Below, piece after piece: positions 1 through 53,210 of a stretch of 53,210 nt of DNA. The notes under the pieces were generated by a model. It did no database searches. It was given only the letters and a program-made list of their open reading frames with translations, and was not told the DNA's origin. The stretch is from an uncultured Rhodospirillaceae bacterium (lineage in GTDB: Bacteria; Pseudomonadota; Alphaproteobacteria; MPNO01; UBA2964): the NCBI GenBank assembly GCA_913052165.1, contig CAJXEC010000005.1, forward strand, positions 1 to 53,210, given 5' to 3'. How positions within the stretch are numbered: position 1 is the first letter of the stretch; the number at the start of each line of letters is the position of its first letter. The translations under genes were made by a program, and so were the position numbers.

Positions 1-2
1 TT

Positions 3-1286
3 TTAGGAAAAAGCCCGAAAAAATTTCGACCTCAAAAGCGTTTTCTGAGCCTGATATCAACAGGTGATAAAAGTGCCGTTGCTTCTTATGGCAAGCTCTG
101 TGTCAGGGGTTCTGCAATTTGGAAGTGGAAAAACTGGATCGACTCCAGGTTTATGAAAAAATTTAACGACCTTCCAGAAATGGAGGAAGTTGAAAAGACA
201 GATCTGCCAAACGGATTGGCCAGTGCGGAGGTTGTCCAGGAAATTTCTGCGATTGCGATGCGCTGTGGGGGTTGTGGGGCCAAGGTTGGCGCCACAGTGC
301 TAACACGAGCCCTTAGCGAGCTTAAACCCGCGCCCAGGAAGGACGTATTAATCGGCTTGCATGAACCTGATGATGCGGCAGTAGTGGAGGTGCCAGCCGG
401 CAAAGCCGTGGTTCACACGGTCGATTATTTTCGATCAATGGTCGATGATCCTTTTGTATTCGGAAAGATTGCTGCCAATCACAGTCTTGGTGATATTTAC
501 GCAATGGGAGGGGAGCCTCAAACAGCTCTAGGCATAGCGACAGTCCCCTTTGGCGTTGAAGAAAAAGTAGAGGACACCCTCAAGCAGATGATGGCCGGTG
601 CGATGGAAATTCTCAACGATGCAAATTGCGCACTCGTTGGCGGTCATACATCAGAAGGTCCAGAGCTGAGCCTTGGCTTCTCCGTTAATGGTTTGATTGA
701 TCAAAAAAAGATTATGAGGAAAGGGGGACTTGAGCCTGGAGATAAATTGATAGTGACCAAGCCAATTGGTACCGGCACGTTGTTCGCGGCTAATATGAGA
801 CATAAAGCAAAAGGTCGTTGGATTTCGGCGGCCTTAAATCATATGTCTATGTCTAACCGTATGGCTGCCGAATGTCTGGTGAAGTATCAATCTCGGTCTG
901 CCACTGACATAACAGGTTTTGGGCTTTTGGGGCATCTGGTGGAGATGGTTCGAGCTTCGGGTGTCGATGTGAACCTAGAGCTCTCCGCAGTTCCGTTCAT
1001 GGATGGTGCCGTTGACACAGCTAAATTAGGAATTTTGTCATCGCTTCAACCTCAAAATGTTCGTTTGCGAAGAGCTGTGGCAAATTTAGAGGAAGCGGGA
1101 AGAGATCCTCGTTATCCGTTGATTTATGATCCCCAAACTGCTGGTGGGCTTTTGGCCGGAGTTCCAAACGCCACGGCGAATGAATGTGTGGATGAGCTCA
1201 GAAAAATAGGTTACACAGAAACCAAAATTGTTGGTGAAGTCCTCAAGCAATCCGAAAAACTCGAGCCGATCACGATAAAGCTTTAA
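3..1286 (+). CDS. selD: Selenide, water dikinase SelD, C-terminal part of an Ndh-SelD type fusion (5' truncated by window edge)
   Basis: MRCGGCGAKVGATVL motif and full SelD domain. The frame is open upstream of the listed ATG at 153 back to position 3 (LGKSPKKFRPQKRFLSLISTGDKSAVASYGKLCVRGSAIWKWKNWIDSRFMKKFNDLPEM), which resembles the end of the NADH-dehydrogenase-like domain in Ndh-SelD fusions. Confidence 0.9.
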   Translation, partial: LGKSPKKFRPQKRFLSLISTGDKSAVASYGKLCVRGSAIWKWKNWIDSRFMKKFNDLPEMEEVEKTDLPNGLASAEVVQEISAIAMRCGGCGAKVGATVLTRALSELKPAPRKDVLIGLHEPDDAAVVEVPAGKAVVHTVDYFRSMVDDPFVFGKIAANHSLGDIYAMGGEPQTALGIATVPFGVEEKVEDTLKQMMAGAMEILNDANCALVGGHTSEGPELSLGFSVNGLIDQKKIMRKGGLEPGDKLIVTKPIGTGTLFAANMRHKAKGRWISAALNHMSMSNRMAAECLVKYQSRSATDITGFGLLGHLVEMVRASGVDVNLELSAVPFMDGAVDTAKLGILSSLQPQNVRLRRAVANLEEAGRDPRYPLIYDPQTAGGLLAGVPNATANECVDELRKIGYTETKIVGEVLKQSEKLEPITIKL

Positions 1287-2223
1287 TTAATTCCTTCCAT
1301 TTTCTTCTCTCCAGTTCGGGTTGAAAAAGCTTTTGCCTGCTTGTGACTTGTGACTCCAGCTTACTTAAAAAATTTATGTCGTTTTCCGCTCGACCCAGTG
1401 TTTCGGCCAAATCGATTTCATCTCTTACCCTAAAGTAGCCCTCATAATCCCCTCCAAGCAGGCCAATATTTCCATCAATATCGGAGGCGATCACCGGCAA
1501 ACCGCAAACGATAGCTTCCGATAAAACATTGGCGCCCCCTTCCATGTTGGAACTAATTATCATGGCATGGGATCTTAGGTATTGACGTCTTACTGACCAA
1601 CGGGGCACCTCCCCTCTCCAATCAAAACGGGTATTAAGTGAAGCTTCGAGCTTCACTTTTTCTTCCCATTTTGCGTTGTGTGCTTTTCCTAAGTGAACGA
1701 TCCGGATCCGAGAATTTTGGGGTAGGAGGCGGGCGGCTAAAGCGGGGCGTAAGCTGTCTTTTTCGTCACGTAAATGACCGACCACGCAAAGTTCAAATCG
1801 GTTCTTCGACGGAGATCGAGGAACGGTCAGTGGATCTGATGATTGATAAATTACTTTTAATTTTGCTCGAAAAACCTCGGGAATGGAACGCCACACAAGG
1901 TCATGCAAGCATACCAAAGCGCTCGCCCTTTCCATTGATTCGTATGTTTCTGAGGGATGGGAGTTTTGAAAATGATAAATATCTGTCCCCGCTAATAGAA
2001 CGATGAGCGGACGATTTGGGTGCGCGTCACTAAATGCTTTTATCGATTTTAGAGAGCGCCAGGCATGAATGGCGATCATCATGTCCGCGTTTGAGTTCAG
2101 ACTCTCTGTTAAAACCTCTACCCGATGGCCTAGATCACGTAATATTTTGGCCCAACGAACGGCCGTCGCACGATTTCCGGCCCGGGACTGTTTCCCCGCG
2201 GGAGTGATGACGCTAATCTTCAT
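1270..2223 (-). CDS. senB: SenB-like selenosugar synthase (GT-B glycosyltransferase, TIGR04348-like)
   Basis: N-terminus MKISVITPAGKQSRAGNRATAVRWAKILRDLGHRVEV and C-terminal SEAIVCGLPVIASDIDGNIGLLGGDYEGYF glycosyltransferase signature. Lies between selD and a SenA-like gene. AGGAAG ribosome-binding site upstream of the ATG. Confidence 0.85.
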   Translation of the reverse strand: MKISVITPAGKQSRAGNRATAVRWAKILRDLGHRVEVLTESLNSNADMMIAIHAWRSLKSIKAFSDAHPNRPLIVLLAGTDIYHFQNSHPSETYESMERASALVCLHDLVWRSIPEVFRAKLKVIYQSSDPLTVPRSPSKNRFELCVVGHLRDEKDSLRPALAARLLPQNSRIRIVHLGKAHNAKWEEKVKLEASLNTRFDWRGEVPRWSVRRQYLRSHAMIISSNMEGGANVLSEAIVCGLPVIASDIDGNIGLLGGDYEGYFRVRDEIDLAETLGRAENDINFLSKLESQVTSRQKLFQPELERRKWKELIKALS

Positions 2224-2237
2224 TATCGCTTCCTAAC

Positions 2238-3560
2238 TTGGTCAAGATGCCTGAAAAAAAAAGCAAAGAATACCTTTCATCTATCATGCAAAGTGCCCAT
2301 CAGCGAACACTGGAGCTGATCGACGGCCTAGATGCAAGTCAGCTGATAGGTCCTAAACTTCCTATCTTAAACCCATTATTATGGGAAATTGGTCATGTGG
2401 CGTGGTTTCATGAGCAATTTATCTTGCGGAGGGAATATGGCTATCCGCCAATGCTTGGGCGCGGGGATATCCTATACGACTCGATAGCGATAGCGCATGA
2501 CACGCGTTGGGACTTACCCCTCTATACTTTGCCCGAAATGAGAGATTACTTGGAGAAAGTATTAGATAGCTGTCTTAAGCGACTGGATGATGGGATCGCC
2601 AGTGAACGAGACTCATATCTCTATCAATTCACCACCTTTCATGAAGACATGCATGGGGAGGCTTTTACGTGGGCGAGGCAAACCCTGGCTTATCCAACCC
2701 CTAGGTTTGCGCCCGACGGTTTAGGGAAGAATTGTGCAGCAACTGCCAGCCAAAAAATGCTTGATAACAGCGACGTACAAATCCCTGGCGGCATTTTTGA
2801 ATTTGGTGCTAGCCGTGATGCAGCATTCTATTTTGATAACGAAAAATGGTCTCATAGTGTTAATGTAGCGCCGTTTCGGATGGCGAAGACCCCAGTGACT
2901 AATCTCGAATTTTTAGAATTTGTTGAGGACGGGGGTTACGAAAACGACTCCTTATGGTCTCTAGATGGTATTAATTGGCGACAATCTGTTTCTGCGAATA
3001 AGCCAATTTATTGGCGACGGAAAAAGTCAGGCTCCTGGGAGATGCGGCGTTTTGATAAATGGATTGATCTTCCGATCAATGAGCCCGTAATCCACATTAA
3101 TTGGTATGAAGCTAACGCGTTTTGCAAATGGGCTGCACGTCGTTTGCCAACGGAGGTGGAATGGGAGTTCGCCGCAACCATGAGAGATGACGGGAATGGA
3201 AAGCTTAAGAAATATAAGTTTCCCTGGGGTAATGATCACCCAACCCCTAACCACGCCTGTTTGGATGGTTATTCGCTTGGCTGTGTTCCTATCGATCACT
3301 GTCAAGAGGGTAAAAGCTTCTGGGGATTATCACATCTGATAGGGAATGTATGGGAGTGGACGAGCGATACCTTCGGGCCTTTTGCTGAATTTCAACCGGA
3401 CGATTATAAAGAGTATTCAGAGCCACTTTTTGGTTCTACCAAAGTGCTTCGAGGGGGCGCTTGGACCACCCGTTCAAGATATGTCACGGGTAATTATAGA
3501 AATTATTTCCAACCTGACCGGCGGGATGTTTTGGCTGGATTTAGAACCTGCGCTCTTTGA
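2238..3560 (+). CDS. senA: SenA-like selenoneine synthase (EgtB family: DinB_2 + FGE-sulfatase domains); start may be ATG 2247 rather than TTG 2238
   Basis: DinB metal-site histidines (GHVAWFHEQF, FTTFHEDMHGEAF), IAHDTRWDLPL, and C-terminal LRGGAWTTRSRYVTGNYRNYFQPDRRDVLAGFRTCAL. Adjacent to senB and selD. Confidence 0.85.
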   Translation: MVKMPEKKSKEYLSSIMQSAHQRTLELIDGLDASQLIGPKLPILNPLLWEIGHVAWFHEQFILRREYGYPPMLGRGDILYDSIAIAHDTRWDLPLYTLPEMRDYLEKVLDSCLKRLDDGIASERDSYLYQFTTFHEDMHGEAFTWARQTLAYPTPRFAPDGLGKNCAATASQKMLDNSDVQIPGGIFEFGASRDAAFYFDNEKWSHSVNVAPFRMAKTPVTNLEFLEFVEDGGYENDSLWSLDGINWRQSVSANKPIYWRRKKSGSWEMRRFDKWIDLPINEPVIHINWYEANAFCKWAARRLPTEVEWEFAATMRDDGNGKLKKYKFPWGNDHPTPNHACLDGYSLGCVPIDHCQEGKSFWGLSHLIGNVWEWTSDTFGPFAEFQPDDYKEYSEPLFGSTKVLRGGAWTTRSRYVTGNYRNYFQPDRRDVLAGFRTCAL

Positions 3561-3563
3561 GAA

Positions 3564-4430
3564 CTAGATCTTTCCACTCTCTTTCCAAGCTTTTTCCAGT
3601 GGGGTTTTACGCTCTGGTGTCGTAAAAATAACCGGCTCCCGACAACCTTCTGCGGCCTCGTCAGGAGTAAGGGATTCGTCCCATCTTTCTGCTACGTATC
3701 TGCATCCGGTAATGCCATCAGAGGCGGGGGAGGCTAACCAAACCGAAGGTTTTTTTATCACCTTTGGATCTAATCCCCGACCCTCTATTTTACCGGTTCC
3801 AAATTTGGTGTCCACGGCTCCACCAGGGCTTAAGGTGTTAACAGTGATGCCAGTATCATAAAGCCACTCAGCCCATGCTATCGTTGCGGCATCCAATGCT
3901 GCTTTCGATGGCCCGTAAGGTGTGATTGCCTTTCGGTGCATAGAGTCGGTTCGCTTTGATATATTAATAATCCTTCCCCAACCTTCTTTCGAAATGAATT
4001 TACCTGCGGCATGCATCATGAGAAAAGGGCCCAAAACATTGGTGTCGATGACATCCCTGAAACCCTTCGGATTTACATCCCAAAGGTTTAAAGACCCATC
4101 GCCATGGTGCACATAGCGCCCCGCTTTTCCTGCGTTGTTGACTAGAATGTGAAGGCTCCCGAACTTATCAATAGTTTCAGAGACTGATTGCGCGCAATCA
4201 GTCTCTGAAACTACGTCAGCAACTACGCAATGAGCTTTCGATCCTTGTTTCTCAACAAGAGCCTTTGTTTCTTGCAATTCGGCATCAATTAGAGGCTTAT
4301 CTTCATCGGATGCTGCCGCTGCGGTTAATGTGATGGCCGACACACCAGCTTCAGCAAAAGCGACAGCCATCTCTCTGCCTAATCCTCGAGATCCGCCTGT
4401 TATAAGCGCAGTTTTTCCTTCAAGATTCAC
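3564..4430 (-). CDS. SDR family NAD(P)-dependent oxidoreductase
   Basis: TGGSRGLGRE nucleotide-binding motif, LVNNAG, YGPSKAAL (YxxxK). Confidence 0.9.
   Translation of the reverse strand: MNLEGKTALITGGSRGLGREMAVAFAEAGVSAITLTAAAASDEDKPLIDAELQETKALVEKQGSKAHCVVADVVSETDCAQSVSETIDKFGSLHILVNNAGKAGRYVHHGDGSLNLWDVNPKGFRDVIDTNVLGPFLMMHAAGKFISKEGWGRIINISKRTDSMHRKAITPYGPSKAALDAATIAWAEWLYDTGITVNTLSPGGAVDTKFGTGKIEGRGLDPKVIKKPSVWLASPASDGITGCRYVAERWDESLTPDEAAEGCREPVIFTTPERKTPLEKAWKESGKI
4172..4213. repeat. Perfect 42-bp palindrome inside the SDR coding sequence
   Basis: TAGTTTCAGAGACTGATTGCG|CGCAATCAGTCTCTGAAACTA. The two 21-nt halves are exact reverse complements. Confidence 0.95.
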
Positions 4431-4544
4431 CTTAATTCCTTTTTTTACACTTAGAGGTACTGAAAGTAGTTTTTATTCTGGCTTTTAACCTTGGATTACA
4501 AATAGCACACAATACGCCGGAGCGCCTCGGATTGGCGTGTAGGT

Positions 4545-5426
4545 TTAGAGATATCCGTCTGCCACTGCATCGAGTTTTTTCACCATGTCGGGATCTCGCG
4601 CCTCTTTTGGCGTTACAATCGCTTTTGCTAAGGCTTGATGACATCCCATAGCACAGGAAGTTTTGCGTTCGGAGATCATGGGTATCAAAGCCTTTAATAA
4701 TTCTTTTGCAGTGGCTGCATTTTTGTGAAGAACGTCTATCACTGTTTCGACATTCACGTCATCATGTTCCAAATGCCAGCAATCATAGTCAGTGACCATG
4801 GCCACTGTGGCGTAACACATCTCGGCTTCGCGTGCTAGCTTCGCTTCCGGCATATTGGTCATGCCGATAACATCACAATTCCAACTCCTGTAGAGCTCGC
4901 TCTCCGCTCGGGAAGAAAACTGGGGTCCTTCCATAACTAAGTATGTTCCTCCGCGCACTACTGGGAGCCGTATTTCCGAGGCGGCTCGTTGTATGAGATC
5001 TCCAAGACGCCCGCAGACAGGATCAGCCATCGAGACATGCGCCACAAATCCTTTACCAAAAAAGCTTTTTTTCCTATCAAAAGTTCTGTCGATGAGTTGG
5101 TCAACAATTACAAACGTGCCGGGGCATAATTTTTCTTTCAATGATCCTACAGCGGATAATGAGAGGATTTCTGTGCAGCCAGCACGTTTCAGCACATCAA
5201 TATTGGCACGATAGTTAATATCCGACGGCGAGATATTATGGCCTCGTCCATGTCGGGGAAGAAAAACTACCTCTTGTCCCATTACATTGCCGAAAACAAG
5301 GTCATCGGACGGGGAGCCGAAGGGAGATACTATCGACTCCACTCTGATATCTTCGACCCCTTCGATATCATATATCCCGCTACCCCCGATAATACCTAGA
5401 ATTGGGTTTTTGGATCCAATAGCCAT
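4545..5426 (-). CDS. mtnP: S-methyl-5'-thioadenosine phosphorylase (start likely at internal Met near 5426, MAIGSKNPILGIIGGSGIY)
   Basis: GIIGGSGIYDI, FLPRHGRGHNISPSDINYRANI, MEGPQFSSRAES, MTNMPEAKLAREAEMCYATVAMVTDYDCW. Confidence 0.92.
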   Translation of the reverse strand: MAIGSKNPILGIIGGSGIYDIEGVEDIRVESIVSPFGSPSDDLVFGNVMGQEVVFLPRHGRGHNISPSDINYRANIDVLKRAGCTEILSLSAVGSLKEKLCPGTFVIVDQLIDRTFDRKKSFFGKGFVAHVSMADPVCGRLGDLIQRAASEIRLPVVRGGTYLVMEGPQFSSRAESELYRSWNCDVIGMTNMPEAKLAREAEMCYATVAMVTDYDCWHLEHDDVNVETVIDVLHKNAATAKELLKALIPMISERKTSCAMGCHQALAKAIVTPKEARDPDMVKKLDAVADGYL

Positions 5427-5548
5427 TTTGTAGATTCCACAATCAAGTTTTGATCTGAGTATATCGACATGCACAAGAAAATGGGAATCCCAACTGTAGT
5501 TTTATAGGAAAGTAAGGAGGTCAAGCGCGGGATAGGGGAGGTTTTTGT

Positions 5549-5656
5549 GTCATTGCCAAAGGGCAGGTAACCAGCTCTTTACAAGAATTGCATGTAGTCC
5601 TTGCCCATATCTTGTGCGAATATGCAGAAAAATTGATGTTTGGCGAAGAGTCCGTG
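5549..5656 (+). pseudogene. Possible 5'-truncated remnant of a GmhA/SIS-type isomerase C-terminus
   Basis: Reading frame VIAKGQVTSSLQELHVVLAHILCEYAEKLMFGEE resembles the C-terminal helix of SIS/GmhA proteins (QE-H-----H-LCE--E). No N-terminal SIS domain upstream. Located just before gmhB. Confidence 0.4.
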
Positions 5657-5938
5657 GCTGTAATAATGCGCAATCAGAACCCTTTTTATTCGGATGCCTT
5701 TGAAATTCAAGAAACGCCAGGTTTTTTATTGGTGGTCAATTCACTCCCCTGTTCGGCCTGTGGTTTAGAGAAAAAAATCAGATCCGCAAAAAGAACTTTT
5801 GTGTGTATCTGGCTTAAAACTACAGTTTTGTTGCAACGGATCTTGCTTGATCATCTATGGTTGAAGAGGAGCTGGTAGTTTGGAGGCAGTAGTTGGCATC
5901 GGCTCGGGTAACCGCTTCTATTCGATGTTGGTCGCCGA

Positions 5939-6478
5939 GTGATCCACGGGAATTCCATAGGCCATAAAAGCGGCCGACCGGCTGTTTTTTTTGATAGAGA
6001 TGGCGTTTTGAACAGGGATACGGGCTATGTTCACCGCATTCAGGACTTTGATTGGAAGCCGGGATCCAAAAAAGCAATTCAATATTTAAATCAACTTGGG
6101 TTTTTAGTGTTTGTGGTAACCAATCAGGCCGGTGTAGCGAGGGGTTATTATGAGATCGATGATGTAATCTCACTCCACAATTGGATTAACCTCCAGCTTA
6201 AAAAAATCGGCGCTCACATAGATAACTTTTATTTTTGCCCTCATCACCCGACTGCTGGTAGCGGTAAATTCACTCGTCACTGTAGTTGTAGGAAGCCAGA
6301 GCCTGGAATGATCCTATCGGCATTTGCTGAGTGGCATATCGATAAGAAAGCGAGTTTTTTGGTCGGTGACAGACAAACGGACCTAGAGGCAGCCGATAGG
6401 GCAGGAATTACAGGCCATCTTGTTGGAGAGCAAGATCTTTATTCATTGGTTAGGGATATAGTGGAATCATCTAATTAG
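5939..6478 (+). CDS. gmhB: HAD-IIIA family phosphatase, D-glycero-manno-heptose 1,7-bisphosphate 7-phosphatase-like (GTG start)
   Basis: AVFFDRDGVLNRDTGYVH, VVTNQAGVARGYY, CPHHPTAGSGKFTRHCSCRKPEPGMI (zinc-loop Cys/His), FLVGDRQTDLEAADRAGI. Confidence 0.87.
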   Translation: MIHGNSIGHKSGRPAVFFDRDGVLNRDTGYVHRIQDFDWKPGSKKAIQYLNQLGFLVFVVTNQAGVARGYYEIDDVISLHNWINLQLKKIGAHIDNFYFCPHHPTAGSGKFTRHCSCRKPEPGMILSAFAEWHIDKKASFLVGDRQTDLEAADRAGITGHLVGEQDLYSLVRDIVESSN

Positions 6479-6538
6479 ATATGAATAACATTTATGGTAG
6501 TTGGATAGATCGACTTTATTAAATTAGGGGCGAAAATT

Positions 6539-7264
6539 ATGGCAAGCATAAATGATTTAAAGGTCAAGGTTTTTGCGGACGGTGCTGACTTAGACTCAAT
6601 GGTTGAGTTTTCTAAAAACCCGCTGATCCAAGGCTTCACAACTAATCCAAGTTTGATGCATGCTGCGGGGGTAAGGGACTATCCGGCATTCGCCAGAGAA
6701 GTCGTTCAGGCCATACCTGACCGCCATATTTCCTTTGAAGTTTTCGCAGATGAGTTTTCCGAGATGGAAGCCCAAGCCAGGGTGATTTCGACGTGGGGCG
6801 AAAAAGTTTACGCAAAAATACCCGTTACAAATTCAAAGGCAAAGTCCTCTTGTGATATCATCAGAAAGCTCTCAAAAGACGCTATAAAGTTGAATATTAC
6901 CGCGATCTTTACACGTGAGCAGGTGGAGGCAGTGGCAGCAGTTTTGTCTCCGGAGACGCCGGCGGTAATCTCAGTTTTTGCTGGGCGCATTGCAGATGCC
7001 GGGATAGATCCAATGCCTGTAATGAGGGATTGTAAAGACATACTAAGTAGCTTGCCGGCAGCGGAGTTGCTTTGGGCAAGCTCAAGGGAAGTCTACAATT
7101 TGTTCCAAGCCGATCAAACAGGGTGTGATATAATCACAGTCGCGAGTGATGTTTTGGGCAAGCTGGCTACAATTGGGAGAGACCTTAGCCAATATTCACT
7201 GGAAACTGTCCAAGCTTTCTGCAGAGATGCAGAAAATGCAGGATTCAGCATACCGACCGATTGA
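6539..7264 (+). CDS. Transaldolase family protein
   Basis: FTTNPSLMHAAGV, VYAKIPVTN, NITAIFTREQ, SVFAGRIADAGIDP, WASSREVYN. Confidence 0.88.
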   Translation: MASINDLKVKVFADGADLDSMVEFSKNPLIQGFTTNPSLMHAAGVRDYPAFAREVVQAIPDRHISFEVFADEFSEMEAQARVISTWGEKVYAKIPVTNSKAKSSCDIIRKLSKDAIKLNITAIFTREQVEAVAAVLSPETPAVISVFAGRIADAGIDPMPVMRDCKDILSSLPAAELLWASSREVYNLFQADQTGCDIITVASDVLGKLATIGRDLSQYSLETVQAFCRDAENAGFSIPTD

Positions 7265-7573
7265 TTTTTTTTATAGCTTGGCCTGTTTCGGCATTAGAAA
7301 AATAAGGGAACGTATCATACCGAGCTTTGTGTTTTCGTCGAAATAAATTTGGACTAGCGGGTTTATCATCAATTCTCTTGGTGAGATTGGTTGAACAAGA
7401 AAAGTCGTGTGGATTTTTGACTTGGCTCTCATGGCCTACGTATATTCACGTTTGACCAAATATGTATTCCATTTCTAAACCAAAATACTTTTATTAGTGT
7501 ATACGGACTTATGTGCGCGATCGTTTCGGATCAGGAAGCCGAAGTCGGTTTTTTTCATTTCTTGATCCTATTC

Positions 7574-8953
7574 CTACTCCTTAATTCTCAACAGAGCTGA
7601 GAGCGCCGCCGCGCAAGTTTCGGGACAGTTAAACGCCGGAATATTGTTTCTGTTCAATCTTTTAATGATCTCTGGGGCCGCTGGGCTCGCATAAATTATA
7701 ATCGGTTTTTCGGCTTTTGCTGACAATTCGATAACTGGCTCAGCCACCAAGTCTGGGCGCCCTACACCTGAAGACCCAACTATCGAAATGATAGCGTCAT
7801 ATCTGGGACTCTCCAGAAGTGCTCGGATTGCACCCCTAATTATCTTTGGCTTGAGACCGGCAAGTGTTAAGTCAATCGGGTTACGTTCGGAGGAAAATCC
7901 GGAATGTTCAAGGAGGTTGTTCAATTTAATCTTGGTTATTTTGTCAGGATCGGGAGTAGTAAACCCAGCAATCCCACAAATATCGGCTATCAAGCTTCCT
8001 GCTCCACCCGTAGTGGTGAGGACCCCCAGTCTTTTGCCCTTAAGAAACTTATTGGCTACCAACATCTGCGGAACGTCTAGTAGGTCATCGTAGCGTTTAG
8101 CCCTTATGATCCCTGTCTGCGCAAAAAAGCCATCATATATCTCATCTTTTCCCGCCAATGCCCCTGTGTGAGAGGCGGTGCTCTTTATTCCAGCTTTAGA
8201 TCTCCCTACTTTATAAGCTATTATGGGTTTTCCCGCTCTTTTGACAGAATCTGCTGCCTGTTCGAATTTTTCCTTGTCCCGAATTGACTCAATGTAAAGA
8301 GAGATCACCCGGGTATTTGGATCTTTTGCATAAGCGCTCATCAGATCAGAAATCTCAATATCAGCTTCATTGCCTGTGGCGACAAGGTGGGAGAGTCCAA
8401 TGCCTTTTTCCGCTGCTCTTGAGAGCAAAGAACCGAGAATGCCGCCGCTTTGAGAGAGAATCGCTATATTTCCCTTTATTCTATCTTTGATATCCAGGGC
8501 TCCCGATGCTGATAGCGTGATGCCATCGATAATGTTAAGCATTCCAATGGTGTTAGGACCAAGCAGTCTCATATCGCCCGAGTATTGCAACAGAGCGTCT
8601 TGAATTTCTTTTCCTTCAGATCCTATTTCGGCGTAGCCCGATCCAACGACAATGGCTGCGGCGCAGCCGAGCTCAGACAGTTCAGCGACCGCCGCTTGAG
8701 TGCTTCTCGGTCCTAGCATGATGATCCCCACGTCAGGAGTATCGGGTAAATTTCTAATGGTATTAAAGCACGGAATGCCGTCTATTTGAGCTCTGCCATG
8801 ATTAACAGGCCAGATCTTACCGTGGAAACCATCTTGTTGGAGGTATCTAAGAGGGCGCCCTGACGTTTTATTTGGATTGGATGATGCACCAATTATGGCA
8901 ACACTCTGGGGCTTTATCAGACGCTCTAAGTTTTTCCAACGGACACTATCCAT
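7574..8953 (-). CDS. CoA-binding protein / ADP-forming acyl-CoA synthetase alpha-like subunit (start probably 8953)
   Basis: SVAIIGASSNPNKTSGRPLRYL, GPNTIGMLN, ILSQSGG, SHTGALAGKDEIYDGFF. No ATP-grasp beta domain in the ORF. Confidence 0.85.
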   Translation of the reverse strand: MDSVRWKNLERLIKPQSVAIIGASSNPNKTSGRPLRYLQQDGFHGKIWPVNHGRAQIDGIPCFNTIRNLPDTPDVGIIMLGPRSTQAAVAELSELGCAAAIVVGSGYAEIGSEGKEIQDALLQYSGDMRLLGPNTIGMLNIIDGITLSASGALDIKDRIKGNIAILSQSGGILGSLLSRAAEKGIGLSHLVATGNEADIEISDLMSAYAKDPNTRVISLYIESIRDKEKFEQAADSVKRAGKPIIAYKVGRSKAGIKSTASHTGALAGKDEIYDGFFAQTGIIRAKRYDDLLDVPQMLVANKFLKGKRLGVLTTTGGAGSLIADICGIAGFTTPDPDKITKIKLNNLLEHSGFSSERNPIDLTLAGLKPKIIRGAIRALLESPRYDAIISIVGSSGVGRPDLVAEPVIELSAKAEKPIIIYASPAAPEIIKRLNRNNIPAFNCPETCAAALSALLRIKE

Positions 8954-9812
8954 CTGATTCTTTTGATCTATCCAAGAATTCACTTACTGACTCTTGATGA
9001 GCGTCTGTGGTGTAGCAAATTGCTTGGGCCTGGCAACCCAGAGCAAACACTTCTTCGATGGAGAGTTCAAATGTTTTATCCATGATAGATTTGGTAAGAG
9101 CTAATGCGTCTGGGGATCCTTTAATCATACTATTCGCCATCAGCAACGCATCGTCGATTAAGCCTTCTGGTTGCGAGATCGACTCGATCATATTCATGGA
9201 CTGGGCCTCGTCTGCGTTTACACGCCGAGCAGAAAATATCAGTTCCTTTGCTCGGGCTAAACCAACTCTTCGAGGTAACAAATACATTCCCCCACCATCG
9301 GGAATTAGGCCGCGAGTTAAATAACTGAAGATAAAAAAGGCACTTGTGGAGGCGATAACAAAATCGCAAGCGAGTGCCAAGTCAGCACCTAGGCCAGCTG
9401 CTGGTCCATTAACCGCTGCTATCGTCGGGATTGAGGCCTCATGAACGGCTTTAATTGCGTGATGAGTGCGCCGTTGCCTTTTCCAACCGTTTACAGCTAT
9501 CTTACCCTGAGGCGCGGCAAGTCTCTTCTGCATCGCAGAAATATCACCACCTGCGCAGAATGCTGCGCCACGGCCAGTGATAATCAACGCTCGGACTTCC
9601 TCCTCTTGCTCCGCCCAATCAATCATTGCCATTAAATCATTCCGCATGTAGTCATCCACTGCATTACGAGTTCTAGGTTTGTTGAGTGCGATAATTGCAA
9701 TCCCCTCTCGGAGCTCCAATTCAATGTTTTCTGCGGTTGGAATATTTATCGGGGCAGTTGGCATTGGTATGATCCAGTCGTAGATTTTATATTCATATGA
9801 TAGAGACCTCAC
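8946..9812 (-). CDS. Enoyl-CoA hydratase/isomerase (crotonase) family protein
   Basis: ALIITGRGAAFCAGGDISAM, AAVNGPAAGLGADLALACDFVIAS, GLIPDGGGMYLLPRRVG. Confidence 0.92.
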   Translation of the reverse strand: MRSLSYEYKIYDWIIPMPTAPINIPTAENIELELREGIAIIALNKPRTRNAVDDYMRNDLMAMIDWAEQEEEVRALIITGRGAAFCAGGDISAMQKRLAAPQGKIAVNGWKRQRRTHHAIKAVHEASIPTIAAVNGPAAGLGADLALACDFVIASTSAFFIFSYLTRGLIPDGGGMYLLPRRVGLARAKELIFSARRVNADEAQSMNMIESISQPEGLIDDALLMANSMIKGSPDALALTKSIMDKTFELSIEEVFALGCQAQAICYTTDAHQESVSEFLDRSKESDG

Positions 9813-9947
9813 AGAATTTGGTACAGTATCTGATTGTGTCAGAGATGATTTTCATTTTGTTGTAAAATTTAGGTTTGATGCGGGCCGGGCAAGCTATGCC
9901 GGTGCATTCAGGGTTCGGCGCGCTGGAGCAAGAGAGAGGGGTTAATT

Positions 9948-11666
9948 ATGCCACCGTTTGAAGGAAAGATTTTTGATTATTTAGTCATTGGTGGCGGCAG
10001 CGCTGGTTGTCCACTCGCCAGCCGGCTTTCGGAGGATCCCACCAAAGAAGTATTGATGCTTGAAGCTGGTGAAGATTTCCCACCGGGTGAACAGCCACAC
10101 GACTTAGATCAGGCATTTGTAACAAGCTCGAAGAATAACCAACGATATGTTTGGGGTGATTTGAAAGCGGCGTTTTTTCCTCGTCCCTCTAATGCGCCCG
10201 ATGAGCGACCGCGACGCCGCTATCATCAAGGTAAATTTATCGGAGGAAGTTCTTCGGTTAATGGGATGTGCGCTGTAAGGGGTATTCCTAGCGATTTTGA
10301 GGATTGGGAAGCTGCGGGAGCTTCTGGTTGGGGCTGGGAGGGTGTCCTGCCTTACTATAAAAAACTTGAAAAAGACTTAGACTTTGCGGGACCTTTGCAC
10401 GGAGACCGGGGGCCAATCCCGCTCCGCCGCCTTCCCAAAGAGGTCTGGCCAGGCTTTACCGCTGCTGCGTGTCGAGCTTTTGATGCTGCCGGTTGGCCGG
10501 ATTTGGAAGATCAAAACGGAAGGTTTGAAGATGGCTATTTTCCAATCGCCATGAACAACATCGATGGGAAAAGGATCTCCGCTGCTGTTGGTTATCTTAC
10601 AACCGAAGTGCGTGGCAGACCTAACTTTAATCTGCTTGATCTCACGCATGTTCGACAATTGCTTTTTAAAGACCGCAAGGTCATTGGAGTTGCCGTTACA
10701 AGAGACGGATTAGATTTTGATTTAAAAGCGAATGAGGTGATTTTGAGCACCGGCGCGCTTCACTCGCCTGCTTTATTAATGCGTTCCGGGATCGGTCCAG
10801 CGGAAGAACTCTCTATGCACGGAATAGAAACACGTGTCGATCTTCCTGGTGTTGGAAAAAACTTGCAAGAGCATCCTGGGGTAAACTTTGGCGCTTGGTT
10901 GAAGCGGCGCGCAAGACTTCGAGGGGATTTGCCCACGCATATGATCGCATCATTGCGTTATTCTTCCAATTTTGAGGGTGTACCAAATGGAGATATGTAC
11001 ATCGTGCCGACTAATAGGGCCGCTTGGCACTCCATTGGTAGCCAAATTGGAATTATGCAGCTCTGGGTAAATCGGTCTTATACTCGAGGCGAGGTTAAGC
11101 TTGCGAGTGCAGACCCAAGGGATGAGCCATTGGTGGATTTTGATATGTGTTCTGATCGGCGAGATATGGAGCGGATGATTGCTGGCGTCAAATTTATGGC
11201 TGAAGTTTGCGAACGGCCAGAGTTCAATGATGATGTTGTCGAGTTTTTTCCGGTAAGCTATTCCCCGAGGGCTGCCAAATACGGAGTGTATAATACATGG
11301 CAAGCCTTTGAGACCTGGGTGGGGTCGCTTTTGATGGATACAATTCCCCCGGCACGACGCTGGATTATCGATAATATGATAGCAGATGGTCCGACAATTC
11401 GAGAGTTGGCCTCAGATGAAACTATATGTGAACAATGGATTCGAAAAACGGTGCTTGGCCATTGGCATGCGTCTTGTTCTTGTAAAATGGGGGCGGCCAC
11501 AGATCCGATGGCGGTCACTTCCCCATCCGGGAGCGTTTATGGTGTGGATGGCCTTCGCGTTGCAGATGCGTCAATTATGCCAATTGTCCCTTGTGCTAAT
11601 ACCAACCTTACATCCATTATGATTGGGGAAAAAATCGCCGATATTTTAAAATCAGAGAACATTTGA
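9948..11666 (+). CDS. GMC family FAD-dependent oxidoreductase (choline dehydrogenase-like)
   Basis: DYLVIGGGSAGCPLASRLSEDP, GGSSSVNGMCAVRG, LSTGALHSPALLMRSGIGP, VDLPGVGKNLQEHP, HWHASCSCKMG, GLRVADASIMP. Confidence 0.94.
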   Translation: MPPFEGKIFDYLVIGGGSAGCPLASRLSEDPTKEVLMLEAGEDFPPGEQPHDLDQAFVTSSKNNQRYVWGDLKAAFFPRPSNAPDERPRRRYHQGKFIGGSSSVNGMCAVRGIPSDFEDWEAAGASGWGWEGVLPYYKKLEKDLDFAGPLHGDRGPIPLRRLPKEVWPGFTAAACRAFDAAGWPDLEDQNGRFEDGYFPIAMNNIDGKRISAAVGYLTTEVRGRPNFNLLDLTHVRQLLFKDRKVIGVAVTRDGLDFDLKANEVILSTGALHSPALLMRSGIGPAEELSMHGIETRVDLPGVGKNLQEHPGVNFGAWLKRRARLRGDLPTHMIASLRYSSNFEGVPNGDMYIVPTNRAAWHSIGSQIGIMQLWVNRSYTRGEVKLASADPRDEPLVDFDMCSDRRDMERMIAGVKFMAEVCERPEFNDDVVEFFPVSYSPRAAKYGVYNTWQAFETWVGSLLMDTIPPARRWIIDNMIADGPTIRELASDETICEQWIRKTVLGHWHASCSCKMGAATDPMAVTSPSGSVYGVDGLRVADASIMPIVPCANTNLTSIMIGEKIADILKSENI

Positions 11667-11678
11667 GGCGCAGCTAAG

Positions 11679-12281
11679 ATGTCTCGGAAGCTTCCACTTG
11701 ATATTGATATTGAAACACGATGTCGTTTGCCGAGGGTCGACAGGTCAACACTGACCGGAGCGGCGGCAGATATTTATGATCAGCACGTGGCAGGGACTAG
11801 CCAGTCCCTAAAAGGATTAAATGGTCCTGGTGGGATTAGGTTGCACAGTCCGGAGCTGGCATCTGTAGCTAGACCCTATGCGCGTTATCTGAGATTTGAG
11901 TCTGGTCTCGAAGGCGACTTGCGTGAGTTGACAATTCTTATCGCTGCTCGTGAGGCAGATAATAATTTCGAGTGGTCTGCGCATGAGGCCGAAGCGCTTA
12001 AAGAGGGACTATCGGAATTCACCATAGAAGTAATTAGAAAACGGGGTTCGATCGAGGATCTGCCTGAACGTGATGCAGCGCTTATTCTCTTGGGAAGGGA
12101 AATTTTTGGTGATCATAAGGTCGGCCCTACAACGTATGCGCGTGCCCACAAAATTTTTGGGACGCGGATGTTAGTAGATATAGTCGCCCTAATGGGAATT
12201 TATATTGCTACCGCCGGGCTTCTGGCCTGCTTTGACATGCAGTTACCTGAGGGAGAGGAGCCCAGACTCCCTAATTGTTAG
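11679..12281 (+). CDS. Carboxymuconolactone decarboxylase (CMD/AhpD-like) family protein
   Basis: LRELTILIAAREADNNFEWSAHEAEALKEGLSEFTIEVIR pattern. 12 bp downstream of the GMC gene. Confidence 0.8.
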   Translation: MSRKLPLDIDIETRCRLPRVDRSTLTGAAADIYDQHVAGTSQSLKGLNGPGGIRLHSPELASVARPYARYLRFESGLEGDLRELTILIAAREADNNFEWSAHEAEALKEGLSEFTIEVIRKRGSIEDLPERDAALILLGREIFGDHKVGPTTYARAHKIFGTRMLVDIVALMGIYIATAGLLACFDMQLPEGEEPRLPNC

Positions 12282-12344
12282 AATATTACGCCGCTTGGCT
12301 GTGTGGCTTTAAATGCTTGGATTTTTAGCCCTTCGCTTTATTTT

Positions 12345-14675
12345 TTACTGCCTTATATTTGCCTCTTGGAGAGCTTTCCATACCTTAAGTGGGGTAGCGG
12401 GCATGTCGATGTGTTCAACCCCCATCGGGAGTAAAGCATCATTAATTGCATTCATAATCGCTCCCAAAGCTCCCACATTTCCAGCCTCACCAGCGCCTTT
12501 CGCACCTATCGGGTTTAACCCGGTGGGTACCGGATTGTTCTGTAAGTCAAAGTCGCACATGTTGTCAGCCCGAGGCATGCCATAATCAAGGAATGATCCT
12601 GTGAGTAGTTGTCCACTTTTGGGATCGTATATGATTTGTTCACTTAATGCTTGTCCTATCCCTTGGCCTATCCCGCCATGGATTTGGCCTTCCAGCGTCA
12701 ATTGATTTATGACAGTTCCTACATCGTCAACAACCGAATATTTTATGATTTCTGTTATTCCCGTTTCTGGGTCTATTTCCACCTCACATACATGGCAACC
12801 ATTTGGAAAAGTCGGGGCGTCGGGGACAAAAGTATCTGTATCGAAGAGACCAAGTTGCATGTCACTCGGTATCAAGGTGGGATTATACGAGGCTCTCGCG
12901 ACTTCTTTGATAGAAACGGAGCGATCAGTACCGGCAATGCTAAAAACACCGCGTTCATAATCAATATCATCTAACGCGGCCTCCAACATGTGCGCAGCAA
13001 TTCTTTGGCCCTTTTCGATCACCTTTTCAGCCGCTCGAGAGGCGGCAGATGAACCTAGTATTGCAGTTCTTGAGGCGTATGTGCCTGCGCCAAAGGGGAG
13101 CATATCGGTATCGCCAAAATCAACCCTGATATCTTCATGATTGATACCTAGCTTATCGGAGACGACGATTTTATACATTGTGTCGTGACCCTGTCCGTGA
13201 TCTACCGAGCCTGCGACGACCGTAACAGTGCCCGAAGGGTCAAAACGGATGGAGACGGTCTCACCTTCTGTTTGAGCCGTTTGTTCGATAAAATTAGCGA
13301 TTCCAATGCCGCGCAGTTGCCCATCAGCTTTGGCTTTTTGCCTTCGATCTTCAAAATTTTCGTAGCCAGCAGCGGCAAGAGCCTTCTCTTGGTTTTTATC
13401 AAATTCGCCACAGTCCAAAGTAAATATTAAACCTGTTTTGAAAGGATAATCCTGCTCACGAACAAAGTTTCGGCGTCGGATCTCGGCGCGATCCATTCCA
13501 ATTTCTCGGGCGGCCGCATCGATAATTTGTTCGAGAACATAAGCGGCTTCAGGTCTACCCGAGCCACGGAATGGGCCGTTGCAAGCAGTGTTGGTGAATA
13601 CCGCGGATGACTCCGCGTAAATCAGCGGTGTTCTGTAGGTTCCTGCGAGACCACCAAGGTGGCCTGCTGGTGATATCGTGCCGCCGGGCTCCAAATATGC
13701 GCCAATTCCACAAGTGCTGCTTACTTTCAATGCGAGAAACCGGCCGTTTTTATCAACAGCTAATTCCACGTCTGTTGTTTGGTCGCGGTCGTGATAGTCA
13801 ATGGCCATTCCATCGGAACGGTCGCTAACCCATCGGACGGGAAAACCTACCTTTTTTGAAGCCCATAAAATCATGTGGTTCTCTGGATGATGACCACCTT
13901 TCATTCCAAAGCTTCCGCCTACGTCAGTGGTCATTACTCGGAACTTTGTTTCTTGATCTTGGAAAACATTTTCTGCGAGGGTGCGGCGTACTAAAAATGG
14001 GCGTTGTGTGCCGCAATAAAGAACATAACGGTCATCATGGGGGTCATATGCTGCAACCGCGGCGCGTGGTTCCATGGTGGCTGGTGTAATACGATTAATC
14101 ACCAGCCGTCGCTTGGCGACAAAAGGGGCCTCTGAGATTACCCTTTCAACAGCGATCTTATCGCCGGCTGCATAAAAATAGCTCTCATTATCAGGATTAG
14201 CGTCATGCAAAATGGGTACGTTTTCTCTCAGGGCCTCGGTTGAACCAATCACAACGGGTAACGCTTCATAATCAACTTCGATTAATTCCGCAGCGTCTCG
14301 AGCTCTATCACGCGTATCAGCTATAACAACTGCAACGGCATCACCAACTACTCGCACTCTGTGTTGATTCAAAGCGGGCCGCGGCGGACAGAAAAGAGGT
14401 GAACCATCCCTTCTCTGCCGAGGGTGACCGGCCGGGTGCCAACCCATTTGATCACCTTCCCAATCTGAACCCGTGAACACCGCAATGACCCCAGTCAAAG
14501 ATCTGGCGGCCGAGGTGTTGATGGAAACTATTTTGGCATGGGCGAAAGGGGATCTGAGCACCCAGGCATGCTTGCAATCATAGAGACGCACATCATCAGT
14601 GTAACGACCCTCACCCCTAAGTAGTCTTGGGTCCTCTATCCGAGGTACACTCTGCCCGATAGCAAACTGGCCCAT
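12345..14675 (-). CDS. Xanthine dehydrogenase family molybdopterin-binding subunit (CoxL/aldehyde-oxidase type), copy 1
   Basis: GQSVPRIEDPRLLRGEGRYTDDV, DVGGSFGMKGGHHPEN, GPFRGSGRPEA, GQGHDTMYKIV, GAKGAGEAGNVGA (catalytic Glu). Confidence 0.93.
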   Translation of the reverse strand: MGQFAIGQSVPRIEDPRLLRGEGRYTDDVRLYDCKHAWVLRSPFAHAKIVSINTSAARSLTGVIAVFTGSDWEGDQMGWHPAGHPRQRRDGSPLFCPPRPALNQHRVRVVGDAVAVVIADTRDRARDAAELIEVDYEALPVVIGSTEALRENVPILHDANPDNESYFYAAGDKIAVERVISEAPFVAKRRLVINRITPATMEPRAAVAAYDPHDDRYVLYCGTQRPFLVRRTLAENVFQDQETKFRVMTTDVGGSFGMKGGHHPENHMILWASKKVGFPVRWVSDRSDGMAIDYHDRDQTTDVELAVDKNGRFLALKVSSTCGIGAYLEPGGTISPAGHLGGLAGTYRTPLIYAESSAVFTNTACNGPFRGSGRPEAAYVLEQIIDAAAREIGMDRAEIRRRNFVREQDYPFKTGLIFTLDCGEFDKNQEKALAAAGYENFEDRRQKAKADGQLRGIGIANFIEQTAQTEGETVSIRFDPSGTVTVVAGSVDHGQGHDTMYKIVVSDKLGINHEDIRVDFGDTDMLPFGAGTYASRTAILGSSAASRAAEKVIEKGQRIAAHMLEAALDDIDYERGVFSIAGTDRSVSIKEVARASYNPTLIPSDMQLGLFDTDTFVPDAPTFPNGCHVCEVEIDPETGITEIIKYSVVDDVGTVINQLTLEGQIHGGIGQGIGQALSEQIIYDPKSGQLLTGSFLDYGMPRADNMCDFDLQNNPVPTGLNPIGAKGAGEAGNVGALGAIMNAINDALLPMGVEHIDMPATPLKVWKALQEANIRQ

Positions 14676-14846
14676 TTGTTTCCTCCCATATTTTTATGGC
14701 ACCCTCAATTATCCTGCCTGTTGTGACAACAGCAATCAACCTGGCAAGGTAAATACAGATTTGTGTCATAATAAGTTTGAACTAAATGAAGGTCTCCGAA
14801 ATTTATTTGACTGGGAGGAGCGAGAACTATTTCCAAAAATGTAAGT

Positions 14847-15392
14847 TTGAGCCTTGATCGGCTCTATAATATCGCCGTGAGCTATTCTCAGCGTTACCTT
14901 GTGTCCGAAGCTAAATTGATTGAGTACTTGTCCAGAAAAATTCATTTGGCAACAACAAACGATGCGGAGCGAGGCAAGCTTCTGAGTCAAGTGCCTTCCA
15001 TAGCTTCAAAGCTGGCCAGGTTGGGTTTGGTTAATGACAAGCAGGCAGCCTCTGCAAAATTGAGATCTACCCTCCGATCAGGATATGCTCCAAGACTTGC
15101 CTCCAGTTTGGCCGCGTTAAAAGCAAAAGTCGACATTGACGTATCAAATGAAATGTTGCCGGAAACATTAAAGGAGTCGTTTCCTGATTTGGAAGGAGGG
15201 TGGGAGGAAGAGAGTAATAAGGGTGAATTTTTTGCGAGAACCGCACTTAGCCGCTCCCGTCGTGGTCCTTTCCGGATCTCAGACAGAAATAAAAAAACCG
15301 ATCAGCGAGACATAGCTTGGTTGAGGCGGCGTGGTTATCGATATGAGGATATATGTAAGGCTATGGACTTAGAGCCCGATGATTTGTTTTAA
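14847..15392 (+). CDS. recX: RecX-family regulatory protein (TTG start)
   Basis: Helical RecX repeats and C-terminal DIAWLRRRGYRYEDICKAMDLEPDDLF. Confidence 0.7.
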   Translation: MSLDRLYNIAVSYSQRYLVSEAKLIEYLSRKIHLATTNDAERGKLLSQVPSIASKLARLGLVNDKQAASAKLRSTLRSGYAPRLASSLAALKAKVDIDVSNEMLPETLKESFPDLEGGWEEESNKGEFFARTALSRSRRGPFRISDRNKKTDQRDIAWLRRRGYRYEDICKAMDLEPDDLF

Positions 15393-15491
15393 ACAATAGC
15401 GCAATGAAATATGGGTCCGTCTTTCGGAATAAGGACTAATGTTTAACGCTCGCAAACTTTGTCGAATAGAAACACCTGAGAAAAGCTTAAA

Positions 15492-16703
15492 TTAAAAGCG
15501 ATGACTGTTGGCTTCTATTCCCAGAAGAACAGCACCTACGGGCTCAAAATTTGAATGGTGCGATTGCCCCTGCGCGGAAATTGCCTGTAAATCGCGAAAG
15601 CGCCTTTCAAAGGGGTGCATCTCAAAAATCCCGTTTGTTCCTGTAGCATGGAACACCGCATTTCCGACCTCTCTGGCTTGGAGCATAGCCCAAGTTATCG
15701 ACATCCTAAGCCTCGCCCTAAGCTCGAGGGGTGGATTGTTGGTTTCCAGCATATTATCCCAATACTCCTCCACTGTCTCGACCCAGAGGGCTCTAGCGGA
15801 CCGGAGTTTCGCCTCGTTTTCGGTTGTTTTCGATTGGATGACCGCATTATCTCTAAGCATTGCTGGTTGACCGTTTGGTTTCCCGTGACCTCCCGCAGGT
15901 TTTTCGGAAGCGAGTTTTTTGAATTCTTCCAAAAGGGAGCGAGCGACGCCAAGCGAGAGACCAGCAAAAATGATCCCGTAAGCGGTGAGAAGTGGCACCG
16001 AGTAAAGAGGTCCGAATTCCTTTCGATCAGGCTGAGAGTCGCGCCAAGTCGTATGTGCCTCATCTACGAATAAATCTGTGGCAACATAGGTATCACTGCC
16101 GGTGCCTTTCAACCCCATGACATCCCAAATTCCTTCAAAAGTAACCTCATCTTTGGGGATCAGCATGGTTCTCATTTTTGGAGAGCCATTGTCATTAAGT
16201 ACGCGATCGCCATTTTTATCGACTACAAAGCTGTGTCCGCCCACCCAGGTTGCATTCAAACTGCCACTACCAAATCGCCACTTACCATTGGAGTTGTAAC
16301 CTCCTTCGATTTTTTCTGCCTTAGCAGATGGGTTTGGGGGACCCCAAGCTAAAACAGCATTGGCAGGTTCGAATATCTCTCTGGCAACCTCGGCTGGGAT
16401 GTATGCTGAACACCAGCTACACCCGCTGGCCTGTCCAACGCACCAAGCTGTGCTTGCATCAGCCTTTGCAATGGCCTCTGTCGCAAGTGCAATTTCTAGC
16501 GGCGTTGTTTCCCCGCCTCCTACAGATTTAGGCAATGCCATTCGAAAAAGTTGTTGCTCGTGTAGGGCGGCCATAACCTCATCGGTCACACGTCCACCAG
16601 ACTCTGTTCTCTCCGCGTTTGCGCTAATTATTGGTTGGAGGCTTTCTGCACGTCCTACCCAATCAATAGAGTGCCGAGTTATGTCTTCAACAAGCTGGTC
16701 CAT
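15492..16703 (-). CDS. Acyl-CoA dehydrogenase-like flavoprotein (group D monooxygenase/hydroxylase type); start likely 16703
   Basis: ALATEAIAKADASTAWCVGQASGCSW, GKWRFGSGSLNATWVGGHSFV, GLKGTGSDTYVATDLFVDEAHT. GGGGA ribosome-binding site precedes Met at 16703. Confidence 0.83.
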   Translation of the reverse strand: MDQLVEDITRHSIDWVGRAESLQPIISANAERTESGGRVTDEVMAALHEQQLFRMALPKSVGGGETTPLEIALATEAIAKADASTAWCVGQASGCSWCSAYIPAEVAREIFEPANAVLAWGPPNPSAKAEKIEGGYNSNGKWRFGSGSLNATWVGGHSFVVDKNGDRVLNDNGSPKMRTMLIPKDEVTFEGIWDVMGLKGTGSDTYVATDLFVDEAHTTWRDSQPDRKEFGPLYSVPLLTAYGIIFAGLSLGVARSLLEEFKKLASEKPAGGHGKPNGQPAMLRDNAVIQSKTTENEAKLRSARALWVETVEEYWDNMLETNNPPLELRARLRMSITWAMLQAREVGNAVFHATGTNGIFEMHPFERRFRDLQAISAQGQSHHSNFEPVGAVLLGIEANSHRF

Positions 16704-16821
16704 AATTTTCCCCTGTTCGCGAACAAGTCTATAATAACAAAACATTGCCGGTTGGCTAGAGAATAGAGCACCGGTATAAGAAGCTCTTATACAATATAGT
16801 CTAAACTTCGAGAGTGACAAC

Positions 16822-18291
16822 ATGTCGGATAGCCATCAGGTAAAAAGTAACCAGCAGCGGAATGAGGGTTACTCAGACCTTCGAGATCTCATCGAACGTT
16901 TTGAAGAAATGGGGGAAATCGAAAAAGTTAATGGAGCCAATTGGAACCTTGAAGTTGCGGCCGTCGCAGAAACGGTGGCCGCTCAGGATCCTGGCCGGGC
17001 CCCTGCGCTTCTTTTTGATAACATTGAGGGCTATCCAGAGGGCTTTAGGATTTTAGCGGGCGGCGCAAATGGATTGCGGCGTCTCGCAGTTGTCATGGAT
17101 TTGCCAGATCCTGAAACCGAGATGGATTTAGTCAGATCAATGCGACGAAGAATGCGAACAAAGTTCGAGCCGATTCCACCCCTAAAAGTCTCTACCGGGC
17201 CTGTTATGGAAAATATCGATCGTGGCAGTGACATAAATATGTGGAAATTTCCGGTCCCATTTGTCCACGAACTTGATGGGGGGAGGTACATAGGAACTGA
17301 TGATCTCGTTATCATGCGTGATCCGGATACGGGTTGGGTTAACTGCGGCACCTACCGAACAATGGTGCATGACGAGACAAACGTCGCCGTTTGGATGTCC
17401 CCTGGTAAGCACGGGAGGTTAATTTCAGATAAATACTTCAAGCGCGGGGAAGACTGCCCGGTTCTGATTTCTTGTGGGCAAGACCCTCTCCTTTTTATCT
17501 CCGCTCACCAGGAAATTGATCCGGAGGTAGACGAGCTTGCGTACGCGGGTGGGCAAAGAGGGCGGGCGATTGAATATATCCCTTCCGAAGTCCACGGATT
17601 ACCCATTCCGGCGCACTCGGAAGTAGTAATTGAAGGCACAATGAGCCGGACCGAAATACGCGAGGAGGGTCCGTTTGGTGAATTCATGGGCTATTACGCA
17701 TCAAACGCTAGTGAATTGCCGGTCATAAAAGTAGAAAGGGTGTATTACCGAACAAATCCAATACTTACGCTTGCTGTTCCTTCTCGTCCCCCTGAAAATT
17801 TCACTTTTGCTCGGGCAACCGTGAAGTCAGCACTAATTTGGGATGAAATGGAAAAAGCCGGTATCCCCGGCGTGAAAGGGGTTTGGTGCCATGAGGCGGG
17901 TGCTGGTCGCTTGTTCAATGTGGTTGCAATAGAACAGCTTTATCCCGGGCACGCGTCCCAGGCCGCGATGGTCGCAACCAATTGCCACGCCGGCAATTAT
18001 GCCGGTCGATGGGTCGTAGTCGTTGATCAAGATATAGATCCCTCGAATATTTTCGATGTAGTTTGGGCCATGTCGACGAGATGCGATCCGCCTGAAGATG
18101 TTCAATTCATTAAACGGGCTTGGTCCACTCCGCTCGATCCCCTCTTGCGAGAGCCACCATGGCAAAATAATCGAGGTATAATTGATGCTTGTAGACCTTA
18201 TGGTTGGAAGGACGAGTTCCCGAAAGTAGCGGAGGCATCTCCTGAACTAAAAGCAAAAATAAGGGCAAAATTCCCGCAGCTTTATAAATAA
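16822..18291 (+). CDS. UbiD family (prenylated-FMN) decarboxylase, copy 1
   Basis: DLRDLIERFEEMGEIEKV, DPDTGWVNCGTYR, EGPFGEFMGYYA, VKGVWCHEAGAGRL, VVVDQDIDPSNIFDVVWAMSTRCDP. Confidence 0.93.
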   Translation: MSDSHQVKSNQQRNEGYSDLRDLIERFEEMGEIEKVNGANWNLEVAAVAETVAAQDPGRAPALLFDNIEGYPEGFRILAGGANGLRRLAVVMDLPDPETEMDLVRSMRRRMRTKFEPIPPLKVSTGPVMENIDRGSDINMWKFPVPFVHELDGGRYIGTDDLVIMRDPDTGWVNCGTYRTMVHDETNVAVWMSPGKHGRLISDKYFKRGEDCPVLISCGQDPLLFISAHQEIDPEVDELAYAGGQRGRAIEYIPSEVHGLPIPAHSEVVIEGTMSRTEIREEGPFGEFMGYYASNASELPVIKVERVYYRTNPILTLAVPSRPPENFTFARATVKSALIWDEMEKAGIPGVKGVWCHEAGAGRLFNVVAIEQLYPGHASQAAMVATNCHAGNYAGRWVVVVDQDIDPSNIFDVVWAMSTRCDPPEDVQFIKRAWSTPLDPLLREPPWQNNRGIIDACRPYGWKDEFPKVAEASPELKAKIRAKFPQLYK

Positions 18292-18562
18292 GCCGCCGCG
18301 GTTGGACCTGATCTAAAGGAAGGGAAACAGCACCGTCATTCAGGTGTCTTAGACCTCTAAAGCTGCAGGTGCTGTGTCTGCCGATCGGCTCAGTCAGATT
18401 TCGATTGAAAGAATAGAAACTTGGACTGGTTATCCGTGTCAATAGAAGGGGTTAGGACGGTGTTACTGATATAATTTTATTGTTGTCAAGCAGCCTAGCG
18501 AGTTTTTAAAGGTGGTGACGCTAATTTGTCTAAACAGGCTCAGAACCGGCCAGTAAAAAAGG

Positions 18563-19330
18563 TTAAAAAATACCGATTTCTGCCCCAGCGACATACAAAA
18601 GGCGAAGAGCTAGGGCCGTCATCAAAATTTTGAACGTCCGTCGAAACCAATGTTCGGGCATTTTGTTAAGGAAAAAACGGCCAGCAAAGTTGCCTAAGAT
18701 GCCACAGGCAATCATCGCTGCGATCAGAGGTAGGTAAGAACTCAAAGAGATACCCAGCAAGCCAAAAGCCACTAATTTGCAGATGTGTGATATTGCCATT
18801 AGCCCCGCCATGGTGGAGGCATGGTTTTGTCTGGTTTCCGAAGCTCCAGCCACGAACGGTCCGACCATTGTCCCCGTGGCGCTGACGAACATACCGATGT
18901 TGGTTGCAGCAAAGCCGAGTATTCCGAAGCGTTTTTTAATTGGCCCCAAAACGGTAAAACTCGGCATCCAAATCAGTACAATTATCATCAGGGCAATAAT
19001 TCCCTGCAAGGCTCCGGTAGGGAGAGCAATATAAATTTGGGCTCCCAGCGCGGCTCCCAGCACTGCCCCGATGGTAAAAGGTAAGAGAGTCTCTTTTAGG
19101 ACATATCGCCACATTATAATTGCCCGGCTAGAGCCAACACCCAGCTGAATAATAGTGTGCAAAGGGACCAAAATTGAGGGTGTAAAAAATATCGCCATCA
19201 CTGCCAAAAGGCCGAGCCCTCCCACGGTTCCGGTCAACATGCCGAGCATGGTGGTCGCAATGGTGGTTATAGATAAAAAAATAAATAGCCAGAGAGGGAC
19301 GTCGGGCACGCCTAGAAAGTTTGCTTCCAT
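18563..19330 (-). CDS. TSUP family (TauE/SafE-like) membrane transporter
   Basis: Multiple hydrophobic helices, MLGMLTGTVGGLGLLAV, LGAALGAQIYIALP, ISATGTMVGPFVAG-type repeat. Confidence 0.85.
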   Translation of the reverse strand: MEANFLGVPDVPLWLFIFLSITTIATTMLGMLTGTVGGLGLLAVMAIFFTPSILVPLHTIIQLGVGSSRAIIMWRYVLKETLLPFTIGAVLGAALGAQIYIALPTGALQGIIALMIIVLIWMPSFTVLGPIKKRFGILGFAATNIGMFVSATGTMVGPFVAGASETRQNHASTMAGLMAISHICKLVAFGLLGISLSSYLPLIAAMIACGILGNFAGRFFLNKMPEHWFRRTFKILMTALALRLLYVAGAEIGIF

Positions 19331-19492
19331 TAGGAGTCCAATTTGATAACTTGATTGCTTATAGCCTTGAACGACCCTAGTTTATAGTTGCTCGTTGTCG
19401 CTGTTTTGAAATGCGGTTTGGCTTGGAGGCAATCCTCATAAATTTAGGGCTCTGGGGGTAGCGCTGAGGGACTGCTTGCGGCACTATTCGCA

Positions 19493-19519
19493 TTGACAAG
19501 AAATTTTACAACCTAGGAT
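19493..19519 (+). promoter_or_regulatory. Candidate sigma70-like promoter upstream of the coxM-like gene
   Basis: TTGACA at 19493, 15-bp spacer, TAGGAT at 19514. Confidence 0.3.
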
Positions 19520-19537
19520 TAGTAGGAGAAACCTAAT

Positions 19538-20407
19538 ATGGATCAAGTCCGTTATGAAGCGCCGAATTCACTCGACGCTGCAGTCGGGTTGCTGTCGGGA
19601 TCTGATGGTATGGCAAAAATTTTTGCTGGGGGCACCGATGTTATGGTGCAGATTCACTCGGATCTTATCGAGCCAGATTTAATTGTTAACGTGAAGAATA
19701 TTCCTGAATTGACAGGCATAACGCATTCGAATGGCTCCTTTACAGTCGGAGCAGCGACGCCAGTAGTCGAAATGCAGGAGCATAAAGAATTCTGCAAAAC
19801 GTGGCCTGGAGTTATTGAAGGAGCGGAATTAATCGGTTCAGTTCAGGTAAAAGGCCGATCAACGATTGTTGGCAACCTGTGCAATGCGTCGCCTGCGGCA
19901 GATTCGGTACCGCCGTGTATTGCTGCGGGAGCTACAGTCCGGATTGTTGGTCCTAACGGGGAACGTCAAGCGGCAGTGGAAGATATTGTTCTGGGACCGA
20001 GAAAAACATCTCTGGAGAAAGGTGAGATTATTGTTTCGACCACTTTTCCTGCCAGGCCGCCGCATTCAGGTGATTGTTACTTGAGGCTTACGCCTCGGAC
20101 AGAGATGGATATTGCCATTGTCGGTGCTGGGGTAAATCTGACACTTGATGACGCAGGGACCTGCATTGCGGCTCGTGTCTCGCTTGGCGCAGTGGCACCG
20201 CGATTTCTCTTAGTGAAAGAATGTGCAGATGCTTTAATAGGAAGTAAGGTTGACGATGAGGCCTTGGCGGCAATGGCGAAAGCCGCATCAGCCGCTGCCG
20301 ATCCGATATCTGACAAACGTGGAACAAAGGAGTACCGCATCAAGACAGCGGCTGTAATGGCCCGTAGGGCCGCGGAAAAGGCACTCGAGAGAGCGAGAGA
20401 AAACTAA
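19538..20407 (+). CDS. Xanthine dehydrogenase family FAD-binding subunit (CoxM-like)
   Basis: AKIFAGGTDVMVQIHSDLIEPDLIVNVKNIPEL, TIVGNLCNASPAADSVPPCIAAGA. Confidence 0.93.
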   Translation: MDQVRYEAPNSLDAAVGLLSGSDGMAKIFAGGTDVMVQIHSDLIEPDLIVNVKNIPELTGITHSNGSFTVGAATPVVEMQEHKEFCKTWPGVIEGAELIGSVQVKGRSTIVGNLCNASPAADSVPPCIAAGATVRIVGPNGERQAAVEDIVLGPRKTSLEKGEIIVSTTFPARPPHSGDCYLRLTPRTEMDIAIVGAGVNLTLDDAGTCIAARVSLGAVAPRFLLVKECADALIGSKVDDEALAAMAKAASAAADPISDKRGTKEYRIKTAAVMARRAAEKALERAREN

Positions 20408-20883
20408 TGGCAAAAGCACACGTGACAACAACAATTAATGGGGACGAGTACGAATTCCTCTGTGAACCGCAACAATCGCTCGTGGATGTATTGCGAAATG
20501 AGTTGCGACTTTCTGGCACAAAGGAGGGCTGTTCAACAGGGGATTGTGGGGCATGTAGTGTAATGATGGATGGACGCCTTGTTTGCTCGTGTCTTGTTCT
20601 TGCTGTTGAGGCCGAAGGGAAAGAGGTGGAAACCATCGAAGGTATGGGGACCGCAGATGATCTCCATCCACTGCAAAAACGATTTTTGGAGATCAACGGA
20701 CTGCAATGTGGGATCTGCACGCCCGGGATTTTAGTGGCAGCCAAAGCGCTCCTCGAGGAAAATGATAACCCCACCGAATCTGAGATAAGGTATTGGTTGG
20801 CCGGTAATCTGTGCCGGTGCACGGGTTACGATAAAGTCATTCGCTCCGTGCAGGCAGCGGCTGAGGATATGAGAAAGGGATAA
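20407..20883 (+). CDS. (2Fe-2S)-binding small subunit (CoxS-like)
   Basis: LRLSGTKEGCSTGDCGACSVMMDGRLVCSCL and CGICTPGILVAAKALL...LAGNLCRCTGYDKV. TAATG overlap with the preceding stop. Confidence 0.96.
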   Translation: MAKAHVTTTINGDEYEFLCEPQQSLVDVLRNELRLSGTKEGCSTGDCGACSVMMDGRLVCSCLVLAVEAEGKEVETIEGMGTADDLHPLQKRFLEINGLQCGICTPGILVAAKALLEENDNPTESEIRYWLAGNLCRCTGYDKVIRSVQAAAEDMRKG

Positions 20884-20887
20884 TTTC

Positions 20888-23161
20888 ATGGCAACGATTC
20901 TCGAAGAAAGTGGGTTTAACCCAGATGCAGATCTTAAAGTTGTTGGAACCAATCCGGTTAAACATGATGGTTTAGATAAGGTATTAGGTCGGGCCAAGTT
21001 TGGAGCTGATGCTTACCTACCTGGAATGCTGTATGGCAAGATTCTGCGGTCACCGCACGCCCATGCGATTATTAAATCAATTGACACGTCTAAGGCAGAG
21101 GCATTGCCAGGCGTAAAGGCAGTTATAACTTCAGCAGATTTCCCGGAGATTCCCCAGGGGACAGGCTGGGGAGATATGAGCCGTAATACCATCGCTCGCG
21201 AGAAGGCTCTTTTCGATGGTCATCCCGTCGCAGCGGTTGCAGCAACCTCAGAACAGGTGGCAAAGCGTGCTTGCAAACTTGTAGAGGTTGAATATGAGGT
21301 GCTTCCGCATGTCATCGACGTAGAGGACGCAATGGCAGAGGGCGCTCCTATCTTGCATGACTATATGCGCACGAAGGGTGATGAAAATGCGCTCGATGTA
21401 CCGACTAATGTTTGCGAGAAAATGGTCAGTAAGCTGGGTGACGTTGCTGTTGGTTTTGAAGCGGCCGATTGCGTAGTTGAACACGAATTTGACTCAAAAC
21501 CCATGCACCAGGGCTACATCGAGCCTCAGGGTTGTATCGCCGATTATTCCGAGGATGGCCTGGTCGAAGTCTGGACCTGCACCCAAGCACCATTTGTCTA
21601 CCGGGATCGTCTGTCAGCAGTGCTGAAAATTGACGCGGCTAAAATCAACGTGCAGCAGTCTGAACTTGGTGGAGGTTTCGGTGGTAAAACCGGTTTCTAT
21701 GCGGAACCTTTAGCTATTATTCTGTCAAAGAAAGCGAGCGCTCCGGTTAAGATGACTCTGACGCGGGCTGAGGTCTTCAGAGGTACAGGGCCCGTCTCCG
21801 GGACAAAATCGCGCATTAAAATGGGATGCACCAAAGATGGTAAGATTACGGCGGCAGAAGCGGATTTATATTTCCAAACGGGCCCCTATACCGGCTCCAT
21901 GTATTTTAATGCGCCAAACGCAATGTTCACTCGCTATGAGTTGGAGAATGTCTACATAGAGGCTTATGAGGTTGTTTCGAATAGACCGAAAGTTAACTCT
22001 TTTCGTGCTCCTTGTGTTCCACAGATTGTCTTTGGTGTGGAAGGTATCATTGATGAAATGGCCAAAAAGGTTGGTATGGATCCCATTGATTTCCGGCTAA
22101 AAAACGCCGCGAAGGAAGGGCACACAACGATCTATGGTGATACTTGGGGACCTGTTGGTTTTATAGAAACTTTAGAGGCAGCCAAGGAGACTGATCATTA
22201 CAAGACACCGGTAAAGGACGGTGAAGGCCGAGGAATCTCATGTGGATTTTGGTTTAATCGAGGGGGTGAAACTTCCTCAACTATGACTCTGGCGCCTGAC
22301 GGAACTGTCACCATCGCGACCGGGACCGCGGATGTGGCTGGGTCACGTATATCGATAGCCATGATGGCCGCAGAAGAACTTGGAATTAGTGTTGATAAAG
22401 TGCGGGTACGTATGGCTGACACAAATTCTTTGGGGTTTAACAGAGTTACAGCCGGCAGTAGGACAACATTTTCTGTAGGTATGGTTGTCGTTGACAATGC
22501 CCGTAAGTGTATCACTGAACTGTGCAGACGCGCCGCCAATATTTGGGGTGTTGCGGAAGAAGAGGTGGTTTACGAAGATGGGCAGGTTAAACCCGCCAGC
22601 TCGAATGTTGGAGACTTTGAGCCTATGTCCGTTGGTGAAATAACATCTAAAACTACAATGACCAATGGGGCTATTGTTTCCTCATCATCAATGAATGTGA
22701 CTGGGGCTGGTCCCGGGTTTGGCGTGAACATCGTCGACTTAAAAGTTGATGAAGGCACTGGGCGTGTTGATGTTCTTCGGTGGACTGTTGTTCAGGATGC
22801 TGGAAAAGCAATTCACCCGGTCCAGGTGGAAGGACAACTTCAGGGTGCAGCAATTCAGGGCATGGGTTGGGCTCTCAATGAAGAATATATTTACACAGAT
22901 GAGGGTAAACTCGATAATCCTGGTTTTCTTGATTATAGAATGCCAGTGGCATCAGACGCGCCCATGGTTGATTGTAAGATTGTCGAAATCCCAAACCCCA
23001 AACACCCGTTCGGGCTGAGGGGTGTTGGCGAGGTGCCGGTGGTCCCAACGATGGCTGCTGTTGGCAACGCGATCACCGATGCGATCGGCATCAGGCCGAC
23101 GTCTTTGCCGATGTCACCACCAAAACTCTTGAAGTTAATAGAAGAACGAGATGCCGGTTAA
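20888..23161 (+). CDS. Xanthine dehydrogenase family molybdopterin-binding subunit, copy 2 (complete M-S-L set)
   Basis: KHDGLDKVLGRAKFGADAYLPGMLYGKILRSPHAHA, GGGFGGKTGFYAEP, FRAPCVPQ, FGLRGVGEVPVVP. Confidence 0.95.
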   Translation: MATILEESGFNPDADLKVVGTNPVKHDGLDKVLGRAKFGADAYLPGMLYGKILRSPHAHAIIKSIDTSKAEALPGVKAVITSADFPEIPQGTGWGDMSRNTIAREKALFDGHPVAAVAATSEQVAKRACKLVEVEYEVLPHVIDVEDAMAEGAPILHDYMRTKGDENALDVPTNVCEKMVSKLGDVAVGFEAADCVVEHEFDSKPMHQGYIEPQGCIADYSEDGLVEVWTCTQAPFVYRDRLSAVLKIDAAKINVQQSELGGGFGGKTGFYAEPLAIILSKKASAPVKMTLTRAEVFRGTGPVSGTKSRIKMGCTKDGKITAAEADLYFQTGPYTGSMYFNAPNAMFTRYELENVYIEAYEVVSNRPKVNSFRAPCVPQIVFGVEGIIDEMAKKVGMDPIDFRLKNAAKEGHTTIYGDTWGPVGFIETLEAAKETDHYKTPVKDGEGRGISCGFWFNRGGETSSTMTLAPDGTVTIATGTADVAGSRISIAMMAAEELGISVDKVRVRMADTNSLGFNRVTAGSRTTFSVGMVVVDNARKCITELCRRAANIWGVAEEEVVYEDGQVKPASSNVGDFEPMSVGEITSKTTMTNGAIVSSSSMNVTGAGPGFGVNIVDLKVDEGTGRVDVLRWTVVQDAGKAIHPVQVEGQLQGAAIQGMGWALNEEYIYTDEGKLDNPGFLDYRMPVASDAPMVDCKIVEIPNPKHPFGLRGVGEVPVVPTMAAVGNAITDAIGIRPTSLPMSPPKLLKLIEERDAG

Positions 23162-23182
23162 GCGGCATCAAATCTCTTTTTT

Positions 23183-23212
23183 AAGGGGGAGCTGAGCTCC
23201 CCCTTTTTTTTT
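23183..23212 (+). terminator. Rho-independent terminator after the coxMSL-like operon
   Basis: AAGGGGGAG CTGAG CTCCCCCTT followed by a continuous T tract (TTTTTTTTT). Confidence 0.93.
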
Positions 23213-23228
23213 GACAAACAAATTTGTC
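23211..23228 (+). promoter_or_regulatory. Candidate promoter -35 overlapping an inverted repeat upstream of the EamA transporter
   Basis: TTGACA followed by inverted repeat GACAAA-CAAA-TTTGTC (23213-23228). Confidence 0.3.
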
Positions 23229-23263
23229 TCAGTCGCATAAATGTACCAAAAAATGATGTTCGA

Positions 23264-24151
23264 ATGGATTCTCCCAGGCGTTTTTTAGAAAATGACAATT
23301 TGCGAGGGATCTTTTGGATGACCGCAGCATCTTCTTTAGTCGCAGTGGCAGCAATTTCAATTCGTCACTTATCGACTGAATACACGGCGTTCCAGCTGGT
23401 ATTTATCAGATCGGTGCTTGGAACGGCGATGCTATTGCCATGGATAATAAGGAATGCCAGAGCAGGGCGATTAATCTCTACGCGCCTGCCAATGTATTGC
23501 ATCAGAACAGGGCTCAGCTACTCAGGGATGGTTTGTGTCTTTTATGCGCTATCAGTGATACAAATTGGTGAAGTTTATTCACTTCTATTTATCGTACCCC
23601 TGCTTACCGTCGTAATGGCTGTCTTTTTCTTGAGAGAAACTGCTCGGCTCTATACATGGTTAGCCTGCATGATGGCTTTTGCTGGAACACTCGTTATCTT
23701 AAGGCCAGGCAGTGTACCATTTAATGCTGCGGTGGGAGCCGTGCTCTACACGGCATTTGCTTATGCAGCAACAAATATTTGCATTAAATCGTTGAGTCGG
23801 ACAGACGATCCTGTGCAGATCACTATCTACGGTAATTTTTTGTCGCTGATCGTAGCCGGGGCAGGAGTGCTGCTCATCGGGGATAGTTGGGAGGGTTTTA
23901 GTTTGGATGATATCCCCTGGATGTTGGGCCTAGCGGTTTGTTATCTCTTTGCAGGGTTATTTCACACACGCTCAGTCGCTGCCGCCGATGCACGTGTAGT
24001 CCAGCCTTTTAACTTTCTTCGGCTACCTGTTGGCGTATTTCTGGCTTGGTGGCTATTTAATGAAATACCAAGCGTTTGGACTTGGGTAGGCGCATTTATG
24101 ATTTTTACCAGTTCCTACTATGTACTATGGCGTGAGAAAGGGCTGAATTGA
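23264..24151 (+). CDS. EamA/DMT family transporter
   Basis: Around ten hydrophobic segments, FQLVFIRSVLGTAMLLPW, GEVYSLLFIVPLLTVVMAVFFLRE. Confidence 0.88.
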   Translation: MDSPRRFLENDNLRGIFWMTAASSLVAVAAISIRHLSTEYTAFQLVFIRSVLGTAMLLPWIIRNARAGRLISTRLPMYCIRTGLSYSGMVCVFYALSVIQIGEVYSLLFIVPLLTVVMAVFFLRETARLYTWLACMMAFAGTLVILRPGSVPFNAAVGAVLYTAFAYAATNICIKSLSRTDDPVQITIYGNFLSLIVAGAGVLLIGDSWEGFSLDDIPWMLGLAVCYLFAGLFHTRSVAAADARVVQPFNFLRLPVGVFLAWWLFNEIPSVWTWVGAFMIFTSSYYVLWREKGLN

Positions 24152-24167
24152 TCCAAAGATAGGAATA

Positions 24168-24962
24168 TTATCTCCCATAAAAACGCTTGACGGTATCGAA
24201 AGCGACTTTTTGCAGAAATTTAGCATCGGTTTCCTTCACTCTACCGAAATAATCATAATTATTGCCAACGGGGGAAGTCTCATAAAGGCTGGTAAAAACC
24301 ACGCACGCTGCCAAATAGGTTCCCAACAATGAGGGATGTGATCCATCGAAATCTTTATGTAGTTTAACATCAGGTTTACGCGCATAAGCTTCGTCAAAAG
24401 CCAGACCTACTGGGATCACAAGTGCTTTAATAGCATTACCGGTCTCAACATATCTTCTCGCGAGCACCGCTGTCATGGCAGCGTCAAAACGTCCGTGGAA
24501 TTTCGCGTAAGCGGGCGTCATGTAGAGGATTGGAATGGCGCCGGCTTCAATTATTTTTTGGGAGAAATATTTTACTGTTTTATTGAACAGAAGATGACGC
24601 TTTTTTGACCAACCAAGGGCACTCCCTTCCTGTAAAATTACAAACTGGAATGGCCGATCAATGCGCAGTTTGCCTGGCTTTAAATAGGCGTCTAAATGGT
24701 GATCCCTAAGAGCTCCACCGCTTATGGTGATAGATTTGAATTTTAGGTCTTTCTTAGAATGGATACGAGCTGCAACAACCATCCGGCGGACGTGGTTATG
24801 AATGCTATCGTTATAGTATAGATAGCTATTCCCCATAAAAAGAAGATGCGTTGGATTTTTTATATTCAGGCTTTTTACCAGAGGTTCAAGACAATGAGCC
24901 GGGTTTTGGATGAATAAAAAACATATGAAAAACGCGAATAGGGTTGTTCTTTTAGAACTCAA
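24168..24962 (-). CDS. Secreted SGNH/GDSL-like hydrolase with signal peptide
   Basis: Signal peptide MSSKRTTLFAFFICFLFIQNPAHC, FMGNSYLYYNDS, VILQEGSALG, and late DGSHPS (catalytic D/H). Confidence 0.68.
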   Translation of the reverse strand: MSSKRTTLFAFFICFLFIQNPAHCLEPLVKSLNIKNPTHLLFMGNSYLYYNDSIHNHVRRMVVAARIHSKKDLKFKSITISGGALRDHHLDAYLKPGKLRIDRPFQFVILQEGSALGWSKKRHLLFNKTVKYFSQKIIEAGAIPILYMTPAYAKFHGRFDAAMTAVLARRYVETGNAIKALVIPVGLAFDEAYARKPDVKLHKDFDGSHPSLLGTYLAACVVFTSLYETSPVGNNYDYFGRVKETDAKFLQKVAFDTVKRFYGR

Positions 24963-26143
24963 AGAGGCTTTCCTTCACTTGTCTCCCAAGCTTCTCCCAT
25001 AAAAATATTGGAGGGCAACGTTTCATCTAGGACCTTACGAGCAGCCTCTGGTCCGGCCAGAGGCAGATTTCCAGCATCGAGGACCCCAATTTGTTTTAGC
25101 GCGGAACCTTGATCCCAATAGAGGTGCTCATGGCATACTCGGTCGCCGCGGAATTTTACAATAATTACTGTGGCGATTTCGACTTCTTTTCCGGTCGGCT
25201 CTATGCCCGGAAAGTATCTGTCTATCACTGAGTCGTGCCGAAACTTTGTGTAGGTTTCAAGTACGACCCGATTGGGTCCCATCGTGTAAGATATGCGAGT
25301 GCGATCGCGACCACCTGCATTCTGATCGACGAAGTGATATTTGTAAAACCGCTTAAGCATATCATGCCCGACTCCTCCAGCCAGAGTGGGTACGTGGTTA
25401 ACGTACGGTTCCTCTATCATAGTCGCCATTGTCGCATCGACGTCTTTAGTCGTGAATTCGTGATGAACATGCTCGGAAAATAAGGATACAAAATCGTAAT
25501 AGGGACCGACAACTCTCCTTATCAGCTCTAAAGTTCTTGTATGCGCTAGATCATCAGCTCGCGGATTGAAATTGGCGTTCTCTGGGTCGGCGAAGCCCGG
25601 AGCGCCCTCTTCCCATATATAAATGCGAGATCCATCTTTTCTTTTAAATTTTGATTGAAGTGTTTTTGGATCCTCAAGGTGGCGGTCTCGGTTAGAGCCG
25701 CCAAAGTGACAAACTATTGGGCACGAGACTTGATCTAAGAGTTCAGGAGATTTGATAAGTTCTTCCGAGTCAAAACAAATGATACCTTTGAAAGCACCAT
25801 TTTCTGATGACCTACAGATGAGTGAAGCTCCCTTTCCATATCCGACAGCCACTAATCCCAGTTCTGTTTCAGGCAGTTTTTTCAAATATGCTGTTGCCTT
25901 TATTAAGTCCCCTTCAGAGGCGTTCCCTGCTATTGCTAGCACCGAGTAACCCTCTTCGGCGAAGAGGATTGCTCTAGAGCACATTTGTTGGCTGAGGGAA
26001 TTACTGCCGCTCACTAAAAGCAGCCCAGGGCCTGATCCGCTGTTATGAACCGCCCTAAAAACCATTATTTTCTGATCAAAGAAGCGCTCAATCAATTCGC
26101 CCTTTGGGGTTCTATAACGGGGGATACGGCTTTCGTCTCCCAT
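24959..26143 (-). CDS. Two-domain protein: degenerate dienelactone-hydrolase-like N-terminus fused to an NTF2/SnoaL-like C-terminus
   Basis: N-terminal alpha/beta-hydrolase pattern (GLLLVSGSNSL, LGLVAVGYGKGAS, CPIVCHFGGSNRD). C-terminal EHVHHEFTTKDVDATMATMIEEPYVNHVPTLAGGVGHDMLKRFYKYHF. Confidence 0.72.
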   Translation of the reverse strand: MGDESRIPRYRTPKGELIERFFDQKIMVFRAVHNSGSGPGLLLVSGSNSLSQQMCSRAILFAEEGYSVLAIAGNASEGDLIKATAYLKKLPETELGLVAVGYGKGASLICRSSENGAFKGIICFDSEELIKSPELLDQVSCPIVCHFGGSNRDRHLEDPKTLQSKFKRKDGSRIYIWEEGAPGFADPENANFNPRADDLAHTRTLELIRRVVGPYYDFVSLFSEHVHHEFTTKDVDATMATMIEEPYVNHVPTLAGGVGHDMLKRFYKYHFVDQNAGGRDRTRISYTMGPNRVVLETYTKFRHDSVIDRYFPGIEPTGKEVEIATVIIVKFRGDRVCHEHLYWDQGSALKQIGVLDAGNLPLAGPEAARKVLDETLPSNIFMGEAWETSEGKPL

Positions 26144-26148
26144 TGAAT

Positions 26149-26955
26149 TTACTCCTGCCTTTTGTTGGAGCTAAAGTCGTAGTCGGACCCGCTTTCGCAG
26201 GAGAAGCGCCAGGTGACTAAATTTCGATTACGACCTGGTGTAAAAGCCCATTCTAAAAATTTCCGTTGGTCAGCGAGTGCCGCCTCTGCAGCTGCTTTCC
26301 GATATCTGCCTGGCATCGTGTCGTTTAGCCATCCATGTGGTGCTTCATTGTAGACATGTATCTCATAGGACTTTCGGTGTTTTTCGAGGGAATTTCTCAG
26401 AAGCCCAATGTGGTCTAGGCTAATCATGTGGTCTCCTTCTCCAAACATTCCAAGGACGGGGCAATCAATTCGGGCTATGAGTTCATCCAGTGGTTCCGGG
26501 AAGAGATCATTTTGTTTCCATTGTGAGTCTTGGGCGGCGCCATACCAAACAAGGGCCGCGGCAATTTTGCGATGGGCTGCGAGCACTAGAGGGTGGCGGC
26601 CAGTCTGACAGACACCTTTAACAGCTATGCAGTCTTTATTTACTTCGTCGAACGCCTCTAAAAAATCTACTGTTTGTGAGAGGTGTTCTACGGCCTCACC
26701 ATCGGTTATGTCGTATCTTGAGGTTCCTGCGTGCAATGACGTCTGGTCTGTGGCTCGAAAGAAGCAGTCCGGAGCTGCGCAGATAAAGCCCTCTTGCGCA
26801 AAACGTTCGGCAAGATCTTGTGTGTGTTGAACAAAACCATAACGTTCATGCATTAAGACAATTCCTGGCACGGTATCCTTAAGCTTGGCGGGACGTGCTA
26901 AAAAGATTGGCAATCCATTTGTGCCTTTGATGCTTTCGGTATGAATCGCGGACAT
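26149..26955 (-). CDS. Dienelactone hydrolase family protein
   Basis: PGIVLMHERYGFVQHTQDLAERFAQEGFICAAPDCF, KGVCQTGRHP (Cys nucleophile position), CPVLGMFGEGD, APHGWLNDT. Confidence 0.87.
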   Translation of the reverse strand: MSAIHTESIKGTNGLPIFLARPAKLKDTVPGIVLMHERYGFVQHTQDLAERFAQEGFICAAPDCFFRATDQTSLHAGTSRYDITDGEAVEHLSQTVDFLEAFDEVNKDCIAVKGVCQTGRHPLVLAAHRKIAAALVWYGAAQDSQWKQNDLFPEPLDELIARIDCPVLGMFGEGDHMISLDHIGLLRNSLEKHRKSYEIHVYNEAPHGWLNDTMPGRYRKAAAEAALADQRKFLEWAFTPGRNRNLVTWRFSCESGSDYDFSSNKRQE

Positions 26956-26959
26956 ATCT

Positions 26960-27613
26960 CTACTCCGATTGCATCAGCGTTATAGCCTGATCGGTTGTCA
27001 TTACCCGACCCATGCGGGGAAATACACGCTCTAAGAAAAACTCATTGTTATTGCCACGCATGGAATAACAACAATCACTAATGATCACTAGACCCAGATC
27101 TAGGTCGCGTGCCGCAAAAGCGGTGGAGGCAATCCCTACATCTGTTGACCCTCCCGCTAAGATAATCGTATCCAGGCCCCGCACCTTAAGAGAGAACTCC
27201 AAATCAGTTTGAAAAAAACTATTCCATCGATGCTTTGGAATGACGACATCGCTATTTAAAGGGGCAAGTTCCGGAGCGATCTCAGCCGCTTCAGATCCTT
27301 TGTAAAAACCTGGCTTGATAGTCCGCTCCCCACTATTTATAGGTCTGAGCTCCATGTCTGTATCCGTTAGACGGGCTACCGTATCAACCCCCCCGGGGGC
27401 ATGCTGGCCGATAGGATAGAAGCTGATCAAACCCGCAGCCCTCGCGCCAGAGAGGAGCCGTTCCATATTCAACAGAATATTGCGTTCGTTGAGAAATTTT
27501 TCTTTATCTGGGTTGCCCGAGTGAAGATAACCGTTGAGCGTATCAAATAAGACTAATCCGGTATTTTTTGCTGACAGAGTTTCCGAAACTCTTGAGATCG
27601 CGGCCATAATCAT
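26960..27613 (-). CDS. Isochorismatase-like cysteine hydrolase family protein
   Basis: LVLFDTLNGYLHS, VIPKHRWNSFFQTDLEFSLKVRGLDTIILAGGSTDVGIASTAFAARDLDLGLVIISDCCYS. The nucleophile position in the ST-(D/N)VG-V-ST context is not a clear Cys. Confidence 0.78.
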   Translation of the reverse strand: MIMAAISRVSETLSAKNTGLVLFDTLNGYLHSGNPDKEKFLNERNILLNMERLLSGARAAGLISFYPIGQHAPGGVDTVARLTDTDMELRPINSGERTIKPGFYKGSEAAEIAPELAPLNSDVVIPKHRWNSFFQTDLEFSLKVRGLDTIILAGGSTDVGIASTAFAARDLDLGLVIISDCCYSMRGNNNEFFLERVFPRMGRVMTTDQAITLMQSE

Positions 27614-27719
27614 CCCTTGTAGTAAGTTTAAATAAAGTGGAAAGGAAAATCCCGGATCAGTGATTAGTCAAGTGTATGAGGACAGGATAAAGTCCAAATT
27701 CGTTTAGGGAGGCAGTGAT

Positions 27720-28790
27720 ATGGCCATAATGATCTCAGATTCTGACGTTAAAAAATATTTGTCCATGGAAGATTGCATAGAAGCCATGCGGGTGGCTTTC
27801 TCAGATTTTGCGGCAGGTAAGGCAAATTCTCCGCCTCGAGTTCGTTATATTTCCGAGACGCCAGATCCCGAGAGACGTTATTGGTGTAATGTCCATGTTG
27901 GCGCGGTTCCGAGTTACGGAATGGCGTGCGTCCGAGCTGGATCACATGTCATCGGGTTTGATCCGCAGGCTAAATCTGGGCGAGCACGTTCTTATCCTGA
28001 TCCAATTAACTGGACTGTTGTGATATTGTATGACCTGGCCACTGCAGAACCAAAGGGGTTCATGCATGAGTCTTATTTATCGGGTATGCGGGTTGCAGCT
28101 ACCAGTGGCGCGGTTGTAACTGCCGTCGCCAAAAAAGATGCCAAAACGCTCGGTCTGTTTGGGACTGGGCGGCAAGCTAGAGCCCACGTGACTGCGATTT
28201 GCAGTGCACGGCCTTCAATCAAGACTGTTTACGTATACTCTCCGACGCGCAAACACAGAGAAGCTCTCGCGAGCCATGTGGATTTGCCTGGCGTAAATAT
28301 TGTGTCATGCGATGCCCCAAGGTCTGCAGTAGACGGTTGCGATATAATCTGTGCCGCGACAGCGAGTTCAAAACCTGTTTTTGATGGTGATTGGCTGGTT
28401 GGTGGCCAACTCGTAATTTCTATTGCAAATTCGGATCTCAATTTAAAACGATATGAAGTTGACGATACAGTGTTAAAAAAAGCAAAAACGATTTTAATCA
28501 ACGATTGGTACAGCGTTGAATTTAATAAACAGGTCGAGCTACTAGACTTAGTGAAGTCTGGCGATGTCTCGAAAGATAAAGTGCAAGAAATTGGTAGTGT
28601 CTTCTCGGGCAAGGTCCAGACTCGTCACAAGCCAGATGAGATCATCTATTACAAGAATAATAGTGGGCTAGGGATGCAATTTGCTGCCGCTGGTGCAGTG
28701 ATATACGAGCGGATGAAGGATCTTCCAAACAATAGGGAGATCCCGCCTGAATGGCTGGGCGCTGAGGCGTACTCTCAGGGAACTGGCTAA
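27720..28790 (+). CDS. Ornithine cyclodeaminase / mu-crystallin family protein
   Basis: ESYLSGMRVAATSGAVVTAVAKKDAKTLGLFGTGRQARAHVTAI, VYSPTRKHREALA, DIICAATASSKPVFDGDWL. Confidence 0.92.
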   Translation: MAIMISDSDVKKYLSMEDCIEAMRVAFSDFAAGKANSPPRVRYISETPDPERRYWCNVHVGAVPSYGMACVRAGSHVIGFDPQAKSGRARSYPDPINWTVVILYDLATAEPKGFMHESYLSGMRVAATSGAVVTAVAKKDAKTLGLFGTGRQARAHVTAICSARPSIKTVYVYSPTRKHREALASHVDLPGVNIVSCDAPRSAVDGCDIICAATASSKPVFDGDWLVGGQLVISIANSDLNLKRYEVDDTVLKKAKTILINDWYSVEFNKQVELLDLVKSGDVSKDKVQEIGSVFSGKVQTRHKPDEIIYYKNNSGLGMQFAAAGAVIYERMKDLPNNREIPPEWLGAEAYSQGTG

Positions 28791-29808
28791 TGACCTAGTT
28801 GGTTTTCTATCAAGCGATTAAGAACTCGCCGGACCTGAAAAAGCGCGCTGTCTGCCGCGAGATCTACCCGGGGAATTGTGTTGGTATAACGTTCTTTTTG
28901 AGCCTCCAAGATAACCAGGTCTTCGTGAAAAGTTTCAACGGATTGTTCACAAATTAATTTTTCTTGATCTTCCGTAAGCGCTCCCTTTTCGTGCACAGTT
29001 GTCCAGAAATAATGAGTTTTGGAGTCAGTTTCCGGAGTCGCAATGTGCAGTGTGCGACGGTCAAGCATTAAATTATCTCTCGCTGCATTCGTCATCCCAG
29101 CGCCGGCTTTGGCGACCCCAACCGTAAGGGCCATGAAACTAGGTGGCGTGAAATCAACAATCTGCCATCTATCAACTTTGCCCTCATGACCGAGTGCTTT
29201 AATATGGGCCGGCGCAGGATCAAATGTCTTGCAATATTCTGAAAAGCCTAACGTGATCGGGATTGTCACGTTCTTTAGTCTGCTCGTCTGTCGCCTCAAG
29301 TCCCGCGGCCCCGATGGTGTTTTTGTGGGACCAGGGTACGTAGGTAAAATCCATAAGATTATTGACCAAAAGCTGCCAGGAGCACTCTGCATAAAATTGA
29401 GCTTGCATATTGGTCCATCCCTCAAGCGAAAGTTCATGGTGGATGTAATGGGGAGTATTCAGTGCTTTGTCGGGATCGCCAACAAAAATGCGAATGTAAT
29501 TTTGATCTTCGAGTGTTGGATAGCACCTAACGCCGGCGTCTGAGGGGATGTTTCTGACTGGGTATTTCTATCAACCGTCCTTGCGCGTCGAATTTGAGTC
29601 CGTGATAACGGCAACGAAGATCGTCGCCTTCGATCGTGCCAAGGGATAATTTGGTCTACCTATGACAGCACCTGTCCTCAAGGGCGATCGGCGCGCTATC
29701 GGTTTTTCTGTAAAAAACGATCGGTTCTCCGCAGATCGTGCGACCGAGTGGTTCTTGGGTGAGTTCTTTTGACAAGGCTGCGACATACCATCGATCTCTC
29801 AAAAACAT
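28787..29808 (-). pseudogene. Rieske non-heme iron oxygenase (VanA-like aromatic oxygenase) pseudogene with a nonsense codon and two frameshifts
   Basis: Three-frame reading: MFLRDRWYVAALSKELTQEPLGRTICGEPIVFYRKTDSAPIALEDRCCHR*TKLSLGTIEGDDLRCRYHGLKFDAQGRL (stop at 29656-29658), then VRCYPTLEDQNYIRIFVGDPDKALNTPHYIHHELSLEGWTNMQAQFYAECSWQLLVNNLMDFTYVPWSHKNTIG in a second frame, then EYCKTFDPAPAHIKAL...DRWQIVDFTPPSFMALTVG in a third. Confidence 0.9.
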
Positions 29809-29859
29809 TTTGATCCCCGGTAAGTCAATGTATAACGAGAAGAATTACTGCTCCCAAAC

Positions 29860-31284
29860 TTAATTGGGTAAAACATCACCAAATTTCTCCCGAATACGCT
29901 TTTCTAGGGCATCGCTATTGCGTGCTACAATTGGAAAAGTATCCCTGCGTTTAAACGGCTTACATGCGTCGACTACAACACGAGAATTGCGTGGGTCTTC
30001 GTGACTATAACTCATAGGGTCTAAGTGTGTGCTCCAGCAGCCGTTCAATATGTCTACCCCTTCGCGAGGATCACAGCGGGTACACATCGACCATAGAACA
30101 TCATTCATATTTGCCGGGTCGATGTCATCATCAACAACTATGACCCATCGATTTGCATATGCCCCAGCGTGGCATTGAGATGCCACCAAGCCCGCTTGTT
30201 TTGCATGGCCCCCATACATTTGCTTTATTGATACCGTCAACCACATCCGACTTCCGCCCGCCTCGTGCGCCCATACTCCTCTCACCTCGGGAATTCCGGC
30301 GGCCTCCAATTGGTTCCAAACGGCTCCGCATCGATAGGTGCCACGATAAAATGTATCATCATTCGGCGGCACAGCAGGAATGGCGCCCATCAGAATTGGG
30401 TCGTTACGATGCATAAAAGTCTCTATTCGGATTGCTGGTTGTTTCGTAGTGCCGCCAGCATAATATCCGGTCCATTCACCCAAAGGCCCTTCGGTGACTC
30501 GGTCATCGGGGTGGATAAAGCCTTCGAATGCAATTTCAGCATTGGCGGGCACGGGAAGCCCAGTTTTCGGCATGTTGATCACTTCAACCCCCTCGCCGAG
30601 TAAACCTCCAGCCATGTCGTATTCATTTTTGCCGTAGGGTACCTCTAAGCCTGCAACCATAAACAGAGAGGGATGCATACCCGCTACCACAGCAATCGGA
30701 CACGGTTCTCCGCGATCATGGTACTTACTTCTGAGAATATCGCCATGTTTGCCCTTTGAGGTCATCAGTGATGCTACATTGCTCTCGTGAGCTTGAACTC
30801 TGTAGGCACCGTAATTAATCCAGCCCGTATCGGGGTCTCGCATGATCACCATACATGCAGTACCAATAAAATAACCGCCGTCCAGTTCATGCCATTTTGG
30901 GGTCGGTATTTTGGTGATATCGACGTCTTTTCCTTCATAGACATTGTCGAGCAGTGGACCGCCATTAACTTCAACCGGCGGAATTGAAGTCTGGTTTTTC
31001 ATGTAGTTACGCCAGTAGTCTACAAGCTCGACTTCGGTTTTATTAACGTCTTCGCCAAGGGCGAGGTTTACTCGGGGGACAGCTGTCAGAATATTCGCGA
31101 GTACTCTATAGCCTTTGGGATAGCCGGGGATTTCATCGAACATGACAGCGGGATTGGTCATTTGGCGCATGTAGATATCCACAAGGGCACCAATTTCTTC
31201 CTCTCGTTCAACACCTGTAAAATGTTGAACTTGTCCATTCGCCTCTAGATCAGAAATCCAATCGCGTAAATCCTTATTGGCCAT
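29860..31284 (-). CDS. UbiD family (prenylated-FMN) decarboxylase, copy 2
   Basis: DPDTGWINYGAYRVQ, EGPLGEWTGYYAGG, VRGVWAHEAGGSRMW, VIVVDDDIDPANMNDVLWSMCTRCDP. Clear paralog of 16822-18291. Confidence 0.94.
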   Translation of the reverse strand: MANKDLRDWISDLEANGQVQHFTGVEREEEIGALVDIYMRQMTNPAVMFDEIPGYPKGYRVLANILTAVPRVNLALGEDVNKTEVELVDYWRNYMKNQTSIPPVEVNGGPLLDNVYEGKDVDITKIPTPKWHELDGGYFIGTACMVIMRDPDTGWINYGAYRVQAHESNVASLMTSKGKHGDILRSKYHDRGEPCPIAVVAGMHPSLFMVAGLEVPYGKNEYDMAGGLLGEGVEVINMPKTGLPVPANAEIAFEGFIHPDDRVTEGPLGEWTGYYAGGTTKQPAIRIETFMHRNDPILMGAIPAVPPNDDTFYRGTYRCGAVWNQLEAAGIPEVRGVWAHEAGGSRMWLTVSIKQMYGGHAKQAGLVASQCHAGAYANRWVIVVDDDIDPANMNDVLWSMCTRCDPREGVDILNGCWSTHLDPMSYSHEDPRNSRVVVDACKPFKRRDTFPIVARNSDALEKRIREKFGDVLPN

Positions 31285-31306
31285 GTGTAAGCTTCTCCAA
31301 AAGTTC

Positions 31307-33625
31307 TTAATTTTGGCTCTTGATGATTTCTTTGAGCCTTTGCGGTGATACAGGGATTTGTTTTACCGCGCCCGGTATACCAATCGCGTCATCTATAGCG
31401 CTTGCAATTGCTGCCGCTGCGCCGGTAATGCCGGCCTCGCCAGCACCTTTTATCCCTATTGGAGTACGAATAGAGGGGAAATCCTCAGTAAGAAGGATTT
31501 CTGGCTTGGGCACCTCATGCATAGTTGGGATAAGATAGTCAGCGAAGGTAACGGAAAGAGGTTGTCCCTCAGCATCATAACAAAACTCCTCAAAAAGAGA
31601 TCCCCCAAGTCCCTGAGCTAACCCTCCGACAAGTTGTCCATCCACAAGCATTGGGTTAATGGATCTGCCTATGTCATACGCGATGAAATATTTTTCAATT
31701 TCGACACCACCTGTCTCGGGGTCAACCTTCACGACGCAAATATGGTGCCCATAAGGGTAGGTTTGATGATCAATATTAAACCATTCTTCGGCTGCAAGGT
31801 AAGGCACCTTCTTCCCGCGTTCTTTTGCAGTCGGCAGTAAGGCTTCTGCTATTTCTCCTAAGCTGAGAGACGGACCTTCCGAATTGCTTTTCTGATGAAC
31901 AACGCCGCGAGATATTGTTAGATCTTCCGCGCGCATTTGAAGAAGCTCCGCAGCTGTCTCCAGCGCTTTCTTTCTTACCGCTAAAGCTGTCGCATTTACC
32001 GCACTACCTGTAAGAACACTTGCACGCGATGCGTGAGCACCGACACCATAGTCAATACGGTCTGTGCGGCCATGAACAACATTTATGTTTCGATAATCAG
32101 CTCCAAGCGCATCTGCACAAATTTGGGCCATTGCTGTCTCAAATCCTTGCCCAAGAGACGCACCTCCTGTGACAACTTCGATGTGCCCCGTTGTGTCGAC
32201 GAAGATTTTTGCCCCATCGGATGGCCCAAGCCCACTTTTTTCGAAAAACATAGAGAGACCAACCCCCACCATTTCCCCTTTGGACCGGCGATTAGCCAAC
32301 TCGGCTTTCAAATCGTCCCATCTTACAGCGTCTAAGCCCTGATCTAAAAGGCCTGCGTAGTCACCAGGATCGTGTTCAACAGAGTCTCCAAGGACATCAA
32401 GATCTCGCCCGTAGGGCATTTCCTCAAGGGAAATCAAGTTACGACGCCGAACAGAAACTGGATCTATATCCATCTCGTGCGCAATTTTATCCATCAGCCG
32501 CTCGCGGACAAATGTCGACTCGAAGCGACCTGGCGATCTGTATGTCGCCGCGGGTGTCTTATTCGTTAATCTGAAATGGCAAATTGAGCGGTAGTTGGGT
32601 ATTCTGTAGGGCCCGGGCAAAGTACCAGTCGTCATATTAGCTACCCTGGTTCCATGCGTCCTGATATAGCCACCCTGATCGAGAAATAACTCGTCATCGA
32701 TCGCTATTACTTCTCCATCTTCTGCGACCGCTGCTTTGCAGATATGACGTTGCTGTCTGGAGTGGTTTGCGGCCATCAAATTTTCTTGTCGGTCCTCTAT
32801 CCATTTGACAGGGCGATCAAGGCGCATGGCCGCGACACAAACTAATACATCCTCGGGGTAAAGCTCACCCCGTATCCCAAATCCACCACCGGTGTGCCCT
32901 TCGAATAAATGAACTCCCGAAGATGGCCTATTCAGCATGCGACATATAGTATCTCTATTTCGATGTGGAACTTTCGCAGCCCCATACAACTCTAATACGT
33001 CCCGTGCTGCATCGTAGCGCCCGATGGCCCCCCGCGTTTCCAGGGGGACTCCCGAGTGGCGACCGACTTGGACGTCAACTTCCACAATCTTGAATGCCTC
33101 AGAGAATGATTTTTCTATATCACCGTAACCTTGTTCCACAAGCGCGGCTTCGGTTGTGTAGCCCTCTTTGAAGGCTTGGGGTGGGTCATCTGCGTTAATA
33201 AGAACCTCCAATGGTTCAATATCAAGCGTGACAAGCTCTGCTGCATCCTCTGCAATATATGGGTCCTCGGCAAATACCGCGGCGACCGGGTCACCAACAT
33301 ACCTTACTCGATCTCTTGCAAGCGGATATTGCCTGAAAAGCGCGAGTGCAGGATTGCTCCCCTCACGAAAATCAATCGGTGGAACGTCTGCGATGTCGTC
33401 AGTTGTCCAGACTGCGATAACCCCGCTCAATGACGAGGCAGCCGCCTTATCTATTGATTTGATTTTCCCGTGGGCAAGTGGGCTCCTCACTATCCGCATG
33501 TGTATTTGACCAGGGAAATTGATATCATCCGCGTAACGACCTTTGCCAGTGATCAGAGGCGGATCTTCGAGTCGAGGCACCGAGTCGCCTAGGTGTCCGA
33601 GGAGTTCGTTCGTATCTGTGCTCAT
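31307..33625 (-). CDS. Xanthine dehydrogenase family molybdopterin-binding subunit, copy 3
   Basis: GDSVPRLEDPPLITGKGRYADDI, HTGGGFGIRGELYPEDVL, TYRSPGRFESTFVRERL, GIKGAGEAGITGA. Confidence 0.94.
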   Translation of the reverse strand: MSTDTNELLGHLGDSVPRLEDPPLITGKGRYADDINFPGQIHMRIVRSPLAHGKIKSIDKAAASSLSGVIAVWTTDDIADVPPIDFREGSNPALALFRQYPLARDRVRYVGDPVAAVFAEDPYIAEDAAELVTLDIEPLEVLINADDPPQAFKEGYTTEAALVEQGYGDIEKSFSEAFKIVEVDVQVGRHSGVPLETRGAIGRYDAARDVLELYGAAKVPHRNRDTICRMLNRPSSGVHLFEGHTGGGFGIRGELYPEDVLVCVAAMRLDRPVKWIEDRQENLMAANHSRQQRHICKAAVAEDGEVIAIDDELFLDQGGYIRTHGTRVANMTTGTLPGPYRIPNYRSICHFRLTNKTPAATYRSPGRFESTFVRERLMDKIAHEMDIDPVSVRRRNLISLEEMPYGRDLDVLGDSVEHDPGDYAGLLDQGLDAVRWDDLKAELANRRSKGEMVGVGLSMFFEKSGLGPSDGAKIFVDTTGHIEVVTGGASLGQGFETAMAQICADALGADYRNINVVHGRTDRIDYGVGAHASRASVLTGSAVNATALAVRKKALETAAELLQMRAEDLTISRGVVHQKSNSEGPSLSLGEIAEALLPTAKERGKKVPYLAAEEWFNIDHQTYPYGHHICVVKVDPETGGVEIEKYFIAYDIGRSINPMLVDGQLVGGLAQGLGGSLFEEFCYDAEGQPLSVTFADYLIPTMHEVPKPEILLTEDFPSIRTPIGIKGAGEAGITGAAAAIASAIDDAIGIPGAVKQIPVSPQRLKEIIKSQN

Positions 33626-33764
33626 AGTGTATAGATAGCCTGTTTCAGGCCATCAGAAAAGCCATGCAGACCCAAAACCTATTCTTCAGTTTTTACAACT
33701 CTTTAAATTTTTGATAAGGGCACCTAAGTTAAAGCCAAAACCATGATTTTCAAGGAATTTCAAA

Positions 33765-36107
33765 ATGCCTGACGGTAAACTTTTTGGGAAAGATATTAAA
33801 CGGCTAGAAGATCCAGTCCTATTACGAGGCGAAGCTCATTTCGCAGATGATATTTGTTTGCCAGAAATGGCTCACGCCTGCTTTGTCCGAAGCCCTTTCG
33901 CACACGCATTAGTGAAAGGAATAAATAGCTCTGCAGCAGAGGAGATTGAGGGGGTAATTGCCGTTGTAACCCTCGCTGATTTGCGTCCCCAACTTCTAAG
34001 CGAGCTGCTTGTTGTTGGGCTTCCCAGCCCCAGTTACCGACAGCACAGTGATCGTCCGGTGCTCGCGTTTGAGGAGGTTTCTTATGTTGGTGAACCGGTT
34101 GCTGTAGTGGTTGCGAGGTCTCGCCATATTGCGGAGGACGCCGCCGCAATAGTTGATGTCGATTACGAAGCCTTGCCAGCGATTAGTGACTGCAAGAAGG
34201 CCCTCGAAGATGGTAGTCCGACTGCTCGAGCGGGTGCTCCGCATAACCTCATGGCGGAGTTCCTGCAAGAATACGGGGATGTAGACGCGGCGTTTTCAAA
34301 TTCACCGCACGTTTTCAAGGAGTCCCTTTTGGTTCATCGAGGTGGCAGTCACTCCATAGAGTGTCGGGGTTGCGTGGCTCGCTACGAGGATATTACAGAT
34401 GAGCTAACTCTTTGGACCTCTCATCAAATGCCACACTCGTTGATGCGGACCTTTGTTGAAATCACGGGTTTAGATGAGAACAAAGTGAGAATTGTAACTC
34501 CTCATGTGGGTGGCGGTTTCGGCCCAAAACTGGTCGTCTACCAGGAAGATGTTAGCCTTTTATTGGCCTCAAAACTTCTAAAACTTCCAATTAAATGGAT
34601 AGAGGACCGTCGCGAGCATTTTACCAATACCACGCAGGAGCGTGATCAGTATTGGGATGTCGAAATTGCAGTTGATGAAGAGGGCTTAATTCAAGGAGTT
34701 CGTGGTGGAGTGATCCACGATCACGGTGCTTACACCGCGAGGGGGGTTAACCTGCCTTATAATGCAGCAGAGACGATCCCGCTCGCATACGAAATTAAAA
34801 ATTTCAAAATGGCAGTGCGTGTTGCACTGACAAACAAGGTGCCAGTGACGCCTGTGCGTGGTGCGGGTCATCCGCAGGGAGTTTTTGTGATGGAGCGATT
34901 ACTGGACCGTGCGGCGAGGGAATTAAACATAGACAGAGCAGAAATTCGACGACGCAACCTTATTCCCGGCGACCAAATGCCCTATGAGAAGCAGCTCAAG
35001 ACCCGAGGGGGGATGCCGGTTTTGCTAGACTCTGGAAATTATCCTAAATGCCAGGCGATCGCTGAGGAAGCTGCAGACTGGGCAGGTTTTCCTGCCCGTC
35101 AAAAGGCCGCTCTAGCAAATGGGCGTTACCTCGGCATCGGTCTGTCTAACTTTGTAAAAGGCACTGGCCGAGGTCCCTTCGAGCAGGTAACGGTGCGAAT
35201 TGGCCCCTCAGGCAAAGTGCATGTTTACACCGGTGGGGTAAATATTGGACAGGGTACACATACAATGTTGGCCCAAATTGTCGGTGAGCAGCTTGGGGCA
35301 GATATGAATAACGTCACCCTGGTTGGTGGTGATACACATGCGACTGCGCTTGGAATTGGCACCTCAAATAGCCGGCTCGCTGTGGTGGCGGGGACCTCCG
35401 CACACGTTGCAGCGGTAAAAGTTCGCGAAAAAGCGTTGAAAGTCGCCTCACAGTTATTAGAAGCTTCTCAGGAGGACCTAGAGATTATCGACGGCGACGT
35501 GGTAGTGAGGGGTACGGATATGCGAATTTCACTCGGCGATGTCGCCAATGCGGTTGCCGGTACCCCAGGTTATGCGCTGCCCGAGGGTACTGAGCCAGGG
35601 TTGGAGGCTACTGAAAATGTGGTTCTCGATAATCTCGCCTTTGCAAATGGGACCAATGTAATTGAGGTAGAAGTTGATCCTGATACAGGAGGGGTGAAAA
35701 TTTTGAAGTTCATTCTCGCTCACGACAGCGGTGTTATAATCAATCCAATGATGGCCGATGGCCAAATTTTCGGGAGCGCGGCTCACGGGATCGGAAACTC
35801 CCTTTTTGAATGGATGGGTTACGATGATGATGCAAATCCCGTTACCACAAATTTTGGCGAATATCTTTTGGTAACGGCTACCGAGATGCCTCATGTTCAA
35901 GTTATCCATCATGAGTCTCCATCACCTTTGAACCCATTAGGCGTGAAAGGTGTGGGAGAATGCGGGGTTGTCCCCACACCAGCAGCGGTTATCTCTGCCG
36001 TTGAAAATGCTTTGCAGCCGTTTGGTGCGCGTTTTAGTAAAGCCCCTGTGAGCCCATCCGAAATTATTGGCATGATTAAACAGGGGCGGATGCAGGGTGC
36101 CGCATAA
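33765..36107 (+). CDS. Xanthine dehydrogenase family molybdopterin-binding subunit, copy 4
   Basis: GKDIKRLEDPVLLRGEAHFADDI, HVGGGFGPKLVVYQEDV, VRGAGHPQGVFVMERLLD, GVKGVGECGVVPTP. Confidence 0.94.
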   Translation: MPDGKLFGKDIKRLEDPVLLRGEAHFADDICLPEMAHACFVRSPFAHALVKGINSSAAEEIEGVIAVVTLADLRPQLLSELLVVGLPSPSYRQHSDRPVLAFEEVSYVGEPVAVVVARSRHIAEDAAAIVDVDYEALPAISDCKKALEDGSPTARAGAPHNLMAEFLQEYGDVDAAFSNSPHVFKESLLVHRGGSHSIECRGCVARYEDITDELTLWTSHQMPHSLMRTFVEITGLDENKVRIVTPHVGGGFGPKLVVYQEDVSLLLASKLLKLPIKWIEDRREHFTNTTQERDQYWDVEIAVDEEGLIQGVRGGVIHDHGAYTARGVNLPYNAAETIPLAYEIKNFKMAVRVALTNKVPVTPVRGAGHPQGVFVMERLLDRAARELNIDRAEIRRRNLIPGDQMPYEKQLKTRGGMPVLLDSGNYPKCQAIAEEAADWAGFPARQKAALANGRYLGIGLSNFVKGTGRGPFEQVTVRIGPSGKVHVYTGGVNIGQGTHTMLAQIVGEQLGADMNNVTLVGGDTHATALGIGTSNSRLAVVAGTSAHVAAVKVREKALKVASQLLEASQEDLEIIDGDVVVRGTDMRISLGDVANAVAGTPGYALPEGTEPGLEATENVVLDNLAFANGTNVIEVEVDPDTGGVKILKFILAHDSGVIINPMMADGQIFGSAAHGIGNSLFEWMGYDDDANPVTTNFGEYLLVTATEMPHVQVIHHESPSPLNPLGVKGVGECGVVPTPAAVISAVENALQPFGARFSKAPVSPSEIIGMIKQGRMQGAA

Positions 36108-36110
36108 TCT

Positions 36111-36995
36111 TTGCTGGTTCGCCTGGTGACCACCCGTTTCGATGACATTGGGGATCGCCTCAAAGCTTTTCGGCTCGGATCTGGCTTGGGCGCCGAGGAG
36201 GTTGCTGCCCGACTCGGAATCTCAAGGAGTGCACTTTATCGGTTTGAAAAAGGTGATCTCGTAAAAATAGAAACACTCGAGCGTTTGTCGCAATTATTGG
36301 ATGTTTCTATGCCCACTCTCATGGGCGTGGGAGTCGAGTACATTGGTTCCGCTGTGAGCTTTTTCGAGCGATTACGTCAAATAGAGGAGCAAAGCGAGCA
36401 TATAACTGTACTCGCGGGGTCTGTTTCGTATCTTTTGGCCTCTGGAAAATTTGATAATATTTTGCCCGAGGTATTGCAAGAGAGTCTCTCTGAAGAGACC
36501 GACTCGAGGCTTTCCGATCTATTAGGCATTCTTAGTGCAAGAAAAAAGGCTTACCAGCGTCGCCAGCCCGGGATTTTAAATTTAGTTTCCGGCGCAGAGA
36601 TTGAGAGATTTCTTAGGAATGGCCTCGTTGGCAATATAAGTTTACCGGCAAGCCTGCAGTCCGAGAGACGATTGGTGGCTCGAGCAGAGGCCATGCATTT
36701 AGCGGATTTGATGGAAAGTCAGCCCATCGGGATTCAAGTTGGGATTGTTCCCGGCACACTGCCGCATAATAGTTTCCAAATCTTTCGGCAGGTTGACCGT
36801 CGCTTATTGGCTTTGAGCCCATTTCGTTTGGGTGAACAACCTAATATTTCGGTGGGCATTGCGATGATTACTTCCGCTGAGGAAGCCTTAACGCTGCATC
36901 TTAAGATGGCTGAGGAAATGTGGAATAACGCAAAGAAAGGACCGGCAGGGGCCCAATACCTCAGGTCTCTCGTTGAAATCCATGGAACAGACTGA
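36111..36995 (+). CDS. XRE-family helix-turn-helix transcriptional regulator (TTG start)
   Basis: N-terminal HTH IGDRLKAFRLGSGLGAEEVAARLGISRSALYRFEKGDLVKIETLERLSQLLDVS. 3 bp after the preceding XDH-family gene. Confidence 0.88.
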   Translation: MLVRLVTTRFDDIGDRLKAFRLGSGLGAEEVAARLGISRSALYRFEKGDLVKIETLERLSQLLDVSMPTLMGVGVEYIGSAVSFFERLRQIEEQSEHITVLAGSVSYLLASGKFDNILPEVLQESLSEETDSRLSDLLGILSARKKAYQRRQPGILNLVSGAEIERFLRNGLVGNISLPASLQSERRLVARAEAMHLADLMESQPIGIQVGIVPGTLPHNSFQIFRQVDRRLLALSPFRLGEQPNISVGIAMITSAEEALTLHLKMAEEMWNNAKKGPAGAQYLRSLVEIHGTD

Positions 36996-37004
36996 AAGCT
37001 GCTT

Positions 37005-38396
37005 ATGGACGATTATCAAGAGAATGTTTTTGAAAAGCTCTCAAGGCTTGCGATGGATTCTCATAGGAATGGCGATACGAAAGAATCTATAAACTGGTGG
37101 CGGAAAGCCCTTGAGGAGAGTCCCCATCATTTGGGCGTGCAGCTGAATCTTGGAGCATTGTTGGCCCAAATCGGAGAATTTTCAGAAGCGTTGGCTCTTT
37201 TTGATAAGGTGGTCTCTAAGGCACCAGATCATGCTCTCGCACATATTAACAGAGCGGGGGTGCTTCGGGCACTCGGCGATAAAGAGCAAGCCTTGGCTGC
37301 TTACGATAAAGCAATTAATTGTGATCCATGTTCGGTAGAGGCAAAATGTGAGCGGAGCGAAGCTTTTTTGCATTGGGGTTTTTATGAAGAGGCATTGCAA
37401 GGTTTTAACGCGGTACTGGCAGAAAATTACAACCTCTATGCGGCTTTAAAAGGTCAGGCCCTTTCCGCTTTGGCCCTTGAAAATCACGATTTAGCCCTGA
37501 CCGCGTTCAGGAAAACGCAGGCGGCGAGAACACTGATCGCAAAAAATGAAATAAAGATATCCCGCTTAAAATTACGCCATGATCGGGAACAATTTCGTTG
37601 GCTTGAAAAATTCTCTGACCAGGTTTCGATATTTGATGAACTTGAAAATGAGTTGGTCTGGCCGGAAAATGAGAACGAACCCGTAGCTTTGCCATCCTCT
37701 TGGCGAACTAAAGTAGCCTCTTTTTTTAATTTGCCTGTTCACCTTGAAGAAGGGGAAATTGTCTCCAAACCATTGGCGCAGAACGCGCTAGAGAGTCTCA
37801 ATTCTTTCCATCTAAATAATGGTGTTTGCATAATCGATGATCTTCTAACCGAAGGTGCATTTTCGGGGCTAAGAAGTTACTTACTGAAAAGCACCATCTG
37901 GCGAGACTTCACTCACATTGATGGGTTTGTGGCGACCTATCTAGAAGATGGGTTGGCTTCACCTTTGTTACTACAAATCATAAAGGAGCTTCGCACCACG
38001 ACTGCCTTTTCCAATTTGCCTCTGGTACAAGGTTGGGCTTTCAAAGGGGTAACGAATAATAAACGAATTGGTCTGCACGCGGATGATGCGCGCTTATCCA
38101 TTAATTTCTGGATTACACCAGATACCGCCAACCTTAAGCCGGGGCGCGGTGGTCTAATCATTCACCGAAAGAGTCCGCCAAGTTCATGGTCAATGGATGA
38201 CTATAATAAGGATCAGGTTCCCATAGAGGAATGGGTAGCAGAAAATGATACTGATCCGATTGAAGTCCCTTATCAGGCCAATCGGGCAGTAATTTTTGAC
38301 TCGCGTCTGTTTCATGGTTCGGGCGAAGTTGAATTTATGGATAATTTTGAAAGCCATCGGATAAACCTCACACTCTTGTTTGGTTTCCCCCAATAA
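37005..38396 (+). CDS. TPR-repeat protein with C-terminal 2OG-Fe(II) oxygenase-like domain
   Basis: TPRs (GDTKESINWWRKALEESPHHLGVQLNLGALLAQIGEFSEALALFDKVVSKAPDHALAHINRAGVLRALGDKEQALAAYDKAINCDP). C-terminal HAD ... LFHGSGEV ... HRINLTLLFG matches HxD...H...R. Confidence 0.8.
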   Translation: MDDYQENVFEKLSRLAMDSHRNGDTKESINWWRKALEESPHHLGVQLNLGALLAQIGEFSEALALFDKVVSKAPDHALAHINRAGVLRALGDKEQALAAYDKAINCDPCSVEAKCERSEAFLHWGFYEEALQGFNAVLAENYNLYAALKGQALSALALENHDLALTAFRKTQAARTLIAKNEIKISRLKLRHDREQFRWLEKFSDQVSIFDELENELVWPENENEPVALPSSWRTKVASFFNLPVHLEEGEIVSKPLAQNALESLNSFHLNNGVCIIDDLLTEGAFSGLRSYLLKSTIWRDFTHIDGFVATYLEDGLASPLLLQIIKELRTTTAFSNLPLVQGWAFKGVTNNKRIGLHADDARLSINFWITPDTANLKPGRGGLIIHRKSPPSSWSMDDYNKDQVPIEEWVAENDTDPIEVPYQANRAVIFDSRLFHGSGEVEFMDNFESHRINLTLLFGFPQ

Positions 38397-38399
38397 TTC

Positions 38400-38443
38400 G
38401 ATTTGTTGTAATATTTTTGATACAAATCTTTATTTTTGTACAA
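38400..38443 (+). promoter_or_regulatory. AT-rich inverted repeats upstream of the PyrK-like gene (candidate operator/promoter region)
   Basis: GATTTGT (38400-38406) / ACAAATC (38422-38428), plus palindrome TTGTACAA (38436-38443). Confidence 0.3.
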
Positions 38444-38488
38444 TCCTCTGTTAGAAACATAAAAAATTCAAACAATAGAGGGTTAAAA

Positions 38489-39361
38489 ATGGCGGGTCAC
38501 GTCATAGAGGACAGCTATTCGACAGCTGCAATTAGAATTGAAGATCAGGATCCCGAGCCTAGTCGGCCTGTAGGAGAATTTATTTGCAACGTTGCTACAA
38601 ACGACTGGGTGAACGACGAATATAAATTAATTTCGCTCGATGTTCACGAGAAAGCTCTGACAGCTGCTGCAGGTCAATTTTTTCACCTTCTTTGCCCCTC
38701 GCCCGATGGAGCAGAAGTTTGGATGCGCCGCCCCATGAGTGTTTACCGAGTTGATAAACAAAATCGCAGAGTAGAATTCCTGTATAAATGTGAGGGCCGC
38801 GGGACAAAGGGAATGTCAACGCTAGAAGCTGGCGATGAATTCAACATCTCGGGGCCCCTGGGTATCGGGTTTTGGTTGAAACCCGAGTGGAAAAACATAG
38901 TCGTCCTTGGTCGAGGTGTCGGCTTGGCCACATTGGCCCCCCTATCCCAGTTAGCATCAGATCAAGGCGTTGGGATCACTGCCATATTGAGCGCGCGAAA
39001 TCCGGACGTGGTGATGTCACGGGATTTATTCCAGAGTTATAACGCCGATATCATCGAGGTGTTAGATACTGACGGTTCATCTGAAGTTAGCAATGTGGAA
39101 AGAATTATTCAGAGCTTAATAGGCGAGGGAAAAGCCGACGCATTCTTTACCTGCGGGTCTAACAGATTGCTTAATCTGATGAAGCAAATGGGAAAAAAAC
39201 ATGGAATACCCGGCCAGGTCGCGATGGAGCAAATTATGGTTTGCGGCTTTGGAGCTTGTTATGTGTGCGTTCGAACCTTTGAGATCGACGGAGATCGGGT
39301 TTTGAAACGGGTCTGCAGAGAAGGACCTGTGTTTAACATGGAGGAGGCAGTAGGATGGTAG
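38489..39361 (+). CDS. PyrK-like FAD/[2Fe-2S] electron transfer subunit (dihydroorotate dehydrogenase B type); start likely 38489 rather than 38417
   Basis: GQFFHLLCPSPDGAEVWMRRPMSVYRVD, KCEGRGTKGMSTLEAGDEFNISGPLG, MVCGFGACYVCVRTF...RVCREGPVF cysteine motif. GAGGG ribosome-binding site before ATG 38489. Confidence 0.85.
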   Translation: MAGHVIEDSYSTAAIRIEDQDPEPSRPVGEFICNVATNDWVNDEYKLISLDVHEKALTAAAGQFFHLLCPSPDGAEVWMRRPMSVYRVDKQNRRVEFLYKCEGRGTKGMSTLEAGDEFNISGPLGIGFWLKPEWKNIVVLGRGVGLATLAPLSQLASDQGVGITAILSARNPDVVMSRDLFQSYNADIIEVLDTDGSSEVSNVERIIQSLIGEGKADAFFTCGSNRLLNLMKQMGKKHGIPGQVAMEQIMVCGFGACYVCVRTFEIDGDRVLKRVCREGPVFNMEEAVGW

Positions 39362-40299
39362 ATCTCTCAGTAAAAATTGGTGACCTCACCCTGCAAAATC
39401 CTGTGACCCCAGCTTCGGGAGCTTTTTCATGGGAATATGCTGATATCATTGACCTTAATCGGCTAGGAGGTCTAGTTGCCAAGACAATCTGTCGAGAGCC
39501 CCGTTTTGGCAACCCAACACCCAGGATGGCAGAGACCGAGGCGGGCATTATTCAGTCCATCGGCCTCCCAGGGAAAGGAATCAATTATTTTTTGGAAAAT
39601 ATTGTTCCCGAATATAAAAAGTTCACACCGCCACTTATTGTCAGTTGTTCGTCAGAAGATCCTGAGGAGTTCGCCGTACTTACAAAGGAGTTGAGTATAC
39701 CAGAAGTGGATGTAGTGGAGTGCAATATTTCTTGTCCGACGAGGAATACAACAGGTGGGAATTTCTCTCTCAACAGTGAACACACAAAATCCGTGGTAGG
39801 AAAGTTGAGGGAGGCCACTGATAAACCCCTTTGGGCTAAACTCTCACCTAATGCTGGTGACCTCGTCTCTATTGCGTTGGCGGCCGAAGAGGCCGGCGCG
39901 GACGCTGTGTGTATCGCAAACACGTTTCTTTCGCTGAAAATTAGAACTGATAACTTCAAGCCAGCACTCGGAAACAAATATGGCGGCATGGTCTCCCCAG
40001 CATTGAAGCCGATCGTGGTGCGAATGGTGTATCAATGCGCGAAGGAAGTAAAAATACCGATAATTGGTATCGGTGGCATTACCAAAGCCGAGGATGTCGT
40101 GGAATATATGCTGGCTGGAGCAAGCGCCGTTGGCATAGGCTATGCTGGGTTCCGGAACCCTTCTGCTTTAACGTCAATAATTGATGATTTAGAGGCCTGG
40201 TGCGATAGTCGCGGTATAGAAAGAGTCTCAGATCTAATAGGCGCTGTTGATGATGACATGGAAATGGACACCCTTAATGCGGCAAGCGCTGGCGTCTAA
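39355..40299 (+). CDS. Dihydroorotate dehydrogenase class 1B-like / dihydropyrimidine dehydrogenase-like protein
   Basis: NPVTPASGAFSWEY, GLVAKTICREPRFGNPTPRMAETEAGIIQSIGLPGKG, VVECNISCPTRN, IGIGGITKAEDVVEYMLAGASAVGIG. Overlaps the pyrK-like stop. Confidence 0.85.
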   Translation: MVDLSVKIGDLTLQNPVTPASGAFSWEYADIIDLNRLGGLVAKTICREPRFGNPTPRMAETEAGIIQSIGLPGKGINYFLENIVPEYKKFTPPLIVSCSSEDPEEFAVLTKELSIPEVDVVECNISCPTRNTTGGNFSLNSEHTKSVVGKLREATDKPLWAKLSPNAGDLVSIALAAEEAGADAVCIANTFLSLKIRTDNFKPALGNKYGGMVSPALKPIVVRMVYQCAKEVKIPIIGIGGITKAEDVVEYMLAGASAVGIGYAGFRNPSALTSIIDDLEAWCDSRGIERVSDLIGAVDDDMEMDTLNAASAGV

Positions 40300-40312
40300 T
40301 CTTTAGTCGCTA

Positions 40313-41215
40313 TTAATCATCACCTGGAACGGTGCCCTTTGGCAGCGATGCAACATGGCTGTATATCTCGCGGGGGCGAGTAAACCATATCTTTTCCCGT
40401 TCTGGATGATTGCATATGTGATTTAGGATGTCGCGAAGACCAGCTAGACGATAGGGTTGTCCAACTACAAATGTATGTAAGGCGAGGCTAAACACTAGAG
40501 GTTGACTATCAGATAGTCTTATCTGTTCATCAAAATGGGCACAAACCATCTCGGTAAACTGACTTGCTGTATGCCTGCGAGAGAGTTGAGCCGGCGAGTC
40601 ATTGATCTCAATATGGTAAGGCAACATCAGTAATGGGCCAGATTTCGTGCGCATCCAGGTTGGTTGATCGTCATTCGACCAGTCCATGATAAACTTGTAG
40701 CCGGCTTCTTTTAATAAGTCGGGGGTGTGGACGCTTTCCGAGATCCAAGGTCCCATCCAGCCACCAGGGCCTTCCCCCTCATGTTCTAAAAACGCATTCG
40801 TAGCAATTTCTATTAAAGAACGCTCCTCCCCCTCGGAGTAATCACCTTGTTGCTCCGAGTTAGTAATACCATGGCCAATAAATTCATCATTGCGTTCTCG
40901 AATACGCTCTGGAATTTGGGGGGCGTAGTCATAAATTGATGTGTTCATTAGGTGGCTCGCAGGTAGACCTAACTCATCGAAGAGATCAAAGAGTCGCCAA
41001 ATTCCGACCCGAAGCCCATAGTCTCTCCAGGCGTAATTTCGGACATCGGGTTGAACACCAGGGTTCGTTGGTGTGTGGCCAAGGCCTTCGCCAAAACTAA
41101 AGTGTTCAATATTAAGACCGATATAGAACGCGAGCCTTTTTCCTTCTGGCCAACTGTAGTCAGGACGTTCAATAATTGGGCTATAGTCATATCGCCCGTG
41201 CTTTTTTAAATCCAA
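40313..41215 (-). CDS. Polysaccharide deacetylase family protein, PuuE/allantoinase-like
   Basis: RYDYSPIIERPDYSWPEGKRLAFYIGLNIEHFSFGEG, WRDYGLRVGIWRLFDL, DEFIGHGITNSEQQ, GWMGPWISESVHTPDLLKEAGYKFIMDWSNDDQPTWM, LPYHIEINDSPA. Confidence 0.85.
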   Translation of the reverse strand: MDLKKHGRYDYSPIIERPDYSWPEGKRLAFYIGLNIEHFSFGEGLGHTPTNPGVQPDVRNYAWRDYGLRVGIWRLFDLFDELGLPASHLMNTSIYDYAPQIPERIRERNDEFIGHGITNSEQQGDYSEGEERSLIEIATNAFLEHEGEGPGGWMGPWISESVHTPDLLKEAGYKFIMDWSNDDQPTWMRTKSGPLLMLPYHIEINDSPAQLSRRHTASQFTEMVCAHFDEQIRLSDSQPLVFSLALHTFVVGQPYRLAGLRDILNHICNHPEREKIWFTRPREIYSHVASLPKGTVPGDD

Positions 41216-41268
41216 TTTTTATGACCTCTGTTCTAGTCTGTATCTATGTTTGCCAGGCCTTGATGGCG

Positions 41269-42438
41269 TCAATGATTTGCATTGCTCTCTTTCGCAGACC
41301 GAATAAGTGCCAGGAATCGATAAATACCGTGAACAAACTTGCTGTATGGAAGTGTCAAGAATAGGCTGAAAACCACTCCAAGATGTATCGCCAGCAATAT
41401 ACCCATGAGGGGTGTTTCTCGTAGGAAAAGCAATACAAGGCCAGTGAATGATGTTAAAAACAGCATTGCGATGAACCCAGTGTCCATCCCAAACCGGTCT
41501 GGATCCTGCAGCTCTTTTGGCCGTTTAAATTTTTCTAGAAAAAGCCCCGCCGGTCCAATTACCAATCCAATACCCCCTAAAGTTCCAAGAATTACAGGCA
41601 AGTCCCACCATGGATAGGGAGCCTCCCTTCCTAGCCCGTAGTGATAAAGTGTTGCAACTGATGTCGATGCAAAACATAGGAGAAACCCGTAAAAGGTCAA
41701 ATGATGGGCATGTTTGCGTCCATCTTTCTTTTGGATTGTTTCTCCACTGCAGCCGGCTCCTCCTCCATCTAAATACCTCAACTTAAAGGAGTCACTGAAA
41801 GCCTGCCAAAACCCGCTCCCGGCACCGGCGATACTAGCATTAGTGGTGTCTTTCCAGAACGTAATGGCTCCCATAATAATCGCTATGATTGCAGCGACGA
41901 AAGCCACTCCAAATAGAAGGGCCATGGTATTGTGAGGCATCAATTTATAAAAAGCTCCAGGACCGGTGTGCACGGCCCACAATAGGTCAGGATTATTGAA
42001 ATAGATGAAACCTAAAATAAATCCTGCGACACTCAGTGCAGTGATGATACTGATGGCAAGGCCATTGCGGTAAAATAGGCCTGAGAGGAAACTTGGCCAT
42101 GCATACCGGCTGTAGGTCTCCGCTCTAAGAGACGCCATTGTTTTTGGCACGTTAACCTCAAAATCATGCGGAGGCGAAAATTGACAATCGGCAAAGCATG
42201 CCCCGCAGGCATGACACAGATTAGCCATGTAATTTAGGTCGCCCTCAGTAAAATCGCGGCGTAATTCCATCGCCGGGAATACTGCGCATAACCCTTGGCA
42301 GTAACGACATGAATTACAGATCGTCATTAGGCGGTCAGCTTCATTAAGGTTCTCAGAAGAGTGCTCAATCCCTCTGCCTCCCGCTTTGGTTGGTTTGGTT
42401 AGGGGACTTTGTCCTATAAGATCGCTAGTTGCGGACAT
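41269..42438 (-). CDS. tcuB: TcuB-like tricarballylate utilization 4Fe-4S / membrane electron-transfer protein
   Basis: CNSCRYCQGLCAVFPAMELRRDF, CHACGACFADCQFSPPHDFEVNVPKTMA, then transmembrane helices. Confidence 0.87.
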   Translation of the reverse strand: MSATSDLIGQSPLTKPTKAGGRGIEHSSENLNEADRLMTICNSCRYCQGLCAVFPAMELRRDFTEGDLNYMANLCHACGACFADCQFSPPHDFEVNVPKTMASLRAETYSRYAWPSFLSGLFYRNGLAISIITALSVAGFILGFIYFNNPDLLWAVHTGPGAFYKLMPHNTMALLFGVAFVAAIIAIIMGAITFWKDTTNASIAGAGSGFWQAFSDSFKLRYLDGGGAGCSGETIQKKDGRKHAHHLTFYGFLLCFASTSVATLYHYGLGREAPYPWWDLPVILGTLGGIGLVIGPAGLFLEKFKRPKELQDPDRFGMDTGFIAMLFLTSFTGLVLLFLRETPLMGILLAIHLGVVFSLFLTLPYSKFVHGIYRFLALIRSAKESNANH

Positions 42439-43849
42439 GTTTTGATGCCTCCTTTCCAGCTATACGCCCAAAAACACTTCCAATGGTCATTCCTATACCT
42501 GCTGCGTACCCTCGCCCTAGGACATTCCCGGACATAATTTCACCCGCCGCGAACATATTTGCCGATGGTTTTCCGTCAGACATTTGGATCCTCGCATCTT
42601 TGTCTATTCTAACGCCTAAATATGTAAAAGTGATCCCGGGTCGAACAGGATACGCGTAAAACGGCGGTGTCTCTATTCTTCGGGCCCAGTGTGTCTTAGG
42701 AGGGTTAATCCCTTCTGTGTGGCAATCGTCCAAGATTGTATGATCAAAATTCCCCTCGATAACTGAACCATTGAACTGATTTATGGTCGCTACTAGCTTT
42801 TCCTCCGGGATTTCGAGTTTTTTTGCTAACTCATTTATTGAGTCTGCTTTAATAGGTGGATAAAGGGAGGGCATAAATTTTTTCAAAACTGAATGATCGA
42901 AAATTATGAACGCAATTTGGTCGGGTTGCTGAGCGACCAGACGCCCCCAAATAGCATATCTTTTAGGCCATATGTCCTCGCCCTCATCGTAGAACCGTTC
43001 TGATCGGTTGTTTACGACGACGCCGAAAACTACACAATCCAATCGGGTGATGATTCCACCATCGTATTTCGGAGCTCTCGCATCAATGGCGACAGCATGG
43101 CATTGTGTTGGATCTCCAACTTCTTGAGCTCCTTTATCCAATAGCATTCTTAGCACCGAACCTTGGTTATTTGCGGTTCCGCGGATTAGAAAGTTTTCTG
43201 CCGCCTCTCCCCAATATTTTTTCAACCAATCAATATTGGACTCAAAGCCTCCAGCGGCTGCCACCAATGATTTGGCCTGTATGTTGTAATTTTTTGCTGG
43301 ATCAGCCCCAATTTTAGCTTCTGCTGACAAAAACATGCCATTTTCTATTTCCAGAGAAGTAACTTCCGCCTCATAGCATATTTGAACCCCAATTTTCTCC
43401 GCGGTCTCATAAAGCGCATTTAGCATTGCGCGACCGCCTCCCAGGAAAAAAGAATTTGTTCGACCTAGCCCGAGAGTTCCGCCCAAGGGGGGCTGAAATT
43501 TCACACCCTGTTCAACGATCCAATTCAGCATATCTTTACTTTCGTGGATCATGTGCTTGGCGAGTTCTTGATCTGTCTCACCCTCGGTGACACGCATAAG
43601 ATCATCAAATAACTCGTCCTCAGGGTAAGGGCCGGTGAGTGTATCCGTGGCTTCATCGTGGGCGCATCGCATATTGCGCGTATGCCTAGTATTGCCACCC
43701 CGATAAAATTCTTTAGCGCGTTCAAGAACAAGCACGTTTGATCCATCTCTCCGTGCGCTTATCGCAGCACATAGTGCAGCGTTACCACCGCCGATCACTA
43801 AGACATCGTATTTTGAAGAAAAATCAGGAATAGAATTGTCGTTTTTCAC
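42425..43849 (-). CDS. tcuA: TcuA-like FAD-dependent tricarballylate dehydrogenase
   Basis: YDVLVIGGGNAALCAAISARRDGSNVLVLERAKEFYRGGNTRHTRNMRC, FAAGEIMSGNVLGRGYAAGIGMTIGSVFGRIAG. Overlaps tcuB. Confidence 0.87.
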   Translation of the reverse strand: MKNDNSIPDFSSKYDVLVIGGGNAALCAAISARRDGSNVLVLERAKEFYRGGNTRHTRNMRCAHDEATDTLTGPYPEDELFDDLMRVTEGETDQELAKHMIHESKDMLNWIVEQGVKFQPPLGGTLGLGRTNSFFLGGGRAMLNALYETAEKIGVQICYEAEVTSLEIENGMFLSAEAKIGADPAKNYNIQAKSLVAAAGGFESNIDWLKKYWGEAAENFLIRGTANNQGSVLRMLLDKGAQEVGDPTQCHAVAIDARAPKYDGGIITRLDCVVFGVVVNNRSERFYDEGEDIWPKRYAIWGRLVAQQPDQIAFIIFDHSVLKKFMPSLYPPIKADSINELAKKLEIPEEKLVATINQFNGSVIEGNFDHTILDDCHTEGINPPKTHWARRIETPPFYAYPVRPGITFTYLGVRIDKDARIQMSDGKPSANMFAAGEIMSGNVLGRGYAAGIGMTIGSVFGRIAGKEASKHVRN

Positions 43850-43880
43850 TTGTCTGCCCAGTAAATTATAATTTCGAAAT

Positions 43881-45161
43881 TTAATTTATCAATATTTTGC
43901 TGACCCATTTACACCATGAAATAAGACGGTTGTCTTGCCATCTAGGACAAACAAGCTGGATTCCCACGGGGAGCTCGTTTGGACCTGTGTGAGTGGGTAC
44001 CGTCATAGTGGGCACGTGTAAAATAGTCCAATATCCTTGGAGCCTTGCATCTCCGGTATCTCTTAAGGTCTTGGGGGCCTCGCCGCTTGCAGCCGGTGTA
44101 AGAATAAAATCTAGGGGTTTAAAAATTGTGTCCATCATGGCTCTCCCATCTTCAGCTCTCAGCAGCGCTGAGTGATACTCATCCCAGGGTATAGTCAAAC
44201 CGTTATCGACTTGTTGAAGGATTTTGTCGGACATTTTCTCGCGATGGTTCCGCGAATGCCAGGATAGGACTCGGCTCCGTTCGAAATCATTCAGGAGATT
44301 TCTGATTCTTGTGTGATCCTCAAAAGTTTCGGGCATACGTATGTCTATTATTTCCGCACCCGCGTTCGATAATTTTCTTGCTGAATCTTCCACTGCAAAC
44401 CGCGTCTCACTCGATGCTTCAGGCCAAAGGTGGGTTTTGACCAAGCCAATACGGGGGTGCGCAATTTCTTTTGCTGGTGGGACCACCGGTCGGTTGAGGA
44501 GAACTGAGGAGACAAGATCGATGTCGTCAACGGATCTGGCCATCAGACCTATTGTATCTAAGTTCTCGGAAGCAAAAAGGAGACCCGATCGATTAATGAC
44601 ATTGTATGTCGGTTTATAACCAAATATCCCACAAAAAGAGGCGGGTCTGAGAACAGAACCACCAGTCTGCGTGCCAAATGCGACGTGGACCATTCTGTCG
44701 GCAACCGCTGCTGCTGAACCACTAGATGATCCTCCGGGAGTGTGTTCTGGATTTGCCGGATTAGCGGTTGGTCCGGGGTAAGATCCTGCAAATTCGCAAG
44801 TGACCGTTTTTCCCATGATGATAGCACCAGCAGCCCGCATGACTCCTACGCAAGCGGCATCAACCTTTGGCTGCCACTCATTATAGATGGGGGATCCCAT
44901 CTCAGTGGGCATATCCGATGTATCGAGCACATCTTTTATTCCTACAGGCAATCCAGCTAAGGGGGTCGATTTTTCTCCCCGATCTATTTCGACAGCTGCC
45001 TTGAGCGCTTGCTCCCGGTTTAAGTAAGCCCAGGCTTTGATGGTGGCTTCCCGTTCAGCGATGCGGTCAAGACAGTCTCGCATTACAGCCTCTGCAGTGA
45101 CCTGTTCGGTTTTGATCTTTTTCACAACTTCCGTTGCGGTAATTTCATTGAGTCTATTCAT
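43881..45161 (-). CDS. Amidase signature family protein
   Basis: PLAGLPVGIKDVLDTSDMPTEMGSPIY, TPGGSSSGSAAAVADRMVHVAFGTQTGGSVLRPASFCGIFGYKPTY (Ser-cisSer-Lys). Confidence 0.94.
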   Translation of the reverse strand: MNRLNEITATEVVKKIKTEQVTAEAVMRDCLDRIAEREATIKAWAYLNREQALKAAVEIDRGEKSTPLAGLPVGIKDVLDTSDMPTEMGSPIYNEWQPKVDAACVGVMRAAGAIIMGKTVTCEFAGSYPGPTANPANPEHTPGGSSSGSAAAVADRMVHVAFGTQTGGSVLRPASFCGIFGYKPTYNVINRSGLLFASENLDTIGLMARSVDDIDLVSSVLLNRPVVPPAKEIAHPRIGLVKTHLWPEASSETRFAVEDSARKLSNAGAEIIDIRMPETFEDHTRIRNLLNDFERSRVLSWHSRNHREKMSDKILQQVDNGLTIPWDEYHSALLRAEDGRAMMDTIFKPLDFILTPAASGEAPKTLRDTGDARLQGYWTILHVPTMTVPTHTGPNELPVGIQLVCPRWQDNRLISWCKWVSKILIN

Positions 45162-46258
45162 ACCAACATCTCACAAATATATTCACCGATTGCCATAGAT
45201 GAGGTCAGCCCCGGCGACTCAAGACCGTAAAGACATATGAGACCGGGAATTCCATGTATTTGGGGGCCCTGTATAAGAAAATCCAGGCTGGTTGCACGTG
45301 CTTCACTCAGCTTCGGCCGAATGCCAGCATAACCAGGCTCTAAATCACCATCTTTTAGCGCGGGCCAAAATTTTCTGATGCCTTCATAGAAGGGTCCTAC
45401 GCGATTTGGATCTACCGTGTAGTCTATCCTGGAGGTGAATTCTGTGTCGGGTCCAAAGCGGATAGATCCAGACATATCAGGGCTAACATGGATGGATAGC
45501 CCATTTTCATCGGGCACGGGATAAATTAATCGTTTAAAAGGTTTTTTTGAGGTGAGAGCAAAATAATTACCCTTTGCAAAAACTACATTCGGAATTAACT
45601 CGGCGTTGAGACCGATAATAGATTTTGAGACCTCGGTTGCGTTATGGCCCGCAGCATTTACACAAACTTTACAGTGAACTGAGATTGGATCTTTGCCGCC
45701 CACATCTAGTTGGATGCCGCGATCAGTGATCATCCCGCCAATAACCGGGCTATTAAGTACCAATTGCGCACTAGAGTTTTCAGCATCTCCGAGCAGTGCG
45801 TTCATCAGATCGTGTTGGTCGACTACACCGGATGATGGCGATAAGACGACTTCTTGGAAAATAAGCTCTGGCTCAAGCTCACGAACTTCGCCAGCATCTA
45901 GTGGCCGTAAATCAAGAAGGCCATTACTTTTTGCTTTTTCTAGTTGTTTTCTAAGCCGACTTACCTGTTGATCGTCATTTGCCACTAAGAGCTTTCCACA
46001 GCGATTATGTCCGATATTCCGTTCCGGACAGTAACGGTAGAGAAGTTGTTTGCCGCGCTGACATAAGCGATTTTTCAAGCTTCCAAGAGGATAAGAAATA
46101 CCTGCGTGAATGCAGCCTGTATTCCTTGATGATGTATGGGTTCCAATGGAGTCCTCGGCCTCAAGGATCAAAACCTCCCTGCCAGTAATTGATAGTTCGC
46201 GAGCGATCGCTAAACCTATCACACCAGCGCCAATGACGATGCAATCGACATGTTCCAT
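45158..46258 (-). CDS. NAD(P)/FAD-dependent oxidoreductase, L-2-hydroxyglutarate oxidase-like
   Basis: DCIVIGAGVIGLAIARELSITGREVLILEAEDSIGTHTSSRNTGCIHAGISYPLGSLKNRLC. ATGA overlap with the amidase. Confidence 0.87.
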   Translation of the reverse strand: MEHVDCIVIGAGVIGLAIARELSITGREVLILEAEDSIGTHTSSRNTGCIHAGISYPLGSLKNRLCQRGKQLLYRYCPERNIGHNRCGKLLVANDDQQVSRLRKQLEKAKSNGLLDLRPLDAGEVRELEPELIFQEVVLSPSSGVVDQHDLMNALLGDAENSSAQLVLNSPVIGGMITDRGIQLDVGGKDPISVHCKVCVNAAGHNATEVSKSIIGLNAELIPNVVFAKGNYFALTSKKPFKRLIYPVPDENGLSIHVSPDMSGSIRFGPDTEFTSRIDYTVDPNRVGPFYEGIRKFWPALKDGDLEPGYAGIRPKLSEARATSLDFLIQGPQIHGIPGLICLYGLESPGLTSSMAIGEYICEMLV

Positions 46259-46359
46259 AATCTCTAGACTTTACGGAATTCGGGGTTATGGTGAAAGCCT
46301 TGATATTAAGTTTACTCTTCTTGGAGTGATATTCAAAAAAAATTAGACGGGGTACTTAA

Positions 46360-47403
46360 ATGGGATCGATTGACGCTGATGCGCACGTCGTTGAGTGCGA
46401 AAGAACCTTTGATTTTCTGGATCCAGAATTTGAAAAATACCGTCCGAGGGTAGTGACAACCAAAAAGGGCGGTGTAGAGAGCAGTGTAGGTGTTGTTCAA
46501 CGCGAATTTTGGTACCTCGACAATAGGATGCAGCCGAAGGAGGGAAATGTAGGAGCCAACACATCGCGTGAGGCAAGGGAGTTGGAGGACGTAGGCGTGC
46601 GGCTCGCCCACATGGATGATCTTGGGATAGATGTCCAGGTTCTTTACCCCACACTTTTTCTGCGCCCATGGACAAGAAACCCTGAGATTGAATATGCCTT
46701 ATCTAGGGCCTACAACCGTTGGTTGGCGTCGATCTGGAGGCAGGCGCCCGACCGGCTTAGGTGGGTGGTGATGCCTTCACTGTTGAACATTGACACGGTG
46801 AAAGCGGAGCTTGAGTTTGGTAAAGAGAATGGGGCCTGTGGTGTATACGTGCATGGTATCGAACATGATACGCCCCTTTATTCTAAGCGCTATTTTCCGC
46901 TTTATGAGGCCGCACAGGAGTTAGATCTGGCAATTTGTTTTCATGCGGGGAACAATAGTTTTCTTCTCGAGGACATGTACAAAGATGATGCAGGTTTTGC
47001 AAAGGCCAAGCTACCAGTCGTTGCGTCATTCCATCAACTTTTATTGAAAGAAATACCTGCTATGTTTCCAACCTTGCGTTGGGGTTATGTCGAGGTCAGT
47101 GCTCAATGGGTCCCTTACGCTTTAAATGACCTTTCGATCAGGCTTAGTCGAAAGGGTAAGGATATGTCTCCTACAATAATGGCGGATAATCGAATGTGGG
47201 TTGCTTGCCAAGTTACAGACGACCTAGATTGGGTTGTAAAATATGCAGGAGAGAGCCAAATCGTCGTAGGAACAGACTATGGTCATAACGATACTTCTAC
47301 TGAAATTAAGGCGCTTCGAAAACTGAGTGAAGACGGACAGGTTTCCCCGGAAGTTGCATCAAAAATATTGGAGGATAATTCCCGGGCGCTTTATGGTTTA
47401 TAA
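46360..47403 (+). CDS. Amidohydrolase family protein (Amidohydro_2, ACMSD-like)
   Basis: IDADAHVVECERTFDFLDPEFEKYRP, RLAHMDDLGIDVQVLYPTLFL, YNRWLASIWRQAPDRLRWVVMPSL, ICFHAGNN, VVGTDYGHNDTSTEI. Confidence 0.92.
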   Translation: MGSIDADAHVVECERTFDFLDPEFEKYRPRVVTTKKGGVESSVGVVQREFWYLDNRMQPKEGNVGANTSREARELEDVGVRLAHMDDLGIDVQVLYPTLFLRPWTRNPEIEYALSRAYNRWLASIWRQAPDRLRWVVMPSLLNIDTVKAELEFGKENGACGVYVHGIEHDTPLYSKRYFPLYEAAQELDLAICFHAGNNSFLLEDMYKDDAGFAKAKLPVVASFHQLLLKEIPAMFPTLRWGYVEVSAQWVPYALNDLSIRLSRKGKDMSPTIMADNRMWVACQVTDDLDWVVKYAGESQIVVGTDYGHNDTSTEIKALRKLSEDGQVSPEVASKILEDNSRALYGL

Positions 47404-47421
47404 TCCCGGATAATGTCTCAA

Positions 47422-47610
47422 TTAACCGCTGCTTGTATACCAGCCACCATTTACATGGACGGTCGTACCCGTCGTAACTCCCGTCAGGGCCAACTAAATG
47501 TCGAACAGTCGCCTCGACCTCCTCTACACGGCCAGCTCGTCCGAGGGGAAAGTGTCTTTTTAGAATGGGCGGAGGAACATGCCCTGAGCCAGCATCAATG
47601 CACACAGTCC
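47422..47610 (-). pseudogene. 3' remnant of an SDR gene, frameshifted
   Basis: KRHFPLGRAGRVEEVEATVRHLVGPDGSY then, after a frame change, TGTTVHVNGGWYTSSG*, a typical SDR C-terminus split over two frames. Confidence 0.8.
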
Positions 47611-47627
47611 TTTGCAAGGTCGAGTGC

Positions 47628-47763
47628 CTAACTATCTAGCGTCCACGAGCCGCGTGCTCCGTAACGATAATCTTTCTCTAGCTCCTCAGACGTCCTGGGG
47701 CGATATAACCACTGTCGCTTAGGCATTGAGCCCACGACAGTCGTTAGAAATGGGATTGCACTT
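47628..47763 (-). pseudogene. N-terminal fragment resembling a cobalamin-independent methionine synthase (MetE C-domain) family protein
   Basis: ISAIPFLTTVVGSMPKRQWLYRPRTSEELEKDYRYGARGSWTLDS*. TTVVGS-P---WL is the typical family start. No ATG/GTG start seen, truncated after about 43 codons. Confidence 0.6.
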
Positions 47764-47764
47764 A

Positions 47765-48358
47765 TTATTGTGCGGTTAGAGGATATGGAATTTGGTCCGG
47801 ACCTGACCCTTCGTAGTATTTTCCGGTATCACGGTCATATCTACCCTGGAGTATTTTTCCGACCAATTCCCGGCTCCGAAGTATTACTGCCACTGAACGA
47901 ATATCGCTTCCCTGTTCTGCGTGAACCTCATAGGGTCCTACCAAATCCGCTTTTCCTGCCTCTCCCTTTGGCGCGCTTGTTAAGACGACTTTTGCGTAAC
48001 CTTCGCTTCTACGATCGTCGATCACGTCAAATCGCTCCAGGGTTTCCGTGCCATCTAGTAGCCCATAAAGTACCCACGCATTAGCGTGATCATGAACACT
48101 GCCTGTCCGACCCGGCTCTCTAACAACCCCATTGATTACGAATCCATAGTCGGGATCGGTGTAAAAAAGGAGATTCTTGCGGCCCTCTGTTGAGGGCCAG
48201 TCCTTGCTGCGGTTAATAAACTCTGGGTCATTCAATAGAGTAGACTCCATAACCGCATGGGCTTTTTTCATTCTGACTTCATCCTTGGTTTCTTTAGCCC
48301 AAATTTGACGAAGTTCATCAACAAAATTCTGAAAAGCAGGGATAAATTTTTCCGACAT
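47765..48358 (-). CDS. Cupin-like / cysteine-dioxygenase-type metal-binding protein
   Basis: VVREPGRTGSVHDHANAWVLYGLLDGTETLERFDV (HxH cupin motif). Confidence 0.7.
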   Translation of the reverse strand: MSEKFIPAFQNFVDELRQIWAKETKDEVRMKKAHAVMESTLLNDPEFINRSKDWPSTEGRKNLLFYTDPDYGFVINGVVREPGRTGSVHDHANAWVLYGLLDGTETLERFDVIDDRRSEGYAKVVLTSAPKGEAGKADLVGPYEVHAEQGSDIRSVAVILRSRELVGKILQGRYDRDTGKYYEGSGPDQIPYPLTAQ

Positions 48359-48403
48359 AAAGTTTTCCTATATTTTTACTAACTAGACAAGAAGGCCATA
48401 GAG

Positions 48404-49192
48404 TCAGTGATTGGGGGCAATATTCCCGCCAAAATCCGTGCCGATCCCGGCAGAAATATAACCTCCGTCACAGAATAGAATGTGGCCATTCATGTATGAT
48501 GCCGCCTCCCCAGCAAGGAAAAGCGCTGCATCTGCTATTTCTTCGATGGTGCCATAGCGTTTGAGGGGGATATATTTTTTATAACCTTCACGCGTTTCCT
48601 CATTATGGGTTACTCGCGTCAACGGTGTATCGACTGGTCCAGGTCCGACGGCGTTGACGTTAACCCCTTGCGGCCCTAGTTCGAGTGCTGCTTGTCTCGT
48701 GAGTCCGATCACGGCCGCCTTTGAGGTGCCATAAGCGGTGCGACCTGACCCGGCTCGAAGCCCAGCGATTGAAGCTATATTTATAATTCGGCCATATTTG
48801 TTTTTGACCATTTCTCTTCCAGCGGCCTGTGTGCAATAAAATGTCCCATAAAGGTTGACCTTCATAACGCGATCAAACTCTTCGGGGGTTGCATCTAAAA
48901 ACGAGTGCCGCTGTCCTGTGCCGGCTACGTTTACAAGAATATCAACTTGGCCATAAGTAGCCTTTGCAAACTCTATCATTCGCGTCGCGTCACCCGGTTT
49001 TATTACATCCGTCTCTATCGAGACCGACTGATGGCCTTGTTTGATGATCTGATCAACGGTCTCACTCAAGCCTAAGATGTTCTTATCAGCGGCAACGATC
49101 TTAGCCCCGCTTTCAGCGAATAAAGTCGCTATCCCTTGACCAATACCGCTAGCAGCACCAGTTACGACAGCCACTCGATCTTTCAAACGCAT
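48404..49192 (-). CDS. SDR family oxidoreductase
   Basis: VTGAASGIGQGIATLFAESG, LVNVAGTG, YGTSKAAVIGLTRQAALELGPQGVNVNAVGPGPVDTPL, MNGHILFCDGGYISAG. Confidence 0.94.
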   Translation of the reverse strand: MRLKDRVAVVTGAASGIGQGIATLFAESGAKIVAADKNILGLSETVDQIIKQGHQSVSIETDVIKPGDATRMIEFAKATYGQVDILVNVAGTGQRHSFLDATPEEFDRVMKVNLYGTFYCTQAAGREMVKNKYGRIINIASIAGLRAGSGRTAYGTSKAAVIGLTRQAALELGPQGVNVNAVGPGPVDTPLTRVTHNEETREGYKKYIPLKRYGTIEEIADAALFLAGEAASYMNGHILFCDGGYISAGIGTDFGGNIAPNH

Positions 49193-49379
49193 CTGAGCCC
49201 CTCTGTTATTTTAATAGGGTCCCGATTGTCGCTTTAATGTTTAGAAAGTACAAGCCGGCGGGGGCGTGAGAGCTTCCAAAAGAATTATGGTTGATTAATT
49301 CCAGCGTCTAAGTTGCTACGTCGGCCATGGGTTAGTTTTACTGTCTGGTCAATATGGGCCAAAAACTGGCGATAGCCTG

Positions 49380-50996
49380 TCATGGACCGTGGGTGTTGGC
49401 CGCTGGGCTCATTTCTGAGAGATCCATTATTTCATTGACCATCAACTCAAGCAGGTCGGATTTTTTTTTCGCGTAATCTGGTTCATCCCATAAATTGACA
49501 AACTCATTCGGGTCATTTTTGAGATTATATATTTCGCCCCATCCTGTGTTGCTGTATTTGGTTAAACGCCAATCATCATGCAATAGGGTTCTTGCTTTGA
49601 AATTGTTCCCAAATCCCATGTAACCGCGACGTTGGCTTTCTTCTATTAGTATTGCCTCTCGGCCATTTTTTCCACGAGCTATGTCAAACAAGGATTTGCT
49701 TTGTAAGCCGTTAAAAGGTTGAATGCCGGCGCGAGCTAGAATTGTGCCGGCTAAGTCAATAGTGCCCGAATATCCAGCGGAACTTATGGGCGCGTTCGCT
49801 TCACCCGGATCAGATAAGATGCAGGGAACTCTTATTAAGCCCTGATAATGTAGTGCCGCTTTTAACAAGAGTTGATGGTCACCCATAAAGTCGCCGTGAT
49901 CCGTGGTGAATATAATGACGGTATTTTGTGCTAATCCGTTCTTTTTAAGCGCGGCTAAAACTCGCCCAATGGCGTCATCAATCATTGTGATTGAACCATA
50001 ATTGAGAGCGATTGCATCTCGAACCTCGGCTTCACTGACCCCAAAAGCCCTTTGACCATTTTTATTTCCTTTTCCCGCCTCCCGCTCTTGGAGTATTGCC
50101 GCCAATTGAGGCGGCCAATTCTTCTGGGGATGGTTATATGCTTCGGGTAAGGGGACCTCATCGGGGTCATACATATCAAAATATTTACCCGGGGGGGTAA
50201 AAGGGTGATGTGGATCACCAAAAGAGCATTGAAGGATAAATGGCTTATCTGGATGCGAGGTGGCGTGCTCCGATAAGTAATTGACGGTTTCCTCTGCAAT
50301 AAAACTGGTTGGGTAAAGCTCTTCAGGGATCGCTGTTCGCCAAGCCTGCGGAGCAATTATTTTTCGATTAGATGGGATTGCATTTGATGGGCCACGAAGC
50401 GAGTCCGAATTCGGATATCTCTCTTCCAGCCATTTAGAATAATGTCCCCAGACTCTGTCTGAGTGTCCGACGGCGAGGGCCAAATGCTCAAAACCGTAAA
50501 ATGGCGTTACCGGCTCAAATTCAGGGTCTCGGCTCCATGTTGTTTTTAACTCTTGTTCGTAACATCCATCAGACCATCTGTGTCGCTTGGCCTCAGCCAA
50601 ATCGTCGTGTGGCTGAATTTTATTCAGATCTTGCTTTGGTAGACCAATCTCTACCGGTGTCGCCGACATTCCTTGCAAATGACTTTTGCCCACTAACGCC
50701 GTCCTATAGCCTGCATTAAGCATGAGTTCAGTAAAGGTTAACTCCTGAAAAGAGAGGGAAATCCCGTTCTGTCTCACCCCATGGAGTGAGGGCATGCGGC
50801 CAGTCATCAAAGTTGCACGATTTGGCATGCAAATGGGACATGCAACAAAGAATTTGTCGAAACGGGTACCGTGGTTTGCAATACTATCAATGTTCGGCGT
50901 TTGAACGATATCGTTCCCGTAGCACCCAAGGTGGTCCGCCCGATGTTGGTCGGTAATGAAGATAAGAAAATTAGGTCTTGTTGGGATGTCACTCAT
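49380..50996 (-). CDS. Sulfatase-like hydrolase (Cys-type active site)
   Basis: NFLIFITDQHRADHLGCYGN, CPICMPNRATLMTGRMPSLHGVR (C-x-P-x-R), FTTDHGDFMGDHQLLLKAALHYQGLIRVP. Confidence 0.94.
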   Translation of the reverse strand: MSDIPTRPNFLIFITDQHRADHLGCYGNDIVQTPNIDSIANHGTRFDKFFVACPICMPNRATLMTGRMPSLHGVRQNGISLSFQELTFTELMLNAGYRTALVGKSHLQGMSATPVEIGLPKQDLNKIQPHDDLAEAKRHRWSDGCYEQELKTTWSRDPEFEPVTPFYGFEHLALAVGHSDRVWGHYSKWLEERYPNSDSLRGPSNAIPSNRKIIAPQAWRTAIPEELYPTSFIAEETVNYLSEHATSHPDKPFILQCSFGDPHHPFTPPGKYFDMYDPDEVPLPEAYNHPQKNWPPQLAAILQEREAGKGNKNGQRAFGVSEAEVRDAIALNYGSITMIDDAIGRVLAALKKNGLAQNTVIIFTTDHGDFMGDHQLLLKAALHYQGLIRVPCILSDPGEANAPISSAGYSGTIDLAGTILARAGIQPFNGLQSKSLFDIARGKNGREAILIEESQRRGYMGFGNNFKARTLLHDDWRLTKYSNTGWGEIYNLKNDPNEFVNLWDEPDYAKKKSDLLELMVNEIMDLSEMSPAANTHGP

Positions 50997-51417
50997 ATGA
51001 AAGAGTGTATTCGCGTTCTCTTAATCTGTAAATTCTGTCCGCTCGACGCAATGTATCCAGTTCAAAAGCAACTTTTCCTCCATCGAAAATCTCTCTCCCT
51101 AACACCTTTTAGATAGAACGGTCACATTATCTCTTATGCCGTGGGATATCGAAAAGTCTGTTGGCGTTCCAATAAAACATCCAGTACCTGAACATTTTGG
51201 TGTTGCCGACGATAATCTTGGCGAAACTAAATAAGAGATAAGATGAATTGGCAACAAAGATACGTCTCTCACCTCATGGATTCTTGGAGAAAAAAATGAG
51301 TCGGATACCTAGCGCAATTGGTTCATGCAAAGTGCTCTTGGGTAAATTAAAATTATTGACCCTGATCGCAACTGGTTGGATGTAGACAACGTAAAATTAT
51401 TTCCTAGCAAAAAAACA

Positions 51418-52332
51418 TCATAAGGTTAGCAAGAACTCTTTAGTGATCTCAGCACAAAGCTCTGGTTTCTCTAATTGGAGCATGTGGGTGGTTCCCGGTA
51501 TGGCTTGCCAACAGTGTCCGTGTTGTTGATGCAAGGCCTGGTTTACTAATGCTGGAGATCGGGCATGAGGGTCTTGGGGATCACCGGCTATTATTTTTAG
51601 AGGACCCTCTAGTTCCCCGAAATGCGGTGTAAGATTCATTGATGCGTTCGTTGTATATACGCGTGATTCTCCAACAGGGGGGCAGCAGAGTGTCCAAGCA
51701 TTGCTGTTTTGGTCCGCTCTTAAAATAGATCGAGCCATCAGCTCGTGTGCACCGGTGACCCAGCGATTGAGACTTTTAGAGTTTTTTAATTGCTTTGCGA
51801 GCTCAAGCGGGGACCCAAAGACTGCCGGCCGTTCCGCAGCCCAATTCGCAAGCCTAAGCTCAAAACCTTGAGAAAGGTCATGAAGTTCGTGCGTTGGCGG
51901 CATAACAAATGGGGGGTCGAATAGGAGCAGCCCTTGCCACTTCCAACCAAATTCAAGTGCATGACGAATTGCGGTGATCGCGGATATGGAATGAAAAACC
52001 CCGAAGGTTGGTTTTTCGCCACAATGTCTCTCTATTTTATTTAGTAGTTCCTCAAGATCTGAAGAAAACCAGGGGACATCATGATGAATGATGAGATCGT
52101 GACGCGGGTTCCAGCCATGGTTTCGCTGGTCATATAAAAACACGTCATACTCGGGGAGCAGGTATCGCCAGAAAGGAAAATAGGCATCCGACGCAAATCC
52201 ATTTCCATGGGAGAGAATTATTCTTCTGCCGTTCGGGTTTCCATGCCTTCGGACAATGATCTTTGCCCCATCGCTCATCGTGAGGGGAATAATCTCGTCT
52301 GGTTCGGGAAGTTGGAATTTTGCGTCCATATT
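51418..52332 (-). CDS. Alpha/beta hydrolase fold protein (exact start uncertain, 52332 or 52368)
   Basis: IILSHGNGFASDAYFPFWRYLLPEYDVFLYDQRNHGWN, GVFHSISAITAI (GxHSxS), IAGDPQDPHARSPALV, GTTHMLQLEKPE. Confidence 0.86.
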   Translation of the reverse strand, partial: NMDAKFQLPEPDEIIPLTMSDGAKIIVRRHGNPNGRRIILSHGNGFASDAYFPFWRYLLPEYDVFLYDQRNHGWNPRHDLIIHHDVPWFSSDLEELLNKIERHCGEKPTFGVFHSISAITAIRHALEFGWKWQGLLLFDPPFVMPPTHELHDLSQGFELRLANWAAERPAVFGSPLELAKQLKNSKSLNRWVTGAHELMARSILRADQNSNAWTLCCPPVGESRVYTTNASMNLTPHFGELEGPLKIIAGDPQDPHARSPALVNQALHQQHGHCWQAIPGTTHMLQLEKPELCAEITKEFLLTL

Positions 52333-52490
52333 AAGCTTGGATGTATCTGTTGCGGATATTAAGTTCAAAAACCTGTGATCGATAGTCTTCTAGCATAAAA
52401 TTCTGATTTTGGAATTTCGGCTAAAATTACCTTGGCACGCTCTGTTCTGCGTTGTAGTGTTCGCCATTCTTTTTAAACGGGAGGCACAGA

Positions 52491-53210
52491 ATGCAAGTTT
52501 GCTGGAAAAAGATCACTGTTGTAGCCATTGCCGGGCTGCTCGTTAGCGCCTGCTCCGGTGTGGGTGGTCTAAGTGAAATGAAGCCTAAAGGCAAGGCTTT
52601 CGAGAAAGCACTTTTTAAAGAATACTCGAAAATGGCTTCTTATGAAGCAAAGCTAGATAGACTAGATGGGAATGTGGCCTTTTTCGTCGAGCGAGCGAAG
52701 AAAGCCGCAACTGGTAAAGCGCCGAGCCCTCAGATGATATCTGATCGAAAGATCAAAGGAAAATATGCGAAAAAGCTTGGGCCCGCTTATGCACGGGTTT
52801 GGGCTGCCCTTGATGCCAAAGGTAGCAAATTGGACGCTAAAAATGCTGCAAAAGCTCAAGTTATGTATGAGTGCTGGCTTAGACAGGCTGAGAAGAACCA
52901 GAAAAAGAACAAAAAAATGGGTTCTTGCATGAGTAGCTTCTACGGCGCTATGGCGATGGTAGAGGGTGCTATCTACAACGCGAAGCAAAAAAAGAAGAAA
53001 AGGAAGGCTTCCTCAAAAAAAAAAGTAAGTAAAAAGGCGAGTGGGCCAGTTAGAACGAAGTATTTCATAGCGTTTTTCGATTTCGGTAGCTCCAGGCTAT
53101 CTAAAAAGGCGCAGATTTCTGTCGAAAGTGCACTTGGGTTCGCGATCAGCAAAAAAAGTAACTCTATCGCTGTGACAGGACACACGGATACTGTAGGAAG
53201 CAAAAAGGCA
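52491..53210 (+). CDS. OmpA-family lipoprotein, 3' truncated by window edge
   Basis: Open frame from ATG 52491 to the window end (240 codons): MQVCWKKITVVAIAGLLVSACSGVGG (lipobox), Lys-rich linker, then FIAFFDFGSSRLSKKAQ...ISKKSNSIAVTGHTDTVGSKKA (OmpA-like peptidoglycan-binding start). Absent from the supplied ORF track. Confidence 0.85.
   Translation, partial: MQVCWKKITVVAIAGLLVSACSGVGGLSEMKPKGKAFEKALFKEYSKMASYEAKLDRLDGNVAFFVERAKKAATGKAPSPQMISDRKIKGKYAKKLGPAYARVWAALDAKGSKLDAKNAAKAQVMYECWLRQAEKNQKKNKKMGSCMSSFYGAMAMVEGAIYNAKQKKKKRKASSKKKVSKKASGPVRTKYFIAFFDFGSSRLSKKAQISVESALGFAISKKSNSIAVTGHTDTVGSKKA

Follow-up and report, generated by a model that had tools for sequence, protein, structure and literature searches.

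The question raised by this locus is whether three adjacent genes of an uncultured bacterium, encoding a selenophosphate synthase, a glycosyltransferase and an EgtB-like protein, serve the biosynthesis of selenoneine, an antioxidant that contains selenium, or of another product.

Layout of the locus and its source genome

The stretch of DNA analysed (the window; 53,210 nucleotides) corresponds to contig C5 of an alphaproteobacterial MAG (G000) of 2.48 Mb in 141 contigs, which is 86.6% complete and 3.4% contaminated. Its named relatives, likewise MAGs of uncultured organisms, carry the titles Rhodospirillaceae or Alphaproteobacteria; judging from these relatives, the source bacterium is probably of marine origin.

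The genes selD (3–1286, + strand), senB (1270–2223, − strand) and senA (2238/2247–3560, + strand) are adjacent, at the positions given in a preliminary description of the sequence. All three matched at levels well outside chance and scored above the cut-offs in the profile search: selD with TIGR00476 (304.6 bits against a cut-off of 125), senB with TIGR04348 (390.4 against 300) and senA with NF041186 (476.9 against 420). The strand order is + − +: senB is antisense to both neighbours, convergent with selD and divergent from senA; therefore, the three genes do not form a co-directional operon. Read directly from the sequence, selD and senB overlap by 17 nt (1270–1286), and a 23-nt spacer (2224–2246) separates the senB and senA ATG codons (2223/2247). 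A start of senA at TTG 2238 gives a protein of 440 aa, while the likelier ATG at 2247 gives 437 aa. A promoter and terminator scan of positions 1150–3700 returned one promoter-like and two terminator-like sites, which did not rise above shuffled sequences.

Elsewhere in the 53-kb window, four xanthine-dehydrogenase/CO-dehydrogenase-like large subunits were recognised by eye (12345–14675, 20888–23161, 31307–33625 and 33765–36107), which probably reflect paralog richness. Genes of this kind also flank senB or senA in some of the relatives.

The selenophosphate synthase and its fused domain

The selD reading frame runs off the start of the window, which is the edge of the contig. Its first part encodes the C-terminal ∼54 aa of an Ndh-like FAD/NAD(P)H oxidoreductase domain (3–164, + strand; TIGR03169 positions 313–365), fused to the SelD/SenC selenophosphate synthase domain (258–1286, + strand). 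TIGR03169 positions 1–314 were located at the very end of another contig of the same genome (C37:7–969), and the end of that contig overlaps the start of the window by 17 bases, in frame. In relatives, both domains are found in one protein of ∼755 aa. We take the window selD to encode the C-terminal portion of an Ndh-SelD fusion whose gene is cut by the contig edge. The SelD motif, CGGCGAK, contains the CxxC cysteines at 264–266 and 273–275 and the lysine at 282–284, and CGGCG[AS]K was present in 61 of the 61 full-length fusions examined. The AlphaFold model of the fusion from a genome of the same genus (G001) had a mean pLDDT of 82.9; one half matched the fold of selenophosphate synthetases and the other that of type II NADH dehydrogenases, followed by sulfide:quinone oxidoreductases.

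Ndh-SelD fusions have been described from marine bacteria. The 2008 Global Ocean Sampling survey reported a CxxC in all the fusions found, which made up ∼40% of the Cys-type SelDs in those data, and expected the fusion to act in selenophosphate synthesis only (PMC2398784). The fusion described here shares with them the N-terminal NADH-dehydrogenase-like domain and the CxxC in the SelD active site, but differs in being linked to senB. A role of the Ndh domain in the redox chemistry of selenium supply is only a guess. The fuller proposal is that SelD receives selenium that this NDH-2-like domain has reduced or relayed; the common marine fusion would then be a module for selenium supply, with a gene that is repeatedly tied to senB. 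We consider this doubtful; if it were true, the fusion, whose extra domain had no clear role in the 2008 description, would become connected with a selenometabolite.

Catalytic and binding residues of SenB

The senB product (317 aa) matched SenB structures in the PDB, and its TIGR04348 score places the glycosyltransferase inside the SenB family, as the preliminary description had proposed. Alignment to the solved structure paired residues N17, T20, H53, R56, T80, R152, K155 and E228 with N20, T23, H58, R61, T85, R155, K158 and E231 of Variovorax SenB, respectively. Mutagenesis of the Variovorax enzyme marks these residues as important, namely the catalytic Lys158, the sugar-site N20, T23 and E231, and the selenophosphate-site H58, R61, T85 and R155 (PMC10891094). 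These catalytic and binding residues are kept in the window protein and are invariant in an 11-row alignment; E228 lies in EGGANV, and its Variovorax counterpart E231 in EGGAHV. T83 is replaced by Ala in the window protein. By homology, the window SenB would combine selenophosphate with a UDP-sugar to form a selenosugar.

Identity of the EgtB-like protein

OvsA is the ovoselenol synthase, which puts selenium on histidine. An EgtB-like protein of this type would make the locus one for ovoselenol, an alternative absent from the preliminary description. OvsA is the best PDB match of the window SenA by sequence (276 bits versus 232 for Variovorax SenA) and also by fold (TM 0.88), and four OvsA loci (L129, L139, L144 and L171) likewise carry SenB and Ndh-SelD. 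The genuine OvsA of Vreelandella utahensis (L144:7018–8373) itself passes the SenA model NF041186 (428.1 versus 420 bits), which therefore gives no exclusion of OvsA. Neither the model nor the best hit can thus decide the product, and a pass of NF041186 was dropped as decisive evidence for SenA once OvsA was found to pass too. Automatic annotation with this model may call ovoselenol loci selenoneine loci.

The residues of the active site were more discriminating. The three-His iron site (H53, H135 and H139; TTG numbering here and below) is present in the window SenA. The substrate pocket, Y393/N422/Y423, reads Y/N/Y, as against Y/N/F in Variovorax SenA and M/Q/A in OvsA. In a census of 87 family rows, M/Q/A was found in all six OvsA rows, while 76 of the other 81 rows had Y/N/F, Y/N/Y or Y/N/W; the five that differed were two Y/T/Y, two gapped and one W/H/F. 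The Y/N/Y form of the window was seen in 28 of the 87 rows. The functional meaning of these positions rests on the title of PDB entry 8ux5, the OvsA variant M401Y/Q430N/A431F, described there as "a hercynine-binding variant with selenoneine-biosynthetic activity"; in the window SenA the last of the three pocket positions holds Tyr, and in both the tested SenA and this OvsA variant it holds Phe. The three pocket positions of the window SenA would favour hercynine as its substrate.

The phylogeny pointed in the same direction. In the 87-row tree, where Variovorax SenA is a long branch, the window protein was placed among the senB-linked SenA proteins, OvsA formed a clade of its own, and the alphaproteobacterial EgtBs stood apart. 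AU tests rejected the grouping of the window protein with OvsA (p 0.0164) and with EgtB (p 0.0104). TIGR04373 gave 80.8 bits in the window SenA (cut-off 71) against 44.6 in OvsA. The gene arrangement also differs, with OvsA co-directional with senB in four of four intact OvsA loci and the window senA divergent, and EgtD, the hercynine enzyme, adjoins senA in several sister loci. With pocket residues, tree and AU test all resolved toward SenA, an ovoselenol locus is very improbable. As a separate observation, TIGR04373 and the Y/N/[FY] versus M/Q/A positions separate SenA from OvsA in the sample examined.

It is less probable again that the cluster really yields the selenosugar of SenB, or else some other selenohistidine derivative, with SenA acting on a different acceptor. 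In relatives of genus g4, senB adjoins Ndh-SelD and has no senA linked to it, as such a product might lead one to expect, but these relatives carry SenA elsewhere in the genome, iron-competent in every full-length copy examined (G010 has a contig-end fragment only). SenB and SenA are therefore retained together, and the idea that these relatives make something else was dropped. Least probable is ergothioneine synthesis, in which an EgtB would couple cysteine or gamma-glutamylcysteine to hercynine beside coincidental neighbours: the window SenA shares the EgtB fold, and EgtD is present in the genome, but its score with the EgtB model TIGR03440 (308.8 bits) falls below the cut-off of 360 while it exceeds that of SenA, the alphaproteobacterial EgtBs form a separate clade, and its linkage to SenB and SelD is fixed.

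The preliminary description had read the EgtB-like protein as SenA and the locus as one for selenoneine, and the grouping of this protein with senB-linked SenA, apart from EgtB, backs that reading. By homology with characterised enzymes, the window SenA is predicted to couple the selenosugar to hercynine.

Conservation of the gene linkage

The neighbourhoods of 80 related senB loci were compared. A divergent SenA neighbour was observed in 56 of the 80 and a convergent selD likewise in 56; OvsA occurred in five and EgtD in eight. In-frame Ndh-SelD fusions accounted for at least 51 of these selD genes, and some others were cut by contig ends. Thirteen related loci had a selD/senB overlap of exactly 17 nt; between senA and senB, the gap measured from alignment starts was 14–32 nt in 30 of the 56 divergent loci. 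The tail-to-tail overlap and the head-to-head spacing of ∼20 nt were seen to be kept in both alpha- and gammaproteobacterial loci.

Across 289 alphaproteobacterial genomes, SenB was found in 10 and Ndh-SelD in 48. Nine genomes had both, and the two were neighbours in all nine (Fisher p 4e-7, a guide only, as the genomes are related).

Hercynine supply and other uses of selenium in the genome

EgtD was found on a separate 9.5-kb contig (C95; 359.2 bits versus a cut-off of 290.9). This location, the Ndh-SelD fusion and the antiparallel gene order go beyond the preliminary description. The same-genus genome G001, which is 99% complete, has the whole set. EgtD scored above the cut-off in 13 of 20 SenB-bearing genomes and was not found in the other seven, including one (G014) that is >90% complete and <5% contaminated; missing contigs or imported hercynine may account for these cases.

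The matches to the EgtB model in the genome were the window SenA, a diverged paralog on contig C1 and a short weak match. None of them passes the EgtB cut-off, and hence no competing EgtB was detected among them. The paralog is a second SenA-like protein (G000:C1:48161–49486; L187:6162–7487, − strand) with an ortholog in G001 (L188:6957–8282). The two histidines of its HxxxH iron motif are replaced, by R and W in G000 and by R and L in G001. Both genomes nevertheless encode it at its full length of 441 aa; the two proteins are 56.5% identical, and pN is 0.31 versus a pS of 0.78, with synonymous sites saturated. It shares neighbours with the iron-competent, senB-unlinked SenA of genus g4 (L190 and L191). 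This protein is possibly a conserved pseudoenzyme.

SelA, tRNA-Sec and SelU are also present in the genome, and its sole other SelD match is a weak one, with 29% identity along only part of the protein. Because of this, one selenophosphate synthase probably serves selenoneine, selenocysteine and selenouridine. The preliminary description had left it open whether selenium would feed a small molecule instead of selenocysteine or in addition to it; the second option stands and the first does not, as the genes present indicate that selenoneine would be made in addition to selenocysteine and selenouridine.

Proposed pathway and comparison with known systems

We regard selD-senB-senA as a selenoneine biosynthesis locus with a probability of about 0.91, the reactions and the product being predicted by homology. 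What was observed is family membership, active-site residues, tree position, linkage and gene co-occurrence. In the proposed pathway, the Ndh-SelD fusion, in the role of SenC, would convert selenide and ATP to selenophosphate, and SenB would join the selenium to a UDP-sugar to give a 1-seleno-sugar. SenA, a non-heme iron enzyme, would then use O2 to couple the selenosugar to hercynine, made from histidine by EgtD at the other locus, and the resulting selenoxide would fall apart and be reduced to selenoneine. The same selenophosphate pool would feed selenocysteine (SelA and tRNA-Sec) and 2-selenouridine (SelU). The chemistry of this pathway is established for Variovorax (PMC10702425, PMC10903977; also PMC10891094, PMC9814287).

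The sen cluster was discovered through a search for genes overlapping selD (PMC9814287); the cluster of Variovorax paradoxus, with SenA, SenB and SenC, is that of Kayrouz et al. (2022), as outlined in PMC9814287 and PMC10702425. The window locus, with its partly overlapping + − + genes, holds the same three activities, and its SenB and SenA retain the catalytic residues and score above the NCBIfam cut-offs. It differs in its SenC, putatively the C-terminal portion of an Ndh-SelD fusion, which would also serve the synthesis of selenocysteine and selenouridine. The NCBI-annotated Methylorubrum populi plasmid pMPPM01 (NZ_AP014810.1) is likewise alphaproteobacterial and has senB and senA head-to-head, 27 nt apart, but no selD lies within the 5 kb examined, and its SenA is 48% identical. 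The OvsA of Halomonas/Vreelandella utahensis (PDB 8u41, 8u42 and 8ux5) resembles the window SenA in fold and in a selenosugar-type locus with SenB and Ndh-SelD, whereas its pocket, clade and gene orientation are different. The locus is a well-supported addition to a known kind of system and does not represent a new one; the sen cluster has already been described, and the senB-senA pair of M. populi is already annotated.

Biological significance

Loci for selenoneine and loci for ovoselenol are not told apart by the SenA family model in its current form. The locus described here places selenoneine genes in uncultured, probably marine alphaproteobacteria that also hold selenoprotein and selenouridine genes, with all three uses of selenium apparently supplied by one selenophosphate synthase. 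It further links the Ndh-SelD fusions of the Global Ocean Sampling data to the synthesis of a selenometabolite. Marine animals are known to contain selenoneine (PMC9814287), and where that of tuna comes from has not been settled (PMC10903977); marine bacterial producers are therefore relevant.
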